Translations under genes and position numbers: made by a program | NCBI GenBank assembly: GCA_938007965.1 | Contig: CALLMH010000014.1 | Coordinates: 1-64,000, forward strand | Length of the DNA: 64,000 nucleotides | Source of the DNA: an uncultured Saprospiraceae bacterium | Lineage (GTDB): Bacteria; Bacteroidota; Bacteroidia; Chitinophagales; Saprospiraceae | Reading direction: 5' to 3' | In this document: positions 1 to 64,000 of the stretch, piece after piece | Layout: the number at the start of each line of letters is the position of its first letter | Numbering within the stretch: position 1 is the first letter of the stretch | Notes under the pieces: model-generated | Told to the model about the DNA's origin: nothing | Seen by the model: the letters and a program-made list of their open reading frames with translations, nothing else | The model's database searches: none

Positions 1-323
1 GCAGTGTCCAATAATAGTTTTGCTACATTGTAATCATTGATTACATCAAAAAAACCAAAAAAACCTACGTTAGACCCATGGTGCTCATTGTAGTTGTTGT
101 CTTGTATTGCAGCTATCCGACCTATGACCTTACCGTCTTCATCTTTTGCAAGAAATAATTCCGCTTTAGAATGCTTGAAAAACGGATTCTTTTTTTCGCT
201 CAATACTTCCGATATGTTAAGGTATAGTTCAGGTACATAGTTTTTATCTCCTGAATATAAGTCATGCGGAAAATTGATAAACTTCTTCTTATCTTTTTTA
301 CTGGCTACTTTAGCAATAGACAT
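1..323 (-). CDS. GNAT-family acyltransferase, C-terminus cut by window edge
   Basis: Translating the minus strand from the ATG at 323 gives 107 codons open to the left edge, so only the N-terminal part is present. The early segment FPHDLYSGDKNYVPEL followed by an AKDEDGKVIGRIAA strand matches the start of a widespread GNAT-fold family often found beside serine palmitoyltransferase in Bacteroidota. The start lies only 2 bases after the stop of the serine palmitoyltransferase gene, so the two are almost certainly co-translated. A role as the N-acyltransferase that turns sphinganine into dihydroceramide is an inference from this linkage and from the GNAT-type ceramide synthase described in Caulobacter. 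An unrelated acetyltransferase is the alternative. Confidence 0.7.
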   Translation of the reverse strand, partial: MSIAKVASKKDKKKFINFPHDLYSGDKNYVPELYLNISEVLSEKKNPFFKHSKAELFLAKDEDGKVIGRIAAIQDNNYNEHHGSNVGFFGFFDVINDYNVAKLLLDT

Positions 324-325
324 GA

Positions 326-1534
<1,209 letters not shown>

Positions 1535-1612
1535 TTATTATTTCTCTTCTTGTAATTCTCAATCAAGCTAAAGTTAGTGCAAAAGTGCATCACATCTAGC
1601 CAATAGACTAAT

Positions 1613-2563
1613 TTATGATATAAACGTTACATATTTATCTATGAATGAGTTTATACGGTTGTTTTTTATAATTAATCCAAATGCAAAGATGGCAATAATT
1701 GCACAAAAAGCACCCAAAATAACGTCAATTATATAATGATGCATTGAATATACAGCTGCATACCAGATGCCGATGACATCAACTAGACACAATAGCGTAA
1801 GCCACCATTTTTTCTTTTTGGATGCGAAATATATAAGCACTACTGGATATGCCGAATGAAGACTTGGTATTGCTGCAAAAACATTTGCATTTTTATTATA
1901 CATTTTTTCAAATAACGGATATCCTACTAAATCATCAAATCTCAGTAGCTGTGCTGCATTACCTGGCACATCAAAGTCTACATCAAATCCGAAGTACTCC
2001 ACGTACCAAGGGGGTGCAGCTGGATAGATATAGTATATTGAGAAACCTATGATATTGGTAATCAAAAATGTAGCGGAGAACCTTAATAGCATCTTTTTAT
2101 CAGAAAAGAATAAGTAAATGCAGTACATCATAGGTACGGGTACCCATGTCAGATAAAATATGCCCGATAAGAAATCGGAGAGCTTATTTGGATTTTGTGC
2201 CAGATATTCATTGGCTGTCAATATTTCATTATCTGTAGAAATACCAAACAGTTTTTTTTCGAAATTATAAGGCTCTAGTATATTAATAGAATTGAAATTA
2301 TAATTGGGGTAGATTCGCATGGCATCATATATAAACCAGAATACCCAAAAGAATACAAAACTTAAAACCATCTTCCTTGTCGTTGAAGAGGCAAAATATA
2401 AGATGCTTAATACTAGGATAAAGTTAAAGTGATCGAGCCTAAATCCAATCACTAAATTTAACCACAGCAGATAGATCGCGAGAAAACAGCCCGCAATCAT
2501 CAATGAAGTTTTTGAAAATACATTGTCGATTGGGTTATTTCCCATTCGTACTTTGTGATCCAT
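1613..2563 (-). CDS. PAP2/Aur1-like membrane phosphotransferase, candidate phosphosphingolipid synthase
   Basis: A 316-residue polytopic membrane protein with about six hydrophobic segments. Motifs of the PAP2 superfamily, Aur1-like branch, are visible: YPAAPPWY near 180-187, PSLHSAYP (233-240, H236) and SMHHYIIDVILG with H276 and D280 spaced as in the catalytic pair. Family members either dephosphorylate lipid phosphates or transfer a phospho-headgroup to ceramide (inositol phosphorylceramide synthase). Because the gene lies between a CDP-alcohol phosphatidyltransferase and serine palmitoyltransferase, I favour headgroup transfer to ceramide; this is inference. A plain lipid phosphatase is the alternative. 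It follows the DUF4833-like gene by 20 bases. Confidence 0.75.
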   Translation of the reverse strand: MDHKVRMGNNPIDNVFSKTSLMIAGCFLAIYLLWLNLVIGFRLDHFNFILVLSILYFASSTTRKMVLSFVFFWVFWFIYDAMRIYPNYNFNSINILEPYNFEKKLFGISTDNEILTANEYLAQNPNKLSDFLSGIFYLTWVPVPMMYCIYLFFSDKKMLLRFSATFLITNIIGFSIYYIYPAAPPWYVEYFGFDVDFDVPGNAAQLLRFDDLVGYPLFEKMYNKNANVFAAIPSLHSAYPVVLIYFASKKKKWWLTLLCLVDVIGIWYAAVYSMHHYIIDVILGAFCAIIAIFAFGLIIKNNRINSFIDKYVTFIS

Positions 2564-2583
2564 AGATTTTGTGACTGTTTATC

Positions 2584-3105
2584 TTAGATAATTATTTTTT
2601 CGTAGCAAGGTAATCCATCGTCTATACGAGTTCCATATAGTTCTAGGAACTTGACCACAGGGAAGGCACCTCTCTCTTCTGCGAATACATATACATTTGA
2701 GAGTTCAGCCCATTTTTCGTCTATCTTGCTGATGGCTCTATACTTATTAGGTTCTACCTTATCTATATATATGTTATAATCCGGGTAAGAGACGATATTC
2801 ATCTTTATCGAGTCCTTATTTATTACGTCGTATGTAACACCGTACGCTAGCTTTTGTTGGATGAAATTTATCTCAACGTCAATGCCTCCCTCGTAATATT
2901 GCTTCCAAAATATATAAAATGGATTGCTCTCATTTATATTATTGTCAGAATTTCTGTTGATTTTATACACTACTGTATTGGTGTTTTGATTTCTTTGGAT
3001 ATAAAACAGCATGTCCATTACCTCTGGAACAGGGTAGTGTTCAGGAAGTCCTTTGTGACCTACAATATCGTAAATATTCTGTTTTTTATCAGATGAAAAA
3101 GACAT
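2584..3105 (-). CDS. DUF4833-like protein
   Basis: About 173 residues without membrane segments or a clear signal peptide. The segment MLFYIQRNQNTNTVVYKIN followed by NPFYIFWKQY and a later YKIDKV-type strand pattern resembles the DUF4833 family as I remember it; no function is known to me. The gene sits between a CDP-alcohol phosphatidyltransferase and a PAP2/Aur1-like enzyme, which suggests a lipid-headgroup role, but nothing catalytic is visible. The start is chosen as ATG at 3105, two bases after the upstream stop codon; a TTG at 3111 overlapping that TGA is possible. The spacing implies translational coupling. Confidence 0.65.
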   Translation of the reverse strand: MSFSSDKKQNIYDIVGHKGLPEHYPVPEVMDMLFYIQRNQNTNTVVYKINRNSDNNINESNPFYIFWKQYYEGGIDVEINFIQQKLAYGVTYDVINKDSIKMNIVSYPDYNIYIDKVEPNKYRAISKIDEKWAELSNVYVFAEERGAFPVVKFLELYGTRIDDGLPCYEKIII

Positions 3106-3107
3106 AC

Positions 3108-3812
3108 TCAATTTTTATTGGCAATAGCGTTTTTTGCAAACATTAACCTCCTGACTGCTGTAATATTAGCCATTATGGCCAGTAAGAATATTGGAAAAGT
3201 AAATATAGTAATAGTCTCGAATAATGGGATTGGAATCATATGGGCTTCAACCTTAAAGTCGCCACCAAAACTATTGCTAAACAATCCGCATGCCCAAGCG
3301 GATACACCTATGATGATAACTCTCTCTGGGCGCTGCATGATACCCACACTTGCATTCACTCCAAGACCTTCTGCTCTGGCCCGGGTATAACTTACCATGA
3401 CGCTTCCAATCATAGCGATGAACGCAAAGAGAGAACTGTAGAAGTAGTCATTTGATATTAAATAGTAACAAATTCCTAAAAACATAACCATCTCGCTATA
3501 CCGATCTAAGACAGAATCAAATAGAGCGCCGTAGTCAGAAGATGCATTCGTAACTCGTGCGAGTCGACCATCGATCATATCCATCAGTCCGCCGAGCAAT
3601 ATTACAAACCCTGCCCATGCAAGACAGCCATGGTCACTTCGATCTGATCGTTCTGCTCCATAGATAAATATAACTGTAGCTACAATATTAATCACCAATC
3701 CCAACAATGTAATCATATTAGGTGTAATTCCAAGTTTGATTAATAGTTGTATAAATGGATTGAATACACTGTATACTAATTGCTGACCTTTATCTTTCCA
3801 AGTTGCTGCCAT
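3108..3812 (-). CDS. CDP-alcohol phosphatidyltransferase, candidate phosphatidylinositol-phosphate synthase
   Basis: A 234-residue membrane protein with the full family signature DxxDGxxAR-x8-GxxxDxxxD, seen as DMIDGRLAR then GALFDSVLD, whose aspartates bind the two metal ions and the CDP-diacylglycerol. The N-terminus (LIKLGITPNMITLLG) is also typical. Enzymes of this class make phosphatidylglycerophosphate, phosphatidylserine or phosphatidylinositol phosphate. The sphingolipid neighbourhood, together with the inositol-lipid clusters known in Bacteroides, makes a phosphatidylinositol-phosphate synthase attractive, but the acceptor cannot be read from the sequence. No inositol-phosphate synthase gene is inside the window. 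Confidence 0.82.
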   Translation of the reverse strand: MAATWKDKGQQLVYSVFNPFIQLLIKLGITPNMITLLGLVINIVATVIFIYGAERSDRSDHGCLAWAGFVILLGGLMDMIDGRLARVTNASSDYGALFDSVLDRYSEMVMFLGICYYLISNDYFYSSLFAFIAMIGSVMVSYTRARAEGLGVNASVGIMQRPERVIIIGVSAWACGLFSNSFGGDFKVEAHMIPIPLFETITIFTFPIFLLAIMANITAVRRLMFAKNAIANKN

Positions 3813-3896
3813 AAGTGCAAAATTAAACTAAAAGTTTAAATAATAGCTTACACACGTGTTGAATTAAAAAGAAGATAATCTTAGCGTATCTGATAT

Positions 3897-4838
3897 TTAC
3901 AATATAAGATCTGAAAGTGATACGATCGCAACACCTTTTTTTAGGCATGCAGCTCGTCCAGCGGCATTACTCAGTTGTAATATTTCAGATGCAGAATATT
4001 CCAATAAAGTAGCGATTGAGATCATAGCCATCGTAGTGTCTCCTGCACCACTTACATCCACTACCTCTATCTTTTGAGTGGGTTGGTAGAGATACTCGTC
4101 TGCAGATGATGATGAGATGCCATCCTGCGCTAATGTGCAGATAACCTTTTTACATTTTAACTTTATCCTCGTCTTTTTGAGCGCTTCGGGCAGGTCTATA
4201 TCACTATTAACCAGTGCTGTATATAGTTCCTTTTTGTTCGGTTTGAAGTAATCTACACCGCTGTATTCCCAATAATTGCCAAATTTTGGATCCACGAATG
4301 TGGCTATATCATTCTCACGAGCTATATTGATAAGAGATTCTATCAGTGTACGAGTAAATATACCCTTGTTGTAATCCTGAAATATAATGCCATCTATTTT
4401 TTGTAGAGATATGATTGATAGGAGTTGATCTATCAGTTGAGTAGATACCGTATCAGATATCAACGAAGTATCCTCAGAATCGATTCTGAATATTTGCTTT
4501 TCACCTACTATAATCCTTGATTTTACAGTTGTGGGCTTATTTGTTTTGATTATATATTCGGAGGTTATCGAGGCATGTTCAAGTTGGTCTTTGATTATTA
4601 CTCCTTGCGGATCATGACCAATCGTACCGAGCAATATGGGATTAGCGCCTAGTGATAGAATGTTAGCGGCTACATTAGCACTACCACCGAGTACATAAGA
4701 GGTCTCTGTTTTGTCTACTATAGGGATCGGCGCTTCAGCAGACATTCTAGTTATGGTGCCTTCTATATATTCGTCGAGGATGATATCACCTATGACTACA
4801 ATGGTAAGATCTGATACTTTAGAAAAACGCTCTAGCAT
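3897..4838 (-). CDS. PfkB-family sugar kinase, heptose-7-phosphate kinase type (HldE N-terminal domain-like)
   Basis: A 313-residue ribokinase-family protein resembling the kinase domain of HldE/RfaE: VIGDIILDEYIEGTITRMSAEAPIPI at the start, the glycine-rich LGGSANVAANI, and the anion-hole and catalytic base motif DVSGAGDTT near the C-terminus. It would phosphorylate D-glycero-D-manno-heptose 7-phosphate at C1 during lipopolysaccharide core precursor synthesis. There is no C-terminal nucleotidyltransferase domain, so the adenylyl transfer would be done by a separate protein, as is common in Bacteroidota. It is 29 bases downstream of the Kdo transferase gene, which supports the lipopolysaccharide role. 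Confidence 0.78.
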   Translation of the reverse strand: MLERFSKVSDLTIVVIGDIILDEYIEGTITRMSAEAPIPIVDKTETSYVLGGSANVAANILSLGANPILLGTIGHDPQGVIIKDQLEHASITSEYIIKTNKPTTVKSRIIVGEKQIFRIDSEDTSLISDTVSTQLIDQLLSIISLQKIDGIIFQDYNKGIFTRTLIESLINIARENDIATFVDPKFGNYWEYSGVDYFKPNKKELYTALVNSDIDLPEALKKTRIKLKCKKVICTLAQDGISSSSADEYLYQPTQKIEVVDVSGAGDTTMAMISIATLLEYSASEILQLSNAAGRAACLKKGVAIVSLSDLIL

Positions 4839-4867
4839 GTATGTCTTTTTGATATTTAGTAGATCGA

Positions 4868-6070
4868 TTATTTGAAAATCTCATTACAGATAATGTCTGT
4901 CGGAGAATTATGGGTGGAAAAATAAGCTTTTAGTTTTATTCTGATCGATTCCAGTGATTCATTTTCAAGAATAGGATCTAAAAGTACCCCAATATTATCT
5001 GGCCTAGAAATAGAAAAAGAGATTTGAGAATCTATAAGGTCTTTCGCCTCTTCACTTTTATGATAATTTGGTCCTATGATCGTAGGGATTCCGTAGACTG
5101 CCGCTTCAAGTATATTGTGTACGCCATCTCCAAATCCACCGCCAATATAGGCTATATCTGCCTTAAAGTAGTCTGATTTTAATTTCCCCATACTATCTAT
5201 AATGCAAGTAGTATTGGGTTCTGATTTAGAGATATCATCAAGCACACTGCAGCCCAATTGAGATTTTAGCAATTTTATATTCTTATCATTTAATTCATGT
5301 GGATAGACATAGTGGTTATATCCAGGAAGAGCTTTAATCATAGCTTTTACTACGGGGAGGTCATGATACCATATACTCCCATAGATGATGTTTTTTTCTT
5401 GTGATCTATGATTAGGATCTGTATTATTTTTTCTAGTGGATAAAACCTTATCTTTTCGAGTGTCACCTGATACTATGATTTGACCTTTGTAGATGCTAGA
5501 TAAGTTTGTGGAGGACTTTTGATTTAGAACAAATATTGCGACAAACGCTTTGATACCATTTGTAAAAGAAGTTAATGGATATTTAAGAAAGTAGTGATCT
5601 GCTCGTATTGTGCTAGATATCAGGTAGGTGGGTATTTTCTCGTTTTTTAGAATATGAAGAAGATTCCACCACCATTCATTTTTTGTGATGATTACTTTAT
5701 TTGGCTTTACGATGCCGAGGAATTCTTTCATGTCACTAGATAAGTCAAATGGGAGATAGCATTTCACACATCTATTGGTATTGAATATACAGTTTTCATA
5801 TCCAGAGGATGAAAAAAAGGAAATGACTATATCGTATTTTGTATTTTCGAGTATCCAGTTGACTACAGGAGATGCTTGTTCGTATTCACCAAGAGATGCA
5901 CAGTGTATTAGCACTCGATCACTCGAAACCCGATCTAATTGATCAGGTAAACGATGTTTTTGATCTGATAATCCACCAATTCTCTTTTGTGCCTTACTAC
6001 TGATAGCTGAAGCCAACCAAGTAGCTTTCTTATACACGAAAATAAAAATACTGTACAGTAGTCCAGTCAT
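4868..6070 (-). CDS. waaA: 3-deoxy-D-manno-octulosonic acid transferase
   Basis: A 400-residue glycosyltransferase of the GT30 type that adds Kdo from CMP-Kdo to lipid IVA at the inner membrane. An N-terminal membrane anchor is present. The acceptor-domain motif HCASLGEYEQ contains the expected catalytic glutamate, and the C-terminal donor motif GGGFGDGVHNILEAAVYGIP plus GPNYHKSEEA matches the family. Length is slightly below the proteobacterial enzyme but normal for Bacteroidota. It is 5 bases from the upstream outer-membrane-type gene, so these two are probably one transcript. Whether one or two Kdo units are added cannot be told. Confidence 0.88.
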   Translation of the reverse strand: MTGLLYSIFIFVYKKATWLASAISSKAQKRIGGLSDQKHRLPDQLDRVSSDRVLIHCASLGEYEQASPVVNWILENTKYDIVISFFSSSGYENCIFNTNRCVKCYLPFDLSSDMKEFLGIVKPNKVIITKNEWWWNLLHILKNEKIPTYLISSTIRADHYFLKYPLTSFTNGIKAFVAIFVLNQKSSTNLSSIYKGQIIVSGDTRKDKVLSTRKNNTDPNHRSQEKNIIYGSIWYHDLPVVKAMIKALPGYNHYVYPHELNDKNIKLLKSQLGCSVLDDISKSEPNTTCIIDSMGKLKSDYFKADIAYIGGGFGDGVHNILEAAVYGIPTIIGPNYHKSEEAKDLIDSQISFSISRPDNIGVLLDPILENESLESIRIKLKAYFSTHNSPTDIICNEIFK

Positions 6071-6075
6071 ATACG

Positions 6076-6861
6076 CTAGTAGAAGATTTGCTCGTCGACA
6101 TAGTCATCATGAAACGGGAGAATCCATGCGGCTTTGAGGCTGATCAATCCATCGAGTCTTCGGCCTGGATCTGGTGCTAGGCCAGTGTCAAAATCTATAG
6201 CTCTTACATGATTGGTAAATCCTTGGGTAAATTCTATGCCTACGTAGAAGTTTATTCTTTTATCCTCACTGATATGATGGTAACCTACGAATTCTCTAAA
6301 TGCGATACCCCTAGTAAGTCTATCGTACCCCGCAAGAAATTCACCTTCTATCTGTGGAGTTGCTGAGGCTTCGTCTATAATTCTTATTTTATGTGCAAAT
6401 AAGCCTGCGGCACCTGTTATCCTTATTCCTGATCGTGATTTTTGATTTAGGCGTATTATTTTACCAACATTTATTCCAAGAAAAGCTCCTCTCTGTCTCA
6501 TGAATACATCACTGAAGCCATTATCGGCGCCGAGTATTTCATTATTGGATAGTCGTAATGGTGCTAGAGGGTCTTCTTTGACAGTGTCACCATACATAAA
6601 TGCGAATTCCAAACCGTAGATCCAACTGTTCTTGGTGATTCTCTCAGCTCCAAGTGTGAATTTTAAATTATCATCAAATCTATCGGCTAAATCAGCATAT
6701 GGAAATTCAATGCCCATTCCAAAACTTAAGTTATTCATACCAATATTGAGAAAACTCTCTTGATTCGAATTATCAGATTTTTGTGCAGTTCCTATATTTA
6801 TTGAAAACAACAAGACGAAAAGTAGTACTAATCTATGCATGTATAGTATTCTTAATTTCAT
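6076..6861 (-). CDS. Secreted protein, possible outer-membrane beta-barrel, function unknown
   Basis: 261 residues with a Sec signal peptide (hydrophobic segment about 9-24 ending INIGTAQ). The mature part has alternating strands such as SWIYGLEFAFMYGD, FLGINVGKIIRL, GIRITGAAGLF and RINFYVGIEFTQGF, which suggests an outer-membrane beta-barrel or porin-like fold; the C-terminus is Tyr (QIFY), close to the aromatic end typical of barrels. I do not recognise a family. It is the first gene of the collinear envelope block, 5 bases before the Kdo transferase. An alternative start is the methionine at residue 8. Confidence 0.6.
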   Translation of the reverse strand: MKLRILYMHRLVLLFVLLFSINIGTAQKSDNSNQESFLNIGMNNLSFGMGIEFPYADLADRFDDNLKFTLGAERITKNSWIYGLEFAFMYGDTVKEDPLAPLRLSNNEILGADNGFSDVFMRQRGAFLGINVGKIIRLNQKSRSGIRITGAAGLFAHKIRIIDEASATPQIEGEFLAGYDRLTRGIAFREFVGYHHISEDKRINFYVGIEFTQGFTNHVRAIDFDTGLAPDPGRRLDGLISLKAAWILPFHDDYVDEQIFY

Positions 6862-7311
6862 TTTATAACGTCAAAGGTGTGGAATATGAGTTGAATACCG
6901 AAAGAAATATCTTAGTTATTGATATAATTGTCATTTTAAGCATGATATATTTCTGATAATTTAGGTTTTGTTTTGGTAAGAGTAGATGCTGGGAGCTATG
7001 AATCTAGATTAATTTTTAATATATGAATTGTATAATAATGCTGACACGTATAAGTAACGATACAATCAACGAAGAAGAATTATAATTTGCCAATCGTTAA
7101 GTAAAATTTAAAGAGGAACAAAACATAGATAGCCATGTGTTGCAGGAAATAGTCAGGAAATAGTAAAGTCATTTTTTACAGGTTTGAAATTATCAATCTA
7201 TTGATTCAACCTTTTGTAACCTTATAGGGAAGATGTGATTTCTATTATCTATTTTTACACCAAAATTAGCTTCACTGCTTGAAGCATTTTTTTAATAAAA
7301 GAAAAGAATAC
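6862..7311. other. Divergent intergenic region with an 11-bp tandem duplication
   Basis: About 450 AT-rich bases between the divergent envelope block and the queD operon. No open frame of useful length or RNA gene was recognised. It must hold promoters in both directions, but no convincing TAnnTTTG element was found. An 11-base unit (CAGGAAATAGT) is duplicated in tandem at 7143-7164. Confidence 0.5.
7143..7164. repeat. 11-bp tandem direct repeat, two perfect copies
   Basis: CAGGAAATAGT occurs at 7143-7153 and again at 7154-7164 with no spacer, in the divergent intergenic region. It could be a two-site operator or simple slippage. Confidence 0.8.
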
Positions 7312-7725
7312 ATGGCAATTGTTTATGTAACAAGAGTAGAACGATTCAATGCTGCCCACAAACTTTGGGTAGAAGAATGGACAGAGGAGAAGAACTTTGC
7401 TTTCTTCGGTAAGTGCGCCAATAAGAACTGGCACGGTCATAACTATCGTCTTGAAGTCACAGTGAAGGGAACTCCAAACCCACAGACGGGCTTCGTAATA
7501 GATGCCAAAAAGTTGGGCGATATTATGAAACGAGAGATTACAGAAAAATTAGACCATATGAACTTGAATCTCGACGTAGATTTTATCAAAGAGGTGCAGC
7601 CCACATCTGAGAATCTAACCATACTCATATGGAGACAATTGGTGCCACATATTGAAGGGTGCGAACTGGCAAGTGTCAAGTTGTATGAAACAGAAAATAT
7701 ATTTGCTGAATACAAAGGGGAGTAA
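7312..7725 (+). CDS. queD: 6-pyruvoyl tetrahydropterin synthase/6-carboxy-tetrahydropterin synthase family (QueD-like)
   Basis: A 137-residue T-fold enzyme that converts dihydroneopterin triphosphate to 6-carboxytetrahydropterin in queuosine precursor synthesis (or a related pterin). Zinc ligands are visible as the His in FNAAHKL and the two in NWHGHNY, with the catalytic Cys in GKCANKNWHGH; the C-terminal KLYETENIFAEY is typical. The ATG at 7312 was chosen because homologues begin just before the VTRxExFNAAH segment; an upstream in-frame TTG at 7279 would add 11 poor residues. No other queuosine genes are nearby. It is first in a plus-strand run with fabD. Confidence 0.85.
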   Translation: MAIVYVTRVERFNAAHKLWVEEWTEEKNFAFFGKCANKNWHGHNYRLEVTVKGTPNPQTGFVIDAKKLGDIMKREITEKLDHMNLNLDVDFIKEVQPTSENLTILIWRQLVPHIEGCELASVKLYETENIFAEYKGE

Positions 7726-7773
7726 TAAAAAACTCTGTCTTTGTTAATCCAAATGAATTAAAATAAAATAGAA

Positions 7774-8652
7774 ATGATAGCATATGTTTTCCCTGGTCAG
7801 GGGGCACAATTCGAAGGTATGGGGAAGGATCTATACAGCGCAGACAAAGACAGTAAATCAATATTTGATAAGGCTGACGACGTCCTTGGATATAAACTAA
7901 GTGAAATAATGTTCGATGGATCTGCAGAGGATTTGAAAGAGACCAAAATAACTCAGCCTGCATTGTTTGTCCATGCGATAGCTTCATACCATAAAGGAGG
8001 AGGAGGACACAAGCCGAGTGCAGTTGCTGGGCATTCGCTAGGGGAGTTTTCAGCATTAGTGGCCAATGGCACTTTGACATTTGAAGATGGATTACAATTG
8101 GTCTATCAAAGAGCTATGGCGATGCAAGCAGCTTGTGATAAAGTGCCGGGAACAATGGCAGCTATCTTAGGTCTAGAAAATGCACAAGTCGAAGAAATCT
8201 GTTCAGGTATCGATGAAGTAGTCGTACCCGCAAATTATAATTGCCCGGGTCAATTGGTTATCTCTGGGAGCAAATCAGGAATAGATGTCGCTGTTGAAAA
8301 GTTTACTGAAGCAGGCGCAAGAAGAGCTATTGTACTCCCCGTAGGAGGCGCTTTTCATAGTCCATTGATGATGCCTGCACAAGAACAATTGGCGGAAGCA
8401 ATCGAGAAGACATCATTTCATACACCCAATTGTCCCGTTTACCAGAATGTATCTGCAAAACCTGAGACTGATCCTGGGATCATAAAGGCTAATTTGGTGG
8501 CTCAATTAACAGGTGCTGTGAAATGGACGCAAACCATGGAAAATATGATATCAGATGGAGTCAAGTCTATCATAGAAGTCGGAGGTAATGGGAAAGTAAT
8601 CTCAGGTTTATTTAAGAAAGTTGATCGTAAGTTTCCCACTTCAGCGTTATAA
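7774..8652 (+). CDS. fabD: Malonyl-CoA:ACP transacylase
   Basis: A 292-residue acyltransferase that moves malonyl from CoA to acyl carrier protein to start fatty acid elongation. The oxyanion loop FPGQGAQ (6-12), the nucleophile motif GHSLGE (S88), the carboxylate-binding arginine QRAM (R113) and the catalytic histidine FHSPLM (H195) are all present. Length matches the family. It starts 48 bases after queD and is followed after 10 bases by the YqgE gene. Confidence 0.93.
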   Translation: MIAYVFPGQGAQFEGMGKDLYSADKDSKSIFDKADDVLGYKLSEIMFDGSAEDLKETKITQPALFVHAIASYHKGGGGHKPSAVAGHSLGEFSALVANGTLTFEDGLQLVYQRAMAMQAACDKVPGTMAAILGLENAQVEEICSGIDEVVVPANYNCPGQLVISGSKSGIDVAVEKFTEAGARRAIVLPVGGAFHSPLMMPAQEQLAEAIEKTSFHTPNCPVYQNVSAKPETDPGIIKANLVAQLTGAVKWTQTMENMISDGVKSIIEVGGNGKVISGLFKKVDRKFPTSAL

Positions 8653-8662
8653 ACTAAATACA

Positions 8663-9220
8663 ATGTCAAAGCATGTAATAAAGGCGGGAAGTATTCTTAT
8701 TGCAGAGCCATTCATGATGGGTAATACATTCAAGAGAGCGGTGATAGCGGTATGCGAACATAGAGTAGATGGTACTGTTGGTTTTATATTGAACAAGCGG
8801 ATCGATATGACCATCGAGTCATTGGTTGCTAGTTTTCCGGAATTCGAAGCTCCTGTATATTATGGTGGTCCTGTGGATACAGATACTATTCATTATATTC
8901 ATAATCTAGGGGATCTACTTGATGGCAGTAATGAAGTGAGCCGAGGGGTATATTGGGGAGGTGATTTTGAAAAGTTGAAGTTTCTTATCACCTCTGGACT
9001 CGTAAAGCCAGATAATATTAAGTTCTTTATCGGTTATTCGGGGTGGTCTGGTGGTCAGTTACAAGAAGAATTAGATCAAGGGACTTGGATTGTGGACGAT
9101 CTATATGCTAATTATGCATTCAAAGACGAAGACACTTCACTTTGGTCTACGGTGTTAAACAATAAAGGAGATAAATATACTGTAATAGCACAAATGCCAG
9201 AATCTCCATCGCACAACTAA
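8663..9220 (+). CDS. yqgE: YqgE/AlgH family protein (UPF0301)
   Basis: 185 residues of the UPF0301 family: AGSILIAEPFMMGNTFKRAVI at the start, then VGFILNKR, YYGGPVDTD and GYSGWSGGQLQEEL, the hallmark segments. The molecular role of this family is not established. The ATG at 8663 is preferred over an upstream ATG at 8621 that would overlap fabD by 32 bases, because the family begins near the GSILIAEP segment. Tight spacing to fabD (10 bases) and to the next ATPase gene (4 bases) indicates one operon. Confidence 0.87.
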   Translation: MSKHVIKAGSILIAEPFMMGNTFKRAVIAVCEHRVDGTVGFILNKRIDMTIESLVASFPEFEAPVYYGGPVDTDTIHYIHNLGDLLDGSNEVSRGVYWGGDFEKLKFLITSGLVKPDNIKFFIGYSGWSGGQLQEELDQGTWIVDDLYANYAFKDEDTSLWSTVLNNKGDKYTVIAQMPESPSHN

Positions 9221-9224
9221 GTAC

Positions 9225-9902
9225 ATGAGTAATATACCATTGGTTTTAGATTTACAGAAAGCAACTATCAGCCAAGGTGGGATTGAGGTTTTTAGTTCTT
9301 TGGATTTCTCGATGGCTGATGCAGAGATGTGTTATTTGATAGGTAGATCTGGGTCAGGAAAGTCGACATTATTGAAAACCCTGTACGGAGCGCTGCCACT
9401 TAAAAGCGGTCATGGACGTATAGCTGGATTCGACCTTACAGAATTAGATAGAAAGTCTATCCCCTTGATGCGACGAAAAATTGGAATGGTCTTTCAGCAA
9501 TTTCATCTGTTTGAAAAATGGACAGTAGCGCAAAATCTTGATTACGCTCTCAAAGCCATAGAATGGAAAGATGCAAATCTACGATCTAATCGCGTAAATG
9601 AAGTGCTGAATCAGATCGGGCTGATAGATAAAAAAGATAAGTCAATATTTCAACTCTCTGGTGGTGAGCAACAAAAGGTAGTCATAGGCAGAGCGATATT
9701 AAATAAACCAGAAATAATAATCGCTGACGAACCTACAGGTAATCTGGATCCTGAATCTAGCGAGGAAATAATGCAGATGCTATATTCTGTAGCATCAGAA
9801 AATAAAACGGCCATATTAATAGCTACGCATGATTACATGCTGATGGAGAAGTTTCCAGCAAGAATATTTGAGTGTTTGGATGGCAATATATACGATAGGT
9901 GA
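9225..9902 (+). CDS. ftsE: FtsE-like ABC transporter ATP-binding protein
   Basis: A 225-residue ATPase with Walker A GRSGSGKST (40-48), Q-loop FQQFHLF, signature LSGGEQQK, Walker B IIIADEPTGNLDP and the switch histidine in ATHDYML. This pattern fits the FtsE/LolD/MacB subfamily; in Bacteroidota the stand-alone gene is usually called FtsE, the ATPase partner of FtsX that controls peptidoglycan hydrolases at division. No FtsX-like permease gene lies beside it, so the exact assignment is uncertain. Confidence 0.72.
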   Translation: MSNIPLVLDLQKATISQGGIEVFSSLDFSMADAEMCYLIGRSGSGKSTLLKTLYGALPLKSGHGRIAGFDLTELDRKSIPLMRRKIGMVFQQFHLFEKWTVAQNLDYALKAIEWKDANLRSNRVNEVLNQIGLIDKKDKSIFQLSGGEQQKVVIGRAILNKPEIIIADEPTGNLDPESSEEIMQMLYSVASENKTAILIATHDYMLMEKFPARIFECLDGNIYDR

Positions 9903-9915
9903 TTTTTATCGTTTT
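9892..9915 (+). terminator. Weak hairpin overlapping the end of the FtsE-like gene
   Basis: ACGATA (9892-9897) pairs with TATCGT (9907-9912), followed by a short T run. The stem is only 6 bp and overlaps the stop codon, so this is a weak terminator candidate. Confidence 0.3.
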
Positions 9916-10116
9916 CAAATTTATGAACTTGTTTGGTCAATCTAATAAAATGATCTGCCTATGAATCGGCTCAAGTGAAATATCAAAATCTGGAATGATA
10001 GATTGATTCTAGAATTATCACTGAAGTATGTCGATCTTCTGATTATTCTAAAAAGCGTACAAAGTGCTATTACTTACTTAGAGCGTGATAGATGGGTAGT
10101 GATGCATACAGAAAAT

Positions 10117-10124
10117 TAGTTTTG
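10117..10124 (+). promoter_or_regulatory. Bacteroidota -7 element (TAnnTTTG) upstream of xerD
   Basis: TAGTTTTG matches the TAnnTTTG -7 consensus and lies 27 bases before the xerD start. No good -33 TTG was found at the usual spacing. Confidence 0.4.
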
Positions 10125-10150
10125 TAGAATGTAAGTATTATCTTCACATT

Positions 10151-11071
10151 ATGAACTGGTCACCATATATTAAGGGGTTCGAAACTTATTTGCTCCTAGA
10201 GCGCTCTTTATCAGAGAATTCTATAGAAGCTTACAAATACGATGTAGATAAATTGTATCAATATTTTGTACAAACCAATCAAGAAAAAACACCTGAACAA
10301 GTCAAACTTTCAGATCTAGAGTCTTTTATTATCTATATTAATAAGATAGGTATTGGCGAATTTACTCAGGCTAGGATTATATCCGGGGTAAAAGCTTTCT
10401 ACAAGTTTCTCATGATGGAAGATATGATCGATAAAGATCCTTCAGAGTTACTCGAAGGGCCTAAGCTGCGCAGGAAGATACCCGATGTGCTTAGTTATCA
10501 AGAGATTAGTAGTATTTTTGACCATATGGATGTAAGCGATGAGTCTAAAGGGGGGCATCGCAATAGAGCCATACTCGAAACACTGTATGCGTGTGGTATA
10601 AGAGTCAGTGAGTTGGTGAATCTAAGGTTAAGTAATTACTTTCCTGAGGAGGGCTTCTTAAGGGTAATCGGAAAAGGAGATAAGGAGAGAATAGTACCCA
10701 TTGGAAGCTCTGCCATCAATCAAATATCGCAATATGTACAACATACGCGAAAGACTTTGAGTATCGCCAATGGTCATGAAGACTACGTGTTTTTGAATAG
10801 GAGAGGGAAGAAGCTCAGCAGAGTCATGGTGTTTTTGGTGATCAAGAAAGCCGTAGAGGTAGCGGGAATTAATAAGGTAGTAAGTCCGCATACTTTTAGG
10901 CATTCTTTTGCTACTCATCTGGTGGAGGGTGGAGCGGATTTGAGGGTTGTACAAGACATGCTGGGTCATGAAAGCATAACTACAACAGAGATATATACAC
11001 ATTTGGATCGCACATATCTACGTGACACCTTGTTGCGTTTTCATCCAAGTTATAACAAAGAAAAAGAATAA
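10151..11071 (+). CDS. xerD: Site-specific tyrosine recombinase XerD-type
   Basis: 306 residues with an N-terminal SAM-like core-binding domain (about 1-100) and a C-terminal catalytic domain. All active-site residues of the tyrosine recombinase family can be placed: R151 (GIRVSEL), K175 (GKGDKER), H247 and R250 (HTFRHSF), H273 (LGHESI) and the nucleophile Y282 (TEIYTHL). Length and closeness to the housekeeping enzyme point to chromosome dimer resolution at dif rather than to a mobile-element integrase. No attachment site was recognised nearby. It stands alone, with a -7 promoter element 27 bases upstream. Confidence 0.88.
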   Translation: MNWSPYIKGFETYLLLERSLSENSIEAYKYDVDKLYQYFVQTNQEKTPEQVKLSDLESFIIYINKIGIGEFTQARIISGVKAFYKFLMMEDMIDKDPSELLEGPKLRRKIPDVLSYQEISSIFDHMDVSDESKGGHRNRAILETLYACGIRVSELVNLRLSNYFPEEGFLRVIGKGDKERIVPIGSSAINQISQYVQHTRKTLSIANGHEDYVFLNRRGKKLSRVMVFLVIKKAVEVAGINKVVSPHTFRHSFATHLVEGGADLRVVQDMLGHESITTTEIYTHLDRTYLRDTLLRFHPSYNKEKE

Positions 11072-11186
11072 CTTATGGATCGTAACTGGTCCCATAATTA
11101 TAGATAACTGTAATTTATTGCTTCAATGCATGGATTCTAAATCGATCTAAAGTAGTCGAGAGGTTTAATAAAAATTTTAAAATAAT

Positions 11187-12242
11187 ATGAAAATTCAACT
11201 GAAAACATCCTTGCTCATATGTCTGATTAGTATTGTCGTAGGGTGCAAGTCAAACAAGAAAGATGTGGCTGCTGTTCAGAACAAATCAACGGATACTGGG
11301 CTAGTTTTTCTTGATAAGGCTGAAGCCGAAAAAGAAATTAACATTGACAAAACAGATGGATTCTTTGATAAGTTGACGATAGCTGACATGTCTATACAGA
11401 TGAAAAAAGCTGATATGCCATCAAGTGGAGGAGCATCAAAAGGGCTCTACCAAGCGATGCTAAAAGACGAAATGTTAAGTTTTAAGCCAGAGGAAAAGGC
11501 ATTTATGCAGGAGGTTTTTATCTCTGCCAAAAGTGCAATAGATAAAATCAATCCGAAGCTCTATCCAGAAAACATCGAACTGATCAAAACGAAGATTAAT
11601 CATTATGGTCCTAATGTGTATTACACGCGAGAAGATGCTATAGTGCTACCCGAGAATATATTCGAGGAGCCATCGGTCAGTATTCAGATGCCGATCATGT
11701 TGCATGAGATATTTCACATATTGAGTAGGTACAATGATGACTTTAGAGATAAGATGTATGCACTCATCGGATTTGAGAAGTATGAAGAAGATCTGGTATT
11801 GCCGAAGTATGTAGCGGACCGAGTACTTACTAATCCCGATGGTGTAAGAAGAGATTATGCGATCAACCTAAAAAACGATAAAGGTGAGATTCAAAGAGCC
11901 ATACCATTGATCCTATCCAAGCGAGAGCGATACGATGAGACTATGCCTTCTTTCTTTTCCTACCTAAACTTTGATTTGTTTCCTTTGATAAAAATTACAA
12001 AAAGTCAAGTTACACTGGGGCTCAATCAAAAGGGAGAATCGTCACTTTCTCTAGAACATAATGCAGATTTCTTCGAGCTGATTAAGGATAATACACAATA
12101 TATCATTCACCCTGATGAAATCTTAGCGGATAATTTTATGATGGCAATAATAGCACATCGAGACAATGATTACAGCGGATTTTCTGAAGAAGGAAAGGAG
12201 CTATTGATGGAAGTGATTAATATCTTAGAATCATTTGAGTAA
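11187..12242 (+). CDS. Lipoprotein with an HExxH zinc-peptidase-like motif
   Basis: 351 residues beginning with a lipoprotein signal peptide (hydrophobic core then VVGC, lipid-attached Cys at about residue 20). Near residue 175 is MLHEIFHILSR, a textbook HExxH metal-binding helix in a hydrophobic context, suggesting a zinc peptidase anchored to a membrane facing the periplasm. I do not recognise the family and the third zinc ligand is not obvious; a downstream EEYEDL or DEILADNF acidic segment could supply it. The latter (HPDEILADNFMM) resembles the third-ligand helix of gluzincins. The next gene, an ion channel, follows after 21 bases, so co-transcription is likely. Confidence 0.62.
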   Translation: MKIQLKTSLLICLISIVVGCKSNKKDVAAVQNKSTDTGLVFLDKAEAEKEINIDKTDGFFDKLTIADMSIQMKKADMPSSGGASKGLYQAMLKDEMLSFKPEEKAFMQEVFISAKSAIDKINPKLYPENIELIKTKINHYGPNVYYTREDAIVLPENIFEEPSVSIQMPIMLHEIFHILSRYNDDFRDKMYALIGFEKYEEDLVLPKYVADRVLTNPDGVRRDYAINLKNDKGEIQRAIPLILSKRERYDETMPSFFSYLNFDLFPLIKITKSQVTLGLNQKGESSLSLEHNADFFELIKDNTQYIIHPDEILADNFMMAIIAHRDNDYSGFSEEGKELLMEVINILESFE

Positions 12243-12263
12243 TTATACTTATTTTTAACCCGT

Positions 12264-13109
12264 ATGAGTCAAAGCAAGAAAGAAGAGTTTAGTCCTTTTA
12301 GAGAGTATTTGCACGAAGTGATTTTTGAGGCAGATACCAATGAAGGGAAGTGGTTTGATATAATCTTATTGGTAGCGATACTCGCTAGTGTTATCATAGT
12401 AATAGTAGAATCAGTGCCTAGCTATCAGGATAATTTTGGCAACCTGTTTACAGTATTAGAGTGGGTTTTTACTATGTTTTTCACTTTAGAATATGGTCTT
12501 AGACTCTATGTTGTCCATAAGCCGATGAAATACGCTAAGAGCTTTTTCGGCATAATAGATTTGATGTCTATTTTGCCCACATACTTAAGTTTGATTTTTG
12601 TTGGGACACAAAGCTTAATGATAGTCAGAGGGTTAAGATTATTGCGAGTGTTTAGAATTTTTAAGCTTGCGAACTTTTTGTCACAAGGTCAAGTTATAAC
12701 TGCAGCTCTCAGGGCGAGTCGAGACAAGATATTTGTATTCGTCGTTTTTATTTTGATCGTCGTAAGTATTTTTGGCTCGATTATGTATTTGGTAGAGGGT
12801 TCGGCCAACAATCAATTTGACAGTATACCAAGAAGTATATATTGGGCGATTGTGACTTTGACTACAGTAGGGTATGGAGACATCTCGCCAGTAACCCCGT
12901 TTGGTCAGGCAATAGCGGCTATGATTATGATATCAGGGTATGCTATCATCGCTGTACCTACGGGAATAGTGACTGCCGAGGCAATGCAACGAGCTGAAAA
13001 ATTAAAAGATAAAAAAATAACTACTCAGGTTTGTAGGTACTGTAGTAAAGAAGGGCATGATAGAGATGCGGTGTATTGTAAATACTGCGGTGAAAGATTA
13101 AATCCATAG
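12264..13109 (+). CDS. Voltage-gated-type potassium channel with C-terminal zinc ribbon
   Basis: 281 residues with six predicted membrane segments. The S4-like helix carries repeated arginines (VRGLRLLRVFRIFKL, about 121-135), and the selectivity filter TVGYGD is at 201-206, so this is a Kv-type K+ channel of the inner membrane. The cytoplasmic tail ends in a treble-clef-like zinc ribbon with C257, C260, C272 and C275 (CRYC...CKYC). Such an ending is not part of the standard bacterial Kv channel and may sense metal or redox state or simply stabilise the tetramer. It follows the HExxH lipoprotein gene by 21 bases. Confidence 0.85.
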   Translation: MSQSKKEEFSPFREYLHEVIFEADTNEGKWFDIILLVAILASVIIVIVESVPSYQDNFGNLFTVLEWVFTMFFTLEYGLRLYVVHKPMKYAKSFFGIIDLMSILPTYLSLIFVGTQSLMIVRGLRLLRVFRIFKLANFLSQGQVITAALRASRDKIFVFVVFILIVVSIFGSIMYLVEGSANNQFDSIPRSIYWAIVTLTTVGYGDISPVTPFGQAIAAMIMISGYAIIAVPTGIVTAEAMQRAEKLKDKKITTQVCRYCSKEGHDRDAVYCKYCGERLNP

Positions 13110-13232
13110 TTAGAATCAATTAGACTATAACTTAAGATGCAGTAGAGATGGATACAGGATATTGTAAAAACTTACATTACAATAGCCTAAGAAAAAAGAC
13201 TATAAAGTCATCACAAAATAAAATATTACACT

Positions 13233-13604
13233 ATGAAGATAAGGATCAAAGACTCGTCTATCAGATTCAGGTTGTCAAGTTCTGATATTAAAAAATTGCA
13301 TAAAAAAGGAAAAGTATCTAGCGAATGTAGATTTGGAAGTTCTTCTGCTTTTAAGTATTCAGTTACTTCTAATTCCAAAGCTAATCCTGATTACTTATGT
13401 GTGGATATGAAGAAAAACCATATTAAAGTCGAACTCTCTAGTATAGATGTAAAAGAGTGGTATAAAACTGATCTCGAAGGATTCGATGCAGAGATGGATA
13501 ATGGAACAGAAGCGGGCCTTTATGTATTGATAGAGAAAGATTGGAAGTGCCTCAAACCTAGAGATGAGGACGAATCTGATTTGTACCCTAATCCTAACGA
13601 ATAG
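13233..13604 (+). CDS. Small protein, DUF7009-like
   Basis: 123 residues beginning MKIRIKDSSIRFRLSSSDI and containing ECRFGSSSAFKYSV and a WYKTDLEG segment, a pattern I recall from the DUF7009 family of Bacteroidota; function unknown. No signal peptide or membrane segment; the C-terminus is acidic. It is immediately upstream of fdhD (start 4 bases after this stop if the TTG start of fdhD is right), which hints at a link with molybdenum cofactor enzymes. Confidence 0.6.
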   Translation: MKIRIKDSSIRFRLSSSDIKKLHKKGKVSSECRFGSSSAFKYSVTSNSKANPDYLCVDMKKNHIKVELSSIDVKEWYKTDLEGFDAEMDNGTEAGLYVLIEKDWKCLKPRDEDESDLYPNPNE

Positions 13605-13608
13605 GATA

Positions 13609-14421
13609 TTGAGCTCAATATTATCCAAAGAAATAATACGATTTAGAAGAGACCATACTACTTCGGTTGTAGATGATCTGTCAGTAGAAGAGCCATTGGA
13701 AATAAGAGTCAGGCACTCCTCAAATAATGGATCTACAGCATCAGTAAGTATTGCGGTCACCATGCGAACACCAGGTGATGATGAATCTCTTGCGAGAGGC
13801 TTTCTATTTACAGAAGGGGTCGTTTATGATCAAAATCAAATAATTGCGGTCAATCATCCAGATATTAATATTATAGAGCTCACACTTGCACCAGCAGTGC
13901 AGTTTGATGCTACTCAGTTTACGAGGAATTTCTATGCATCATCAAGCTGTGGAGTCTGTGGGAAAGCTTCTATAGACAGCATTCATTCTGAAACGATTCA
14001 TCTGCCATGGAAATCTAAATTTGAAATACAATCCAAGGTACTTCTGCAGCTACCCGACAAACTGCGTAACCAACAATTACACTTTGGTAAAACGGGAGGT
14101 ATACACGCCTGTGCATTGATAGATACTGATGGTGGATTCTTGGATCTAAAAGAAGATGTAGGCAGGCATAATGCTATGGATAAGCTAATCGGATCTAACC
14201 ATGATTACCCGTATAATAGATCTGTGATATTAGTCAGTGGTCGTGCTAGCTTCGAATTGATTCAGAAAGCGAGTAAAGCTGGTGTAGGGCTCGTAGCATC
14301 TATAGGAGCACCATCATCCTTGGCAGTGCAGTTGGCAGAAGAACAAGGTATTACTCTTATAGGTTTTTTGAAGGAAAAGGGATTTAATATCTATAGTGAA
14401 AAATACAGAATAAAATTCTAA
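13609..14421 (+). CDS. fdhD: Formate dehydrogenase accessory sulfurtransferase
   Basis: About 270 residues of the FdhD family, which passes sulfur from a cysteine desulfurase to the molybdenum cofactor of formate dehydrogenase. SVEEPLEIRV, RTPGDDESLARGFLFTEG, the sulfur-carrying CxxC in SSCGVCGKAS, and GGIHACAL, DVGRHNAMDKLIG and VSGRASFELIQK are the family hallmarks. The start is uncertain: ATG at 13564 would overlap the preceding gene by 41 bases and add a poorly conserved leader, so a TTG at 13609, 4 bases after the previous stop, is preferred. No formate dehydrogenase or molybdopterin gene is in the window. Confidence 0.85.
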   Translation: MSSILSKEIIRFRRDHTTSVVDDLSVEEPLEIRVRHSSNNGSTASVSIAVTMRTPGDDESLARGFLFTEGVVYDQNQIIAVNHPDINIIELTLAPAVQFDATQFTRNFYASSSCGVCGKASIDSIHSETIHLPWKSKFEIQSKVLLQLPDKLRNQQLHFGKTGGIHACALIDTDGGFLDLKEDVGRHNAMDKLIGSNHDYPYNRSVILVSGRASFELIQKASKAGVGLVASIGAPSSLAVQLAEEQGITLIGFLKEKGFNIYSEKYRIKF

Positions 14422-14514
14422 GGCTGGTTATTATTAGTATTCTAGAGTTTATTTTGCATCTATGTCAAGAATACAGAATTTCTAATATATCATTTGCTAA
14501 TTTGAACTATAAGA

Positions 14515-14730
14515 TCAATGATAAAAAACTACGTCTTTGATCGCATCAACAATGTGACTCACAAATCGAACGTCAGGAAAAATTTTTTCTGCATCTTCCG
14601 TTGAGAAGTAAGAAACTTCATAACCTTGAGTTTCAAGTTCTTTGGCTTCTCCATTTATGTAAAGTGATGATAAGAGACTTATTACAAATAAAGAGGAGAA
14701 AAACAAATATTGGACTTTCTTCGATGTCAT
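14515..14730 (-). CDS. Small hypothetical secreted or membrane protein
   Basis: 71 residues from the ATG at 14730: one N-terminal hydrophobic helix (LFFSSLFVISLLSSLYI) and then a short soluble part with DAEKIFPDVRFVSHIVDAIKDVVFY. The open frame continues upstream to 14802, but those residues look like leader. I do not recognise it. It lies alone between fdhD and thyA on the opposite strand, so it could be spurious, though the hydrophobic leader plus helical tail looks protein-like. Confidence 0.45.
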   Translation of the reverse strand: MTSKKVQYLFFSSLFVISLLSSLYINGEAKELETQGYEVSYFSTEDAEKIFPDVRFVSHIVDAIKDVVFYH

Positions 14731-15006
14731 AGTGATAAGTTTTGAGTAGTGGTCAAAATAGGGTCGTCTTATGAATTGACGCAAAAGTCTGTGATACGCC
14801 ATTCAGACTGACAAACGTTATTAAAATATTAAAAGTTACATATTTTTATTATTTTTTTAATAAATAATGTGACTCAAGTAAAATTCTTGCGTATGTGATT
14901 GGTTGTTTTATTTACGTAAGCCCCCAAGCTACTTGACTTCTCTATTTATTATTGATTTGAACGTCTATAAAAACATATTAAAATTTTATTAATATATTTT
15001 AATCAA

Positions 15007-15014
15007 TATATTTG
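15007..15014 (+). promoter_or_regulatory. Bacteroidota -7 element upstream of thyA
   Basis: TATATTTG fits TAnnTTTG and lies 18 bases before the thyA start; the surrounding 60 bases are extremely AT-rich. No -33 TTG was seen at normal spacing. Confidence 0.4.
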
Positions 15015-15032
15015 CGGTAACAAAACTGAGTA

Positions 15033-15827
15033 ATGAAGCAATACAAAGAACTTCTATCCCATATCCTTAACGATGGAATTAGGAAAACTGATCGTACTGG
15101 CACAGGTACACTTTCTTGCTTTGGGTATCAGATGAGGTTTGATTTGTCTGAGGGTTTTCCTTTATTGACGACTAAGAAGTTGCATCTTAAATCTATTATT
15201 CATGAGTTGCTTTGGTTCTTGAAAGGTGACACGAATATATCCTATCTTAAAGAGCATAATGTAAAAATATGGGATGCTTGGGCTGATGAGAACGGAGATC
15301 TTGGTCCAGTGTATGGTAAGCAGTGGAGGTCATGGCAGACACCTAGTGGAGAAAGTGTCGATCAGATTCAGTATGCAGTAGATCTCATTAAAAATAATCC
15401 TGACAGTAGACGTATTATTATCAATGCATGGAATGCGGGTGAATTAAATCAAATGGCATTAACACCTTGTCACTGTCTATTTCAATTTTATGTTGTAAAT
15501 GGAAAACTATCCTGTCTCCTGTACCAAAGGTCAGCGGATACTTTCTTAGGTGTTCCATTCAATATTGCATCATACGCATTGTTGACGATGATGATGGCTC
15601 AAGTCACAGGTTTAGAGGTTGGTGAATTTGTACATTCGTTTGGCGATGTTCATTTATATCTAGATCATTTGGAAAAAGCTAAATTACAATTAAGTAGAGA
15701 CGAAAGACCACTACCAGAAATGAAAATAAATAAGGAAGTAGATTCAATTTTTGATTTCAAGTTTGAGGACTTTGAGTTGGTTAATTATAATCCTCATCCT
15801 CATATAAAAGCAAAGGTTTCTGTATGA
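15033..15827 (+). CDS. thyA: Thymidylate synthase
   Basis: 264 residues, the length of the E. coli enzyme. It methylates dUMP to dTMP with methylene-tetrahydrofolate. The phosphate-binding DRTGTGTLS (20-28), the catalytic Cys in LTPCHC (C146), the [10 protein letters not shown] segment, [17 protein letters not shown] and the C-terminal HPHIKAKV are all present. It stands alone; no dihydrofolate reductase gene follows inside the window. Confidence 0.96.
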
Positions 15828-15902
15828 CGGGAATGTTATACAAAACTATTACGCGTTATTTATTTAGACAAAATCTAAATAAACTGAATACGTGCGAATA
15901 AG

Positions 15903-15934
15903 TTGCTTTAAAATAATGTTAAACACTATTTTTG
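15903..15934 (+). promoter_or_regulatory. Bacteroidota promoter of the alternative complex III / oxidase cluster
   Basis: A -33 TTG (15903-15905) and a -7 TATTTTTG (15927-15934) are separated by 21 bases, matching the two-part sigma-ABfr promoter pattern. It lies 75 bases before the chosen actA start at 16009 and inside the long open frame that begins at 15892, so that upstream part is not coding. This is the best promoter in the window. Confidence 0.6.
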
Positions 15935-16008
15935 TAGGTGTAAAAAGAGGAAATATAGACAACTCTCTGAGTACCAAAGATAAAGTAAGTATTGAAAAGA
16001 ATTATATA

Positions 16009-17418
16009 ATGATATATAAGCATCTCAACATTAATAAATTGCTAACCATTGTGTTGGTAATGTTTTCTTTCAGCCTTCAAGCGCAAGTAAGTGCTGATGC
16101 GGGAAAGACTGTATTTAAAAACTATTGTGCATCATGTCACAATAAGAATATGGTTTCTGATATGACTGGTCCTGCATTAGCGGGAGTAGAAGAAAGATGG
16201 GACACGCAAGAGAATCTTTACGCTTGGATTAGGAATTCACAAGCCATGATTTTCGAGGTAGGACATCCTAGAGCTGTAGAGCTATGGAATGAGTACAAGC
16301 CTAGTGCGATGACAGCATTCCCAAATTTGACAGATGATGAAATAGCGTCGACTTTACTATACATCAATGGAGTAACAGATGGAACTTATGGAGCACCTGC
16401 TGGAGATGTTGCTGGTGTCAGTGCTGATAAGCCAGTAGAGGAATCTTCTAATGGATGGCTTTATGGGCTTCTCCTTGGAATATTGGCCTTGCTCGCAATG
16501 TTACTGACTAAAATTATCAGTAATCTCGATGTATTAGCTGCAGCAAAAGAAGGAAAAGAAGTACAGCAGAAAACTTTAATCCAATCACTAACATCTAAAG
16601 GGGTTGTTGGATTTTTAATCTTTGGATTGGTTGTATTCGCAGGGTATACGACGGTGACAAATGCTACTAACTTAGGAAGACAACAAGGCTATCAACCAGA
16701 CCAACCGATAAAATTTAGTCACGTAACTCATGCTGGTATTAATAAGATAGAATGTCAGTACTGCCATGACGGAGCGAGACGATCAAAGCACTCAGTGATA
16801 CCAGCAGCCAATACATGTATGAATTGTCATAAAGCAATTAAAAATGGGTCAGAATATGGTACTGCGGAGCTTACAAAAATCTATGCTTCAATAGGATATG
16901 ATCCTAGTACTGATAAATATTTAGAAAACTACGAGGATATTGCCACTGAAGATTATAAGGAAATATACACTAAATGGATCGCAGATCAATATCTTGTAGA
17001 AACTGGGTTGGCAGAGTTGGATACTGAAGGGAAGAATATAGTAAAGTCCCAGTGGGATGGAATTGTTTCTTCGCTTACAAATGAACAAAAGAAGAAAGTA
17101 CAAGGTCCTATCGAATGGATTCGTATTCACAATCTTCCTGATCATGTTTATTTCAATCATGCTCAACACGTAACTGTTGGCCAGATTGAGTGTCAAGATT
17201 GTCATGGTAAGATTGAAGAGATGGCTGTAGTACAACAACATTCTCCATTATCTATGGGATGGTGTATCAATTGTCACAGAAAGACAGAGGTGAAATTTAA
17301 AGAAAATGAATACTACGAATCTTATTCGGAGTATCATGAAGATATACAGTCAGGTAAGAAAGACAAAGTAACGGTTGCAGATATTGGGGGTCTTGAGTGT
17401 CAAAAATGTCACTACTAA
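16009..17418 (+). CDS. actA: Alternative complex III multiheme cytochrome c subunit ActA, with extra N-terminal monoheme domain
   Basis: 469 residues from the ATG at 16009, which gives a clean Sec signal peptide (ending LQAQ). Six CxxCH heme sites are visible: C40-H44, C249-H253, C270-H274, C395-H399, C419-H423 and C464-H468. Residues about 30-120 form a class I cytochrome c domain with a plausible Met ligand (M101, SAMTAF); a membrane helix follows at about 150-171, then a second helix (199-219) and the canonical five-heme ActA domain starting GYQPDQPIKFSH. ActA is the electron wire of alternative complex III at the periplasmic face. The frame continues upstream to GTG 15892, but a promoter lies there. 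First gene of the cluster. Confidence 0.9.
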   Translation: MIYKHLNINKLLTIVLVMFSFSLQAQVSADAGKTVFKNYCASCHNKNMVSDMTGPALAGVEERWDTQENLYAWIRNSQAMIFEVGHPRAVELWNEYKPSAMTAFPNLTDDEIASTLLYINGVTDGTYGAPAGDVAGVSADKPVEESSNGWLYGLLLGILALLAMLLTKIISNLDVLAAAKEGKEVQQKTLIQSLTSKGVVGFLIFGLVVFAGYTTVTNATNLGRQQGYQPDQPIKFSHVTHAGINKIECQYCHDGARRSKHSVIPAANTCMNCHKAIKNGSEYGTAELTKIYASIGYDPSTDKYLENYEDIATEDYKEIYTKWIADQYLVETGLAELDTEGKNIVKSQWDGIVSSLTNEQKKKVQGPIEWIRIHNLPDHVYFNHAQHVTVGQIECQDCHGKIEEMAVVQQHSPLSMGWCINCHRKTEVKFKENEYYESYSEYHEDIQSGKKDKVTVADIGGLECQKCHY

Positions 17419-17493
17419 TATACAACGAAAACAAAAGAAACTATAAAATCTGATTTAATCAGAAACTAGACATACATAGTCAAACAGCTTTAA

Positions 17494-20400
17494 ATGAAAG
17501 ATAATACGTCAAATATTTGGATAGGAGGAAAGGATCTTACAAATGATCCAGAATTCATTGAAATATCTCAGAAAGAGTTTGCTGAGCCAACGAATCTATT
17601 AGAAGATCTTGGCAACGAAGAAGTTGCTACTTCAGTAGGTAGTAATAGAAGAGATTTCTTGAAGTTCTTAGGATTTGGATTGGGCGCAGCTACTGTGGCC
17701 GCGGGTTGTGATATCCCTGTGAAGAGAGCTATTCCTTATGTAGTGAAGCCAGATTCGATTGTTCCTGGTGTAGCTTCGTACTACTCTTCTACATATGTAT
17801 CGGGCGGAGAGTCTCTTCCGATATTGGTGAAGACACGAGAGGGAAGGCCTATCAAAATAGAAGGTAATGTATCTTCTAGTATGACCAAAGGTGGTACTTC
17901 GGCAAGAGCTCAGGCGTCTGTATTGAGCTTGTATGATACGTCTAGATTTACAACTCCTAAGGTAAAGAAAGCGGGAGAATGGGCGGATAGTAACTGGGCT
18001 GATGTAGATAAAGCGGTCGCTTCAGCATTGGCTTCGTCCAATGGAGTAAGAGTCGTTACCAATACAGTTCTAAGTCCAACAGCGAAAGCTGCAATGTCTG
18101 AGTTTACAAGTAAGTTTGGTGGGTCTGTAGTAACTTATGATCCAGTATCAAGTTCAGCAATACTCGATGCGAATGAGCAATCATTCGGTGATAGAGTTAT
18201 TCCTGATTATAGATTCGACAAAGCGGACGTCATCGTTTCTTTTGGAGCTGACTTCCTAGGTACTTGGATATCTCCAGTCGAATATGCCGCTCAATGGGTA
18301 CAAGGAAGAAAGATAAAAGATATAAAGAACCCTTCGATGTCTAGACACATACAAGTAGAGTCTGGGATGTCTATGACAGGGTCAAATGCTGATAATAGAA
18401 TCATGGTTAGGCCATCAGAGATGGGAGCCGCGATTGCTTATCTAGCGAATAAAATAGTAGGAGGTGTTTCTGCACCAGCATTAAATTCTGATGCCAAAGC
18501 AGCTCTAGATAAAATAGCTACAGAGCTAAAAGCTGCAAGAGGAAAATCTCTTGTAGTTAGTGGATCTAATAATGTGTCAGAGCAGATATTGGTAAATGCT
18601 ATTAATAACAGCCTAGGCAACTTGGGCACTACAGTTAATTTTTCTAATGCTTCACTACAAAGACAAGGAAGCGAAAAAGAATTGACACAATTGGTATCAG
18701 ATATTAATTCTGGTAGAGTAGATGTAGTGATTTTCAATCAGTGTAATCCAGCATATGATTTTGTTGGCGCCGAAGCATTGAAAGCTGCATTGGCAAAAGT
18801 AAAGACAAAAATATCATTCTCAGCTACTAATGATGAGACTACTGATATGTGTGATATCATAGCTCCTACAAATCATACGCTAGAGAGCTGGGGAGATGTA
18901 GAGGCGAAACGAGGACAATACAGTATTATTCAGCCGACTATTAATAACCTATTTGATACGAGACAGTATGAGCAGTCATTGTTGACTTGGGCTGAGTCGT
19001 CAAATCTTGATACTAAATCAGAACAACCATATTTTGACTACATAAAGTCAAATTGGAAGAAAACCGTTTTTGCTGGACAGTCCAAATTTTCATCATTCCA
19101 ATCTTTTTGGGATAGTGTTCTTCAAGATGGAGTATATGAAGGTAGTGGAAGTGGATCGACACCTTCATTTTCAGGAAATGTTGCTTCTGCAGCTGCGGGT
19201 ATTACTAAACCTTCTACAAATGAGGTTGAAATATCATTCTATGAATCTATTGCACAGGGAAATGGGCAGTTTGCCAATAATCCATGGTTACAAGAAATGC
19301 CTGATCCAGTAACTAGAACTTCTTGGGGGAATTACCTAGCCGTACCTGTTAATTTTGATGGGGTTAGGACTTTCGTAGGCTACAACGATCTAGAAGATGG
19401 AGATTTAGTCGATGTTACTATCGGAACAAAGACGCTAAGAGTTCCAGTTGTTCAGCAATTTGGACAAATGGCTGGTACTGTATCACTGGCACTAGGATAT
19501 GGAAGAGAATTCGGTATAAAAGGTGATCCTGTAGGTGTAAATGTAAATGATGTATTGACTGTAGGTAAAGACGGGAATACTAATTACTTTAATACAAATG
19601 CGGCTATAACAAATAAAGTTGGTAAAGAAGATTACTTCTCATGTGTACAATATCACCATACTATGGGTGTAAAGGCTGCAGAAGAAGGAACGGGAGAAAT
19701 TATAAATGCAGATGAAGCTGCAACAGTATTCTTTGACTACTTTACTGGGATTAAAGGTTTCCAAGGATCTTTGACAGACAGATCTATCATCTATAATTCT
19801 ACTGTAAAAGATCTTAAAGAAAATATTGAGATACTAGAAGGTAAAAGAGCTCATGCTCAACACCTTAATGCACAGCAAATATATAGAGGTTTTGATTCTA
19901 CCTATGAGATGGGGCATCACTGGGGCATGAATGTAGATCTTAATTCATGTATAGGATGTGGAGCATGTACTGTAGCATGTATGTCTGAGAATAATGTTCC
20001 AGTTGTTGGAAAGAGGGAAGTCTCAAGACACCACGAAATGACATGGTTAAGAATTGATAGATACTATTATGGAGACGCTAAGAACCCTAATGTAGTATAC
20101 CAACCGATGATGTGTCAGCATTGTGATAATGCACCTTGTGAAAATGTTTGTCCGGTAAATGCGACGAATCACTCTTCTGAAGGTCTTAATCAAATGACAT
20201 ATAACAGATGTATCGGTACTAGATACTGTGCGAATAACTGTCCATATAAGGTTAGAAGATTTAACTGGTTAGATTACACAACTGCAGATTTATTCCCTGC
20301 GAATCAGCCATCTGTGGCAGGAGAAGAAATTCCATTTGGTGCTGATAACCTTACGAGAATGGTTCTGAACCCTGATGTTACTGTAAGAGCAAGAGGTGTC

Positions 20401-20679
20401 ATAGAGAAATGTAGCTTCTGTGTACAGAGATTACAGTCAGGTAAATTGACTGCGAAAGTAGAAGGAAGAAGATTAAGAGATAACGATGTGAGTTCTGCAT
20501 GTATGACAGCTTGTCCTACTGGAGCGATTACATTTGGAGATTTGAATAATAAGAAAGGAGAATTGGTTAAGAAGAATACTTCACCGCTATCATACTTGGT
20601 ATTGGAAGAAGTAAATATCAGACCGTCAGTTACTTACACAATGAAAGTAAATAACAGAGACACGTCTTTTGATGCTTAA
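17494..20679 (+). CDS. actB: Alternative complex III iron-sulfur/molybdopterin-like subunit ActB
   Basis: 1061 residues. An N-terminal twin-arginine leader RRDFLKFLGFG (52-62) ends in AAGC (C72), so the protein is probably exported folded and lipid-anchored. Residues about 75-760 resemble the molybdopterin oxidoreductase fold without a cofactor role; about 810-1000 carry ferredoxin-type clusters with CIGCGACTVAC, CQHCDNAPCENVC, a CIGTRYCANNC-type motif, and CSFC...CMTAC, consistent with three 4Fe-4S and one 3Fe-4S clusters. It docks on ActC and passes electrons from menaquinol to ActA. Confidence 0.93.
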   Translation: MKDNTSNIWIGGKDLTNDPEFIEISQKEFAEPTNLLEDLGNEEVATSVGSNRRDFLKFLGFGLGAATVAAGCDIPVKRAIPYVVKPDSIVPGVASYYSSTYVSGGESLPILVKTREGRPIKIEGNVSSSMTKGGTSARAQASVLSLYDTSRFTTPKVKKAGEWADSNWADVDKAVASALASSNGVRVVTNTVLSPTAKAAMSEFTSKFGGSVVTYDPVSSSAILDANEQSFGDRVIPDYRFDKADVIVSFGADFLGTWISPVEYAAQWVQGRKIKDIKNPSMSRHIQVESGMSMTGSNADNRIMVRPSEMGAAIAYLANKIVGGVSAPALNSDAKAALDKIATELKAARGKSLVVSGSNNVSEQILVNAINNSLGNLGTTVNFSNASLQRQGSEKELTQLVSDINSGRVDVVIFNQCNPAYDFVGAEALKAALAKVKTKISFSATNDETTDMCDIIAPTNHTLESWGDVEAKRGQYSIIQPTINNLFDTRQYEQSLLTWAESSNLDTKSEQPYFDYIKSNWKKTVFAGQSKFSSFQSFWDSVLQDGVYEGSGSGSTPSFSGNVASAAAGITKPSTNEVEISFYESIAQGNGQFANNPWLQEMPDPVTRTSWGNYLAVPVNFDGVRTFVGYNDLEDGDLVDVTIGTKTLRVPVVQQFGQMAGTVSLALGYGREFGIKGDPVGVNVNDVLTVGKDGNTNYFNTNAAITNKVGKEDYFSCVQYHHTMGVKAAEEGTGEIINADEAATVFFDYFTGIKGFQGSLTDRSIIYNSTVKDLKENIEILEGKRAHAQHLNAQQIYRGFDSTYEMGHHWGMNVDLNSCIGCGACTVACMSENNVPVVGKREVSRHHEMTWLRIDRYYYGDAKNPNVVYQPMMCQHCDNAPCENVCPVNATNHSSEGLNQMTYNRCIGTRYCANNCPYKVRRFNWLDYTTADLFPANQPSVAGEEIPFGADNLTRMVLNPDVTVRARGVIEKCSFCVQRLQSGKLTAKVEGRRLRDNDVSSACMTACPTGAITFGDLNNKKGELVKKNTSPLSYLVLEEVNIRPSVTYTMKVNNRDTSFDA

Positions 20680-20722
20680 TTGATTTAAAGGAATAAAATT
20701 TAGAAACACATAACACTAATAT

Positions 20723-22147
20723 ATGAGTGCTGTTGTAAGTCCAATAAGAGAGCCCTTAGTAACAGGGGGCAAAACCTATCATCAGATTACTGAGGATCTA
20801 ATCTCTCCAACTGAGAGAACTCCTCCTGCGTCATGGGTGATCGGGTTGATTTTGTCAATTATCACATTTTCATTCGGTGCATTCTGTCTATTGTGGACAA
20901 TATGGCACGGTATAGGAACATGGGATCTGAATAGAACTATCGGATGGGGTTGGGATATTACCAATTTTGTTTGGTGGATCGGTATTGGTCACGCCGGGAC
21001 ATTGATTTCTGCCATTCTTCTATTGTTTAGACAGAAATGGAGAACAGGAGTAAATAGAGCTGCAGAAGCCATGACTATTTTTGCCGTTATGTGTGCAGCG
21101 ATCTATCCTGGTATACATATGGGAAGAATGTGGATGGCCATGTTTATCTTCCCGTATCCAAATACGAGAGGTCCGCTTTGGCCTAACTTTAATTCTCCAC
21201 TTCTGTGGGACGTATTTGCGATATCGACATACTTTACAGTTTCTGTATTGTTCTGGTATGCTGGTCTTGTTCCTGATTTCGCAACGATAAGAGATAGAGC
21301 AACAGGACTTAGAAAAAATATTTATAATTTCCTTTCATTTGGATGGACGGGTTCAGCTAAGCACTGGCAAAGATGGGAATCATTATCCTTGATTCTTGCG
21401 GGTATTGCGACACCGTTGGTACTTTCGGTACACACAATTGTATCATTTGACTTTGCTACTTCAGTAATTCCTGGATGGCATACAACAATATTCCCTCCCT
21501 ATTTCGTAGCCGGAGCAATATTCTCTGGGTTCGCGATGGTACTGACATTGATGTTGGTTACTAGAAAGCTATTAAGTCTAGAAGACTATATAACTATAGA
21601 ACACGTAGAATCAATGAATAAGGTCATTCTTGCAACTGGGTCTATTGTGGGTGTGGCATATCTGACAGAGTTATTTATTTCATGGTATTCTGGTTATGTA
21701 TATGAGCAATTTGCATTCTTTAATAGAGCATTAGGACCATATTGGTGGTCATACTTTGGTATGATGTTTTGTAATGTACTTTCTCCTCAGTTCTTCTGGA
21801 GTAAAAAATTGAGAAGAAATGTATTGTTTACATTCTTCATGTCAATCTTTATCAATATTGGTATGTGGTTTGAGCGATTTGTAATTATTGCAACAACATT
21901 AGCAAGAGATTACTTGCCATCATCATGGTCATTCTACAGTCCTACGTGGGTTGAGATAGGTATTTTCGTTGGTACTATTGGTTTGTTCTTCGTATTGTAC
22001 CTAGCATTTACCAGAGTAGCGCCTGTGGTTGCAGTAGCTGAGATTAAGAGTATCTTGAAGACAGGAGGTGATCAGTATGTAGGGCCAAAGAATGCGCACA
22101 AGATGAGTCATGCACATGAGGATGCACACGCACACGATGCGCATTAA
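20723..22147 (+). CDS. actC: Alternative complex III membrane subunit ActC (NrfD-like)
   Basis: 474 residues with about ten membrane helices of the NrfD/PsrC family, the quinol-oxidising membrane subunit. Typical segments are WWIGIGHAGTLISAIL, IYPGIHMGR, and WHTTIFPPYFVAGAIFSGFAMV. The C-terminus ends in a histidine-rich tail (HKMSHAHEDAHAHDAH). It is separated from ActB by 43 bases and from ActD by 38. Confidence 0.93.
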   Translation: MSAVVSPIREPLVTGGKTYHQITEDLISPTERTPPASWVIGLILSIITFSFGAFCLLWTIWHGIGTWDLNRTIGWGWDITNFVWWIGIGHAGTLISAILLLFRQKWRTGVNRAAEAMTIFAVMCAAIYPGIHMGRMWMAMFIFPYPNTRGPLWPNFNSPLLWDVFAISTYFTVSVLFWYAGLVPDFATIRDRATGLRKNIYNFLSFGWTGSAKHWQRWESLSLILAGIATPLVLSVHTIVSFDFATSVIPGWHTTIFPPYFVAGAIFSGFAMVLTLMLVTRKLLSLEDYITIEHVESMNKVILATGSIVGVAYLTELFISWYSGYVYEQFAFFNRALGPYWWSYFGMMFCNVLSPQFFWSKKLRRNVLFTFFMSIFINIGMWFERFVIIATTLARDYLPSSWSFYSPTWVEIGIFVGTIGLFFVLYLAFTRVAPVVAVAEIKSILKTGGDQYVGPKNAHKMSHAHEDAHAHDAH

Positions 22148-22185
22148 TAGAACATTATTTTACAAAGACTAATAATAGAAAAGCT

Positions 22186-22716
22186 ATGAGGAAAGCTGTT
22201 CACAGAAATATGGATGTTGTTTATGGATTGTATGATGATGAAGAAATCATGATGGATGCAGTAAAACAAGCAAACAAAGATCACTTGGATATAATGGATG
22301 TTTATTCTCCATTTCCAGTTCACGGATTAGATCCTTTATTAGGACTGGAGGAATCAAGATTACACGTTGCGGGATTTGTTTTTGGTTCAATGGGAACTTT
22401 GACTGCATTTTTAGGGATGACTTGGATTTTTACTAAAGACTGGCCTATCATTTTTGGTGGTAAGCCATATTGGTCAGTTCCTGCATTTATTCCAATTACG
22501 TTTGAGTTAACTGTATTATTTGCAGCGATTGGGATGGTTGTTACCTTTTACACTATATGTGGCCTTGGACCTGGTGTGACCAACCCTTACTTAGATGATA
22601 GAATAACAGATGATAAATTTTGTATAGCCTTTGATAAATCTAATGTGGACTTGTCAGCAGTAGAATCATTTTTTGCTGCAACTGGAGCATCTGAGGTGAA
22701 TCAAAAAACTATATAA
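22186..22716 (+). CDS. actD: Alternative complex III subunit ActD (DUF3341)
   Basis: 176 residues, DUF3341. The N-terminal soluble part (VYGLYDDEEIMMDAVKQ, then DVYSPFPVHGLD) is the family signature, followed by two membrane helices (VFGSMGTLTAFLGMTWIF; ITFELTVLFAAIGMVVTFY). ActD is a structural membrane subunit without cofactors. The FKSNVD-like C-terminal soluble part is present, so the gene is complete. Confidence 0.92.
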   Translation: MRKAVHRNMDVVYGLYDDEEIMMDAVKQANKDHLDIMDVYSPFPVHGLDPLLGLEESRLHVAGFVFGSMGTLTAFLGMTWIFTKDWPIIFGGKPYWSVPAFIPITFELTVLFAAIGMVVTFYTICGLGPGVTNPYLDDRITDDKFCIAFDKSNVDLSAVESFFAATGASEVNQKTI

Positions 22717-22737
22717 ACGAAAAGACATACTAATAAG

Positions 22738-23592
22738 ATGAATATTAAAAAATATATCTTCCTAGGAGTTGTAGCAATAATGCTTTCTCTTCAGTCATGC
22801 CAGCAAGCCGGTGTTAATAATCCTGGTTCTGAATACATGCCTGATATGGGACACTCAGTAGCATATGAAGCTAATTACTACAATTACTACTACAGTAACA
22901 CCTGGGGATCAGAAGATGATTATTACCAGTTTGCTAAGCCGAAATTACCAGTAAATGGTACGGTACCTCGAAGGGGAAATGGTAGCGGTTATAACCTTCC
23001 AAAACAGGGAAGTGTTCCGTATTATTACGAGAATACAGAGGAAGAAAGAGCTAGAGCAATAGCCGAAATAATAGACAATCCACTGCCTATAACTACTGTA
23101 GGTTTGGCAGAAGGAAAAAATCTATACAATATTTTTTGTGCTACTTGTCACGGGGAAAAAGGTGATGGAAATGGCTACTTAGTAAGGGATGGAGGTGCGT
23201 ATCCTGCACAGCCAGCTAATTTCTTATTAGAAGAGCATGTAAAATCATCAAATGGAAGATACTATCACTCTATTATGCATGGTAAAAATGTAATGGGAGG
23301 TTATTCTGATAAAATTTCTTATGAGGAAAGATGGAATGTGATACATTACATCAGATCACTACAAGCGAAAGAATTGAAGTTGACGTATTCTCAGGTGGAG
23401 AACACACTAAATAAAGTTGATCGACCGGCGGGAGAAAATTACATGGCTTCAAATATGGATGCGTATAATGTTGAATTAGAACACAATGATGATCATCACC
23501 ATATGGAAGGAGATGAGCATGAAGGTCACATTGATCATAGCGATCATGGTGAGGACCACGATGCTCATGGAGATCATAATCATGGAGAATAG
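22738..23592 (+). CDS. actE: Alternative complex III monoheme cytochrome c lipoprotein ActE
   Basis: 284 residues beginning with a lipoprotein signal peptide (LSLQSC, lipid Cys near residue 21). One heme site, CATCHGEKGDGNG, near residue 139, with a likely Met ligand in HGKNVMGGYSDKI. ActE is a periplasmic monoheme cytochrome of the complex that sits near ActA. The C-terminal 35 residues are almost entirely His, Asp, Glu and Gly (for example HNDDHHHMEGDEHEGH), a histidine-rich metal-binding-like tail. Confidence 0.92.
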   Translation: MNIKKYIFLGVVAIMLSLQSCQQAGVNNPGSEYMPDMGHSVAYEANYYNYYYSNTWGSEDDYYQFAKPKLPVNGTVPRRGNGSGYNLPKQGSVPYYYENTEEERARAIAEIIDNPLPITTVGLAEGKNLYNIFCATCHGEKGDGNGYLVRDGGAYPAQPANFLLEEHVKSSNGRYYHSIMHGKNVMGGYSDKISYEERWNVIHYIRSLQAKELKLTYSQVENTLNKVDRPAGENYMASNMDAYNVELEHNDDHHHMEGDEHEGHIDHSDHGEDHDAHGDHNHGE

Positions 23593-23628
23593 GCACATCA
23601 TTAATCGAACGAAAAGAAAAGAACAATA

Positions 23629-24933
23629 ATGAATCAGTTTGTTTTTAAAAGTACAGCGAAAACGTTTTTAATATCATTTATGATACTAGGAGTCCTTTGT
23701 ATGGGATTGACATGGTTTACAGATGATGCAGTACATTCAAGGTTTTGGACAAATTTGTTACACAATAGTGTATTCTTTACAGGAATATCATTGATGGCAA
23801 CATTTTTTATAGCGGTATGTATCACAGCATATGCTGGATGGCATACTATGTTTAAGAGAGTTTGGGAAGCTATTGGATCTTTTATTTATGTAGGTCTTGG
23901 ATTGATGATATTCATCTCGATAGCTACATATCTTCATATGAATCACTTATATCACTGGACGGATGAAGCAGATGTTGCAAAAGATGCTGTATTGTACGGT
24001 AAGAAGGGTTTCCTAAATACGAATTGGTATTTATTTGGAACTATTATTATTGGTGGTACTTGGGCATATTTTTATAATCGTCTCAGAGCTTTATCAAAAG
24101 CGGAAGATGAAGATGGTGCTGGAGTGAACTTTGCCATGCACCGAAAAATGAGAGTTTATGCAGCTATATTTCTACCAATAGTAGGTTTTACATCTGCGGC
24201 AATGATATGGCTGTGGATTATGAGTTTGGATGCACATTGGTATTCGACGATGTTTGCTTGGTATACAGGAGCGAGTTGGTTCGTAACTATGATTGCACTT
24301 ACGATTCTAATTCTTTTATACCTTAAAGGAAACGGATATTATGAAAATGTTTCTCAAGAGCATATACACGATATAGGTAAGTTTTTGTTTGCTTTTAGTA
24401 TATTTTGGACGTACCTATGGTTCTCACAATTTATGTTAATATGGTATGCAAATGTAGGGGAGGAAACCATTTATTTCAGAGAACGGTATGATAAGTATCC
24501 AATTTTATTTTTTGGTAACTTGATGATAAACTTCTTGATACCTTTCTTTGTTCTATTGAGGAATGATACAAAGAGAAAATTCGGTTCCGTAGGTTTTGTT
24601 GCAGGTATAGTTTTGGTAGGACACTGGTTAGATTTTTTCTTAATGATAAAGCCGGGAGCTCTCCATACAGCACATACAGCAATAGGTCATCACGGAGGTG
24701 ATGCACACGGAGCACATGACGCGGCACACGGTGCTGCAGATGCGATAGCTCATGGAGCACATGGTGCTTCTGAATTTGTAAGTGGATTTACATTGCCAGG
24801 GTTTTTAGAATTGGGTACATTCTTAGGGTTTTTAGCTTTATTTATTTTTGTGACATTTAATTCACTAAGTAAAGCATCACTTGTTCCTAAAAATGATCCA
24901 TACTTGGGTGAGAGTTTACATCACCATGTGTAA
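23629..24933 (+). CDS. actF: Alternative complex III membrane subunit ActF
   Basis: 434 residues with about ten membrane helices, a second NrfD-like fold subunit characteristic of alternative complex III (quinol:cytochrome c oxidoreductase). WIMSLDAHWYSTMFAWYTGASWFV and RYDKYPILFFGNLMINFLIPFF are recognisable family segments. Between two C-terminal helices lies a His/Ala/Gly-rich loop (about residues 345-382; GHHGGDAHGAHDAAHG). It is directly followed by the oxidase subunit II gene, in line with formation of a complex III-oxidase supercomplex. Confidence 0.92.
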   Translation: MNQFVFKSTAKTFLISFMILGVLCMGLTWFTDDAVHSRFWTNLLHNSVFFTGISLMATFFIAVCITAYAGWHTMFKRVWEAIGSFIYVGLGLMIFISIATYLHMNHLYHWTDEADVAKDAVLYGKKGFLNTNWYLFGTIIIGGTWAYFYNRLRALSKAEDEDGAGVNFAMHRKMRVYAAIFLPIVGFTSAAMIWLWIMSLDAHWYSTMFAWYTGASWFVTMIALTILILLYLKGNGYYENVSQEHIHDIGKFLFAFSIFWTYLWFSQFMLIWYANVGEETIYFRERYDKYPILFFGNLMINFLIPFFVLLRNDTKRKFGSVGFVAGIVLVGHWLDFFLMIKPGALHTAHTAIGHHGGDAHGAHDAAHGAADAIAHGAHGASEFVSGFTLPGFLELGTFLGFLALFIFVTFNSLSKASLVPKNDPYLGESLHHHV

Positions 24934-24979
24934 GATTGAAATAGACAAATAAGTTTAGTAAAAAAAATAAATAGTCAAA

Positions 24980-26482
24980 ATGACTGGATTAATAGCATTT
25001 TTAATAATTGGGTTACTTGCAGTAATCGTAGTTCAGATCGGAAAGGTATCTGATCTTGCTGCTAAGATTAGAGGAGAAGAAGAAGTTGCTCAACAATCTA
25101 ATGATAGAACTGCCGTGTGGCTTGTAGGTTTCATGGTTATTTTCTTAATACTTGGTACTGGGTCGATGTACTATTTTAAGGATGTCATGCTTGGATATGG
25201 TCCTCACTCTTCAGCTTCCGAGCATGGTAGTCTGATCGATGGATTATTTCATTCGACATTGGTTGTAACATTTATAGTTTTCTTCATTACTCACATTCTA
25301 TTATTTTGGTATTCTTATAAATATAGAAGTAGAGAAGGTAACAAGGCACAATTTATCTCTCATAATAATACCATAGAGTTAGTTTGGACTGTAATTCCAG
25401 CTATCGTATTGACTTTCTTAGTTGTGAAAGGTCTTGTGGCTTGGAACAACATTATGCCAGATCTTGGTCCAGAAGACGAGTATCTAGAAATCGAAGCAAC
25501 TGGTTACCAGTTTGCATGGGAATTAAGACACCCAGGTTACGATGGTAAATTAGGTACGAAAGACTTTAGATTGATTAATCCTGGTTCAAATAGTCTAGGT
25601 ATAGATTGGTCTGATGATAAATCTATTGATGATATTATAATTCAGAACGAGATCGTGCTTCCTGTAGATACGACTGTAAGAGTAAGAATAACTTCAAAGG
25701 ATGTACTTCATAATTTCTACCTACCTCACTTCAGAGTAAAAATGGATGCGATTCCTGGTTTGCCTACGTACTTCATTTTCAAACCTACTACTACTACTGA
25801 AGAGTACAGACAGAAATTGAGAGATTATCCAGAATGGAATGAACCTTACGATGAATCTGATCCAGATTTGGGACCAAGGTGGAAAAATTTCAATTATGAG
25901 TTAGCGTGTGCAGAGTTGTGTGGAAAAGGACACTACAGTATGAGACGAATACTTAAGATTGTAAGCAGAGAAGAGTATAATGATTGGTTAGCTGGACAAG
26001 AGTCTACATATATGACTACAGTGAGGGGGAAAGATTCAGATCCTCGAAAAGGTCAGTTGTTAGATATAGAAATAAAGGAAAGAGCAAAGGAGTTGAAGTC
26101 AGATTTCCAAAATGCTCTATCGAGTGAGAGTAAAGATGATAAAACAATTTTGCTAAAACATGTATTTTATAATACAGGATCAGCAGCTTTATCTGATTTG
26201 TCAAAATATGAATTGGATAATCTTACAGGTATATTGAAAGCTAATCCTACTGTGAAAGTAGAGTTAGCTGGCCATACAGATAGTCAGGGGGACGAATCGT
26301 CCAATCTTGAACTATCAAAGAACAGAGCACAGAACGTAATGAATTATGTTCTAGACAAGGGACTAGATGCAAGCAGGTTAATTTACACTGGATATGGAGA
26401 GACATTACCGATTGGCGACAATGGTACTGACGCAGGAAGAGAGCAGAATAGAAGAACAGAGTTGAGAATTGTTTCACAATAG
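24980..26482 (+). CDS. coxB: Cytochrome c oxidase subunit II fused to an OmpA-like peptidoglycan-binding domain
   Basis: 500 residues. Three hydrophobic segments (1-20, about 47-66 and 92-112, plus 133-155) precede a periplasmic cupredoxin domain with a complete CuA site: H244 (DVLHNF), C310, C314, H318 and M321 in CAELCGKGHYSM. Instead of ending there or carrying a cytochrome c domain, the protein continues through a helical linker (about 325-390) into a full OmpA-like domain (392-497): HVFYNTGSAAL, VELAGHTDSQG with the diaminopimelate-binding D434, LSKNRAQNVMNYV with R449, and YTGYGETLPI...NRRTEL. CuA accepts electrons from the cytochromes of alternative complex III; the added domain should bind the cell wall. 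It follows ActF and precedes subunit I. Confidence 0.95.
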   Translation: MTGLIAFLIIGLLAVIVVQIGKVSDLAAKIRGEEEVAQQSNDRTAVWLVGFMVIFLILGTGSMYYFKDVMLGYGPHSSASEHGSLIDGLFHSTLVVTFIVFFITHILLFWYSYKYRSREGNKAQFISHNNTIELVWTVIPAIVLTFLVVKGLVAWNNIMPDLGPEDEYLEIEATGYQFAWELRHPGYDGKLGTKDFRLINPGSNSLGIDWSDDKSIDDIIIQNEIVLPVDTTVRVRITSKDVLHNFYLPHFRVKMDAIPGLPTYFIFKPTTTTEEYRQKLRDYPEWNEPYDESDPDLGPRWKNFNYELACAELCGKGHYSMRRILKIVSREEYNDWLAGQESTYMTTVRGKDSDPRKGQLLDIEIKERAKELKSDFQNALSSESKDDKTILLKHVFYNTGSAALSDLSKYELDNLTGILKANPTVKVELAGHTDSQGDESSNLELSKNRAQNVMNYVLDKGLDASRLIYTGYGETLPIGDNGTDAGREQNRRTELRIVSQ

Positions 26483-26503
26483 TTTTAAAGTAAAAAAATA
26501 AAG

Positions 26504-28348
26504 ATGGCAAATATTGCAACAACATACGACGATGACGTACTCTTAGAAGAGCACGGATATAATGATCATTTTCATGATCATCATCATGGTGATAAGTACC
26601 AGTCAGGTTTCATAAGTCACTATATATTTTCAATGGACCATAAGGTCATTGCTAGACAATTTTTAATAACGGGTATTATCTGGGCCATAATTGGTGCAGC
26701 GATGTCTGTTGTATTTAGGTTACAACTTGGTTTTCCAGAGGAAAGCTTAGCATGGTTGAAACCGGTATTAGGTAAGTGGATAGTAGTCGATCCAACGGGT
26801 GTTGGTACATTGGCGCCAGAGTTTTATTACGCCTTGGTTACGATGCACGGTACCATACTCGTATTCTTTGTACTGACAGCTGGATTAAGTGGTACTTTTA
26901 GTAATCTACTTATTCCGCTACAGTTAGGAGCGAGGGATATGGCTTCTCCGTTTTTGAATATGTTATCATACTGGTTCTTCTTTCTTGCAGGTATTGTGAT
27001 GTTTTATTCACTATTCTTAAGTACTGGTCCTTTCTCAGGTGGATGGACAGCTTATCCTCCGTTGAGTGCACTTCCACAAGCATCAACTGGTTCTGGAACA
27101 GGTATGACACTGTGGTTGGTCAGTTTGACATTATTTGTCGTGTCGGTATTATTAGGAGGTATTAACTACGTAACTACAGTACTTAATTTAAGAACTAAAG
27201 GGATGAGTCTATGGAGAATGCCATTAACAATATGGGCATTTTTTGTAACTGCGATAATCGGTGTATTATCGTTTCCAGTATTGGCTTCAGGATTCTTCAT
27301 GTTGATGATGGATAGAGGTCTAGGAACTTCATTCTTCTTGAGTGAAATATTCATAGAGGGACAAGCACTTGATAGAGTAGGAGGTTCTCCTGTATTGTAT
27401 CAGCATTTATTCTGGTTTTTAGGTCACCCTGAAGTATATATAATAATACTTCCTGCGATGGGTCTTGTATCTGAGGTATTAGCTGTGCATGCAAGAAAAC
27501 CAATATTTGGATATAGAGCGATGGTTTATTCAATCTTAGCGATTGCATTCCTTTCGTTTATTGTATGGGCTCACCACATGTTTATGTCTGGGGTAAATCC
27601 ATTTATATCTAATTTCTTTGTTGTATTTACATTGATCATCGCAGTACCATCTGCCGTAAAAGTTTTCAATTGGATTACGACATTGTATGGAGGTAATATC
27701 AGACTCAATACCCCTATGCTATTTGCTATTGGATTTGTATCATTATTCATTTCTGGAGGATTGACAGGAGTATTCTTAGGAAACTCTACGATAGATATTC
27801 AGATGCATGATACATATTTTGTAGTAGCCCACTTCCACATTGTGATGGGAGTTGCAGCATTTTTTGGGATGTTTGCAGGTATATACCATTGGTATCCTAA
27901 GATGTACAGTCGATTTATGAATGAGACATTAGGTAAGATACACTTCTGGGGGACTTTGATTGGAGCTTACGCAATATTCTGGCCTATGCACTTTATCGGT
28001 ATGGCTGGTGTACCAAGAAGATATTACAGCTTTGATACATTTGATGCTTTCAAGCACTTTTCAGGGATGAATCAGTTTATTACTGTAGCTGCAATTTTAG
28101 TATTTTTTGTACAATTAGTATTTGTTATCAATTTCTTCTACAGTATATGGAAAGGTAAGAAAATGACGACTAAGAATCCATGGGATGCAACTACTCTTGA
28201 GTGGACTACGCCTATAGAACCTATTCATGGTAACTGGCCTGGTAATCTTCCAACTGTACACAGATGGGCGTATGATTATAACAAAGATGAAAGAGAATTT
28301 GTATCGCAGATTGTTCCTTTAGAAGAAGGTGAAGTAGGTGATCACTAA
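26504..28348 (+). CDS. coxA: Cytochrome c oxidase subunit I
   Basis: 614 residues, about 12-13 membrane helices, the heme a and heme a3-CuB catalytic subunit. The CuB and crosslink region FWFLGHPEVYIIILP, the HHMFMSG pair, and the heme ligands in HDTYFVVAHFHIVMG identify an A-type heme-copper oxidase; the glutamate in the HPEVY-type motif with VYIIILPAMG is typical for the caa3/aa3 group. The N-terminal cytoplasmic tail is histidine-rich (HFHDHHHGDKY). It starts 21 bases after coxB. Confidence 0.96.
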   Translation: MANIATTYDDDVLLEEHGYNDHFHDHHHGDKYQSGFISHYIFSMDHKVIARQFLITGIIWAIIGAAMSVVFRLQLGFPEESLAWLKPVLGKWIVVDPTGVGTLAPEFYYALVTMHGTILVFFVLTAGLSGTFSNLLIPLQLGARDMASPFLNMLSYWFFFLAGIVMFYSLFLSTGPFSGGWTAYPPLSALPQASTGSGTGMTLWLVSLTLFVVSVLLGGINYVTTVLNLRTKGMSLWRMPLTIWAFFVTAIIGVLSFPVLASGFFMLMMDRGLGTSFFLSEIFIEGQALDRVGGSPVLYQHLFWFLGHPEVYIIILPAMGLVSEVLAVHARKPIFGYRAMVYSILAIAFLSFIVWAHHMFMSGVNPFISNFFVVFTLIIAVPSAVKVFNWITTLYGGNIRLNTPMLFAIGFVSLFISGGLTGVFLGNSTIDIQMHDTYFVVAHFHIVMGVAAFFGMFAGIYHWYPKMYSRFMNETLGKIHFWGTLIGAYAIFWPMHFIGMAGVPRRYYSFDTFDAFKHFSGMNQFITVAAILVFFVQLVFVINFFYSIWKGKKMTTKNPWDATTLEWTTPIEPIHGNWPGNLPTVHRWAYDYNKDEREFVSQIVPLEEGEVGDH

Positions 28349-28378
28349 TTATATAATGTAAGATACAAAACGTACATA

Positions 28379-29278
28379 TTGAAAAGCACAAAAACATATC
28401 TGATAGAGTCACAGTCAACTAAGAATTATTCTAAGTTGGGTGACTATGTGATGTTGGTGAAATTAAAGCTATCAATGTTGGTTGTATTTACTTCACTCAT
28501 GTCTTATTTGATAGTAGCTGGAAGTAGTGCTAGTATCGTATCGCTGGTGCTATTAGGCCTAGGTGGTTTCTTAACTACTGCAGCTGCCAATGCATTGAAT
28601 CAGGTTCTCGAAAAGGATTACGATAAAAACATGAAGCGGACAGCCGATAGGCCTATCACAACTGGGAGGATGTCATCATCTGAAGCGGTTATGTTTGCTG
28701 GGTTATCTTGTTTAGCTGGTGTTTCTATGTTAGCACTGTTTAATCCGTTGACCTCTTTATTGGGGATGTTATCTCTAATATGTTATGCATTTGTATATAC
28801 ACCGATGAAGAGGTATTCTACATCAGCTGTCGCTATAGGAGCGATACCAGGTGCCTTACCTGCATTGATTGGATGTACTGCATTCGAAGGTACTATCACT
28901 GTATTTGGTATTGGGATATTTGCATTACAATTTTTGTGGCAGTTCCCTCATTTCTGGGCGATAGGTTATCTTTCATATGATGATTATAATAATGCAGGGT
29001 ATAAGTTATTGCCCCAAGACGAATTGGGAAATGTAGATAGGAGTCTAGGTTTACATTCTACGATTTATGCGATACTGATGATACCTGTCATAGGTTTCAT
29101 ACATTATTTGGGAGATGTCAGCATGATAGCTTCATTAATAGTTTTAGTGACATCAATAATTTATATTGGTTTCAGTATTAATTTTCATCAGCGTTTTGAT
29201 AGGAAATCAGGTCTGAGATTAATGTTTTATTCATTTGTTTATTTGCCAATTATATTGGCGGCTTATTTAATTTTTTAA
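28379..29278 (+). CDS. ctaB: Protoheme IX farnesyltransferase (heme O synthase)
   Basis: A 299-residue UbiA-family prenyltransferase that adds farnesyl to heme b, needed to make heme A for the oxidase encoded upstream. The first aspartate-rich motif is visible as ALNQVLEKDYDKNMKRTADRPI, and the second near YDDYNNAGYKLLP. The start appears to be a TTG at 28379, because the next methionine (ATG 28451) would cut into the conserved DYxxLxK start of the family. The usual KPR after this is KLK here. Thirty bases separate it from coxA. Confidence 0.9.
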   Translation: MKSTKTYLIESQSTKNYSKLGDYVMLVKLKLSMLVVFTSLMSYLIVAGSSASIVSLVLLGLGGFLTTAAANALNQVLEKDYDKNMKRTADRPITTGRMSSSEAVMFAGLSCLAGVSMLALFNPLTSLLGMLSLICYAFVYTPMKRYSTSAVAIGAIPGALPALIGCTAFEGTITVFGIGIFALQFLWQFPHFWAIGYLSYDDYNNAGYKLLPQDELGNVDRSLGLHSTIYAILMIPVIGFIHYLGDVSMIASLIVLVTSIIYIGFSINFHQRFDRKSGLRLMFYSFVYLPIILAAYLIF

Positions 29279-29282
29279 AATT

Positions 29283-29870
29283 ATGGAAAGCATGGAAACA
29301 ATAGCAATAGAGGAAACTAAAAAAAAGGGGATAAATCCACAGAAGTTCGCTCTTTGGGTTGGGATGGCCAGTATAATAATGATGTTTACTGGATGGACGA
29401 GTGCATACATTGTCAAAAATGCAGCGGGTAATTGGCTAGAATTTGGTTTGCCTAGTATGTTTTACGCCAGTACGATTACTATCGTTTTAAGTAGCATTGT
29501 ATTGCACCTATCGTATATAGGATACAAAAAGCAACGTGAGTTCATGTACAAAGGGCTACTTGTTTTAGCTTTCATATTGGGTGTATCTTTTGTAGTTATG
29601 CAATATCAAGGTTGGATGCAACTTTTTGGTATGGGTGTCGATTTTAAGGCTAATGTTGCTGGATCATTTACTTATTTGATTACAGCAGCTCATGCAGTGC
29701 ACGTTTTAGGAGGAATAGCGGCTTTAATAGTGGCAATGATTCATGCATTCACATTAAAGTTTAGATATACAGAAAAAAGAAAAAATAGATTTGAATTAGT
29801 ATTACAGTATTGGCATTTTGTAGATATATTATGGATATACCTACTTTTGTTTATGCTTAATACCAAATAG
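29283..29870 (+). CDS. Cytochrome c oxidase subunit III (short paralogue)
   Basis: 195 residues with five membrane helices of the subunit III fold. Segments such as MFTGWTSAYIV, YQGWMQLFGMGVDF and the C-terminal YWHFVDILWIYLL are the family signature. Bacteroidota oxidase clusters commonly have two subunit III genes in a row; this is the shorter first copy. It begins 4 bases after ctaB. Confidence 0.9.
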   Translation: MESMETIAIEETKKKGINPQKFALWVGMASIIMMFTGWTSAYIVKNAAGNWLEFGLPSMFYASTITIVLSSIVLHLSYIGYKKQREFMYKGLLVLAFILGVSFVVMQYQGWMQLFGMGVDFKANVAGSFTYLITAAHAVHVLGGIAALIVAMIHAFTLKFRYTEKRKNRFELVLQYWHFVDILWIYLLLFMLNTK

Positions 29871-29925
29871 AAGGTATCATATACCAACAACTAATATAAA
29901 ACTAACTAATTAAAGTAACGATTTA

Positions 29926-30783
29926 ATGGCTACAGTAGAAACAGCAGCACATAACGATACACACAAGGATAACGATGGCAGTTGGGAGGGTGGCTCACAG
30001 CCATTCAAAGCCAGCTATGGTAAATTAATGATGTGGTACTTCTTGGTATCAGATGCATTTACTTTTGCAGGATTTTTAATTGCATATGGGGCTCTAAGGT
30101 TCAGTATGCCTACTTGGCCTGTTCCTGATTTTGTATTTAGTACAACTCCTTTTAATGGTCATGGCTTACCGCTAGTGTTTGTAACGGTAATGACTTTTAT
30201 ACTTTTGGCAAGTTCATTTACGATGGTAAGAGCCGTACAGGAAGGACACGAAGAAAATAAAAGAGGTGTCGTGAAATGGATGATCCTCACAATAGTCGGT
30301 GGATTCATGTTCTTAGGCTGTCAAGCTTGGGAGTGGAATAAATTGATAGGTGAAGAGCATATGTCGATTACTCAAAATCCATTCGGTACACATACAGAAG
30401 ATGGTGTATATCTAGCGGGTGATGGGCACTATGTGAACGAAGGAGATACTTTTGTTGCTGGTGAATCATATCTTGTACATAAGCATGATGGCGAGTGGGC
30501 ACCACTTGATTTTAAAGTGACCAGTGGTCCAGACGCTGGTATGATAAAATCTCAGACTTTAGGACCTAAGGCATTCGGGGCTTTATTCTTTTTTATAACT
30601 GGATTTCACGGGTTTCACGTATTTTCAGGAATAGTGATAATGTTGATTGTTACTATAAATGCAGCTACAGGTCTATACATAAAAAGGAAAAATGGTTACG
30701 AAATGATTGAGAAAGTTGGACTTTACTGGCACTTCGTAGATTTAGTATGGGTATTTGTTTTCTTATTATTCTACTTACTCTAA
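29926..30783 (+). CDS. coxC: Cytochrome c oxidase subunit III (long paralogue)
   Basis: 285 residues with five to seven membrane helices. It has the subunit III signature GFHGFHVFSGI and GLYWHFVDLVWVFVF, with an insert of about 65 polar residues (about 140-210) between helices that the shorter paralogue lacks. The N-terminal tail contains AAHNDTHKDNDG. Subunit III stabilises the core and may guide oxygen and protons. Confidence 0.92.
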   Translation: MATVETAAHNDTHKDNDGSWEGGSQPFKASYGKLMMWYFLVSDAFTFAGFLIAYGALRFSMPTWPVPDFVFSTTPFNGHGLPLVFVTVMTFILLASSFTMVRAVQEGHEENKRGVVKWMILTIVGGFMFLGCQAWEWNKLIGEEHMSITQNPFGTHTEDGVYLAGDGHYVNEGDTFVAGESYLVHKHDGEWAPLDFKVTSGPDAGMIKSQTLGPKAFGALFFFITGFHGFHVFSGIVIMLIVTINAATGLYIKRKNGYEMIEKVGLYWHFVDLVWVFVFLLFYLL

Positions 30784-30831
30784 TAATAAGGGATTTAACA
30801 ATTATCATTATTGAATAAAAAATAAAAATAA

Positions 30832-31242
30832 ATGGCACATTTAACATATGAAGAGTCGAAAAAATCGGCCTCAAAAATTATAATAATATTAGCCATCATT
30901 ACGATAGCGGAGGTATTATTTGCTTTGCTTGGGAAGGGTTATCTAAAAGAAGGTATCGAATTTCATCCTGCCTTGATGGGAGGGGTTATGATTATCATGA
31001 GTATAGTTAAAGCATATCTCATAATCTTTGAATTTATGCACATGAAGTATGAAGCACCTGGTTTAGCTAAGTCAGTATTATTACCTACGTTACTTCTAGT
31101 ATGGGGTGTGATAGCTTTTACATGGGAAGGTAGTGATTGGTTCAAAAGAAGAGACCTAATCAAAACTAAAAATGAAAGACCGATGAAAGATGTAAAAGTG
31201 GGATCTGTTTACGATTCTGCTGTTACAAGAAATATTGGTTAA
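30832..31242 (+). CDS. Cytochrome c oxidase subunit IV-like protein
   Basis: 136 residues with three membrane helices; HPALMGGVMIIMSIVKAYLIIFEFMHMKYE is the signature of the prokaryotic cytochrome c oxidase subunit IV (CyoD/COX4-pro) family. It is the last structural oxidase gene and is followed by a strong terminator. Confidence 0.88.
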   Translation: MAHLTYEESKKSASKIIIILAIITIAEVLFALLGKGYLKEGIEFHPALMGGVMIIMSIVKAYLIIFEFMHMKYEAPGLAKSVLLPTLLLVWGVIAFTWEGSDWFKRRDLIKTKNERPMKDVKVGSVYDSAVTRNIG

Positions 31243-31266
31243 TTTTCATTAAGAAAAAATAGAAGG

Positions 31267-31297
31267 GGCGAATTGGTAGAACTAATTCGCCTTTTTT
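31267..31297 (+). terminator. Rho-independent terminator of the act-cox operon
   Basis: GGCGAATT (31267-31274) pairs with AATTCGCC (31284-31291), followed by TTTTTT. It ends the run of twelve respiratory genes. Confidence 0.88.
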
Positions 31298-31428
31298 GTT
31301 TTGTATTTATATGACTATTCCAGTTTGTCGAATCAATGTAAAATTGGAAATAAACAGTGCATTATCGACGTCTACTATTGGTTTTGATTTGTTGTAATGT
31401 TAGATATTTGTACGGAAAATAAAAAAGA

Positions 31429-31917
31429 ATGAAATATTTAGTGTCTAGTGTTGTATTCATACTAATAGCCATAGTACCTTTTGGGTCTTGGTATTACTTG
31501 CAAACCGGGCTTAATTACAGAAAAGAGGCTTTGAAGGAGTTGGAACCAAAAGAACAGTTTTCTGTGGATGGATTTGATAGTTCCATACTAAAATCAAAGA
31601 CGACGTTATTCCAATTGAAAAGTGTAGAAGAAGATGTTCTACCTCAAATATTTGAACAATACAATAAATCAGAAACCTATCAAGTCGTAGCGATCGATTC
31701 TCCAGAAGAAGAACAGAATAATTGGATTACTATATCACCGATTATTGCTGATGTAATATCATCAAAATATGACGACGCTGGATTTATATTGGTTGATACG
31801 AGCATGATGGTAAGAAATACATATCCAGCTGATATGGACGGGGTAAGGCGAATGATTGAACATACATCGATCGTACTCCCTAGAATAAAAGAAATTGATA
31901 TAAAACTGAAGAAATAA
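31429..31917 (+). CDS. Degenerate SCO-like protein lacking the copper-binding cysteines
   Basis: 162 residues with an N-terminal membrane anchor (residues 5-27). The beginning (YYLQTGLNYRKEAL) and the end (GFILVDTSMMVRNTYPADMDGVRRMIEHTSIVLP) match the two ends of SCO1/SenC-type proteins found at this position in Bacteroidota oxidase clusters, but the central thioredoxin core is much shorter than the usual 200-plus residues and there is no CxxxC and no cysteine at all. It probably no longer delivers copper to CuA as SCO does. The stop overlaps the start of the DUF420 gene by one base (TAATG). Confidence 0.55.
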   Translation: MKYLVSSVVFILIAIVPFGSWYYLQTGLNYRKEALKELEPKEQFSVDGFDSSILKSKTTLFQLKSVEEDVLPQIFEQYNKSETYQVVAIDSPEEEQNNWITISPIIADVISSKYDDAGFILVDTSMMVRNTYPADMDGVRRMIEHTSIVLPRIKEIDIKLKK

Positions 31918-32495
31918 TGGAAGGGAATACTGTTTTAGGTAGAAAGTTGGATATAGCCGCTATTATTGTATCGATTGCGGTTGTTGGTTTGGTGGGAGTG
32001 ATGAGAATTCCAAGTATGAAGATCAATACGTCCATCGATTTTTCTTTTCTACCTCCAATGCATGCTTTGTTTAATTCTGTGGTAGCATTGGCATTATTGA
32101 TGGCACTCTATTTTATTAAGAGCAAGAATATCAAAGCGCATCAAAATATGATTAATGTTGCGATGACGTTTTCATTTTTATTTTTGCTGTCATACGTTGT
32201 ATATCATTTTACAACTTTAGAAACACTCTACAGTGATTTTGATCATAATAGAATTGTAACTGATGCAGAGAAAGCGCAATCTGGTTCACTGAGGACGATA
32301 TATTTCACTTTTCTAGCATCACATATACTATTAGCTGCGATATCATTGCCTTTTATCTTATTTACGTATATAAGGGGATTTACTGGACAAATAACTAAAC
32401 ATAGAAGATTGGCAAAATTTGTGTGGCCAGTTTGGTTCTATGTTGCTGTGACAGGTCCTATTTGTTATTTTATGTTAAAACCATTTTACGCTTAA
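31917..32495 (+). CDS. DUF420 family membrane protein
   Basis: 192 residues with five membrane helices. LPPMHALFNSVVALALL, IKAHQNMINVAMTFSFLFLLSYVVYHFTT and RRLAKFVWPVWFYVAVTG are typical of DUF420 (CtaM/YozB-like), a family needed for maturation of heme A oxidases in Firmicutes. A similar assembly role here is inference from family and position. It overlaps the SCO-like gene by one base and is followed 4 bases later by a small CPMC protein gene, so the three form one transcript. Confidence 0.8.
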   Translation: MEGNTVLGRKLDIAAIIVSIAVVGLVGVMRIPSMKINTSIDFSFLPPMHALFNSVVALALLMALYFIKSKNIKAHQNMINVAMTFSFLFLLSYVVYHFTTLETLYSDFDHNRIVTDAEKAQSGSLRTIYFTFLASHILLAAISLPFILFTYIRGFTGQITKHRRLAKFVWPVWFYVAVTGPICYFMLKPFYA

Positions 32496-32499
32496 AAAT

Positions 32500-32742
32500 A
32501 TGAGAAAGTATCAAAAGTATATTTTGTTTATAGTTTTTTTATTGATTGTGGTTGGAACTTCTGCACAGTGTCCTATGTGTAGAGCAGCGGCCGAGACTAA
32601 CCTAAACGCAGGTGGTACTGAGGGGAAAGGTCTAAACAAGGGAATTCTTTATATGTTGTCTTTACCTTATCTATTGATAGGAACAATAGGTTTCTTGTGG
32701 TGGAAGAATAAAAAAGAGGAATCAGCTGGATCTAAAGCTTAA
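32500..32742 (+). CDS. Small CPMC-motif membrane protein
   Basis: 80 residues: an N-terminal hydrophobic signal or anchor (7-20), a CPMCRAAAET segment, a short glycine-rich linker and a C-terminal membrane helix (LYMLSLPYLLIGTIGFLWW). I know this type as an unnamed companion of oxidase clusters in Bacteroidota. The CxxC just outside the membrane suggests a copper or thiol-redox role in oxidase assembly, which is inference. Tightly linked to the DUF420 gene. Confidence 0.72.
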   Translation: MRKYQKYILFIVFLLIVVGTSAQCPMCRAAAETNLNAGGTEGKGLNKGILYMLSLPYLLIGTIGFLWWKNKKEESAGSKA

Positions 32743-32809
32743 TTCCTCGTTTTATGACATTATCTAAATATTACGAAGTTCATTTAACTTACAGTAATTC
32801 GCTATCATA

Positions 32810-33493
32810 CTAAAACTGGTAGGCATATCCAGCACTGAATTGAAATCCACTATTTCTTACAGAGATATCTACAACAGGGTCTTTGATCATGTTAGTGAAA
32901 CTGTGATTGTACCTAGCATCTACAAATAACTTTCCGTTTTGGATATTGCGCTCTAATCCTGCACCAATTATACCAGATAATTGTGTTCGGTTATAGATTT
33001 CATCGTTGAGGTTGATATCTATTGTCGGTAAATTGAAATCCAGTATGAACGTAGCTTTAGGCTGAATACGAGCTGAGGTAGCATAACCTATTGATGGACC
33101 AATGATTCCATATGCTTTTGTTTTTTTATTTCCATATTTCACCTTCGCTAATAATGGAACCTCTAAATAATTAATATTTGTAGTAGCCTTAGCGCCGATT
33201 GGGATATCAATTCCTCCCAAGTCAAACGTTGTTCCCTCTTTTATATTAAATCCTCTCTTGATATATAGTAACTCTGGTTGAAATGATAGGTTACTATGGA
33301 TGTCTACTTCAGAAGTGATTCCTACCAGAAATGATGTGAAGGATTGAGGCGCTTCATTAATGGCATCAATGTACAATTCGGCCTGAGCATCAGTAATACT
33401 TAATCCTCCCTTTAGTCCAATACTTACTTGGCTATATACAAATGTACTAGTCATAATGGCCATTGCTACGAGTGTAATCTTTACCTTTTTCAT
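32810..33493 (-). CDS. Outer-membrane beta-barrel protein (PorT-like fold family)
   Basis: 227 residues with a Sec signal peptide (ending STFVYSQ). The mature part is a series of amphipathic strands (VSIGLKGGLSITDAQ, LSFQPELLYIKRGF, YLEVPLLAKVKYG, GIIGAGLERNI, GFQFSAGYAYQF) typical of the 8-stranded outer-membrane barrel family common in Bacteroidota, ending in Phe. No specific function can be given. Confidence 0.72.
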   Translation of the reverse strand: MKKVKITLVAMAIMTSTFVYSQVSIGLKGGLSITDAQAELYIDAINEAPQSFTSFLVGITSEVDIHSNLSFQPELLYIKRGFNIKEGTTFDLGGIDIPIGAKATTNINYLEVPLLAKVKYGNKKTKAYGIIGPSIGYATSARIQPKATFILDFNLPTIDINLNDEIYNRTQLSGIIGAGLERNIQNGKLFVDARYNHSFTNMIKDPVVDISVRNSGFQFSAGYAYQF

Positions 33494-33645
33494 AAGTCTG
33501 AATTTTATTGTTAATGAATATTACTATCGAATCATTTGCTATTCTTGATTTATTAGTATTTGCGATAAAGACTAGGAACGGCTGTTAAGAAAGGGTTATA
33601 GGAAGGTTATTGGAAGTCTAATATAGAGGATAGAAATAGTAGAGA

Positions 33646-34116
33646 TTAGAAAATATACCTTACACCGAGGCTGGCGTCGGCATCAAACTCTACTTTGTCA
33701 AGAACATTATAGTAAGGTAATATATCTATGAAAAGGTTTATCGGCGCAGTTTCAAAAGTATATTCGAGTCCAATGACAGTTGATATTAATAGGTTAGAAT
33801 TAATATTTTCGTTGGCGAATCTATAAAATCCTCCAGCTCCAATATACCAGTCCAGGTTATTTACTTTGTTAGTTAATTGACTTTGCACCTGGTATAAGCC
33901 ACCGATTGTCCCTAAAGAATTGCCACCCACACGAGATATACCTGCGATAGCTTCGATCGCTTGATTTTCTTCTATAAATATTTTGTACGAAGCATTGATA
34001 GATGTACCCAACCGGATCCCAACCGAAGATTTATACTCTTGAGCTGACAGATTACATATACTAGAAAATATAATAACCAAGGTTGCTACAATTTTTAATG
34101 ATCTTTTCATATTCAC
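33646..34116 (-). CDS. Small outer-membrane beta-barrel-like protein
   Basis: 156 residues with a signal peptide (LVIIFSSICNLSAQ) and strand-rich mature part (SVGIRLGTSINASY, WYIGAGGFYRF, LGVRYIF). The C-terminal aromatic fits an outer-membrane barrel of eight strands. Function unknown. A -7 promoter element lies 25 bases upstream. Confidence 0.62.
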   Translation of the reverse strand: MNMKRSLKIVATLVIIFSSICNLSAQEYKSSVGIRLGTSINASYKIFIEENQAIEAIAGISRVGGNSLGTIGGLYQVQSQLTNKVNNLDWYIGAGGFYRFANENINSNLLISTVIGLEYTFETAPINLFIDILPYYNVLDKVEFDADASLGVRYIF

Positions 34117-34140
34117 ATATTAGGGTAAGGAATTGTGTTA

Positions 34141-34148
34141 CAAATATA
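34141..34148 (-). promoter_or_regulatory. Bacteroidota -7 element upstream of the small barrel gene
   Basis: On the minus strand the sequence reads TATATTTG, matching TAnnTTTG, 25 bases before the start at 34116. No good -33 element at normal spacing. Confidence 0.38.
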
Positions 34149-34317
34149 AATATATTATTAAATATAAACATATGTCAAAATGGTTGGACATTTCAATTTG
34201 TCTATTTACGAATTGAAATATTTGCATATTCACTCACGTAAATTGATTACTTGTATTCAGTTACAGTTATAAAAGTTGGGAATTTGCGCATTGAGATTGA
34301 TGAACTTATAGTCTTTG

Positions 34318-35031
34318 CTATCCCTCGAAATTAAAGCCGATAGATATTACTTGTGAGAATACGTTTTCTAAAACCTTAGCTTGATTAAGTTGATTGTCGT
34401 ATATGAGCGTATTCGTCAATCCACGAGAAAATTTGATTTCTGGTGAGAATATGAAATATGGGTAGAAAAACTGCATCCCAAGACCAACTTCCCATTGGAA
34501 GTCATGAGAAGAGAATTTTAAAATTGATTTCTTGGAGTCACTGTTACCTGCTACGTCATAGCCATACTTGAGCCCGAGGGTAGCAAATACACGTTTATCC
34601 TTGTAAGGTTTTGATTTGTACCTCATCTGAAAAGGCAATTCGAAGTATACTGGCTCTGCATTATTGAATTGAGTAGTGGTAGTGCTAGACTCTGTAAATT
34701 CCAATTGTCTGGACACAAATGAAAAACCGGGTAGAAATCTAAAATCAAAATTGTATCCAAGTTTCAAATTGGCTATCATATGAAGTTCCAGACCTACACC
34801 GCTTGCAGGTTCGGCGATACGTATTTCATCATTTCCAATGAAAAATTTCGATTGGTTGAGAATATAACCACTGTTATTTAACCCAATACTAAGTCCGAAA
34901 TAATATGATTTTTTTTGAAATCCCTTATAGTTGTAATTACCAACGTCACCAGCTTGGCCCATCAGATAGACCATACTGAATAGAGAAAAAGCTAAAAAGA
35001 GAATTATTTTTTTGCCAAATAAATGGTGCAT
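34318..35031 (-). CDS. porT: Type IX secretion protein PorT
   Basis: 237 residues with a signal peptide (hydrophobic part about 10-25). The mature sequence contains YYFGLSIGLNNSGYILNQS, LKLGYNFDFRFLPGFSF, VYFELPFQMRYKS and SPEIKFSRG, which match PorT, an outer-membrane barrel needed for type IX secretion. The gene overlaps the end of menG by 28 bases; the menG-porT pair is a recurrent arrangement in Bacteroidota. Proteins with type IX sorting tails elsewhere in the window are expected cargo. Confidence 0.8.
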   Translation of the reverse strand: MHHLFGKKIILFLAFSLFSMVYLMGQAGDVGNYNYKGFQKKSYYFGLSIGLNNSGYILNQSKFFIGNDEIRIAEPASGVGLELHMIANLKLGYNFDFRFLPGFSFVSRQLEFTESSTTTTQFNNAEPVYFELPFQMRYKSKPYKDKRVFATLGLKYGYDVAGNSDSKKSILKFSSHDFQWEVGLGMQFFYPYFIFSPEIKFSRGLTNTLIYDNQLNQAKVLENVFSQVISIGFNFEG

Positions 35032-35741
35032 ATACCGAAGCTTAAAGATTTATAGGATGTATCCCTGAAACCTGTTTTTTTCAAAATTGATGCAAAGTTA
35101 TCATAATCGGGAAAAACTTGGACGGATTCGTATAAGTATTCGTACGCTTTTGGATCTTTTGAAGTCACTTTACCTATAACGGGCAAAATATATTTAAAGT
35201 ATATGTTGAATAATTGTTTTAGTGGAAAAACTTTGGGCTTCGAAAATTCTAATATCATGCAGGTTCCGTTTTTCGAAAGTACTCTATTCATCTCTTTCAA
35301 ACCAGCTTCCAAATTTTCAAAATTTCTAACTCCGAAAGCTGCCATTATTGTATCGAATTGACCATCCCTGTATTTTAAATTTTCAGAATCTCCTATTTCT
35401 AATGTTATGATGCTGTCTAGAGCTTTCTTTTCTATTTTTGTTTGGCCTACTCTTAGCATTTCGCTGGAAATATCCATCCCAATGATCGACTCAGGCGAGA
35501 GTATTTTGGCAGCCATGATAGACATGTCTGCAGTGCCCGTAGCTATATCGAGGATGTTTTTTGGGTTGTCTTTCTTGAGCATTTTGATTGCTTTCTTTCT
35601 CCACAGTACGTCTATTCTGAGTGTAAGTAGTCTATTGAGAAAGTCATAGAAAGGGGCAATCTTGTTGAACATCGACGTGACTTGTTTTTTCTTTGATTCC
35701 TCCTGAGAATCATAAGGAGTCACTTTCTTGTATTCTGCCAT
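35004..35741 (-). CDS. menG: Demethylmenaquinone methyltransferase
   Basis: 245 residues of the UbiE/MenG family. It methylates demethylmenaquinone to menaquinone, the quinol oxidised by alternative complex III. FNKIAPFYDFLNRLLT at the start, the SAM-binding ILDIATGTADMS, GMDISSEML, AAFGVRNFENLEAGLKEMNRVL and ILEFSKP are hallmark segments. Its 3' end overlaps porT by 28 bases. Confidence 0.93.
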   Translation of the reverse strand: MAEYKKVTPYDSQEESKKKQVTSMFNKIAPFYDFLNRLLTLRIDVLWRKKAIKMLKKDNPKNILDIATGTADMSIMAAKILSPESIIGMDISSEMLRVGQTKIEKKALDSIITLEIGDSENLKYRDGQFDTIMAAFGVRNFENLEAGLKEMNRVLSKNGTCMILEFSKPKVFPLKQLFNIYFKYILPVIGKVTSKDPKAYEYLYESVQVFPDYDNFASILKKTGFRDTSYKSLSFGICTIYLAKK

Positions 35742-36072
35742 ATTAATTGATCAGCTTTTATTTCTGTAGTGTGAAACTTGAAAACCAAGGTCAAATATAT
35801 CAATAACTTAATATGAATTATGTTTTACTTATTGTCATTTATTATGTGGTATTTTTTTACATAAGGTCATTATAGTGTGATATGATTATATTTCAAACTG
35901 GTTAGTCAATTTCCTTCTGCTGAATGTCTTTAAATGATCGTAAGTCATACAATGTCATCATGAAGTAACAGGATGAATCACCTTAATATCACATTTAAGT
36001 TGCGAGGGGTAGATCTTTTAGTTTTGTTTTTTGTACCTCAGTAGTAACCTTTTTTATTTTCTTTGTAATCCA
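35742..36072. other. Divergent intergenic region
   Basis: About 330 AT-rich bases between the divergent menG and methyltransferase genes. Apart from the plus-strand promoter candidate near 36000-36026 nothing specific was seen. Confidence 0.5.
36000..36026 (+). promoter_or_regulatory. Promoter candidate for the methyltransferase gene
   Basis: TAGTTTTG (36019-36026) fits the -7 consensus; a TTG at 36000-36002 is 16 bases upstream, shorter than ideal. The start codon at 36073 is 46 bases downstream. Confidence 0.4.
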
Positions 36073-36894
36073 ATGAATAAAACTCCATATCGAGCAATAT
36101 TAGATTACTATTGGGATGCCAAGACAAAATATAGTCTACATTCTCCTTTTGTGTTTGATTTTCACAACACAGTAATGAAAGTACAAGCTTCAGACTCAAA
36201 AATCGACGCTATTGAGCACGAGCGAAATACATTTTTAGATGATAAGTCAGAAATTTCATTTGTCGAATATGGAGCGGGGTCTAAAAACTCCAACGGTCTG
36301 ACTAGGGTAGTGCGAGATGTTGCGAAATCATCCTTGTCAGGAAAATGGCAATGCCGTATGATGTACAATCTCATCAAAAGATATCGACCTAATACTATTC
36401 TTGAAATAGGTACTTCATTAGGGGTTTCTACTGCATATTTGGCGGCAGCGTCATCTGATTCATCTATCATAACATTAGAAGGTAATCCTGCCTCAGCTGA
36501 TCGCGCGATTTCTCTTTTTGATAAACTAGATATTCAGAATATTAAATTGATAGAAGGAGAATTTGGCGATACCTTGATCAAATCTTTGGACACACTTACG
36601 CACGTTGATTGTGCTTTCATAGATGGAAATCATAGAAAGCAAGCCACCATAGATTACTTTAATACTATAAGGGCCTATTGTGATAGTAGTTCTTTTATCA
36701 TTGTCGACGATATATACTGGTCTGAAGGGATGCACAGTGCTTGGTGCGAAATCATCAATCATGAATCAGTTGCTTTTTCTATTGATTTGTTTCGGTTTGG
36801 TATTGTATATTTTGATCATTCTATAATGGAAAAACAACATTACAAACTGATAGAAGCAAAGTGGAAATTATGGTCTGTAGGCATATTCGGTTGA
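36073..36894 (+). CDS. Class I SAM-dependent methyltransferase
   Basis: 273 residues from ATG 36073. It begins YRAILDYYWDAKTKYSLHSPFVFDF, a start shared by a Bacteroidota-specific methyltransferase family, then has the SAM-binding motif TILEIGTSLGVSTAYLA, an acidic residue ITLEGNP, and IDGNHRKQATIDYF of the Methyltransf_24 type. The substrate is unknown. The upstream frame to 36031 adds a hydrophobic leader not expected in this cytosolic family. It is alone between menG and a secreted protein gene. Confidence 0.75.
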   Translation: MNKTPYRAILDYYWDAKTKYSLHSPFVFDFHNTVMKVQASDSKIDAIEHERNTFLDDKSEISFVEYGAGSKNSNGLTRVVRDVAKSSLSGKWQCRMMYNLIKRYRPNTILEIGTSLGVSTAYLAAASSDSSIITLEGNPASADRAISLFDKLDIQNIKLIEGEFGDTLIKSLDTLTHVDCAFIDGNHRKQATIDYFNTIRAYCDSSSFIIVDDIYWSEGMHSAWCEIINHESVAFSIDLFRFGIVYFDHSIMEKQHYKLIEAKWKLWSVGIFG

Positions 36895-36980
36895 TAAGTA
36901 TTTTATCCTTAAATGATAATTTTTTATGATGTGTTATAGCTTGTTAATCATTTGTTTTATCTTTAAGATTCATAGAAATA

Positions 36981-39770
36981 ATGGATATGTATCGCTTATT
37001 TTTTTTAATAGGATTTTTAGGTTTTTATTCATTGGCTTATAGTCAGAATAGTTTTTATAATGGAACACAACAGGTATTAGGAAGTCAATCCATAAATAGT
37101 ACAGTTCCAATAGCGATTGATGATATAAATGGTGATCAGAAGGACGATATTATATTATTTGATCAAGGAAAGCTGCTTAAGACATTCGTTCAGAATGGAG
37201 TCGATAAACCATTTACTTATCAGATGCATACACAGACTTCTGCATTCGGTGATCTAGCGGTAGTTACTGGAGATTTGGATAATGATGGTACACCAGAGAT
37301 CGTAGCTAGCGGTAATGAAAATGGATCTGAGATTTTATTTGCGCCTAGCGGGCTCTATAGCACGGTACAAATAACACCTCCAGTTTTTTCTCAAAATACC
37401 AATCTTGTAGATTATAATAATGATGGATTCCTTGATCTGTTTGTTTGCAATGACGTAGGCGAAAATCAGACTTATATCAATGATGGAACTGGAAAGTTAA
37501 ATAGAGAGACAATAATTGATTTTCAGACATCTGAGGAAGATGATATGTCCGGAAATTATTCTTCAATCTTCACAGATATTGATAGTGACGGTGACCTAGA
37601 CCTTTATATCGGCAAGTGCAGGGCTGGAGTCACTGATCCCACTGATCCGCGACGGGTCAATACGCTCTACATCAATAATGGAGATGGTAGCTATACCGAA
37701 GATGCTCAAAGTTTCGGGTTGGACAATGGTGCTCAATCTTGGTCTGTAGACGCTGGAGATGTAGATAATGATGGAGATATAGATATGATAGTCGCAAACC
37801 ATGACAGGGCGCATGATCTTATGATAAATGATGGAAATGGAAACTTCTCACGATTCGGAGAACTACCAGAAGAGTCTAAAAGTTTTGCCTACCAAAGTTT
37901 TTTTGCTGATTTTGATAATAACGGATGGTTAGATATTTTTATCACTGAACCTTCTAATAGCTACATTTTATATAATAATCAGATGGTATTTTCTCAATAT
38001 GATCTTTCTCAAGGAGGTAGTGGCGCATTCTCTGCTGCCGCTGGAGATTTTAATTCTGATGGTTGGCTTGATCTATACCTTGGATTTGGTGATTCATTTC
38101 AGGTAGCGGGTAACCGCTCAGATATAATCTTAATCAATGAAGGTGGATCGCATAATTATCTGAATGTCAATCTGATTGGCTCCGTTTCTAATAAAGATGC
38201 TATCGGTGCTAAAGTGACGATTTATACTTCGGAAGACCTGAAAGTAAGAGAGGTAATCGCTGGAAGAAGTTACGGTATTATGAATAGTACCGTGTCTAGG
38301 TTTGGATTGGGAGATATCGAATTGGTCGACTCTATCAAGGTAGATTGGCCTTCGGGAAACAGGAGTGTCATAACGAATGCAGTAGAAACCAATACCACAT
38401 TGACCATCTCGGAAGATGGGTGTATTACTAGACAGTTGCTATTGTCTGACTTAGAATTGTGTGATGGAGGCCCAGTAGTCGTTAGGCTGGATGAAGACTA
38501 TTCCAGCTATAATTGGTCTGATGGTAGTGAAGCTGATAGCCTGAAGATTACTCAGCCAGGGACGTACTCAGTGCTAGTAGAGAAAGATGGTTGTACTGTT
38601 AGAAGTAATACTTTCGAGGTAGTGGCAGAGCAACCTCATTTGAGTGACGAACTGGTATATGTTGATTCTTATTTTGGATGTATTGATCAAGAACTAAAAT
38701 TGGAAACGATATCTGGATCAGCATATGAATGGTCCTCAGGCGAATCCAAAAGGAGTATTTATGTGACAGAATCAGGGTATTATCAAGTAAGCGTTTCGAC
38801 CAATTGTGATACATATGTATCTGACTCGATCTACATAGATATGTATACATCAGATGTTCCCGAGATCATAGAGGATACGGTATTGATGGGTGAGTCCGCT
38901 ACACTTTCATTGCTAGGTGATGACGTAAGTTGGTATAGAGAATTGCGTGACCAATTTACAATTGCTGAAGGGAGCACACTTATTACAGGACCTTTGATGA
39001 GAGATTCGGTATTCTATGCTGGTGATAGGTGGACAGATTTAGGCTTTCAAGATGAATTACTCAGCCCTGTACCGCTCAATAGTAATTTTGATTATCAGTT
39101 TGTAGGGAATGACACACTGGACTTCAAGGTGTTATCCCCGTTTAGATTGAAGTCTATAGCTGTGAGAGCTGATGTCAGCGGACAAAGAGAAATAGAGATA
39201 TGGAAGAAGGGAAATTTGATCTTTTCGGCGCTCCAAGAAATGGAAGTTGGAATAAATAAAGTGAATATAGATGAAATTCTTGAAATCGGTGACTATCAAT
39301 TGACGACTGATGAACAATTGAATATTCAGCAATTAGGACAAAGCGATCCAGGTTTTTCTTATTCAGAGCAATTTTTTGGTAACGACAAAATACAATCAGG
39401 TTACCTCAAAATAGGGGAGAGTCGATTGTATGAAAATGTAATCCCATATTTCTTTGAGTGGAATGTCAACTATGCTTACTTCAGCTGTGAAAATAGATAC
39501 CCTGTGATCGCTCGAATAAGTGAGGATGTATCTACAGATGATATAGATACACGATTTAATATCTATCCCAACCCGTCAGATGGTAATTTCTATATAGATT
39601 CAGAAGTAGAAGTTTCTCTAGGTATATATGCCATGGATGGGAGATTGGTCGTGTCCTCTGATAAGTTTATTGGGGAATATAATTTGAATCATCGTTTACC
39701 GACAGGTAGTTACATGATCAGACTCACTTTATCAAATAGAGTGTATAGTAAGCTGATTATGATTAAGTAG
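36981..39770 (+). CDS. Secreted FG-GAP/ASPIC-UnbV protein with type IX sorting tail
   Basis: 929 residues with a signal peptide ending LAYSQ. Residues about 40-390 form a beta-propeller of FG-GAP/VCBS repeats with calcium-binding loops such as DIDSDGDLDLY, DVDNDGDIDM and DFNSDGWLDLY. The ASPIC/UnbV domain follows (about 393-468; NKDAIGAKVTIYTS, VDWPSGNRSVI). The middle has two Ig-like or PKD-like cysteine-containing segments, and the last 70 residues are a type IX sorting domain (NIYPNPSDGNFYI, then LPTGSYMIRL, SKLIMIK). It is expected on the cell surface, perhaps in adhesion or carbohydrate binding. Confidence 0.85.
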   Translation: MDMYRLFFLIGFLGFYSLAYSQNSFYNGTQQVLGSQSINSTVPIAIDDINGDQKDDIILFDQGKLLKTFVQNGVDKPFTYQMHTQTSAFGDLAVVTGDLDNDGTPEIVASGNENGSEILFAPSGLYSTVQITPPVFSQNTNLVDYNNDGFLDLFVCNDVGENQTYINDGTGKLNRETIIDFQTSEEDDMSGNYSSIFTDIDSDGDLDLYIGKCRAGVTDPTDPRRVNTLYINNGDGSYTEDAQSFGLDNGAQSWSVDAGDVDNDGDIDMIVANHDRAHDLMINDGNGNFSRFGELPEESKSFAYQSFFADFDNNGWLDIFITEPSNSYILYNNQMVFSQYDLSQGGSGAFSAAAGDFNSDGWLDLYLGFGDSFQVAGNRSDIILINEGGSHNYLNVNLIGSVSNKDAIGAKVTIYTSEDLKVREVIAGRSYGIMNSTVSRFGLGDIELVDSIKVDWPSGNRSVITNAVETNTTLTISEDGCITRQLLLSDLELCDGGPVVVRLDEDYSSYNWSDGSEADSLKITQPGTYSVLVEKDGCTVRSNTFEVVAEQPHLSDELVYVDSYFGCIDQELKLETISGSAYEWSSGESKRSIYVTESGYYQVSVSTNCDTYVSDSIYIDMYTSDVPEIIEDTVLMGESATLSLLGDDVSWYRELRDQFTIAEGSTLITGPLMRDSVFYAGDRWTDLGFQDELLSPVPLNSNFDYQFVGNDTLDFKVLSPFRLKSIAVRADVSGQREIEIWKKGNLIFSALQEMEVGINKVNIDEILEIGDYQLTTDEQLNIQQLGQSDPGFSYSEQFFGNDKIQSGYLKIGESRLYENVIPYFFEWNVNYAYFSCENRYPVIARISEDVSTDDIDTRFNIYPNPSDGNFYIDSEVEVSLGIYAMDGRLVVSSDKFIGEYNLNHRLPTGSYMIRLTLSNRVYSKLIMIK

Positions 39771-39923
39771 GGATTTCTGTAAATAACGAATATCCTTATT
39801 CAATAACAGTTTATCTAACTACTTCTGAAAAGATTTCCCCGCTTGTTGGTATTTTAGCCTAAAACGATCCCTTTTTAACGTCAAATTTTTAAATCTTAAT
39901 TTGAAATATCAATTACTTCGTTA

Positions 39924-40793
39924 TTAAAATGTAACCTCAAAACTAGTTACAGCGGCAACATTAAATACACCTAGTACCAAATTTCCATCTTGGTCACGAA
40001 CATTACCTCTGCTATTCGCTACAGGTAGTGCAAAGATAGAGTTATCACCGTTTGTTGTCTGTTCTTGAACTAATCTCATGAAGTCAAATGCGTCGTTAGA
40101 AATAGAATATATTTCGCTTCTTATTCTATCCCCAGGATTTATGTCTCTAAATAATCCATCATCGCCAATCGCATTGATAGCGAATCTGAGAGGTCTGATA
40201 AATGTAACACCATCTAAGTTAGTTCCTGGATTGAAAGAAGAATCATAGATTAGATTTATTTCCTGTGGTTTGTTGAGTAATGTATCATTTCTGTATGATT
40301 TGACCCAGTACGTATCACCTTGTCCTGGGAAATCTGTAGCGTACAATTCTGCAAAATATCCATCGTCACCAAAGCCTTCGGTTTCTAAGAAAATACTTAT
40401 GCTATCTATTTCAGGAACTCGATATAATTCTGTACTCGAGGTTAGGATTTTATCATCCACTTCTATATTCAGGGAGAATTTATCCCCAATATTTCCGATA
40501 CCTTCATTGACGGGATTATATACATATCGACCACCTTCAACATGATCGAAATTAAATACTTGAGTACCATTTGTTACACTTACTGTAGCGTTAGTGATCC
40601 CAGTAGGTACTCGATTGTCAAAGTAATCTTGCGATTCAGTGATTTGTATGACTTGCGGCTTCACTTCATTGGTGATCCAAGCATCAACTACGATCTGTGA
40701 TGCTTCGAATCCATTATCTACTTCTATTGCGTCTTCGCATGATGCAAGTCCGATTATAGAAAGTATTGCGATTATATAAGTATATTTTTTCAT
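39924..40793 (-). CDS. DUF4249 lipoprotein, partner of the TonB receptor
   Basis: 289 residues with a lipoprotein signal (IIGLASC, lipid Cys at about residue 19). The mature sequence fits DUF4249: IVVDAWITNEVKPQVIQITESQDYF, a NATVSVTNG segment, and DAFDFMRLVQEQTTNGD. DUF4249 lipoproteins are encoded next to a TonB-dependent receptor with a carboxypeptidase-like N-terminal domain, as here, and probably act at the cell surface with it; the substrate is unknown. It is 33 bases downstream of the receptor gene. Confidence 0.82.
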   Translation of the reverse strand: MKKYTYIIAILSIIGLASCEDAIEVDNGFEASQIVVDAWITNEVKPQVIQITESQDYFDNRVPTGITNATVSVTNGTQVFNFDHVEGGRYVYNPVNEGIGNIGDKFSLNIEVDDKILTSSTELYRVPEIDSISIFLETEGFGDDGYFAELYATDFPGQGDTYWVKSYRNDTLLNKPQEINLIYDSSFNPGTNLDGVTFIRPLRFAINAIGDDGLFRDINPGDRIRSEIYSISNDAFDFMRLVQEQTTNGDNSIFALPVANSRGNVRDQDGNLVLGVFNVAAVTSFEVTF

Positions 40794-40826
40794 AATTATT
40801 AGCTTTTAGATATTGTAATTGTCTCC

Positions 40827-43199
40827 TTATTTGAATGTGAAGTTGTATGATATTGATGGTATGAAGTTACCAATTACAGATAGACGTATGGCCTCAGTGT
40901 TTACTGGAGCACCGACATTCACTCTCTGATTTTCTTGTCTGAAATATATAGAGAATGGATTTCTACGGGAGTAAATATTGTAAATACCAAATACCCATTG
41001 CCCTTTCCATTTTCGATTGCCAGGTTTCGGATCTATAGTAAGCGATAAGTCTAATCTATGATAGTCAGGAATTCGTACATTGTTTCTTGAGTTGTTGTCA
41101 TTATTTGGCACGAAATACCCTTGCTGATAATACCCACTGTTGGCAAACGTTGTCGGCGTACCTGAGTTATATACAAAGTTGGCACTGAGCGTAAGTCTTT
41201 TCGTCAATTCATAGAATGTAGTAACACTGAGATTATGAGTCTGATCGAATCTTGATGCATACCATTCATTATTATTGATACCATCTACTAATCTTTCACT
41301 TCTCGCAAGTGTATAACTTACCCATCCTGAAAATCTACCTTCAGCTTTTTTGAGCATTAATTCCGCACCATAGGCTCTTCCTTCACCGTCTAGTGTCTGG
41401 CTTTCTACCAATTCATTCAGTATCAGATCGGCACCGTCTATGTAGTCTACTAAGTCATTTAACTTTTTATAATATATTTCCCCAGAGAATTCATATTTGT
41501 TGTCCTTGAAATTTTGAAAATAGCCAAGTGCTACCTGATCGGCCATCGCTGGCTTTATGTTATTAGTTGCTGGCGTCCAAATATCTACAGGTGTCGATGC
41601 GGTCGTATTTGATAGTAAGTGTATGTACTGAGCTGTTCTATTGTAGCTTGCTTTCAATGAACTATTATCACCGAGATCAGCTTTTAGTGAGAATCTAGGT
41701 TCTAGATTAAAATAATCTGCGATCACCTCTCCGCTCTCAGCGCGTGTTACATTGATCAATGGTCTCTGTACGCCTCGCTCTGCATCGCCAAATTCGTATA
41801 CATTTCTAGCTCCTAGATATGCAAAGTGGGATAATCTTAATCCGTAATTAACTTGAAGTCTGTCTAATAATGTAATCTCATTTTCTACGAATATATTACT
41901 CTCAAGCGAGTACTGTTCTGAGGTGCTGATGTCAACTGTCACATCATTAGATACAGAGACTGCATTCGCAGGTTCAAATATGTAATAAATAGACTGCCCT
42001 CCAAATCTAAGTATATTTTGCGGGCTTATGAACCATGAAAACTCTGGTTTGAAACTGTAATTCTTTATTGTGGCGTTCCAGTCAAATGAATCTTCATCTG
42101 TATCGCCAAAGTTGATCTGATAGTCATAATTACTGTAGTAGGTAGTTAGATTAGCAAAGAGTTTATCACTGAATAGGTGATTCCATCTTACTGTACCAGT
42201 TTGATTACCCCAATTAAATCCAGCGGCATCGCCGAAACCAAAATTATCTCTACCAAAATATCCAGACAAGAATACCTGATCTTTCTCACTGAACTTATAG
42301 TTCGTCTTTAATGTCAGATCATAGAAGTTGAGCACAGCGGATCCTATGTCTTCGTTTAAGAAAGGCTTCGCTAGTACATCTATGTATGATCTTCTTCCTG
42401 CGATGATAAACGACGATTTATCTTTTACAATGGGAGCTTCTACGGATAGTCTGCTGAATATTGTTCCTACTCCTCCATTTACTTCTAGTTTTTTATTATT
42501 ACCTTCTTTCATTCTTACATCTAGGATAGAAGAGAGTCTACCTCCATACCGGGCAGGAATTCCACCTTTATATAATTTTACGTCTTTTACAGCATCTGGA
42601 TTGAATACAGAAAAGAAGCCAAATAAGTGGGAAGAATTATATACAGGCGCTTCATCTAATAGTACTAGATTCTGATCTATAGATCCTCCTCTTACATTGA
42701 ATCCTGCGGCCCCTTCTCCCACGGATGTAACGCCAGGAAGCAATTGTATTCCTCTTAGTATCTCGGTCTCTCCTAATAGCGTAGGTAACTTCGTGAGCGT
42801 CTTGATGTCGAGTTTATTGACACTCATCTCTAGGGCTTTTACATTTCTATCTATTTCCTCAGCAGTCACTACGATTTCTTCAAGCGTATTTGCATCTGCG
42901 CCAAGTTCGATGTCTATTTTTAGGTTTTTGTCTAATGTTATGGTTTGTACTACATCTTTATACCCAAGGTAAGTACCATTAAGTGTATAGGTTCCACTTT
43001 CTACGGTAATGGAGTAGAAGCCATATTCGTTTGATACTGTGCTAGCACCGTTTTCAGATAGATATATGAATGCTCCGATAAGCGTCTCCCCATTTTCTGC
43101 ATCCTTGATATATCCTGATACGGTGTAATCTTGTGCCTGAGTAGATTCGGTAAAAAATAATACTGATAGCAGTACCACTAGTGATTTAAAAATTTTCAA
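40827..43199 (-). CDS. TonB-dependent receptor with carboxypeptidase-like N-terminal domain
   Basis: 790 residues. Signal peptide (ending ESTQA), a carboxypeptidase-like regulatory domain (about 25-108; VSGYIKDAENGETLIGAFI), a plug domain (about 115-225; FNVRGGSIDQNLVLLDEAPV, KLYKGGIPARYGGRLSS) and a C-terminal 22-strand barrel ending in YNFTFK. It imports a substrate through the outer membrane with TonB energy. The DUF4249 partner is immediately downstream. Nothing shows what is imported. Confidence 0.9.
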   Translation of the reverse strand: MKIFKSLVVLLSVLFFTESTQAQDYTVSGYIKDAENGETLIGAFIYLSENGASTVSNEYGFYSITVESGTYTLNGTYLGYKDVVQTITLDKNLKIDIELGADANTLEEIVVTAEEIDRNVKALEMSVNKLDIKTLTKLPTLLGETEILRGIQLLPGVTSVGEGAAGFNVRGGSIDQNLVLLDEAPVYNSSHLFGFFSVFNPDAVKDVKLYKGGIPARYGGRLSSILDVRMKEGNNKKLEVNGGVGTIFSRLSVEAPIVKDKSSFIIAGRRSYIDVLAKPFLNEDIGSAVLNFYDLTLKTNYKFSEKDQVFLSGYFGRDNFGFGDAAGFNWGNQTGTVRWNHLFSDKLFANLTTYYSNYDYQINFGDTDEDSFDWNATIKNYSFKPEFSWFISPQNILRFGGQSIYYIFEPANAVSVSNDVTVDISTSEQYSLESNIFVENEITLLDRLQVNYGLRLSHFAYLGARNVYEFGDAERGVQRPLINVTRAESGEVIADYFNLEPRFSLKADLGDNSSLKASYNRTAQYIHLLSNTTASTPVDIWTPATNNIKPAMADQVALGYFQNFKDNKYEFSGEIYYKKLNDLVDYIDGADLILNELVESQTLDGEGRAYGAELMLKKAEGRFSGWVSYTLARSERLVDGINNNEWYASRFDQTHNLSVTTFYELTKRLTLSANFVYNSGTPTTFANSGYYQQGYFVPNNDNNSRNNVRIPDYHRLDLSLTIDPKPGNRKWKGQWVFGIYNIYSRRNPFSIYFRQENQRVNVGAPVNTEAIRLSVIGNFIPSISYNFTFK

Positions 43200-43459
43200 A
43201 AGTTATGATTTTATTATTCAATATGTGTGTAACGTTTGAAACATAAAAGAGTAAATGAAATTCTTATTTTTTTTCAAAATAAACGACAAATAGATACTTA
43301 CCAAGGATGGTTTAATGGTAATAGTAGATTAATTATCACAAAGAAATATTGTATAGCTGATCTGTAGAAAAATATATGCTGATTTGAGAATCTATATACA
43401 GGACTATTCTAGCTAGTCATCTAAAAACAGGATTTCATGATATTTCGTTCTATTTGGTT

Positions 43460-43467
43460 TATCTTTG
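43460..43467 (+). promoter_or_regulatory. Bacteroidota -7 element upstream of a lipoprotein gene
   Basis: TATCTTTG fits TAnnTTTG and lies 19 bases before the TTG start at 43487. It supports that non-ATG start. Confidence 0.42.
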
Positions 43468-43486
43468 AGTTAAAATTTACCACAAT

Positions 43487-43894
43487 TTGAAGAATGTTTT
43501 CTTTTTGTTAATTGTTTTTTATTTAGTTTCATGTCAATCAGACTCAGGATCTGGAGCGGGAACAGTTATCATATTTGGTGATGTTGTAGGAGCTTACACT
43601 GGAGAATGTGCAGATTACAATCCCAACACTTCTGAATTGATGAATAGAGAAGATGCTACACTTTCTATTATAGCAGTCTCCCTCCAAGAAGCAGAAGTCA
43701 AACCGTCTTGCGCAAGGTTTGAGGATTTACAATTAAAAGTTAAAAGTTCTTCTGCGGAAGAGATTATATTCGAAAAGATAAATTCAGAAAGCCAAATAAT
43801 TACACTCAAATATATAGCAGCTAATGACAGCATCATATTATCGCAGTCAGATACAAGTGTTTACAATCTATTATTTGCAGGAATAAGACAGTAG
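43487..43894 (+). CDS. Small hypothetical lipoprotein, TTG start
   Basis: 135 residues with a lipoprotein signal (FLLIVFYLVSC, lipid Cys near 16). There is no ATG before or in the signal, so TTG at 43487 is the only sensible start, and a -7 element sits just upstream. The mature part has ECADYNPNTSELM and a later CARFEDLQLKV, giving two cysteines that could pair. I do not recognise the family. It ends 6 bases from the convergent gene. Confidence 0.6.
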   Translation: MKNVFFLLIVFYLVSCQSDSGSGAGTVIIFGDVVGAYTGECADYNPNTSELMNREDATLSIIAVSLQEAEVKPSCARFEDLQLKVKSSSAEEIIFEKINSESQIITLKYIAANDSIILSQSDTSVYNLLFAGIRQ

Positions 43895-43899
43895 ATTCA

Positions 43900-45444
43900 T
43901 CATTCACAATCGATAGAGGATATTTCTATCGCGCCATTGTCTCCTAATGTGAGAATATTACAATCACCATTTCCATTTTTGAAGATTGGCCCACCTCTGT
44001 ACTGAGAGAAATACAAATCTTCGTTCATAAGTGTAATATTAGTATCAGGATTCAGTGCTGTGATTGAGGTTGTCAATTGACCAGTGTTGTCTATCCCGAC
44101 TCTAAAGTATTTCCCACCCGCACTCTTTAGAACTATGCCAAAGTTACTATCTTCAAATTGTACATTGGAGTTTATTATTTCGACACGTTCTGATGGAGCA
44201 TCACCTATTATGTCGACTTGAATATCCGAACCGCCTCCAAGACTTATCCTCGCATATTGGTCATCAGGAGTGATAAATACGATGCCCTTCGTTGGATCTT
44301 CTATTACAATATCAGAATTGGTTATTCTGTTCCTCGCTTCTGGAGTGATGGTCATTTTGAGTGTATTGAGCCCATACGTGATGTCTGACGCCAATAAGCA
44401 GCCCGATGGCAAAAACGGATAAGCACCCCAAGCTCCTTCATAACCAGAGTAGCCATTTCCATTATTGTCTGGGTATGTATCATAGTATGCTATTCTATTT
44501 GGAGCTTCTGGATCCTCTAGGTCATATACTTGAAGCCCATCATGGTAGTATGATATATATAGTCTATCCAATTTTACGAAAGGATTATGAGGTCTATTAT
44601 TCAGGCTAGCGGGTGCTTCTAATGGATCCTTAAAACTATTTGTCGTAAATGGTTCTTCGATATCCGATATGTCATATACATATATCGGTCTTCCGATTGG
44701 TACTTCCTCGGCGATGTATAGGTATGGTTCTGAAGAATGCTTCCAAGCGCTATGGTTATAACCTCCTGATGAGTCTCCGGCTCCTATTCTGTATACATTT
44801 TCCAGATCTCGCATATCCCAGATTTTCATTCCAGGGTATCCGTGACTTGCATACATTGTGTCATTCTGAACATAGGCATCGTGGATATAGTAGTTGCCAT
44901 TTGCTACTTCTCCTGGCAACTCTCTGAATTTTACGTTTTTCAATAATACAGGGTTACTAGGATCGGTTTTAACATCATAAACAAAAACACCGTTATTAGA
45001 CGTATTAGAACCAAGCACATAAAGTCGTCCAGAAGATTTATCTACAAATATATTGTGGGCCTTTGTAAAGTCTGATTGATTTTGAGTTTGGGTGAAATTA
45101 TTTTTATTTATAATCTGTAGGCCTTGATTACAGCTAGAGGTTACGTCACAGACTGCATAGACATAATCTTCATATTCTTTGAAGTCTCTCCAGAATGTAT
45201 TGGTACCATCTACCCACTGATGGACAAGGGTAGGGTTACTACAATCAGTTACATCTACTATGTTGATAGCTGTATTGCTCCCAACGACAGCAAATTCTCT
45301 ACTTCCATGCTGATATCCCCATACATCATTATACTCCGCTCCAAGACCGCTAAGTATTCCTACTCGCTTCATATTAAGTGAATCTTGTCCCATGGCAACG
45401 GCATTAAATGACATGCATAGAATAAAAAATAAAACGTTTTTCAT
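43900..45444 (-). CDS. Choice-of-anchor B family secreted protein
   Basis: 514 residues from the ATG at 45444, which starts a signal peptide (MKNVLFFILCMSFNAVAMGQ); the frame runs on upstream to 45489 but those residues spoil the leader. Residues about 25-380 follow the choice-of-anchor B pattern: YNDVWGYQHGSREFAVVGS, TFWRDFKEYEDYVY, AHNIFVDKSSGRLY, YIHDAYVQNDTMYASHGY and GYEGAWGAYPFLPSG. These are LVIVD-like propeller repeats. A strand-rich C-terminal part follows; no standard type IX tail was seen. Confidence 0.8.
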   Translation of the reverse strand: MKNVLFFILCMSFNAVAMGQDSLNMKRVGILSGLGAEYNDVWGYQHGSREFAVVGSNTAINIVDVTDCSNPTLVHQWVDGTNTFWRDFKEYEDYVYAVCDVTSSCNQGLQIINKNNFTQTQNQSDFTKAHNIFVDKSSGRLYVLGSNTSNNGVFVYDVKTDPSNPVLLKNVKFRELPGEVANGNYYIHDAYVQNDTMYASHGYPGMKIWDMRDLENVYRIGAGDSSGGYNHSAWKHSSEPYLYIAEEVPIGRPIYVYDISDIEEPFTTNSFKDPLEAPASLNNRPHNPFVKLDRLYISYYHDGLQVYDLEDPEAPNRIAYYDTYPDNNGNGYSGYEGAWGAYPFLPSGCLLASDITYGLNTLKMTITPEARNRITNSDIVIEDPTKGIVFITPDDQYARISLGGGSDIQVDIIGDAPSERVEIINSNVQFEDSNFGIVLKSAGGKYFRVGIDNTGQLTTSITALNPDTNITLMNEDLYFSQYRGGPIFKNGNGDCNILTLGDNGAIEISSIDCE

Positions 45445-45735
45445 CTTACAATTTTTGTTATTAGATTTATAACTCAGGGTATATCGCATAGATTAAGTAA
45501 CTCAAGCGATAATCAGTAGGGATTTCATTCATTCATAACGTAGAAGTAAAAGTAATAGTTTTTGTATTAATGATTCGAAGAAATTTTAGTTTTGTCGGCT
45601 AGTAATTTTATTTTTTATAAAGATAAATTACCAATGAGTTCAAGGAGAATTCCAGTAATGAATTAATAGTTACTTATCTCTTGAGTAGCTGAAATTTTGA
45701 GAAATAAAAAAAAAAACTCACTACAGTCAATGATT

Positions 45736-46218
45736 CTAGAGATAGTTGCTATCAAATCCAAATGGTAGTAAATCCTTGCACGATTCTAATTTATAAACCA
45801 TATCTCCATCTCCTTTGAGTAGCACAGGGAAGTCTTGTCCATGTCTCGTAGCAAATTCTGAGATAACTTGACGACATGCTCCGCAAGGTGACACTGGTCT
45901 GTCTATAAACTTCTTGGGGTTGTGACTTACGATGGCTAATAGCTTGATCGGCGACTTCGGCTCGTTTGCTCCAGCATTATATAGTGCTACTCTTTCCCCA
46001 CATATACATAGCGGATAGGAAGCATTCTCTTGATTGCAGCCACCGTAGACGTTATTTTCTGCTGTCATTACAGCTGCACCGACATGAAATCCTGAGTATG
46101 GTGCATATACACTATCAAGCATCTTTACAGCTTTTGACATAACGGATTGCTCGATATTAGTCAACTTTGAAACGTCCTCATAGACTTTGAAAGTAGAAGT
46201 GACTTGTATTTCTTTCAT
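45736..46218 (-). CDS. cdd: Cytidine deaminase
   Basis: 160 residues, the homotetrameric type. It deaminates cytidine and deoxycytidine for pyrimidine salvage. The zinc ligands are C73, C112 and C115 (CGERVAL; SPCGACRQV), with the proton-shuttle E75. The substrate segment is GGCNQENASYP. It has no neighbour on the same strand within 100 bases. Confidence 0.93.
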   Translation of the reverse strand: MKEIQVTSTFKVYEDVSKLTNIEQSVMSKAVKMLDSVYAPYSGFHVGAAVMTAENNVYGGCNQENASYPLCICGERVALYNAGANEPKSPIKLLAIVSHNPKKFIDRPVSPCGACRQVISEFATRHGQDFPVLLKGDGDMVYKLESCKDLLPFGFDSNYL

Positions 46219-46334
46219 ATATATACTTTGTATTAATATTAGTTTGCTCAGGGCAAGATAATCATTTATAAGTTGATGATGATTACTTGATTTATTTATT
46301 GTTCTGTCGGTCGAGAGGAATTGAATGTATCTGA

Positions 46335-47075
46335 TTAGTAGCCTGGTCTGTATGTAGCGCCTAGCTGGAGTAGATGTGTATTTCCATATCCAAACTCACC
46401 GAATAGACCGATTTGGGGTGTGATAAAGTACCTTGCTCCAGCTGATACATAATATACGATTGAAGGAATATTTACTTCAGATTCGAAGCCGTTCAATAAG
46501 CTATTGATAGCATTTTCGGATATTGTTTTTCGCCTGTTGAAACTGTACCCAAAATAAGTAGAAGCGTAAGTATCTAGCTTTTCTAGTTTATAGAGATGGT
46601 AAGAAAGTTTTCCACCAATAGTATATACATTATTTCTTTCTGTGAATGAACCTCCTTCGCAGATACAGTCTTCCCCGCCAGGAATCGGAAAAGGAGAATT
46701 ACATTGTAGTGCACATATGGGATCATTGATGATGTCGTTTATGTCGTCAATTGTATAATCATTTTGAGCATCTACTCTGTAATAGTTGAAGAATGCACCG
46801 ATGGATATCGCTTGAGTGAGTCCGTATTCGTAGGATAGATTTATTGAGGGACTGGGATTTCCCGAACCTGACCCTCCACCTACTAGATTGAATGTAAAAT
46901 CACTTGGATTAATAAGGCCAATTCCAATATTTATATTTTGATCTCCGACAGAATGATATGCAATAGAATCTAAAGCTAAGTAGTTTGATTTTCTTTGCTG
47001 AGCGATACAATCTGATATGAGAAATGACAATAGAACTACGAAAAGGATGTTTATCTTCAGAGATTTGGAGAGCAT
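46335..47075 (-). CDS. Secreted protein, probable outer-membrane beta-barrel
   Basis: 246 residues with a signal peptide (VVLLSFLISDCIAQ). Strand-like segments (ISIGAFFNYYRVD, LDTYASTYFGYSF, VYYVSAGARYFIT, GLFGEFGYGN, LLQLGATYRPGY) suggest a barrel. A loop near 120-140 has four or five cysteines (CALQCNSPFPIPGGEDCICEG), unusual for such a barrel. No family recognised. A 6-bp inverted repeat (CGTCTT/AAGACG, 47082-47102) lies just before its start. Confidence 0.62.
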   Translation of the reverse strand: MLSKSLKINILFVVLLSFLISDCIAQQRKSNYLALDSIAYHSVGDQNINIGIGLINPSDFTFNLVGGGSGSGNPSPSINLSYEYGLTQAISIGAFFNYYRVDAQNDYTIDDINDIINDPICALQCNSPFPIPGGEDCICEGGSFTERNNVYTIGGKLSYHLYKLEKLDTYASTYFGYSFNRRKTISENAINSLLNGFESEVNIPSIVYYVSAGARYFITPQIGLFGEFGYGNTHLLQLGATYRPGY

Positions 47076-47308
47076 ATTGAACGTCTTTTTTTAGTTAAGA
47101 CGAAAAATAACATAATAGGTACATATAGCGCACAAAAAAATTATATACGATAGCTATCAGTTGGAAACAGAAGATGTTTTTTGAATACGAGAATGTAGTT
47201 AATCAAAGAGATTACACTTTGGCCAAAGTCTGGTAGATATGATATGTCAGGTTTTAATGTATTGTGATCTAAAATTTAGGAATTGCCATTACAAGAATAT
47301 TTCAATAA

Positions 47309-47339
47309 CAAAACGCCTCGCGTGATGAGAGGCGTTTTG
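47309..47339 (-). terminator. Terminator hairpin downstream of the basic secreted protein gene
   Basis: CAAAACGCCTC (47309-47319) pairs perfectly with GAGGCGTTTTG (47329-47339), an 11-bp stem with a 9-base loop. The A/T edges make it usable in both directions; it lies 15 bases past the stop of the minus-strand gene ending at 47354. Confidence 0.8.
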
Positions 47340-47353
47340 TATTAGCGTATCCG

Positions 47354-48055
47354 TCATTTCGATAAGTTGAGCGTAACTGTTTCAGATCGATTTTTCCAAA
47401 CAATTCTGCCATCAGATTTTAATCGATATTTATTGCCATTTCTATCTAGAAATTCATTTTTACGATTACGATTTTGCTTGTAGTTTATCCAATCTTGATT
47501 TCCTCTTCTAGCTCTAAGTCCATCTCTTGTATCTTCGAGTGTGACATACTCATCTAGTTCTCGGATAAAATATCTACCTCTGATACCTCTGTTAGGTCTT
47601 ATTATATCTCGTTCAGATCTACGGGAGTTGCTGTAGTAGTCATTAGATCTATTATTTCTGTCATACCGATATACATCGTTGAGTTCATCAATGTAGAAGG
47701 AACCATCAATACTACATCTAGGGCCACATTGATGATTATGTAGAACATGTTCTTTTTTGACGAACCTTATTCTTTCTCTGCCATAATTACTTCGAAAAGT
47801 AAGTTCATGTATATTCCTTATTCTGATGGTGTTGCCAAATTTATCGACAAAAAGTCCATTATTTTGTATTCTGAATGTCTCCCATCCTCTAGAGGCTAGA
47901 TTTTTGACACGGATACGATTGTGTTTTACTTTGAGTTTGATTTGTTGACCATGATATGGATTGATCCATTTTCCATTAAGATATGATCTCCGATGTTCTG
48001 CCGATGCTAGAAATGGTATTGCAAACAATAGGCTAAGATAAATTATACGTTTCAT
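47354..48055 (-). CDS. Secreted highly basic protein, function unknown
   Basis: 233 residues with a signal peptide (IYLSLLFAIPFLASA). The mature part is rich in Arg, Asn and Tyr. An N-terminal segment (LNGKWINPYHGQQIKLKVKHNRI, LFVDKFGNTIRIRN) and C-terminal segment (YVTLEDTRDGLRARR, FLDRNGNKYRLKSDG) look like two copies of a small beta-rich domain joined by an Arg/Tyr/Ser linker. I do not know the family; binding to a negatively charged surface polymer would be a guess. Followed by a strong terminator. Confidence 0.6.
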   Translation of the reverse strand: MKRIIYLSLLFAIPFLASAEHRRSYLNGKWINPYHGQQIKLKVKHNRIRVKNLASRGWETFRIQNNGLFVDKFGNTIRIRNIHELTFRSNYGRERIRFVKKEHVLHNHQCGPRCSIDGSFYIDELNDVYRYDRNNRSNDYYSNSRRSERDIIRPNRGIRGRYFIRELDEYVTLEDTRDGLRARRGNQDWINYKQNRNRKNEFLDRNGNKYRLKSDGRIVWKNRSETVTLNLSK

Positions 48056-48482
48056 ACGCGTTGATTTTAGAAACCCGTTTCCAGGTGGTGGTCAATGCTT
48101 CTCTATTGTTATGTACACGGTAAATTTACTTCGAGTATTGTTAATATTTTGTTTTTAGAAAGATAGCGGATTGTTAATGCATAGAATCTCTAAAGTGATA
48201 TGGTCAGATACTAAGAAAACAAGGCTTATAATCGCCACCACGTCCATGTGTATCATCTACTGTTACATATCAGACAACTTCATATTTCATATCGCAAGTA
48301 ATCGGATCGTCATGCACAGATCTGTAGGGACGGCATTTTATTATACCATAAGTCATGTTGGAAATGTAGATTTTTCCAACATTATTTCTAGTGTGTGCTA
48401 TGGCTTCTTCAGAAATGAACGAAGGCCTTTCGGTAATAGTCGAGTTGCGTATAATCCAACGTAATTTAGCTTTATATTCGAC
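48056..48482. other. Gene-poor region with antiparallel open frames and an inverted repeat
   Basis: About 430 bases with no convincing gene. A plus-strand open frame (48171-48464, 97 codons) has an implausible composition. On the minus strand a 70-codon frame without a start codon continues in the same frame after the stop of the DoxX gene. A 10-bp perfect inverted repeat lies at 48355-48382. Confidence 0.4.
48355..48382. repeat. 10-bp perfect inverted repeat, 8-base loop
   Basis: ATGTTGGAAA (48355-48364) pairs with TTTCCAACAT (48373-48382). There is no T run after it in either direction, so it does not look like a terminator. Confidence 0.6.
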
Positions 48483-48857
48483 TTACTTTTTATCAATCGA
48501 GTACTTGCCTGCTCCTAGTAGACTTATCGCTAGATATCCCACAGCATAGAGCAATGCAAATTCTTTCTTTCCAAATGGATCATTTGCATGCACTACAAAA
48601 GCAGCTACCAACATCGTAAAGATGAGTGGTACAGTCGCCCATTTAGTTTTGAATCCAATCACGATCATAGCCGCACAGATGACTTCGGCGAATACAGTGA
48701 GTACAAGAGATATAGTGGGCCCCAACCCTATAGGATCAGCAAATTGGATCTCTCCGCCTGCAAATAATTTCATCATTTTAGGAATACCATGAGATAACAT
48801 AAATCCTCCAAAACCAATTCTAAGGATGAGTTTTGCTAAGTTGTTTTGATCTTTCAT
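48483..48857 (-). CDS. DoxX family membrane protein
   Basis: 124 residues from the ATG at 48857 (an upstream ATG at 48869 adds four residues). Four membrane helices; ILRIGFGGFMLSHGIPKM and GPTISLVLTVFAEVICAAMIVIGFKTKWATVPL identify the DoxX/SURF4-like family. Roles range from oxidoreductase subunit to unknown in bacteria. It stands alone. Confidence 0.82.
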   Translation of the reverse strand: MKDQNNLAKLILRIGFGGFMLSHGIPKMMKLFAGGEIQFADPIGLGPTISLVLTVFAEVICAAMIVIGFKTKWATVPLIFTMLVAAFVVHANDPFGKKEFALLYAVGYLAISLLGAGKYSIDKK

Positions 48858-48931
48858 AATGTAATGCATTTATTTTTCTTTCGTCAATATAGGGATTGGA
48901 GATCAATTTTCAGTGTTTTAGCCTTTTACAA

Positions 48932-50398
48932 TTAGAATGGGATTGTTTTCGTGAAAGGGTGGTTACTGAGATATGTTCTTATGATTCCATTGGTTTCTGG
49001 ATTTATGGGGACATATTTTATTGCTTCTTTCATCTCTTCGATTCCGTAATTCAGATCATCAGTGCCGATATATCCATAGCCTTTGTAGTGGCCTTCTTCG
49101 ATGAGGATGATTCCTTTTTCATCTGGCGCTCTGCCGTCTGTAATAATGACGAAGTTTTTATCAAATATTCTTTTGAGATATTCTATTCCTATTTCTGCTC
49201 GACTGTTGTAGTCTTCGGCGTTTTCTTCTAGGATACATGCGCCATAGCATACCTGCGTTTTGTAGAGAAAGCATGGACCTGATTTTTCATATAGATCAGT
49301 TTTGGACTGGCACAAACCGAGTTCTCGAGTGATACCTGCAAGGTGCGAAATAGCCCCTTGCTTAGATCCGTAGTGAGAGAGTATATTTTTATTTTTTCGT
49401 GTTTTGATAGAGGATTTTTCCCATTTGTAGCATAGATAACCATTGGTGTCAAAGTAGTGATGGATAAAGTATGGATATTCGTTCGTTCGTTGGGCTTTGT
49501 TGACTTCTGGTTTGTATGCTTTTATTTCGTGAGATTCTAAGAGAAGAGCGATCAGTTCGTGTCCTGTTTCTTCATAAGTAATATCGGCGACCATCTTTGC
49601 CAATCGTTCAGCCTTCTGAGTGGTTTTGGAGAAGTGCTGCATGACTCTCTTTTTGATATTGATGCTCTTGCCTATGTATATGATTTTATTGTAGACATTG
49701 TGGAAGTAGTATACACCCGGTCCTTCAGGTAGAGAATGTAGCTTGTCGAGGCTGATTTCTTTTGGTAGTTTTGATGTTTTTATTCCTTCATTTACGATTT
49801 GATCTATAGTCTGATCCGCGTAGTCTTGATTTAAGATTCTTTCTAGGAGTTCGGTAGTCGCCATGGCATCATCTAGTGCTCTATGTCGTGCATCTACTGA
49901 TATACCAAAGTGCTTGATGAGATTACCTAAGCTGTAAGACCTGAGCCCTGGGAATGTCTTTCTACTAAGTCTTACCGTACAGAGCTGGCGTTTGGTGAAT
50001 GTATATCCGAGACTTCCAAATTCTTCTTTTAGAAAAGAGTAGTCGAACCTTACATTGTGAGCAACGAATATAGCTCCTTCGGTCATTTCAACCACATTTT
50101 TAGCCACTTCATAAAACTTGGGAGCGTCTGCCACCATCTCGTTTGTGATGCCAGTGATCCGAGTAATCTCAGGGGGAATAGATCGGCCAGGATTTACCAA
50201 TGTCTGGTACTGGTCTATGACCTTCTCACCATCAAACAGCACGATTCCGATCTCAGTGATTTTATCCCGTTTGGCCATGCCGCCAGTGGTTTCTAAATCG
50301 ACTATGGCGTATATTTTTTTCTTGGATGCTATAATCTTGGATTTTATGAATAGTTTTACAAAGTAAGAGAAAAGTTTGATATTGAGAATACAATACAT
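48932..50398 (-). CDS. DnaQ-type exonuclease fused to a UvrC-like GIY-YIG domain
   Basis: 488 residues. An N-terminal 3'-5' exonuclease domain (about 29-195) has ExoI AIVDLETTG (D34, E36), ExoII VAHNVRFDYSF and ExoIII HRALDDAMAT. A GIY-YIG nuclease domain follows (about 225-310) with GPGVYYFHN, KIIYIGKSINIKKRV and a downstream EIKAYKPEVNKAQR. A C-terminal part contains CQSKTDLYEKSGPCF and CYGAC. This fusion occurs widely in Bacteroidota and resembles a Cho/UvrC-like repair nuclease linked to an epsilon-type proofreading domain. The start at 50398 adds a non-conserved leader. Confidence 0.85.
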   Translation of the reverse strand: MYCILNIKLFSYFVKLFIKSKIIASKKKIYAIVDLETTGGMAKRDKITEIGIVLFDGEKVIDQYQTLVNPGRSIPPEITRITGITNEMVADAPKFYEVAKNVVEMTEGAIFVAHNVRFDYSFLKEEFGSLGYTFTKRQLCTVRLSRKTFPGLRSYSLGNLIKHFGISVDARHRALDDAMATTELLERILNQDYADQTIDQIVNEGIKTSKLPKEISLDKLHSLPEGPGVYYFHNVYNKIIYIGKSINIKKRVMQHFSKTTQKAERLAKMVADITYEETGHELIALLLESHEIKAYKPEVNKAQRTNEYPYFIHHYFDTNGYLCYKWEKSSIKTRKNKNILSHYGSKQGAISHLAGITRELGLCQSKTDLYEKSGPCFLYKTQVCYGACILEENAEDYNSRAEIGIEYLKRIFDKNFVIITDGRAPDEKGIILIEEGHYKGYGYIGTDDLNYGIEEMKEAIKYVPINPETNGIIRTYLSNHPFTKTIPF

Positions 50399-50467
50399 CC
50401 TAATAATTTTAATGTATCGATAATTCTACTCGATGATTAATTGTACATTTACAGTCAAAATAAACTT

Positions 50468-50935
50468 ATGACTCACATAGATTCTACATTCAAAATAATG
50501 CACAGCATTCGGAAAACGATAGCGTTTACACTATCTAGATTGAGTCTGGAGCAAATAAATAAGGTGCCCCACGGTCAGTCAAATAATATAATATGGAATG
50601 CTGCTCATCTCATCTCAGTGCAGCAGTTGCTAGTAAATAGAAGGTCTGGCGCTCCCTATACTGAGGATAAAAATATCACAGCGCCATACAAGCCGGGGAC
50701 ATTTCCCGATGGTGATGTTGATCAAGAATTCGTAGATTATATCAAGGAAAGATTGGTTAAGTCATCTCTGAAATTGGAAGAGGATTATAAAGATGGATTG
50801 TTTGATAATTATGAACCTTTCGAAACGCGGACTGAGGTCAAATTGGCGGATGCGACCGATGCTATCAATTTTTTACTATTTCATGAAGGGGTCCATTTGG
50901 GATATATTATGAGCTATATCAATTTGCTAAAATAG
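50468..50935 (+). CDS. DinB family protein
   Basis: 155 residues from the ATG at 50468 (an upstream ATG at 50441 adds nine unlikely residues). A four-helix bundle of the DinB/YfiT-like superfamily with metal-binding histidines in IIWNAAHLIS and FHEGVHLGYIMSY. Members are thiol-dependent metalloenzymes or stress proteins of unclear role. It converges with the next gene. Confidence 0.8.
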   Translation: MTHIDSTFKIMHSIRKTIAFTLSRLSLEQINKVPHGQSNNIIWNAAHLISVQQLLVNRRSGAPYTEDKNITAPYKPGTFPDGDVDQEFVDYIKERLVKSSLKLEEDYKDGLFDNYEPFETRTEVKLADATDAINFLLFHEGVHLGYIMSYINLLK

Positions 50936-50958
50936 CTGGATACCTAGAATGTTGTGCT

Positions 50959-51432
50959 TTATTTGATGTCGAGTTTTACATGGTAATTTCTCAAGACTAC
51001 ACCACGGCATTGTACAAGTTGAGGGGCTACTACTTCAAATCCTTTGTGTAGGAAAAATGGCTTCGCAGTAATGCTTACATCGCTCGTTATTTCTTTATGG
51101 TTTTGTTGTATTGCATATGTAATCATTTTTGATAGGAGTTCTGAAGCGATACCCATGCCTTGGTATTTGTGATGCACATACATTACATCAAGGTATCCAT
51201 TGATATCGATAGAAGCCATGCCGACAAGAATATTTTCATGCATACTAAGTAAGAAATAATGAGTTTCTATCCTTCGAATCCAATTTTCTTTAACATCTGC
51301 ACCTTTTGCCCATGCTTCTATTTCTTGAGGAGAATAATCTGTCGTATTTACTGTACTAATAGTATCTCTGAACAAGGAAGTTATTATGTTTAAGTTCTCA
51401 AATTTTGCAATAGAGTACGTCAGATTTTTCAT
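50959..51432 (-). CDS. GNAT family N-acetyltransferase
   Basis: 157 residues with the GNAT core: GMASIDINGYLDVMYVHHKYQGMGIASELLSKM, where the acetyl-CoA loop reads QGMGIAS. The substrate is unknown; the type is like the generic YafP/ElaA-like small acetyltransferases. It is flanked by a convergent DinB gene and a divergent DUF5686 gene 43 bases away. Confidence 0.82.
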   Translation of the reverse strand: MKNLTYSIAKFENLNIITSLFRDTISTVNTTDYSPQEIEAWAKGADVKENWIRRIETHYFLLSMHENILVGMASIDINGYLDVMYVHHKYQGMGIASELLSKMITYAIQQNHKEITSDVSITAKPFFLHKGFEVVAPQLVQCRGVVLRNYHVKLDIK

Positions 51433-51475
51433 TTATTATTCGTAGGTTTAGTTTTAAAGATATATAACTTCCAAT

Positions 51476-53944
51476 ATGCAAGATAGAATTACATTTTTAG
51501 TTTTTATTGTTTTCATTTGTTCTATTTCTTATGCTCATTCTCAGCTATCAGGTACGATATATGGTGAGTCTGGGGAGCCGCTTTCATTTGTTACTGTATA
51601 TAAAGAAGGTACATCCAAAGGTACAGTGAGTAACATAGATGGACAATATTCTCTAAAACTAGATCCTGGAGAACACACTATTGTATATAAGTTTATTGGT
51701 TATGAAGAATACAAGGAGGTCATAACGATCGACAGTGAAATGGTGAAAGATATAGTGCTAAAAGAGGCTAGCGTAGCACTAGAAGAAATAGTAGTAAGTG
51801 CAGATGCAGAAGATCCGGCATATAGAGTTATCCGTGCAGCTATTAAGGCGAGAGATTCGCATAAAGAATCAATAGAAAAGTACCAGGTAGACTTATACGT
51901 AAAAGGAGTGGTCAAAATGCTGAAAGCGCCTAAGAAAATACTGGGTCAAGAAGTAGGTGATATGGAAGGTATGCTAGACACGACAGGTCAAGGTATTGTT
52001 TATCTTGCCGAATCTCAATCTACCATTTCTTTTCATCAACCAGATTTGCTCAAAGAAGAGATGTATTCTTCTATAGTGGCAGAGGATGATGGCAATTATA
52101 ATTTTAATAGATTCCTGGGATCAAATTTTGATATATATGATGAGTATTACGAATTTAGTAGATCGATAATCTGCCCGCTTGCGGATAATGCTATGTTATT
52201 CTACAAGTATAAAATGCTAGAGACTAAGGTAGATCAAGATGGAAGAATGATCAATAGGATACAAGTCATACCGAAATCTAGTGCGCGTCCTACGATGTTT
52301 GGAGAGTTATTTATTATCGAGGACAAGTGGAATGTAAAAGAACTTGATCTATCATTTACAGGTAAAGCGATAAAAGAGCCATTTTTTGATACCATTACAA
52401 TACGACAGGTCCATCTTCCTGTTCTGAAAGATAAATGGCAGGTTTTTTCTCAGACGATGAGTTTTTCAGTTGGGGCATTTGGATTTAAAGTCGGGGGAGG
52501 TTTTACGTATATTTTCTCTGATTATAATTTTGATCCTGATTTTGATAAATCATTTTTTGGGAATGAAGAATTTAAGATGGCGGAGACGGCTATTAAGACT
52601 GATTCTTCTTTTTGGTCTGGTGTTCGACCCGTTCGATTGACCGAAGAAGAACGCTATAATTACATAAAGAAAGACTCACTCAAAAAAGTATGGGCATCAA
52701 AAGAATATCGGGATTCTGTAGATCTTGTGAATAATAAGTTTACGAGTGCTGACTTCTTGTTTGGATACAGTCATGACGATTCGTATAATAAACGATATCT
52801 TACTTTTTTATCTCCACTTGGGACATATAATTTTAATCCAGTCGCTGGACACTCGCTCAATACGGGCATAAACTACGTGAAACTAGATAGTAGTGAAAAC
52901 CGACGGTTTAATATTAATTCAAAGCTTGGATATGGCTTTGGCGATAGACGATTAAAAGCGGAAGCATTAATCAATCTTAGGACCAATAGAATGTTTTGGG
53001 AGAACTTCAGCATGCGCATAGGAGATACAAATAGACAATTGAATGAAAAAGAACCCGTACTACCTCTGCTAGATACATGGACTTCATTGTTGTCTAGGGA
53101 TAACCAAGCGAGGTACTACAGGAAGCGATATATCGGCATTCAGTATCAAAGAGAAGTAGCAAATGGTTTTTTCCTGAGATCGGTATTGACTTTTTCCAAT
53201 CGGTCTGCACTAGAGAATACCTCTGATTTTAGTTTTTTTAATAGAGATGAAGCGTATGCTACGAACAATCCACTGGACCCGACAGCGTCCGCATTGTTTT
53301 TTGAACCTAATAATGATTTGAAATTCCAATTGGATTTAAGATTTAGAATAGGGCAGAAGTACAGCACATTTCCTAAGTTTAGAATTAGAAATCCGACTGC
53401 ATGGCCAGATATATGGTTGAGTTATGTCAAAGGTATAGCTCTTGGCGATACAGATTATGATAAACTTACCTTAAGAATCAAAAAAGACAATATAAATTAT
53501 AAGCTATTCGGTTTCAGTAATTTAAATATCGTAGCTAGTACTTTTCTCAATAAAAATAAAGTAGGATTTGTCGATCAGCATCACTTTTTATCTAATGTTA
53601 ATGTCCTTTCTGTCAGAAGCAGATATATGACGGGTTATAAGATGATGCCACATTACACATACTCTACTACGAATGACTATGTTGCCGGATTTTATGAACA
53701 CAACTTGGATGGCTATCTATTAGATCTTATACCATTGATAAATAGGCTAGGGTGGAAGACTGTCATCAGTGGAAATGCACTAGTGCGAAAAGGTCAAAGT
53801 AATTATTACGAGATGTCAGCGGGTATTTCAGATGTAAAACTCGGTAGCTTTAGCCTCTTTAGATTAGACTATGTTTGGTCGTTTGATAATAGTACTTTGC
53901 AGAATAGAGGTTTCGTAATTGGTCTCAGTGCAATGTTTGAATAA
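51476..53944 (+). CDS. DUF5686 outer-membrane protein with carboxypeptidase-like domain
   Basis: 822 residues with a signal peptide (ending YAHSQ), a carboxypeptidase-like regulatory domain (about 22-108; LSGTIYGESGEPLSFVTVY, then VALEEIVVSADAEDPAYRVIR) and a long DUF5686 part ending in a beta-barrel (last strand FVIGLSAMFE). APAYRVIR-type and VKGVVKMLKAPKKI segments are typical of this family. It is an outer-membrane protein of unknown role found in most Bacteroidota; it has no TonB plug. Confidence 0.85.
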   Translation: MQDRITFLVFIVFICSISYAHSQLSGTIYGESGEPLSFVTVYKEGTSKGTVSNIDGQYSLKLDPGEHTIVYKFIGYEEYKEVITIDSEMVKDIVLKEASVALEEIVVSADAEDPAYRVIRAAIKARDSHKESIEKYQVDLYVKGVVKMLKAPKKILGQEVGDMEGMLDTTGQGIVYLAESQSTISFHQPDLLKEEMYSSIVAEDDGNYNFNRFLGSNFDIYDEYYEFSRSIICPLADNAMLFYKYKMLETKVDQDGRMINRIQVIPKSSARPTMFGELFIIEDKWNVKELDLSFTGKAIKEPFFDTITIRQVHLPVLKDKWQVFSQTMSFSVGAFGFKVGGGFTYIFSDYNFDPDFDKSFFGNEEFKMAETAIKTDSSFWSGVRPVRLTEEERYNYIKKDSLKKVWASKEYRDSVDLVNNKFTSADFLFGYSHDDSYNKRYLTFLSPLGTYNFNPVAGHSLNTGINYVKLDSSENRRFNINSKLGYGFGDRRLKAEALINLRTNRMFWENFSMRIGDTNRQLNEKEPVLPLLDTWTSLLSRDNQARYYRKRYIGIQYQREVANGFFLRSVLTFSNRSALENTSDFSFFNRDEAYATNNPLDPTASALFFEPNNDLKFQLDLRFRIGQKYSTFPKFRIRNPTAWPDIWLSYVKGIALGDTDYDKLTLRIKKDNINYKLFGFSNLNIVASTFLNKNKVGFVDQHHFLSNVNVLSVRSRYMTGYKMMPHYTYSTTNDYVAGFYEHNLDGYLLDLIPLINRLGWKTVISGNALVRKGQSNYYEMSAGISDVKLGSFSLFRLDYVWSFDNSTLQNRGFVIGLSAMFE

Positions 53945-54013
53945 TCAGTTTTAACTTTTCGTTTAGATTTGTCATAATGCAAGTGTAAAATAGAAACTAC
54001 TTGTCATTCGGGC

Positions 54014-54021
54014 TACATTTG
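54014..54021 (+). promoter_or_regulatory. Bacteroidota -7 element upstream of a small secreted protein gene
   Basis: TACATTTG fits TAnnTTTG and lies 68 bases before the start at 54090. No -33 element at proper spacing. Confidence 0.33.
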
Positions 54022-54089
54022 TATAGGTTTTCGATAATTTAAGGTCATATTGAGTCTATCAATTATTTTTTAACATAAAAAACCAAGTT

Positions 54090-54578
54090 ATGAGACGTAC
54101 ATTTCCCACGTCGATATTAGTTTTGTTTTTTGCAATGATCGTAGCTAATACGTCTGCACAAAGCAATACTATATCGAATTCCAAAACATTGACATCTAAT
54201 TTAGAAACGAAGTCACTTTCTATCTTGTATACGAACAAGTTTTACAAGAAGAGTATCGAAAATCCATTGGGCGAAAAAGTAGAAAGTAAATTACTTACGA
54301 CAGCCAAATCTGCAGAAGAGTATGACTTGATGGCCAAAAAAGAATTTGGTTCTTACGTAAATCCTTTTACCAATCACCTAAAGATAGTACCTAAGGATCA
54401 AGTAGAATACACCAAAGTTCAAATTATTAAAAAAGGTACTGGTTTGACAATAGCAAAGCAAGATCTGAAAAATGGTAACAATGTATTAGATATGAGTAAC
54501 ATCGAATCTGGTGTTTATATCTTAATCATGACAAATGCAGAAAGAAATATCCACTCTGAGGAGATTACCATTCTATAG
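54090..54578 (+). CDS. Small secreted protein made mainly of a type IX sorting-tail-like domain (copy 1)
   Basis: 162 residues with a signal peptide (VLFFAMIVANTSAQ), a 60-residue linker and a C-terminal domain of about 75 residues that follows the sorting-tail pattern: FGSYVNPFTNHLKIVP, VQIIKKGTG, LKNGNNVLDMSNIESGVYILIMTN and EEITIL. It has no other domain, so the tail itself makes up the protein. The next gene (54893-55372) has the same plan. Function unknown; surface attachment by the type IX pathway is inference. Confidence 0.65.
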   Translation: MRRTFPTSILVLFFAMIVANTSAQSNTISNSKTLTSNLETKSLSILYTNKFYKKSIENPLGEKVESKLLTTAKSAEEYDLMAKKEFGSYVNPFTNHLKIVPKDQVEYTKVQIIKKGTGLTIAKQDLKNGNNVLDMSNIESGVYILIMTNAERNIHSEEITIL

Positions 54579-54892
54579 CATGAATTACAATATAGTTAGA
54601 ACTAGATTTTAGCTAAAAAGAAGCACCGATATGACTTGAATAAAATATAATCAAGTCTTATTGGTGCTTCTTAATATGAAATATTTTAAATGAGTAGTTT
54701 CGCCCTTCTTGGAGAGATATTCCTGATATCAATAAAAAACTCCTTGCTCATTGATTAGTGAATCCTCCTGATTTACTCCAATATTAATGATTTACAGATT
54801 AGAAATCCATGAAGAATATATGGTTTAGTTAATTGTTGGCTTCATTGTTGGAGATATCTTATTAATACAAATCAATCAAAAATTCTGAACCA
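54579..54892. other. Intergenic region with a long hairpin
   Basis: About 315 AT-rich bases between the two small secreted protein genes. It holds the hairpin at 54618-54672; nothing else was recognised. Confidence 0.5.
54618..54672 (+). terminator. Long terminator-like hairpin
   Basis: A 22-bp arm at 54618-54639 pairs with 54651-54672 with one G-U pair and one mismatch, loop of 11 bases. The outer AAGAAGCACC/GGTGCTTCTT pairing is perfect. It lies 39 bases past the stop at 54578. The T run is inside the stem rather than after it. Confidence 0.6.
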
Positions 54893-55372
54893 ATGAATAA
54901 TAAATTAAAATTTCTGTCTACATTTCTCTTTTTTACATTATTGTCCGTTTATGCTTCCGGTCAGATGATCTTACAAAGCTCCGCGGATATTGTATCAAAT
55001 AATTTTGTGTCTATTGAAACAAATAGTAGTCAGAATATCCTCTCTGATGTGATGGATGAAGAAAATGTAGAAATAGTTAAACCTTTTACTTTAGTCTCTA
55101 TCGACGAAAGTGAATTTACTTACAAAGTGAGTAAAAGTTTTGGCTCTTATATTATTCCCAATACAAATTACTTAAAAATAGTGGCAAGTGATGGAAAAGT
55201 ATATACCCAAGCTGAACTTATACACTCTGAATCGAAAGTTAGATTATTTCTACTTCCTCTTGATGAAGAAATGAATGTAGTAGATATGACACATGCACAA
55301 TTAGGAAAACATACTTTGATCTTAACAAATTCAAATGGAGACAAGTACGTAGAGGATATACTTATCATGTAA
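54893..55372 (+). CDS. Small secreted protein made mainly of a type IX sorting-tail-like domain (copy 2)
   Basis: 159 residues, paralogue of the gene at 54090: signal peptide (LFFTLLSVYASGQ), linker, then FGSYIIPNTNYLKIVA, a central strand, NVVDMTHAQLGKHTLILTNSNG and VEDILIM. The two share the layout and the F/Y-GSY...P-TN-LKIV motif but are otherwise diverged. It is followed by a strong terminator. No function can be given. Confidence 0.65.
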   Translation: MNNKLKFLSTFLFFTLLSVYASGQMILQSSADIVSNNFVSIETNSSQNILSDVMDEENVEIVKPFTLVSIDESEFTYKVSKSFGSYIIPNTNYLKIVASDGKVYTQAELIHSESKVRLFLLPLDEEMNVVDMTHAQLGKHTLILTNSNGDKYVEDILIM

Positions 55373-55682
55373 CAATTGATATTAAAAAAAAAATACTCTA
55401 AGCCATGCTACCTATAAGGTCGTATGGCTTTTTTTATTTTGATAATAAATATACTTATACGTAACCTTATAATAGAGAGGAGTCATATTCTTGTTAGCCT
55501 CTGCATACTCCCTAAAATGATACGTTTGCTATCATAATTTAATAGACTTTAGTTGGTGTTTATGTTTCGATAAAATATTAATTTGTAAAATTATAGTTTG
55601 TAGGGCAACGAAATTAAAGTTTATAGTATCTTATTAGTAGTGTATATTGGAATATTAATTTAATTACTTAAAACCTAAGATT
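55373..55682. other. Intergenic region, terminator and upstream of a CBS protein
   Basis: About 310 AT-rich bases. It holds the terminator at 55400-55435; no promoter element with a convincing match was found before the CBS gene. Confidence 0.5.
55400..55435 (+). terminator. Rho-independent terminator
   Basis: AAGCCAT (55400-55406) pairs with ATGGCTT (55424-55430), with an inner ACCT/AGGT stem, followed by TTTTT. It lies 27 bases after the stop at 55372. Confidence 0.82.
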
Positions 55683-56105
55683 ATGATGAACGAAGAAGTT
55701 AGGACTATCATGGATTCAAATCCAAGAACTACGTCCCCAAGTCAAAATGTCGGTGTACTTAGTATTGAAATGTTGACCGAAGGAATTCACCAGCTACCTG
55801 TAGTAGAAAACGGCGAGTTAGTCGGACTGGTCACAGTTCATGATTTATGGAAACGATATGAGAATAAATCCACCATAGCTGAAATGACAGTAGCAGAAGT
55901 GATGAATACTAACATTCTCAGGATATCACCGAAAGATAAAATAGGTACTGCCGCAGAACTATTTGCAGATAAGAGATTCAAATCTATCCCCGTCGTGAAT
56001 AGAGATAATAAATTGAGAGGTGTAATTACAGCCTTTGATATAATAAAGGTAGCTTTCAAGAATGAGTATACAGCTCCAATTTTATATCAAGAGGCATTCG
56101 CATAA
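55683..56105 (+). CDS. CBS-domain pair protein
   Basis: 140 residues made of two CBS domains: the first about 10-65 (LTEGIHQLPVVENGELVGLVTVHDL) and the second about 75-130 (ELFADKRFKSIPVVNRDNKLRGVITAFDI). Stand-alone CBS pairs bind adenosine nucleotides and regulate partners that cannot be named here. No signal peptide. It ends with a terminator. Confidence 0.83.
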   Translation: MMNEEVRTIMDSNPRTTSPSQNVGVLSIEMLTEGIHQLPVVENGELVGLVTVHDLWKRYENKSTIAEMTVAEVMNTNILRISPKDKIGTAAELFADKRFKSIPVVNRDNKLRGVITAFDIIKVAFKNEYTAPILYQEAFA

Positions 56106-56161
56106 CCAAGGTATTAGGATGACTCAGGTATAGAAAGAATTCCTTTATTTAAAAAAATAAG

Positions 56162-56197
56162 ATGGCATATGACTCATAAGAGTTTTATGCCATTTTT
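56162..56197 (+). terminator. Rho-independent terminator of the CBS gene
   Basis: ATGGCATA (56162-56169) pairs with TATGCCAT (56186-56193), with an inner ACTC/GAGT stem, followed by a run of T. Confidence 0.82.
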
Positions 56198-56375
56198 AGT
56201 TTGTGTTAAGAAAGATGAACAATAAGGTCTATCGCTATTGTACGCCTATAATCTGTTCATAATAAATGACGAAAAATAGGTCTTCAAAACATATTACTTT
56301 AAAACGCAATATGTAACTAATTAATAATCTGTTAAAAATAATTTGCTTTTTATTATAATATTTAAAAAGTCATTG

Positions 56376-56383
56376 TATATTTG
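56376..56383 (+). promoter_or_regulatory. Bacteroidota -7 element upstream of ftsK
   Basis: TATATTTG fits TAnnTTTG, 74 bases before the ftsK ATG at 56458. The nearest TTTG upstream is 30 bases away, too far for a normal -33. Confidence 0.45.
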
Positions 56384-56457
56384 CTTTGCGAACGTTTCCC
56401 AAAAACGTTTGCAATATATCTCAAGAATTATTTACTGGACTCAAAACCCGATTTCCT

Positions 56458-59049
56458 ATGGCTAAGCCGAAGGCAAAAAAGTCGACCGCCAAAAAGTCGA
56501 AAGGCATCAATTTGAAAGACGATAGAATACCTAAAGTAATTGGTGTTATTTCAATTATGCTTGCCATCTATCTTACTGTTGCTTTTGTTTCATATCTATA
56601 TACATGGAAGGTAGACCAAGATAAAGTACTTACATTCAGTTGGGAAGTTTTATTTCAAAAAGATCTTACGGTTGATAATTGGTTAGGAAGATTAGGAGCT
56701 TTAGTCTCCAATATGTTTTTCTACTGGGGTTTTGGACTGCCATCAGCAGCTATTATAGTATTACTTTCAAAACTAGGTATCGATTTATTAAGAAAGAAAC
56801 CACTTAAGCAATTCTGGGCCCTAGCAAAAAACGTTCTAGTTTTCATGGCGTTTGCTTCTATTTGCCTAGAATTTATATTTAGAAATAGTGATTTTACTTG
56901 GGGTGGTGCTTTCGGACAGAGTACATATATATGGTTGAGTAGTTTTATTGGACAGATAGGGCTATTTGTACTTCTCGTATTCAGCATGTTCACATATCTC
57001 ATATGGAAATTTAATCCTAATTTAGAAAACTTAGAATTCTCAACACCGCTAGGTGATCTCAAGATGCCATCTATGGAATTCCTTACTAACTTCAAAGTGA
57101 ATGGAAACCTAGACAGTGATCTTGATGGGGTAGAAGATAACAATAATAACAATAAAAATATATCTAAGAATAAAGCTGCGACTGCAAAAGTCCCTGAGAA
57201 TGACGATACGTCGTACGTAGCCTTACGACCATCCGGGCAGGCACAAGAGGCCATTCCAAAAACCTCGGATTTAAGTGAAAAAGAGGGGAGTTCTATTTCC
57301 GATATGGAATTTGAACTTCCCGAAACACTTGGTAAGAAAAGACCAAAAGTAGCAACCTCAGCAAAATCAGATTTAGAAATGGAAGTACATATACCCGATG
57401 GTGAGACTTCTACTGAGACTGATCCAAGAGCATTGCATCCGTTTGATACTGTACAGGTGCCTAAGTTTCAAGAGACGACTGTGCCTGAGCAGATGATTGT
57501 TGATAAAGAAGCACCGACGGACAGTATAGAACCATACGATCCTACGAAAGATCTATCCAATTATGAATATCCGAAAGTGGACTTTCTTGTAGATTACGGA
57601 GATCAGGAAGGTGTCATTGACAGGGCAGAATTAGAAGGTAATAAGAATCAGATTATAGAGACTTTACTGAATTACAAAATTGAGATTACTAAGATACGAG
57701 CTACCATAGGACCTACTGTGACGCTGTATGAAATAGTGCCAGCTCCAGGAGTAAAGATCAGTAAAATCAAAAACTTAGAAGATGATATTGCATTAAGTCT
57801 TGCAGCATTAGGGATCAGGATTATCGCTCCGATACCAGGTAAAGGTACTATAGGTATCGAAGTGCCGAATAAGAAAAGTCAGATCGTATCATTGAGAGAA
57901 ATGTTGGAGTCAGACAAATTCCAAAATAGTAAGATGGCTTTGCCTATCGCTCTCGGTAAGACGATCTCAAACGAGATATTCATAGCTGATCTGGCTAAGA
58001 TGCCTCACTTATTAATAGCGGGTGCCACTGGACAGGGTAAGTCTGTTGGTATCAATACTATCCTGTGTTCGTTGTTGTATAAGAAGCACCCTTCGCAACT
58101 GAAGTTGATCTTAGTCGATCCTAAGAAAGTGGAATTGTTTCCATATAATAGTATTGATAAGCACTTCTTGGGGATGATGGAGAATCAAGTAGAGCCTATC
58201 ATCACAGATACGAGTAAGGTTGTAGAGACGGTAAATTCCCTCTGTATCGAGATGGATGAGCGGTACGATCTACTGAAGAAGGCAAGAGCTAGAAATATCA
58301 AAGAGTACAATGAAAAGTTTACGTCTAGAAAACTTAATCCAGCAAATGGACACAAGTTCTTGCCATACATCGTGTTAGTGATTGATGAGTTTGCGGACTT
58401 GATCATGACAGCGGGTAAGGAGATTGAAATGCCTATAGCAAGGCTAGCTCAGCTGGCAAGAGCGATTGGAATACACTTAGTGGTTGCGACTCAAAGACCA
58501 TCAGTGAATATTATTACAGGTATCATAAAGGCCAATTTCCCAGCACGATTAGCCTTCAAGGTAACTTCTAAGATTGATAGTAGAACGATATTAGATGCTG
58601 GAGGTGCGGATCAATTGATCGGTCGAGGAGATATGCTTCTTAATGTAGGGAGTAACATCGTAAGACTACAGTGCGCATTTGTAGATACACCAGAAGTAGA
58701 AAAAGTGATAGATCATATTTCTGCTCAGCAAGGATATCCGACACCATTCTATTTGCCGGAATTTAAAGGTGAAGAAGAGCTGGGCAGTGAAGGGTCTAAT
58801 CTTAAATTTAGCGATCTAGATTCTAAGTTCGAAGAGGCAGCTAGGTTAGTCGTCGGTAGTCAAAATGGATCTACATCAAGTATCCAAAGAACCATGCAAC
58901 TCGGGTACAATAGAGCGGGTCGTATTATGGATCAGATGGAGAAGCTCGGTATAGTTGGTCCGGCTAGAGGAAGTAAACCTAGAGAAGTTTCATTCTACAG
59001 TATGGAAGAATTCGACAACTATTGGGAAAATCTAAAAAAGAACAGTTGA
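56458..59049 (+). CDS. ftsK: DNA translocase FtsK
   Basis: 863 residues from ATG 56458. An N-terminal membrane part with four or five helices (about 30-215) is followed by a short acidic, Asn-rich linker and the motor: alpha domain, then beta domain with Walker A GATGQGKS (522-529) and Walker B VLVIDEFADLI. The C-terminal gamma winged helix is present (SIQRTMQLGYNRAGRIMDQM). FtsK pumps DNA at the septum and activates XerCD at dif; an xerD-type gene is at 10151. The upstream frame back to 56386 is not conserved in character. Confidence 0.93.
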   Translation: MAKPKAKKSTAKKSKGINLKDDRIPKVIGVISIMLAIYLTVAFVSYLYTWKVDQDKVLTFSWEVLFQKDLTVDNWLGRLGALVSNMFFYWGFGLPSAAIIVLLSKLGIDLLRKKPLKQFWALAKNVLVFMAFASICLEFIFRNSDFTWGGAFGQSTYIWLSSFIGQIGLFVLLVFSMFTYLIWKFNPNLENLEFSTPLGDLKMPSMEFLTNFKVNGNLDSDLDGVEDNNNNNKNISKNKAATAKVPENDDTSYVALRPSGQAQEAIPKTSDLSEKEGSSISDMEFELPETLGKKRPKVATSAKSDLEMEVHIPDGETSTETDPRALHPFDTVQVPKFQETTVPEQMIVDKEAPTDSIEPYDPTKDLSNYEYPKVDFLVDYGDQEGVIDRAELEGNKNQIIETLLNYKIEITKIRATIGPTVTLYEIVPAPGVKISKIKNLEDDIALSLAALGIRIIAPIPGKGTIGIEVPNKKSQIVSLREMLESDKFQNSKMALPIALGKTISNEIFIADLAKMPHLLIAGATGQGKSVGINTILCSLLYKKHPSQLKLILVDPKKVELFPYNSIDKHFLGMMENQVEPIITDTSKVVETVNSLCIEMDERYDLLKKARARNIKEYNEKFTSRKLNPANGHKFLPYIVLVIDEFADLIMTAGKEIEMPIARLAQLARAIGIHLVVATQRPSVNIITGIIKANFPARLAFKVTSKIDSRTILDAGGADQLIGRGDMLLNVGSNIVRLQCAFVDTPEVEKVIDHISAQQGYPTPFYLPEFKGEEELGSEGSNLKFSDLDSKFEEAARLVVGSQNGSTSSIQRTMQLGYNRAGRIMDQMEKLGIVGPARGSKPREVSFYSMEEFDNYWENLKKNS

Positions 59050-59084
59050 TCTATTTCAGCTGATTTGAAATATACTTAAGACTT

Positions 59085-59118
59085 AAGCTCACTTGCAGTA
59101 TTGCGGGTGGGCTTTTTT
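59085..59118 (+). terminator. Rho-independent terminator of ftsK
   Basis: AAGCTCAC (59085-59092) pairs with GTGGGCTT (59107-59114) with one G-U pair, followed by TTTTTT. It starts 36 bases past the ftsK stop. Confidence 0.8.
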
Positions 59119-59300
59119 ATTCATTGTAGGGATATCCGTATATTTAACTTGTTTCAGCAACTTTATAAAGTACCCTTACTTCTCAACATCCCTATTAAAA
59201 AATGATTATTTACGAAATGCTAGGTATGTTCTTCAATCCACAATATTACAGTAACCTGTCATAGTAGTTAAAATCTGTAGAGACACTTTAGAATGAGGCG

Positions 59301-62300
59301 CTATAGTTTGATGAATCGATGTACATAGCTCCCTTTTTCTGAGGTTACCTTTACGAGATATAGACCATTATTGTAATCGTCTAAGTTTAAATTGAATTCT
59401 TTTGAATTTAAAGTTTTCTGTTCCATTATTTCTCCTGCTGAATTATAAATTGATACAGAGGTAATAATATCATAGCTCTCGATGGTTATGAAATCATTGG
59501 CAGGATTTGGATATAATTTAGAATTAGGGATATCATAATTATTTACGGAAGTAAGGCATTCTGGAAATGCAAGTACATTCATATTTAGTGCAAGTAACGT
59601 ATCACATCCTTCTTCGTTTTCTAGTACTATATTGTATGACCCTGGAGAATCAAATCCAAATATCTCATCTCCCTCACATATAGTAGTGTCTAATGTAATA
59701 GAAGGAAGTTCTAATACCTCTAGTGATAATATGGTTACCAAACTATCACAACCTGCTATACTTACAATAGTATCTTGGTATGCTCCGGTCTCAGTATAGC
59801 CTAGATAAGATTCGCCTTCGCATATGGTGACTTCTTCGATTTGAAGCAATGTATTTACAACATTCAGCCTCAGATCTCTCAGAGAATCACAACCTGAGGC
59901 AGCGATCAATGTATCTACGTGCTTTCCAGGCTGATCATATCCGAATACCGATGTCCCTATACATACCAATGTGTCGATTCTAAAATATGATCTCAGTATT
60001 ACGGATAGATCGATTGTTCTGATAGAGTCACAACCTAGATCTGTTATCAAGGTATCTATATATATGCCTTCCTCTGTATATCCTTCGAAATCATCTCCTT
60101 CGCATATGGTGTCTGTGAGGTCAGTGAATAGCATTGGCTTTACGATCAAGTCAATTGTTCTTATAGAATCACATTCGTAGATAGTCTGAAGTGTATCAAT
60201 GTATATCCCCGTCTCAGAATACCCAGCAAAGGTTTCATCATTACAGATGGTGAGGTTGATCATTTCTGAGACTGATTCTGAAGTGATTACAATAGTCCTT
60301 ATAGAGTCACATCCCGTTATGAGTGATGTAAGCGTATCAAGATATGTTCCGACCGCATTATACCCCTCGAATTCAAAATCATTACAAATATTAAGATTTA
60401 TGGTCTGTCTGGCATTGGGTATGACTTCCTGATTTATAGTCCTAATAGAGTCACAGCCGAGTGATGATATCAGTGTATCCACGAATACTCCTGAGCTGTC
60501 ATAACCTTCAAAACTATCTCCCATACATATTATAGACTCTATTGTTGAAAATACCGGAGGGATTACATTTAGCGTAAGCGTCCTAATAGAATCACATCCT
60601 GTAGTAAAAGTGAATAGCGTATCCTGATAAACTCCTTGTTCTGTATATGATTCGAAACTTTCACCTTCGCATATCTCTATACTTATACTGCCGATCAGAG
60701 GCTCTATGACGACCATATCTATAGTACGCACAGAATCACAACCAAAGACTGTCTGTAGAGTGTCAATGTAGCTTCCCGTTTCGAAATACCCCCCAATTGA
60801 TTCTCCTCTACATATAGTAGCGTTAATGGCAAAGAAATCAGACTGCCTTATGACTACTTCGAGATTTATAATGGAGTCACATCCATACTGTGTATTCAGC
60901 GAATCGAGGTACATACCCGCTTCCGTATGACCATTTATAGAATCACCCTGACAGAGGTTTATTAGTGTATCAATATCGTAGTTGGGACGGACTATGAGAT
61001 CAAGTATTCTTAATGTGTCACACGGTCCTTCAGAGGGTATCTCATCGAAATATATCCCTGTTTCAGTATATCCTAGTACACTACCACCTTCGCATATGGT
61101 CTCAGATAACATCATAGTATCTCTACTGAGTACAGTTAAGTTAAGCCTTCTGATGGAATCACATCCAGTGTTGAAGTTTATCAAAGTATCGAAGAATATA
61201 CCCGTGCTATCGTATCCCGCTATGGAAGACCCGTCACAAATAGTCGTGTCTATAACGGAGAATATTGGCGCTATTACATCAAGTGTAATCTGCAGAATCG
61301 AATCACATCCATTTTCAGCTTGAAGCGTTTCCTCATATTCACCGGGTATAGTATAAGTTCTAAAAGTATCCCCTTCGCAGATCGTAGCTTGTACGATAGT
61401 CTGAAATGTCTCTAGCACATCTAGGTCCAACACTCTTATAGAATCGCAGCCTATACCACTAGCTAATGTGTCAATATAAATGCCCGTTTCAATATATCCA
61501 AATAACGTATCTCCATCGCAGATTGTCTCTGTGATTATAGTAGTAGTCACGGTGTCTACCGTTAGATCAAATATTCGTATAGAATCACATCCAAAACCAT
61601 TGATCAATGTGTCTACATAGGTCCCAGTCTGTGTATACCCAAGCAGAGTGTCACCAATACAGATTGTCTCTGAAATAAAACTTGTATCTGCCTGCAGTAC
61701 TATCAAGTTAATGTTTAGTATAGAATCACACCCAACAGAAGTTGTAAGGCTATCTACCCAAGCTCCTGTTTCAAAGAATCCTGAGAATGTGTCCCCAAAA
61801 CAGATGATGGCCGTAGTGTCTATCTCGTAACTCGGATTTATGATCAGTTCTAATGTTCGAACGGAATCACACCCACCAATAGCCGTAAGTGTATCTATAT
61901 ATGTACCGCTGATAAAATAATCTTCGAAAAGTTGGCCGCCACACAGTATCACAGTTGTATCCACTGCAAAAGAATCTACAACTACTAGATCTAGTATCAC
62001 AATAGAGTCGCACCCAAAGGAAGTATTCAATGTGTCTATGTAGGTCCCAGTAGTATCATATCCCTCATAATTGAGTCCTGAGCATATGACTACCGTAGTA
62101 TCTGTAATGATAGAATCTTGCACAGTCAAATTTAGGATCCTGAGAGAATCACAACCTGTAAAAGTCTGAAAAGTATCTATATAAATGCCAGATGAGAAAT
62201 AACCCAATACACTATCTCCTCCACAAATCGTATTGGTAAGAAATCCAGTATCAACAGGGATCACGAAAAGGCTTAGATTTACGATGCTATCGTTGGATGT

Positions 62301-62522
62301 ATTGACTGTAAAAGAATCAATGTAAGTGCCTGTTTCGCCGTGTCCATTGATTGAATCACCCTGACAGGCTGTAATCGATAAGTCAGTGATAGTGGTATCT
62401 AGCTGAATATATGATGTATTATTTATATGTGTAAATTCTTGTACGTTAGAATTTAAGGTAAAACAATATGCAGATAATACCACAAAAAGGAATGCGAATG
62501 TGTAAGACAGGTTGGACTTCAT
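59301..62522 (-). CDS. Secreted protein with about 20 cysteine-paired repeats and a type IX sorting tail
   Basis: 1073 residues with a signal peptide (FAFLFVVLSAYCFTLNSN). Nearly the whole mature protein is a tandem array of about 20 units of roughly 48 residues (consensus: C-x-GD-s-f-x-GY-x-eTG-x-Yi-DTL, then GCDSIR and a strand). Each unit has two cysteines, one in the C-x-GD turn and one in GCDS, which probably pair. The first unit is degenerate. The last about 70 residues are a type IX sorting domain (YPNPANDFITIESYD, NNGLYLVKV, HRFIKL). The repeat type is common in Saprospiria-like surface proteins; an adhesion role is inference. Confidence 0.85.
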   Translation of the reverse strand: MKSNLSYTFAFLFVVLSAYCFTLNSNVQEFTHINNTSYIQLDTTITDLSITACQGDSINGHGETGTYIDSFTVNTSNDSIVNLSLFVIPVDTGFLTNTICGGDSVLGYFSSGIYIDTFQTFTGCDSLRILNLTVQDSIITDTTVVICSGLNYEGYDTTGTYIDTLNTSFGCDSIVILDLVVVDSFAVDTTVILCGGQLFEDYFISGTYIDTLTAIGGCDSVRTLELIINPSYEIDTTAIICFGDTFSGFFETGAWVDSLTTSVGCDSILNINLIVLQADTSFISETICIGDTLLGYTQTGTYVDTLINGFGCDSIRIFDLTVDTVTTTIITETICDGDTLFGYIETGIYIDTLASGIGCDSIRVLDLDVLETFQTIVQATICEGDTFRTYTIPGEYEETLQAENGCDSILQITLDVIAPIFSVIDTTICDGSSIAGYDSTGIFFDTLINFNTGCDSIRRLNLTVLSRDTMMLSETICEGGSVLGYTETGIYFDEIPSEGPCDTLRILDLIVRPNYDIDTLINLCQGDSINGHTEAGMYLDSLNTQYGCDSIINLEVVIRQSDFFAINATICRGESIGGYFETGSYIDTLQTVFGCDSVRTIDMVVIEPLIGSISIEICEGESFESYTEQGVYQDTLFTFTTGCDSIRTLTLNVIPPVFSTIESIICMGDSFEGYDSSGVFVDTLISSLGCDSIRTINQEVIPNARQTINLNICNDFEFEGYNAVGTYLDTLTSLITGCDSIRTIVITSESVSEMINLTICNDETFAGYSETGIYIDTLQTIYECDSIRTIDLIVKPMLFTDLTDTICEGDDFEGYTEEGIYIDTLITDLGCDSIRTIDLSVILRSYFRIDTLVCIGTSVFGYDQPGKHVDTLIAASGCDSLRDLRLNVVNTLLQIEEVTICEGESYLGYTETGAYQDTIVSIAGCDSLVTILSLEVLELPSITLDTTICEGDEIFGFDSPGSYNIVLENEEGCDTLLALNMNVLAFPECLTSVNNYDIPNSKLYPNPANDFITIESYDIITSVSIYNSAGEIMEQKTLNSKEFNLNLDDYNNGLYLVKVTSEKGSYVHRFIKL
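59700..62400 (-). repeat. Tandem ~144-bp coding repeat array, about 20 units
   Basis: The codons for the 48-residue unit recur across most of the gene at 59301-62522. The units are diverged at the DNA level (protein-level conservation is much higher), so the array is old rather than recently amplified. Confidence 0.75.
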
Positions 62523-62630
62523 AAACAGATTTTCTCTGATGTAAAACTACAAATAATGTACATATTCTTATAAACGAACTTCGAGCATGATAAAAATCTC
62601 TTCTACAGCCCGCATTTATTTAGTGTTTTG

Positions 62631-62638
62631 TACATTTG
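62631..62638 (+). promoter_or_regulatory. Possible -7 element upstream of isocitrate dehydrogenase
   Basis: TACATTTG fits TAnnTTTG but lies 105 bases before the start, so it implies a long leader if real. Confidence 0.28.
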
Positions 62639-62716
62639 TGACCTCTATATCATGGAGTGTTGGTTTCTAATCGGAATTTGTGAATATTCCTGTTTATTTG
62701 ATGGCTCCATTTTTAA

Positions 62717-64000
<1,284 letters not shown>

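Follow-up and report, generated by a model that had tools for sequence, protein, structure and literature searches.

The window, i.e., the whole stretch of 64,000 nucleotides analyzed from contig CALLMH010000014.1 of an uncultured Saprospiraceae bacterium (assembly GCA_938007965.1), carries a respiratory gene cluster of the alternative complex III (ACIII)-aa3 type on its forward strand. The genes follow the order ActA to ActF, the fusion gene, CoxA, UbiA, two subunit III-like genes and subunit IV. ActA (15892–17418), named by position and domains, is a multiheme cytochrome (PF14522, PF02085) that bears an additional cytochrome c domain at its N-terminus (PF00034, residues 69–160). It is followed by ActB (17494–20679; 6btm_B, E 2.4e-200), the NrfD-like ActC (20723–22147; 6btm_C, E 8.3e-208) and ActD (22186–22716; PF11821, E 2.2e-57). 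An ActE-like monoheme cytochrome c (22738–23592) was assigned from PF13442/PF00034 and gene order, and a probable ActF (23629–24933), which had no Pfam or NCBIfam match, from position and length. Downstream of the fusion gene lie CoxA, oxidase subunit I (26504–28348; TIGR02891 at 605.9 bits, below the cut-off of 670.75), a UbiA-family protein (28379–29278; PF01040) that by its position is likely the heme O synthase CtaB, and, between 29283 and 31242, two subunit III-like genes scoring below the cut-offs together with a subunit IV gene (PF03626).

The coxB-ompA fusion gene occupies positions 24980–26482 of the forward strand as one frame of 500 amino acids, and an ORF reading of the DNA found no internal stop in it. 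The encoded protein joins cytochrome c oxidase subunit II to a C-terminal OmpA-like domain. A COX2_TM transmembrane hairpin at residues 78–149 (25211–25426; PF02790 at 43.2 bits, cut-off 22.8) is followed by the cupredoxin CuA domain at residues 171–343 (25490–26008), in which PF00116 (COX2) matched residues 171–261 at 46.8 bits against a Pfam cut-off of 22. The ligand set of a CuA center is H, C, E, C, H, and M. The set is complete in the window protein as H244, C310, E312, C314, H318, and M321. A linker at residues 344–391 (26009–26152), with a 27-residue helix predicted by AF2 at about residues 355–381, leads to an OmpA-like peptidoglycan-binding domain at residues 392–497 (26153–26470) with the pocket residues D434 and R449. 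PF00691 (OmpA) matched residues 396–491 over the full profile (1–98) at 68 bits (cut-off 27.2, E 9.4e-19). An earlier note, made from the sequence of the window, had named H244, C310, C314, H318, M321, D434, and R449, and each lies at exactly the position given there. The same note saw no stop, frameshift or composition break between the parts, as is confirmed by the frame reading and by the GC content of the CuA part, linker and OmpA part (0.366/0.354/0.379) and their GC3 (0.286/0.313/0.275), neither of which shows a break.

The protein is the sole subunit II of its genome in searches with the COX2 and COX2_TM profiles (E ≤ 0.001). It scored 139.5 bits against the NCBIfam equivalog TIGR02866, short of the cut-off of 147.7, so the name CoxB is based on the Pfam domains, the ligands and the operon. 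The mark of caa3-type enzymes, a cytochrome c domain on subunit II, was looked for, and no such family was present in the Pfam scan of the fusion protein or among the best 25 of its 44 matched families in a further profile scan. The same genome holds 26 OmpA matches, 23 of them above the cut-off, and includes a frame of 1406 amino acids with two OmpA matches (G000:C35).

Distribution of the fusion

The same fusion was found on three other Saprospiraceae/Saprospirales contigs (L002–L004) at 87, 86, and 79% identity, with matches spanning residues 1–500, 1–500, and 21–500, respectively, which excludes a chance or misassembled join. Matches to the fused protein were obtained in 269 of 298 genomes of the family. 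These comprise 175 fused, 51 unfused and 2 decayed cases, 9 cut by contig ends and 32 that were left uninspected. The 175 fused genomes are made up of 149 with the best rows listed, 18 of 80 lower-scoring genomes and 8 from the order sample described below. The 149 genomes gave 150 rows among the matches listed, every one of which reaches query residue 495 or beyond. For two of these rows (G484 and G452), a stop was reported within the match; the G484 locus (L053) is an unbroken ORF of 502 amino acids with the OmpA motif. The 80 lower-scoring genomes include 18 fused (8 as contig fragments), 51 unfused with the stop read from the DNA, 2 with a decayed tail (G440 and G538) and 9 at contig ends, including G671. 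Many relatives lack the OmpA tail, have lost it or carry it in decayed form (51 unfused and 2 decayed among these 80), so the tail is useful rather than essential; it would bring an advantage in some conditions but is not required for respiration. A search of 20 of the 29 non-matching family genomes for COX2 domains of any kind was positive in 4. The gene context is also widely kept, with a probable actF upstream of 57 of 61 fused loci and coxA downstream of 60 of 61.

Several other forms of subunit II were noted. Genome G539 of the family has two fused subunit II genes (G539:C33 and G539:C52). Loci L018, L019, L021, L025–L027, L029, and L032 of family f3 have subunit II frames of 410–454 amino acids, read from stop to stop, and the CuA motif in these frames sits about 40–110 residues later than in most, so their extra length lies before the motif. 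Locus L134 (G445), from one of the four COX2-positive family genomes that had not matched the fused protein, encodes a subunit II of 310 amino acids with a C-terminal cytochrome c domain.

The order sample consisted of 149 genomes, 19 of them from the family of the window (19/19 fused) and 130 from other families. Matches were present in 116 of the 130, of which 6 were fused (G704, G733, G708, G719, G750, and G782) and 110 were not seen fused. The only other open frames above 450 amino acids in this sample, in G787 and G699, are both unfused (L099 and L095). The suggestion of the earlier note that the fusion may exist unannotated in related genomes is borne out, as it is widespread in the family and arose by independent capture in other parts of the order. 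The phylum was sampled with 395 genomes, scoring the three best candidates of each; among the matches listed, only those of the 6 family genomes run from CuA into OmpA. A pattern scan returned L005, from the Gammaproteobacteria, as the sole relative besides L002–L004. A frame of 895 amino acids reported for G018 was rejected as a candidate, since in L096 it is a 282-residue subunit II and a frame of 612 amino acids split by a TGA. The plasmid search gave 753 matching records, none with one place covering 80% of the query, and the top match (H1, L241) is an unfused protein of 310 amino acids.

Captures, losses and other tails

The history of the fusion was followed on trees of the CuA and OmpA parts. 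On a CuA tree of 148 rows, built by a quick method and leaving out L005, L088, L096, and L102, the fused label changes 16 times; this number may be inflated because L146 (at a contig end, with a linker that looks fused) and the decayed L155 and L161 were labeled unfused in the alignment and the tree. The OmpA domains of L076, L077, and L087, which belong to three families, are 74–76% identical to one another, whereas their CuA parts are only 45–56% identical. Mean identities over 400 random pairs, drawn from 64 rows with the two decayed ones included, were 46% for the OmpA part and 57% for the CuA part. On the OmpA trees, these three domains nest among DUF937-OmpA proteins of the order, which are the source or sister of the captured domain and are not themselves oxidases. 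Pfam found DUF937 and OmpA in all seven such loci (L212, L214, L215, L216, L219, L221, and L223). In proteins of this kind, judged by eye, DUF937 is followed by a hydrophobic stretch and the OmpA domain. The OmpA tree held 26 of the 56 fused rows of the family, 15 of 43 free rows and six of the seven DUF937-type loci (without L215), and trees of this domain rest on few columns and leave many forks open.

A single origin of all fusions was rejected. Forcing all fused OmpA domains into one clade costs 93 log-likelihood units (AU p 0.0002), and holding L076, L077, and L087 with the f58 fusions was rejected as well (AU p 0.019). The tests did not reject one origin for all fusions of the family (p 0.434) or an origin shared by the family and f58 fusions (p 0.143), and the fused rows of the family do not form one clade on the OmpA trees. 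All these p-values are optimistic, because the groups were defined with the trees already in view. On the trees, the OmpA domain has been captured at least twice, probably three times, and has also been lost. In family f58, the unfused L091 and L092, from the same genus as the fused L078 and L079, have a short stub of the OmpA tail left at their C-terminus, a secondary loss by deletion. L155 and L161 (genus g217) retain a decayed OmpA domain (OmpA-profile E 0.03 and 0.07) that has lost the Asp and Arg of the pocket, with 178 residues of tail after the CuA motif vs 191 in the window protein. Other long tails occupy the same place in family members L175, L182, L178, L168, L171–L173, L255, and L257, and appear by eye to be His-rich, made of LEA-like repeats, or helical. 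Overall, the C-terminus of subunit II appears to be a hot spot at which new tails are acquired.

Pocket, proposed tether and alternative readings

Conservation was assessed in an alignment of 62 fused proteins, 56 from the family and 6 from elsewhere, which left out L001, L006, and L117 (the window gene again), L036–L038 (contigs of L002–L004) and L134–L140 (other COX2 types). The CuA ligands H244, C310, C314, H318, and M321 are invariant (62/62) and E312 is kept in 61. Within the OmpA part, D434, R449, N442, S446, and G471 are invariant in all 62. The earlier note had raised loss of the Asp/Arg pair in homologs as a point against its reading; such loss occurs in the two decayed proteins only, and every fused protein in the alignment keeps the pair. 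The mean frequency of the major residue is 0.72 in the CuA part, 0.60 in the OmpA part and 0.45 in the linker, the least conserved part. The distance from M321 to residue 395 is 71–75 amino acids in 49 of the 62 proteins (range 59–97). Compared with L002 and L003, dN/dS was 0.080 and 0.058 for the OmpA part, 0.053 and 0.059 for the linker and 0.044 and 0.038 for the TM and CuA parts; these are rough values at saturated dS, above 1.4. By these ratios, the OmpA part and linker are under purifying selection.

A partial structural model is consistent with a peptidoglycan-binding fold. The full-length AF2 model, made with 4 near sequences, reached a pLDDT of 44.9, and a partial model of residues 344–500 was used in its place (pLDDT 74.8), in which the helix at about 355–381 is followed by the OmpA fold. 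Foldseek matched the partial model to 3td5_A, an OmpA-like domain solved with the peptide L-Ala-gamma-D-Glu-m-DAP-D-Ala-D-Ala (TM(target) 0.79, E 2.5e-8). The peptidoglycan-binding domains of OprF, Capnocytophaga OmpA and TagL were also matched, and the fold matches further included 5wtp, 5u1h and YfiB-YfiR complexes. The MurE of the genome has the DNPR motif, which we take to be the mark of enzymes that add meso-DAP. In Acinetobacter baumannii OmpA, Asp271 and Arg286 are reported to bind diaminopimelate (PMC5974059), and their spacing of 15 is that of D434 and R449. If the linker helix is taken as 40 A and its flanking coils as at most 37 and 34 A, the OmpA domain could lie as far as about 110 A from the CuA domain, a distance at which it may reach the wall.

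These features make it quite probable, on present sequence evidence, that the OmpA tail is a peptidoglycan tether of the ACIII-aa3 oxidase supercomplex. Subunit II would be a working oxidase subunit in which a partly helical linker of about 48 residues connects the periplasmic CuA domain to the OmpA-like domain. The latter would bind the meso-diaminopimelate stem peptide of peptidoglycan in the cell through Asp434 and Arg449. An ACIII-aa3 supercomplex, if formed here, would then be tethered in the inner membrane non-covalently to the wall, which would limit the diffusion of the respiratory complex and fix its spacing or position. The invariant pocket and the independent captures suggest that peptidoglycan binding is the selected property. 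The proposal of the earlier note that the domain anchors the complex to the cell wall remains the best-supported reading in view of the pocket (62/62), the 3td5 match and the MurE motif, with the binding step itself deduced from these. A broader proposal, for which the chances appear about even, is that several lineages of one order have independently wall-anchored their oxidase by means of OmpA domains of different sources, giving a wall-tethered respirasome in which peptidoglycan would immobilize the ACIII-oxidase supercomplex. If true, such a respirasome may set the spacing between inner membrane and wall and fix respiratory patches.

Alternative readings of the tail were weighed against the same evidence. 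The OmpA tail may be a module for protein–protein contact or dimerization that aids assembly of the oxidase or supercomplex, with any contact to peptidoglycan incidental. Some OmpA-fold domains bind proteins too, in line with the YfiB-YfiR complexes among the structural matches, and L155 and L161 have lost the pocket residues from a tail that is still almost as long as in fused proteins; this reading is nevertheless unlikely, as it leaves unexplained both the retention of the exact DAP-binding pair in 62/62 proteins and the capture from different OmpA sources. Somewhat less likely still is a nearly neutral decoration, in which the C-terminus of subunit II tolerates tails and the OmpA domain is one among several gained and lost there. 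The His-rich, LEA-like or helical-looking tails seen by eye in the unfused L175, L182, L178, and L171–L173, the remnants left by losses in L091 and L092, and the 16 label changes on the quick and perhaps inflated CuA tree would all fit such turnover, but purifying selection on the OmpA part and linker, the invariant pocket and the persistence of the fusion over much of the family argue against it. Cleavage of the polypeptide after export, leaving subunit II and a free OmpA domain to act apart, would agree with the linker being the least conserved part and is very improbable given its narrow range of length in 49 of 62 proteins. An assembly error or frameshift joining two genes is ruled out for practical purposes by the contigs L002–L004, the 175 fused genomes of the family and the unbroken frame.

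Relation to known systems

The wall-tether reading can be compared with several characterized systems. The ACIII-aa3 supercomplex of Flavobacterium johnsoniae (PDB 6btm), as described in PMC8552683 and PMC5928083, has the same ACIII gene set as the window; ActB and ActC of the window are near relatives of 6btm chains, and ActA carries the extra cytochrome c domain in both. The two systems probably differ in the subunit II tail, as CuA-OmpA was found, among the phylum-sample matches listed, only in the family of the window. In F. johnsoniae the cytochrome c domain of ActA appears to replace that of the oxidase, according to PMC5928083. As ActA of the window has such a domain too, entry of electrons at CuA need not involve a cytochrome on subunit II. 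Electrons would pass to CuA from this extra domain (and from ActE), and the C-terminus of subunit II would therefore be free for another, structural use. The caa3-type subunit IIc of Thermus and Rhodothermus likewise is a CuA subunit extended at its C-terminus, in the position of the OmpA tail, by an additional domain, but that domain is redox-active and serves electron entry, whereas the one in the window is a non-redox OmpA fold. The statement of the earlier note that a wall-binding domain stands where caa3-type enzymes have their cytochrome c domain holds for position and fails as a replacement in function, since ActA carries an extra cytochrome c domain. The Pfam Cytochrom_C family was matched at that place in L005 (94.7 bits) and in L134 of the family (22.8 bits) against a cut-off of 21.3.

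MotB/PomB/MotS and TssL/TagL belong to inner-membrane machines that are tethered to peptidoglycan by an OmpA-like domain. They carry the domain on a linker, as does the window protein, and were among its profile and fold matches. In the MotB and TssL types, the anchored part is a stator or a secretion machine that has to withstand force, whereas the oxidase bears no obvious load. The closest conceptual precedent is PsaB of photosystem I, also a bioenergetic core subunit with an OmpA-like C-terminal stretch (PDB 7f4v chain aB, residues 770–864, E 1.5e-12 and 1.1e-12); the chain is presumably that of Gloeobacter. PsaB belongs to a different complex and lineage from the oxidase of the window, and its tail would be an unrelated capture. 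No discussion of this tail was found in the literature, including the available parts of PMC7880944 and PMC13326532; in those of the latter, OmpA is mentioned with regard to a similarly named program. No description of a CuA-OmpA fusion was found in a search that fell short of most subscription journals. The parts of the protein are already known, and their combination, with a convergent history, appears to be new. A terminal oxidase has been covalently joined to a wall-binding domain, a join made at least twice, as the trees indicate, and undone among close relatives. To our knowledge, it is still an open question whether the respiratory supercomplexes of bacteria are freely mobile or kept in position. 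Near fused and unfused neighbors exist in family f58 (L078/L079 vs L091/L092) and in family f73 (L076 vs L089/L090), so that the effect of anchoring on respiration, spacing and positioning is directly testable.
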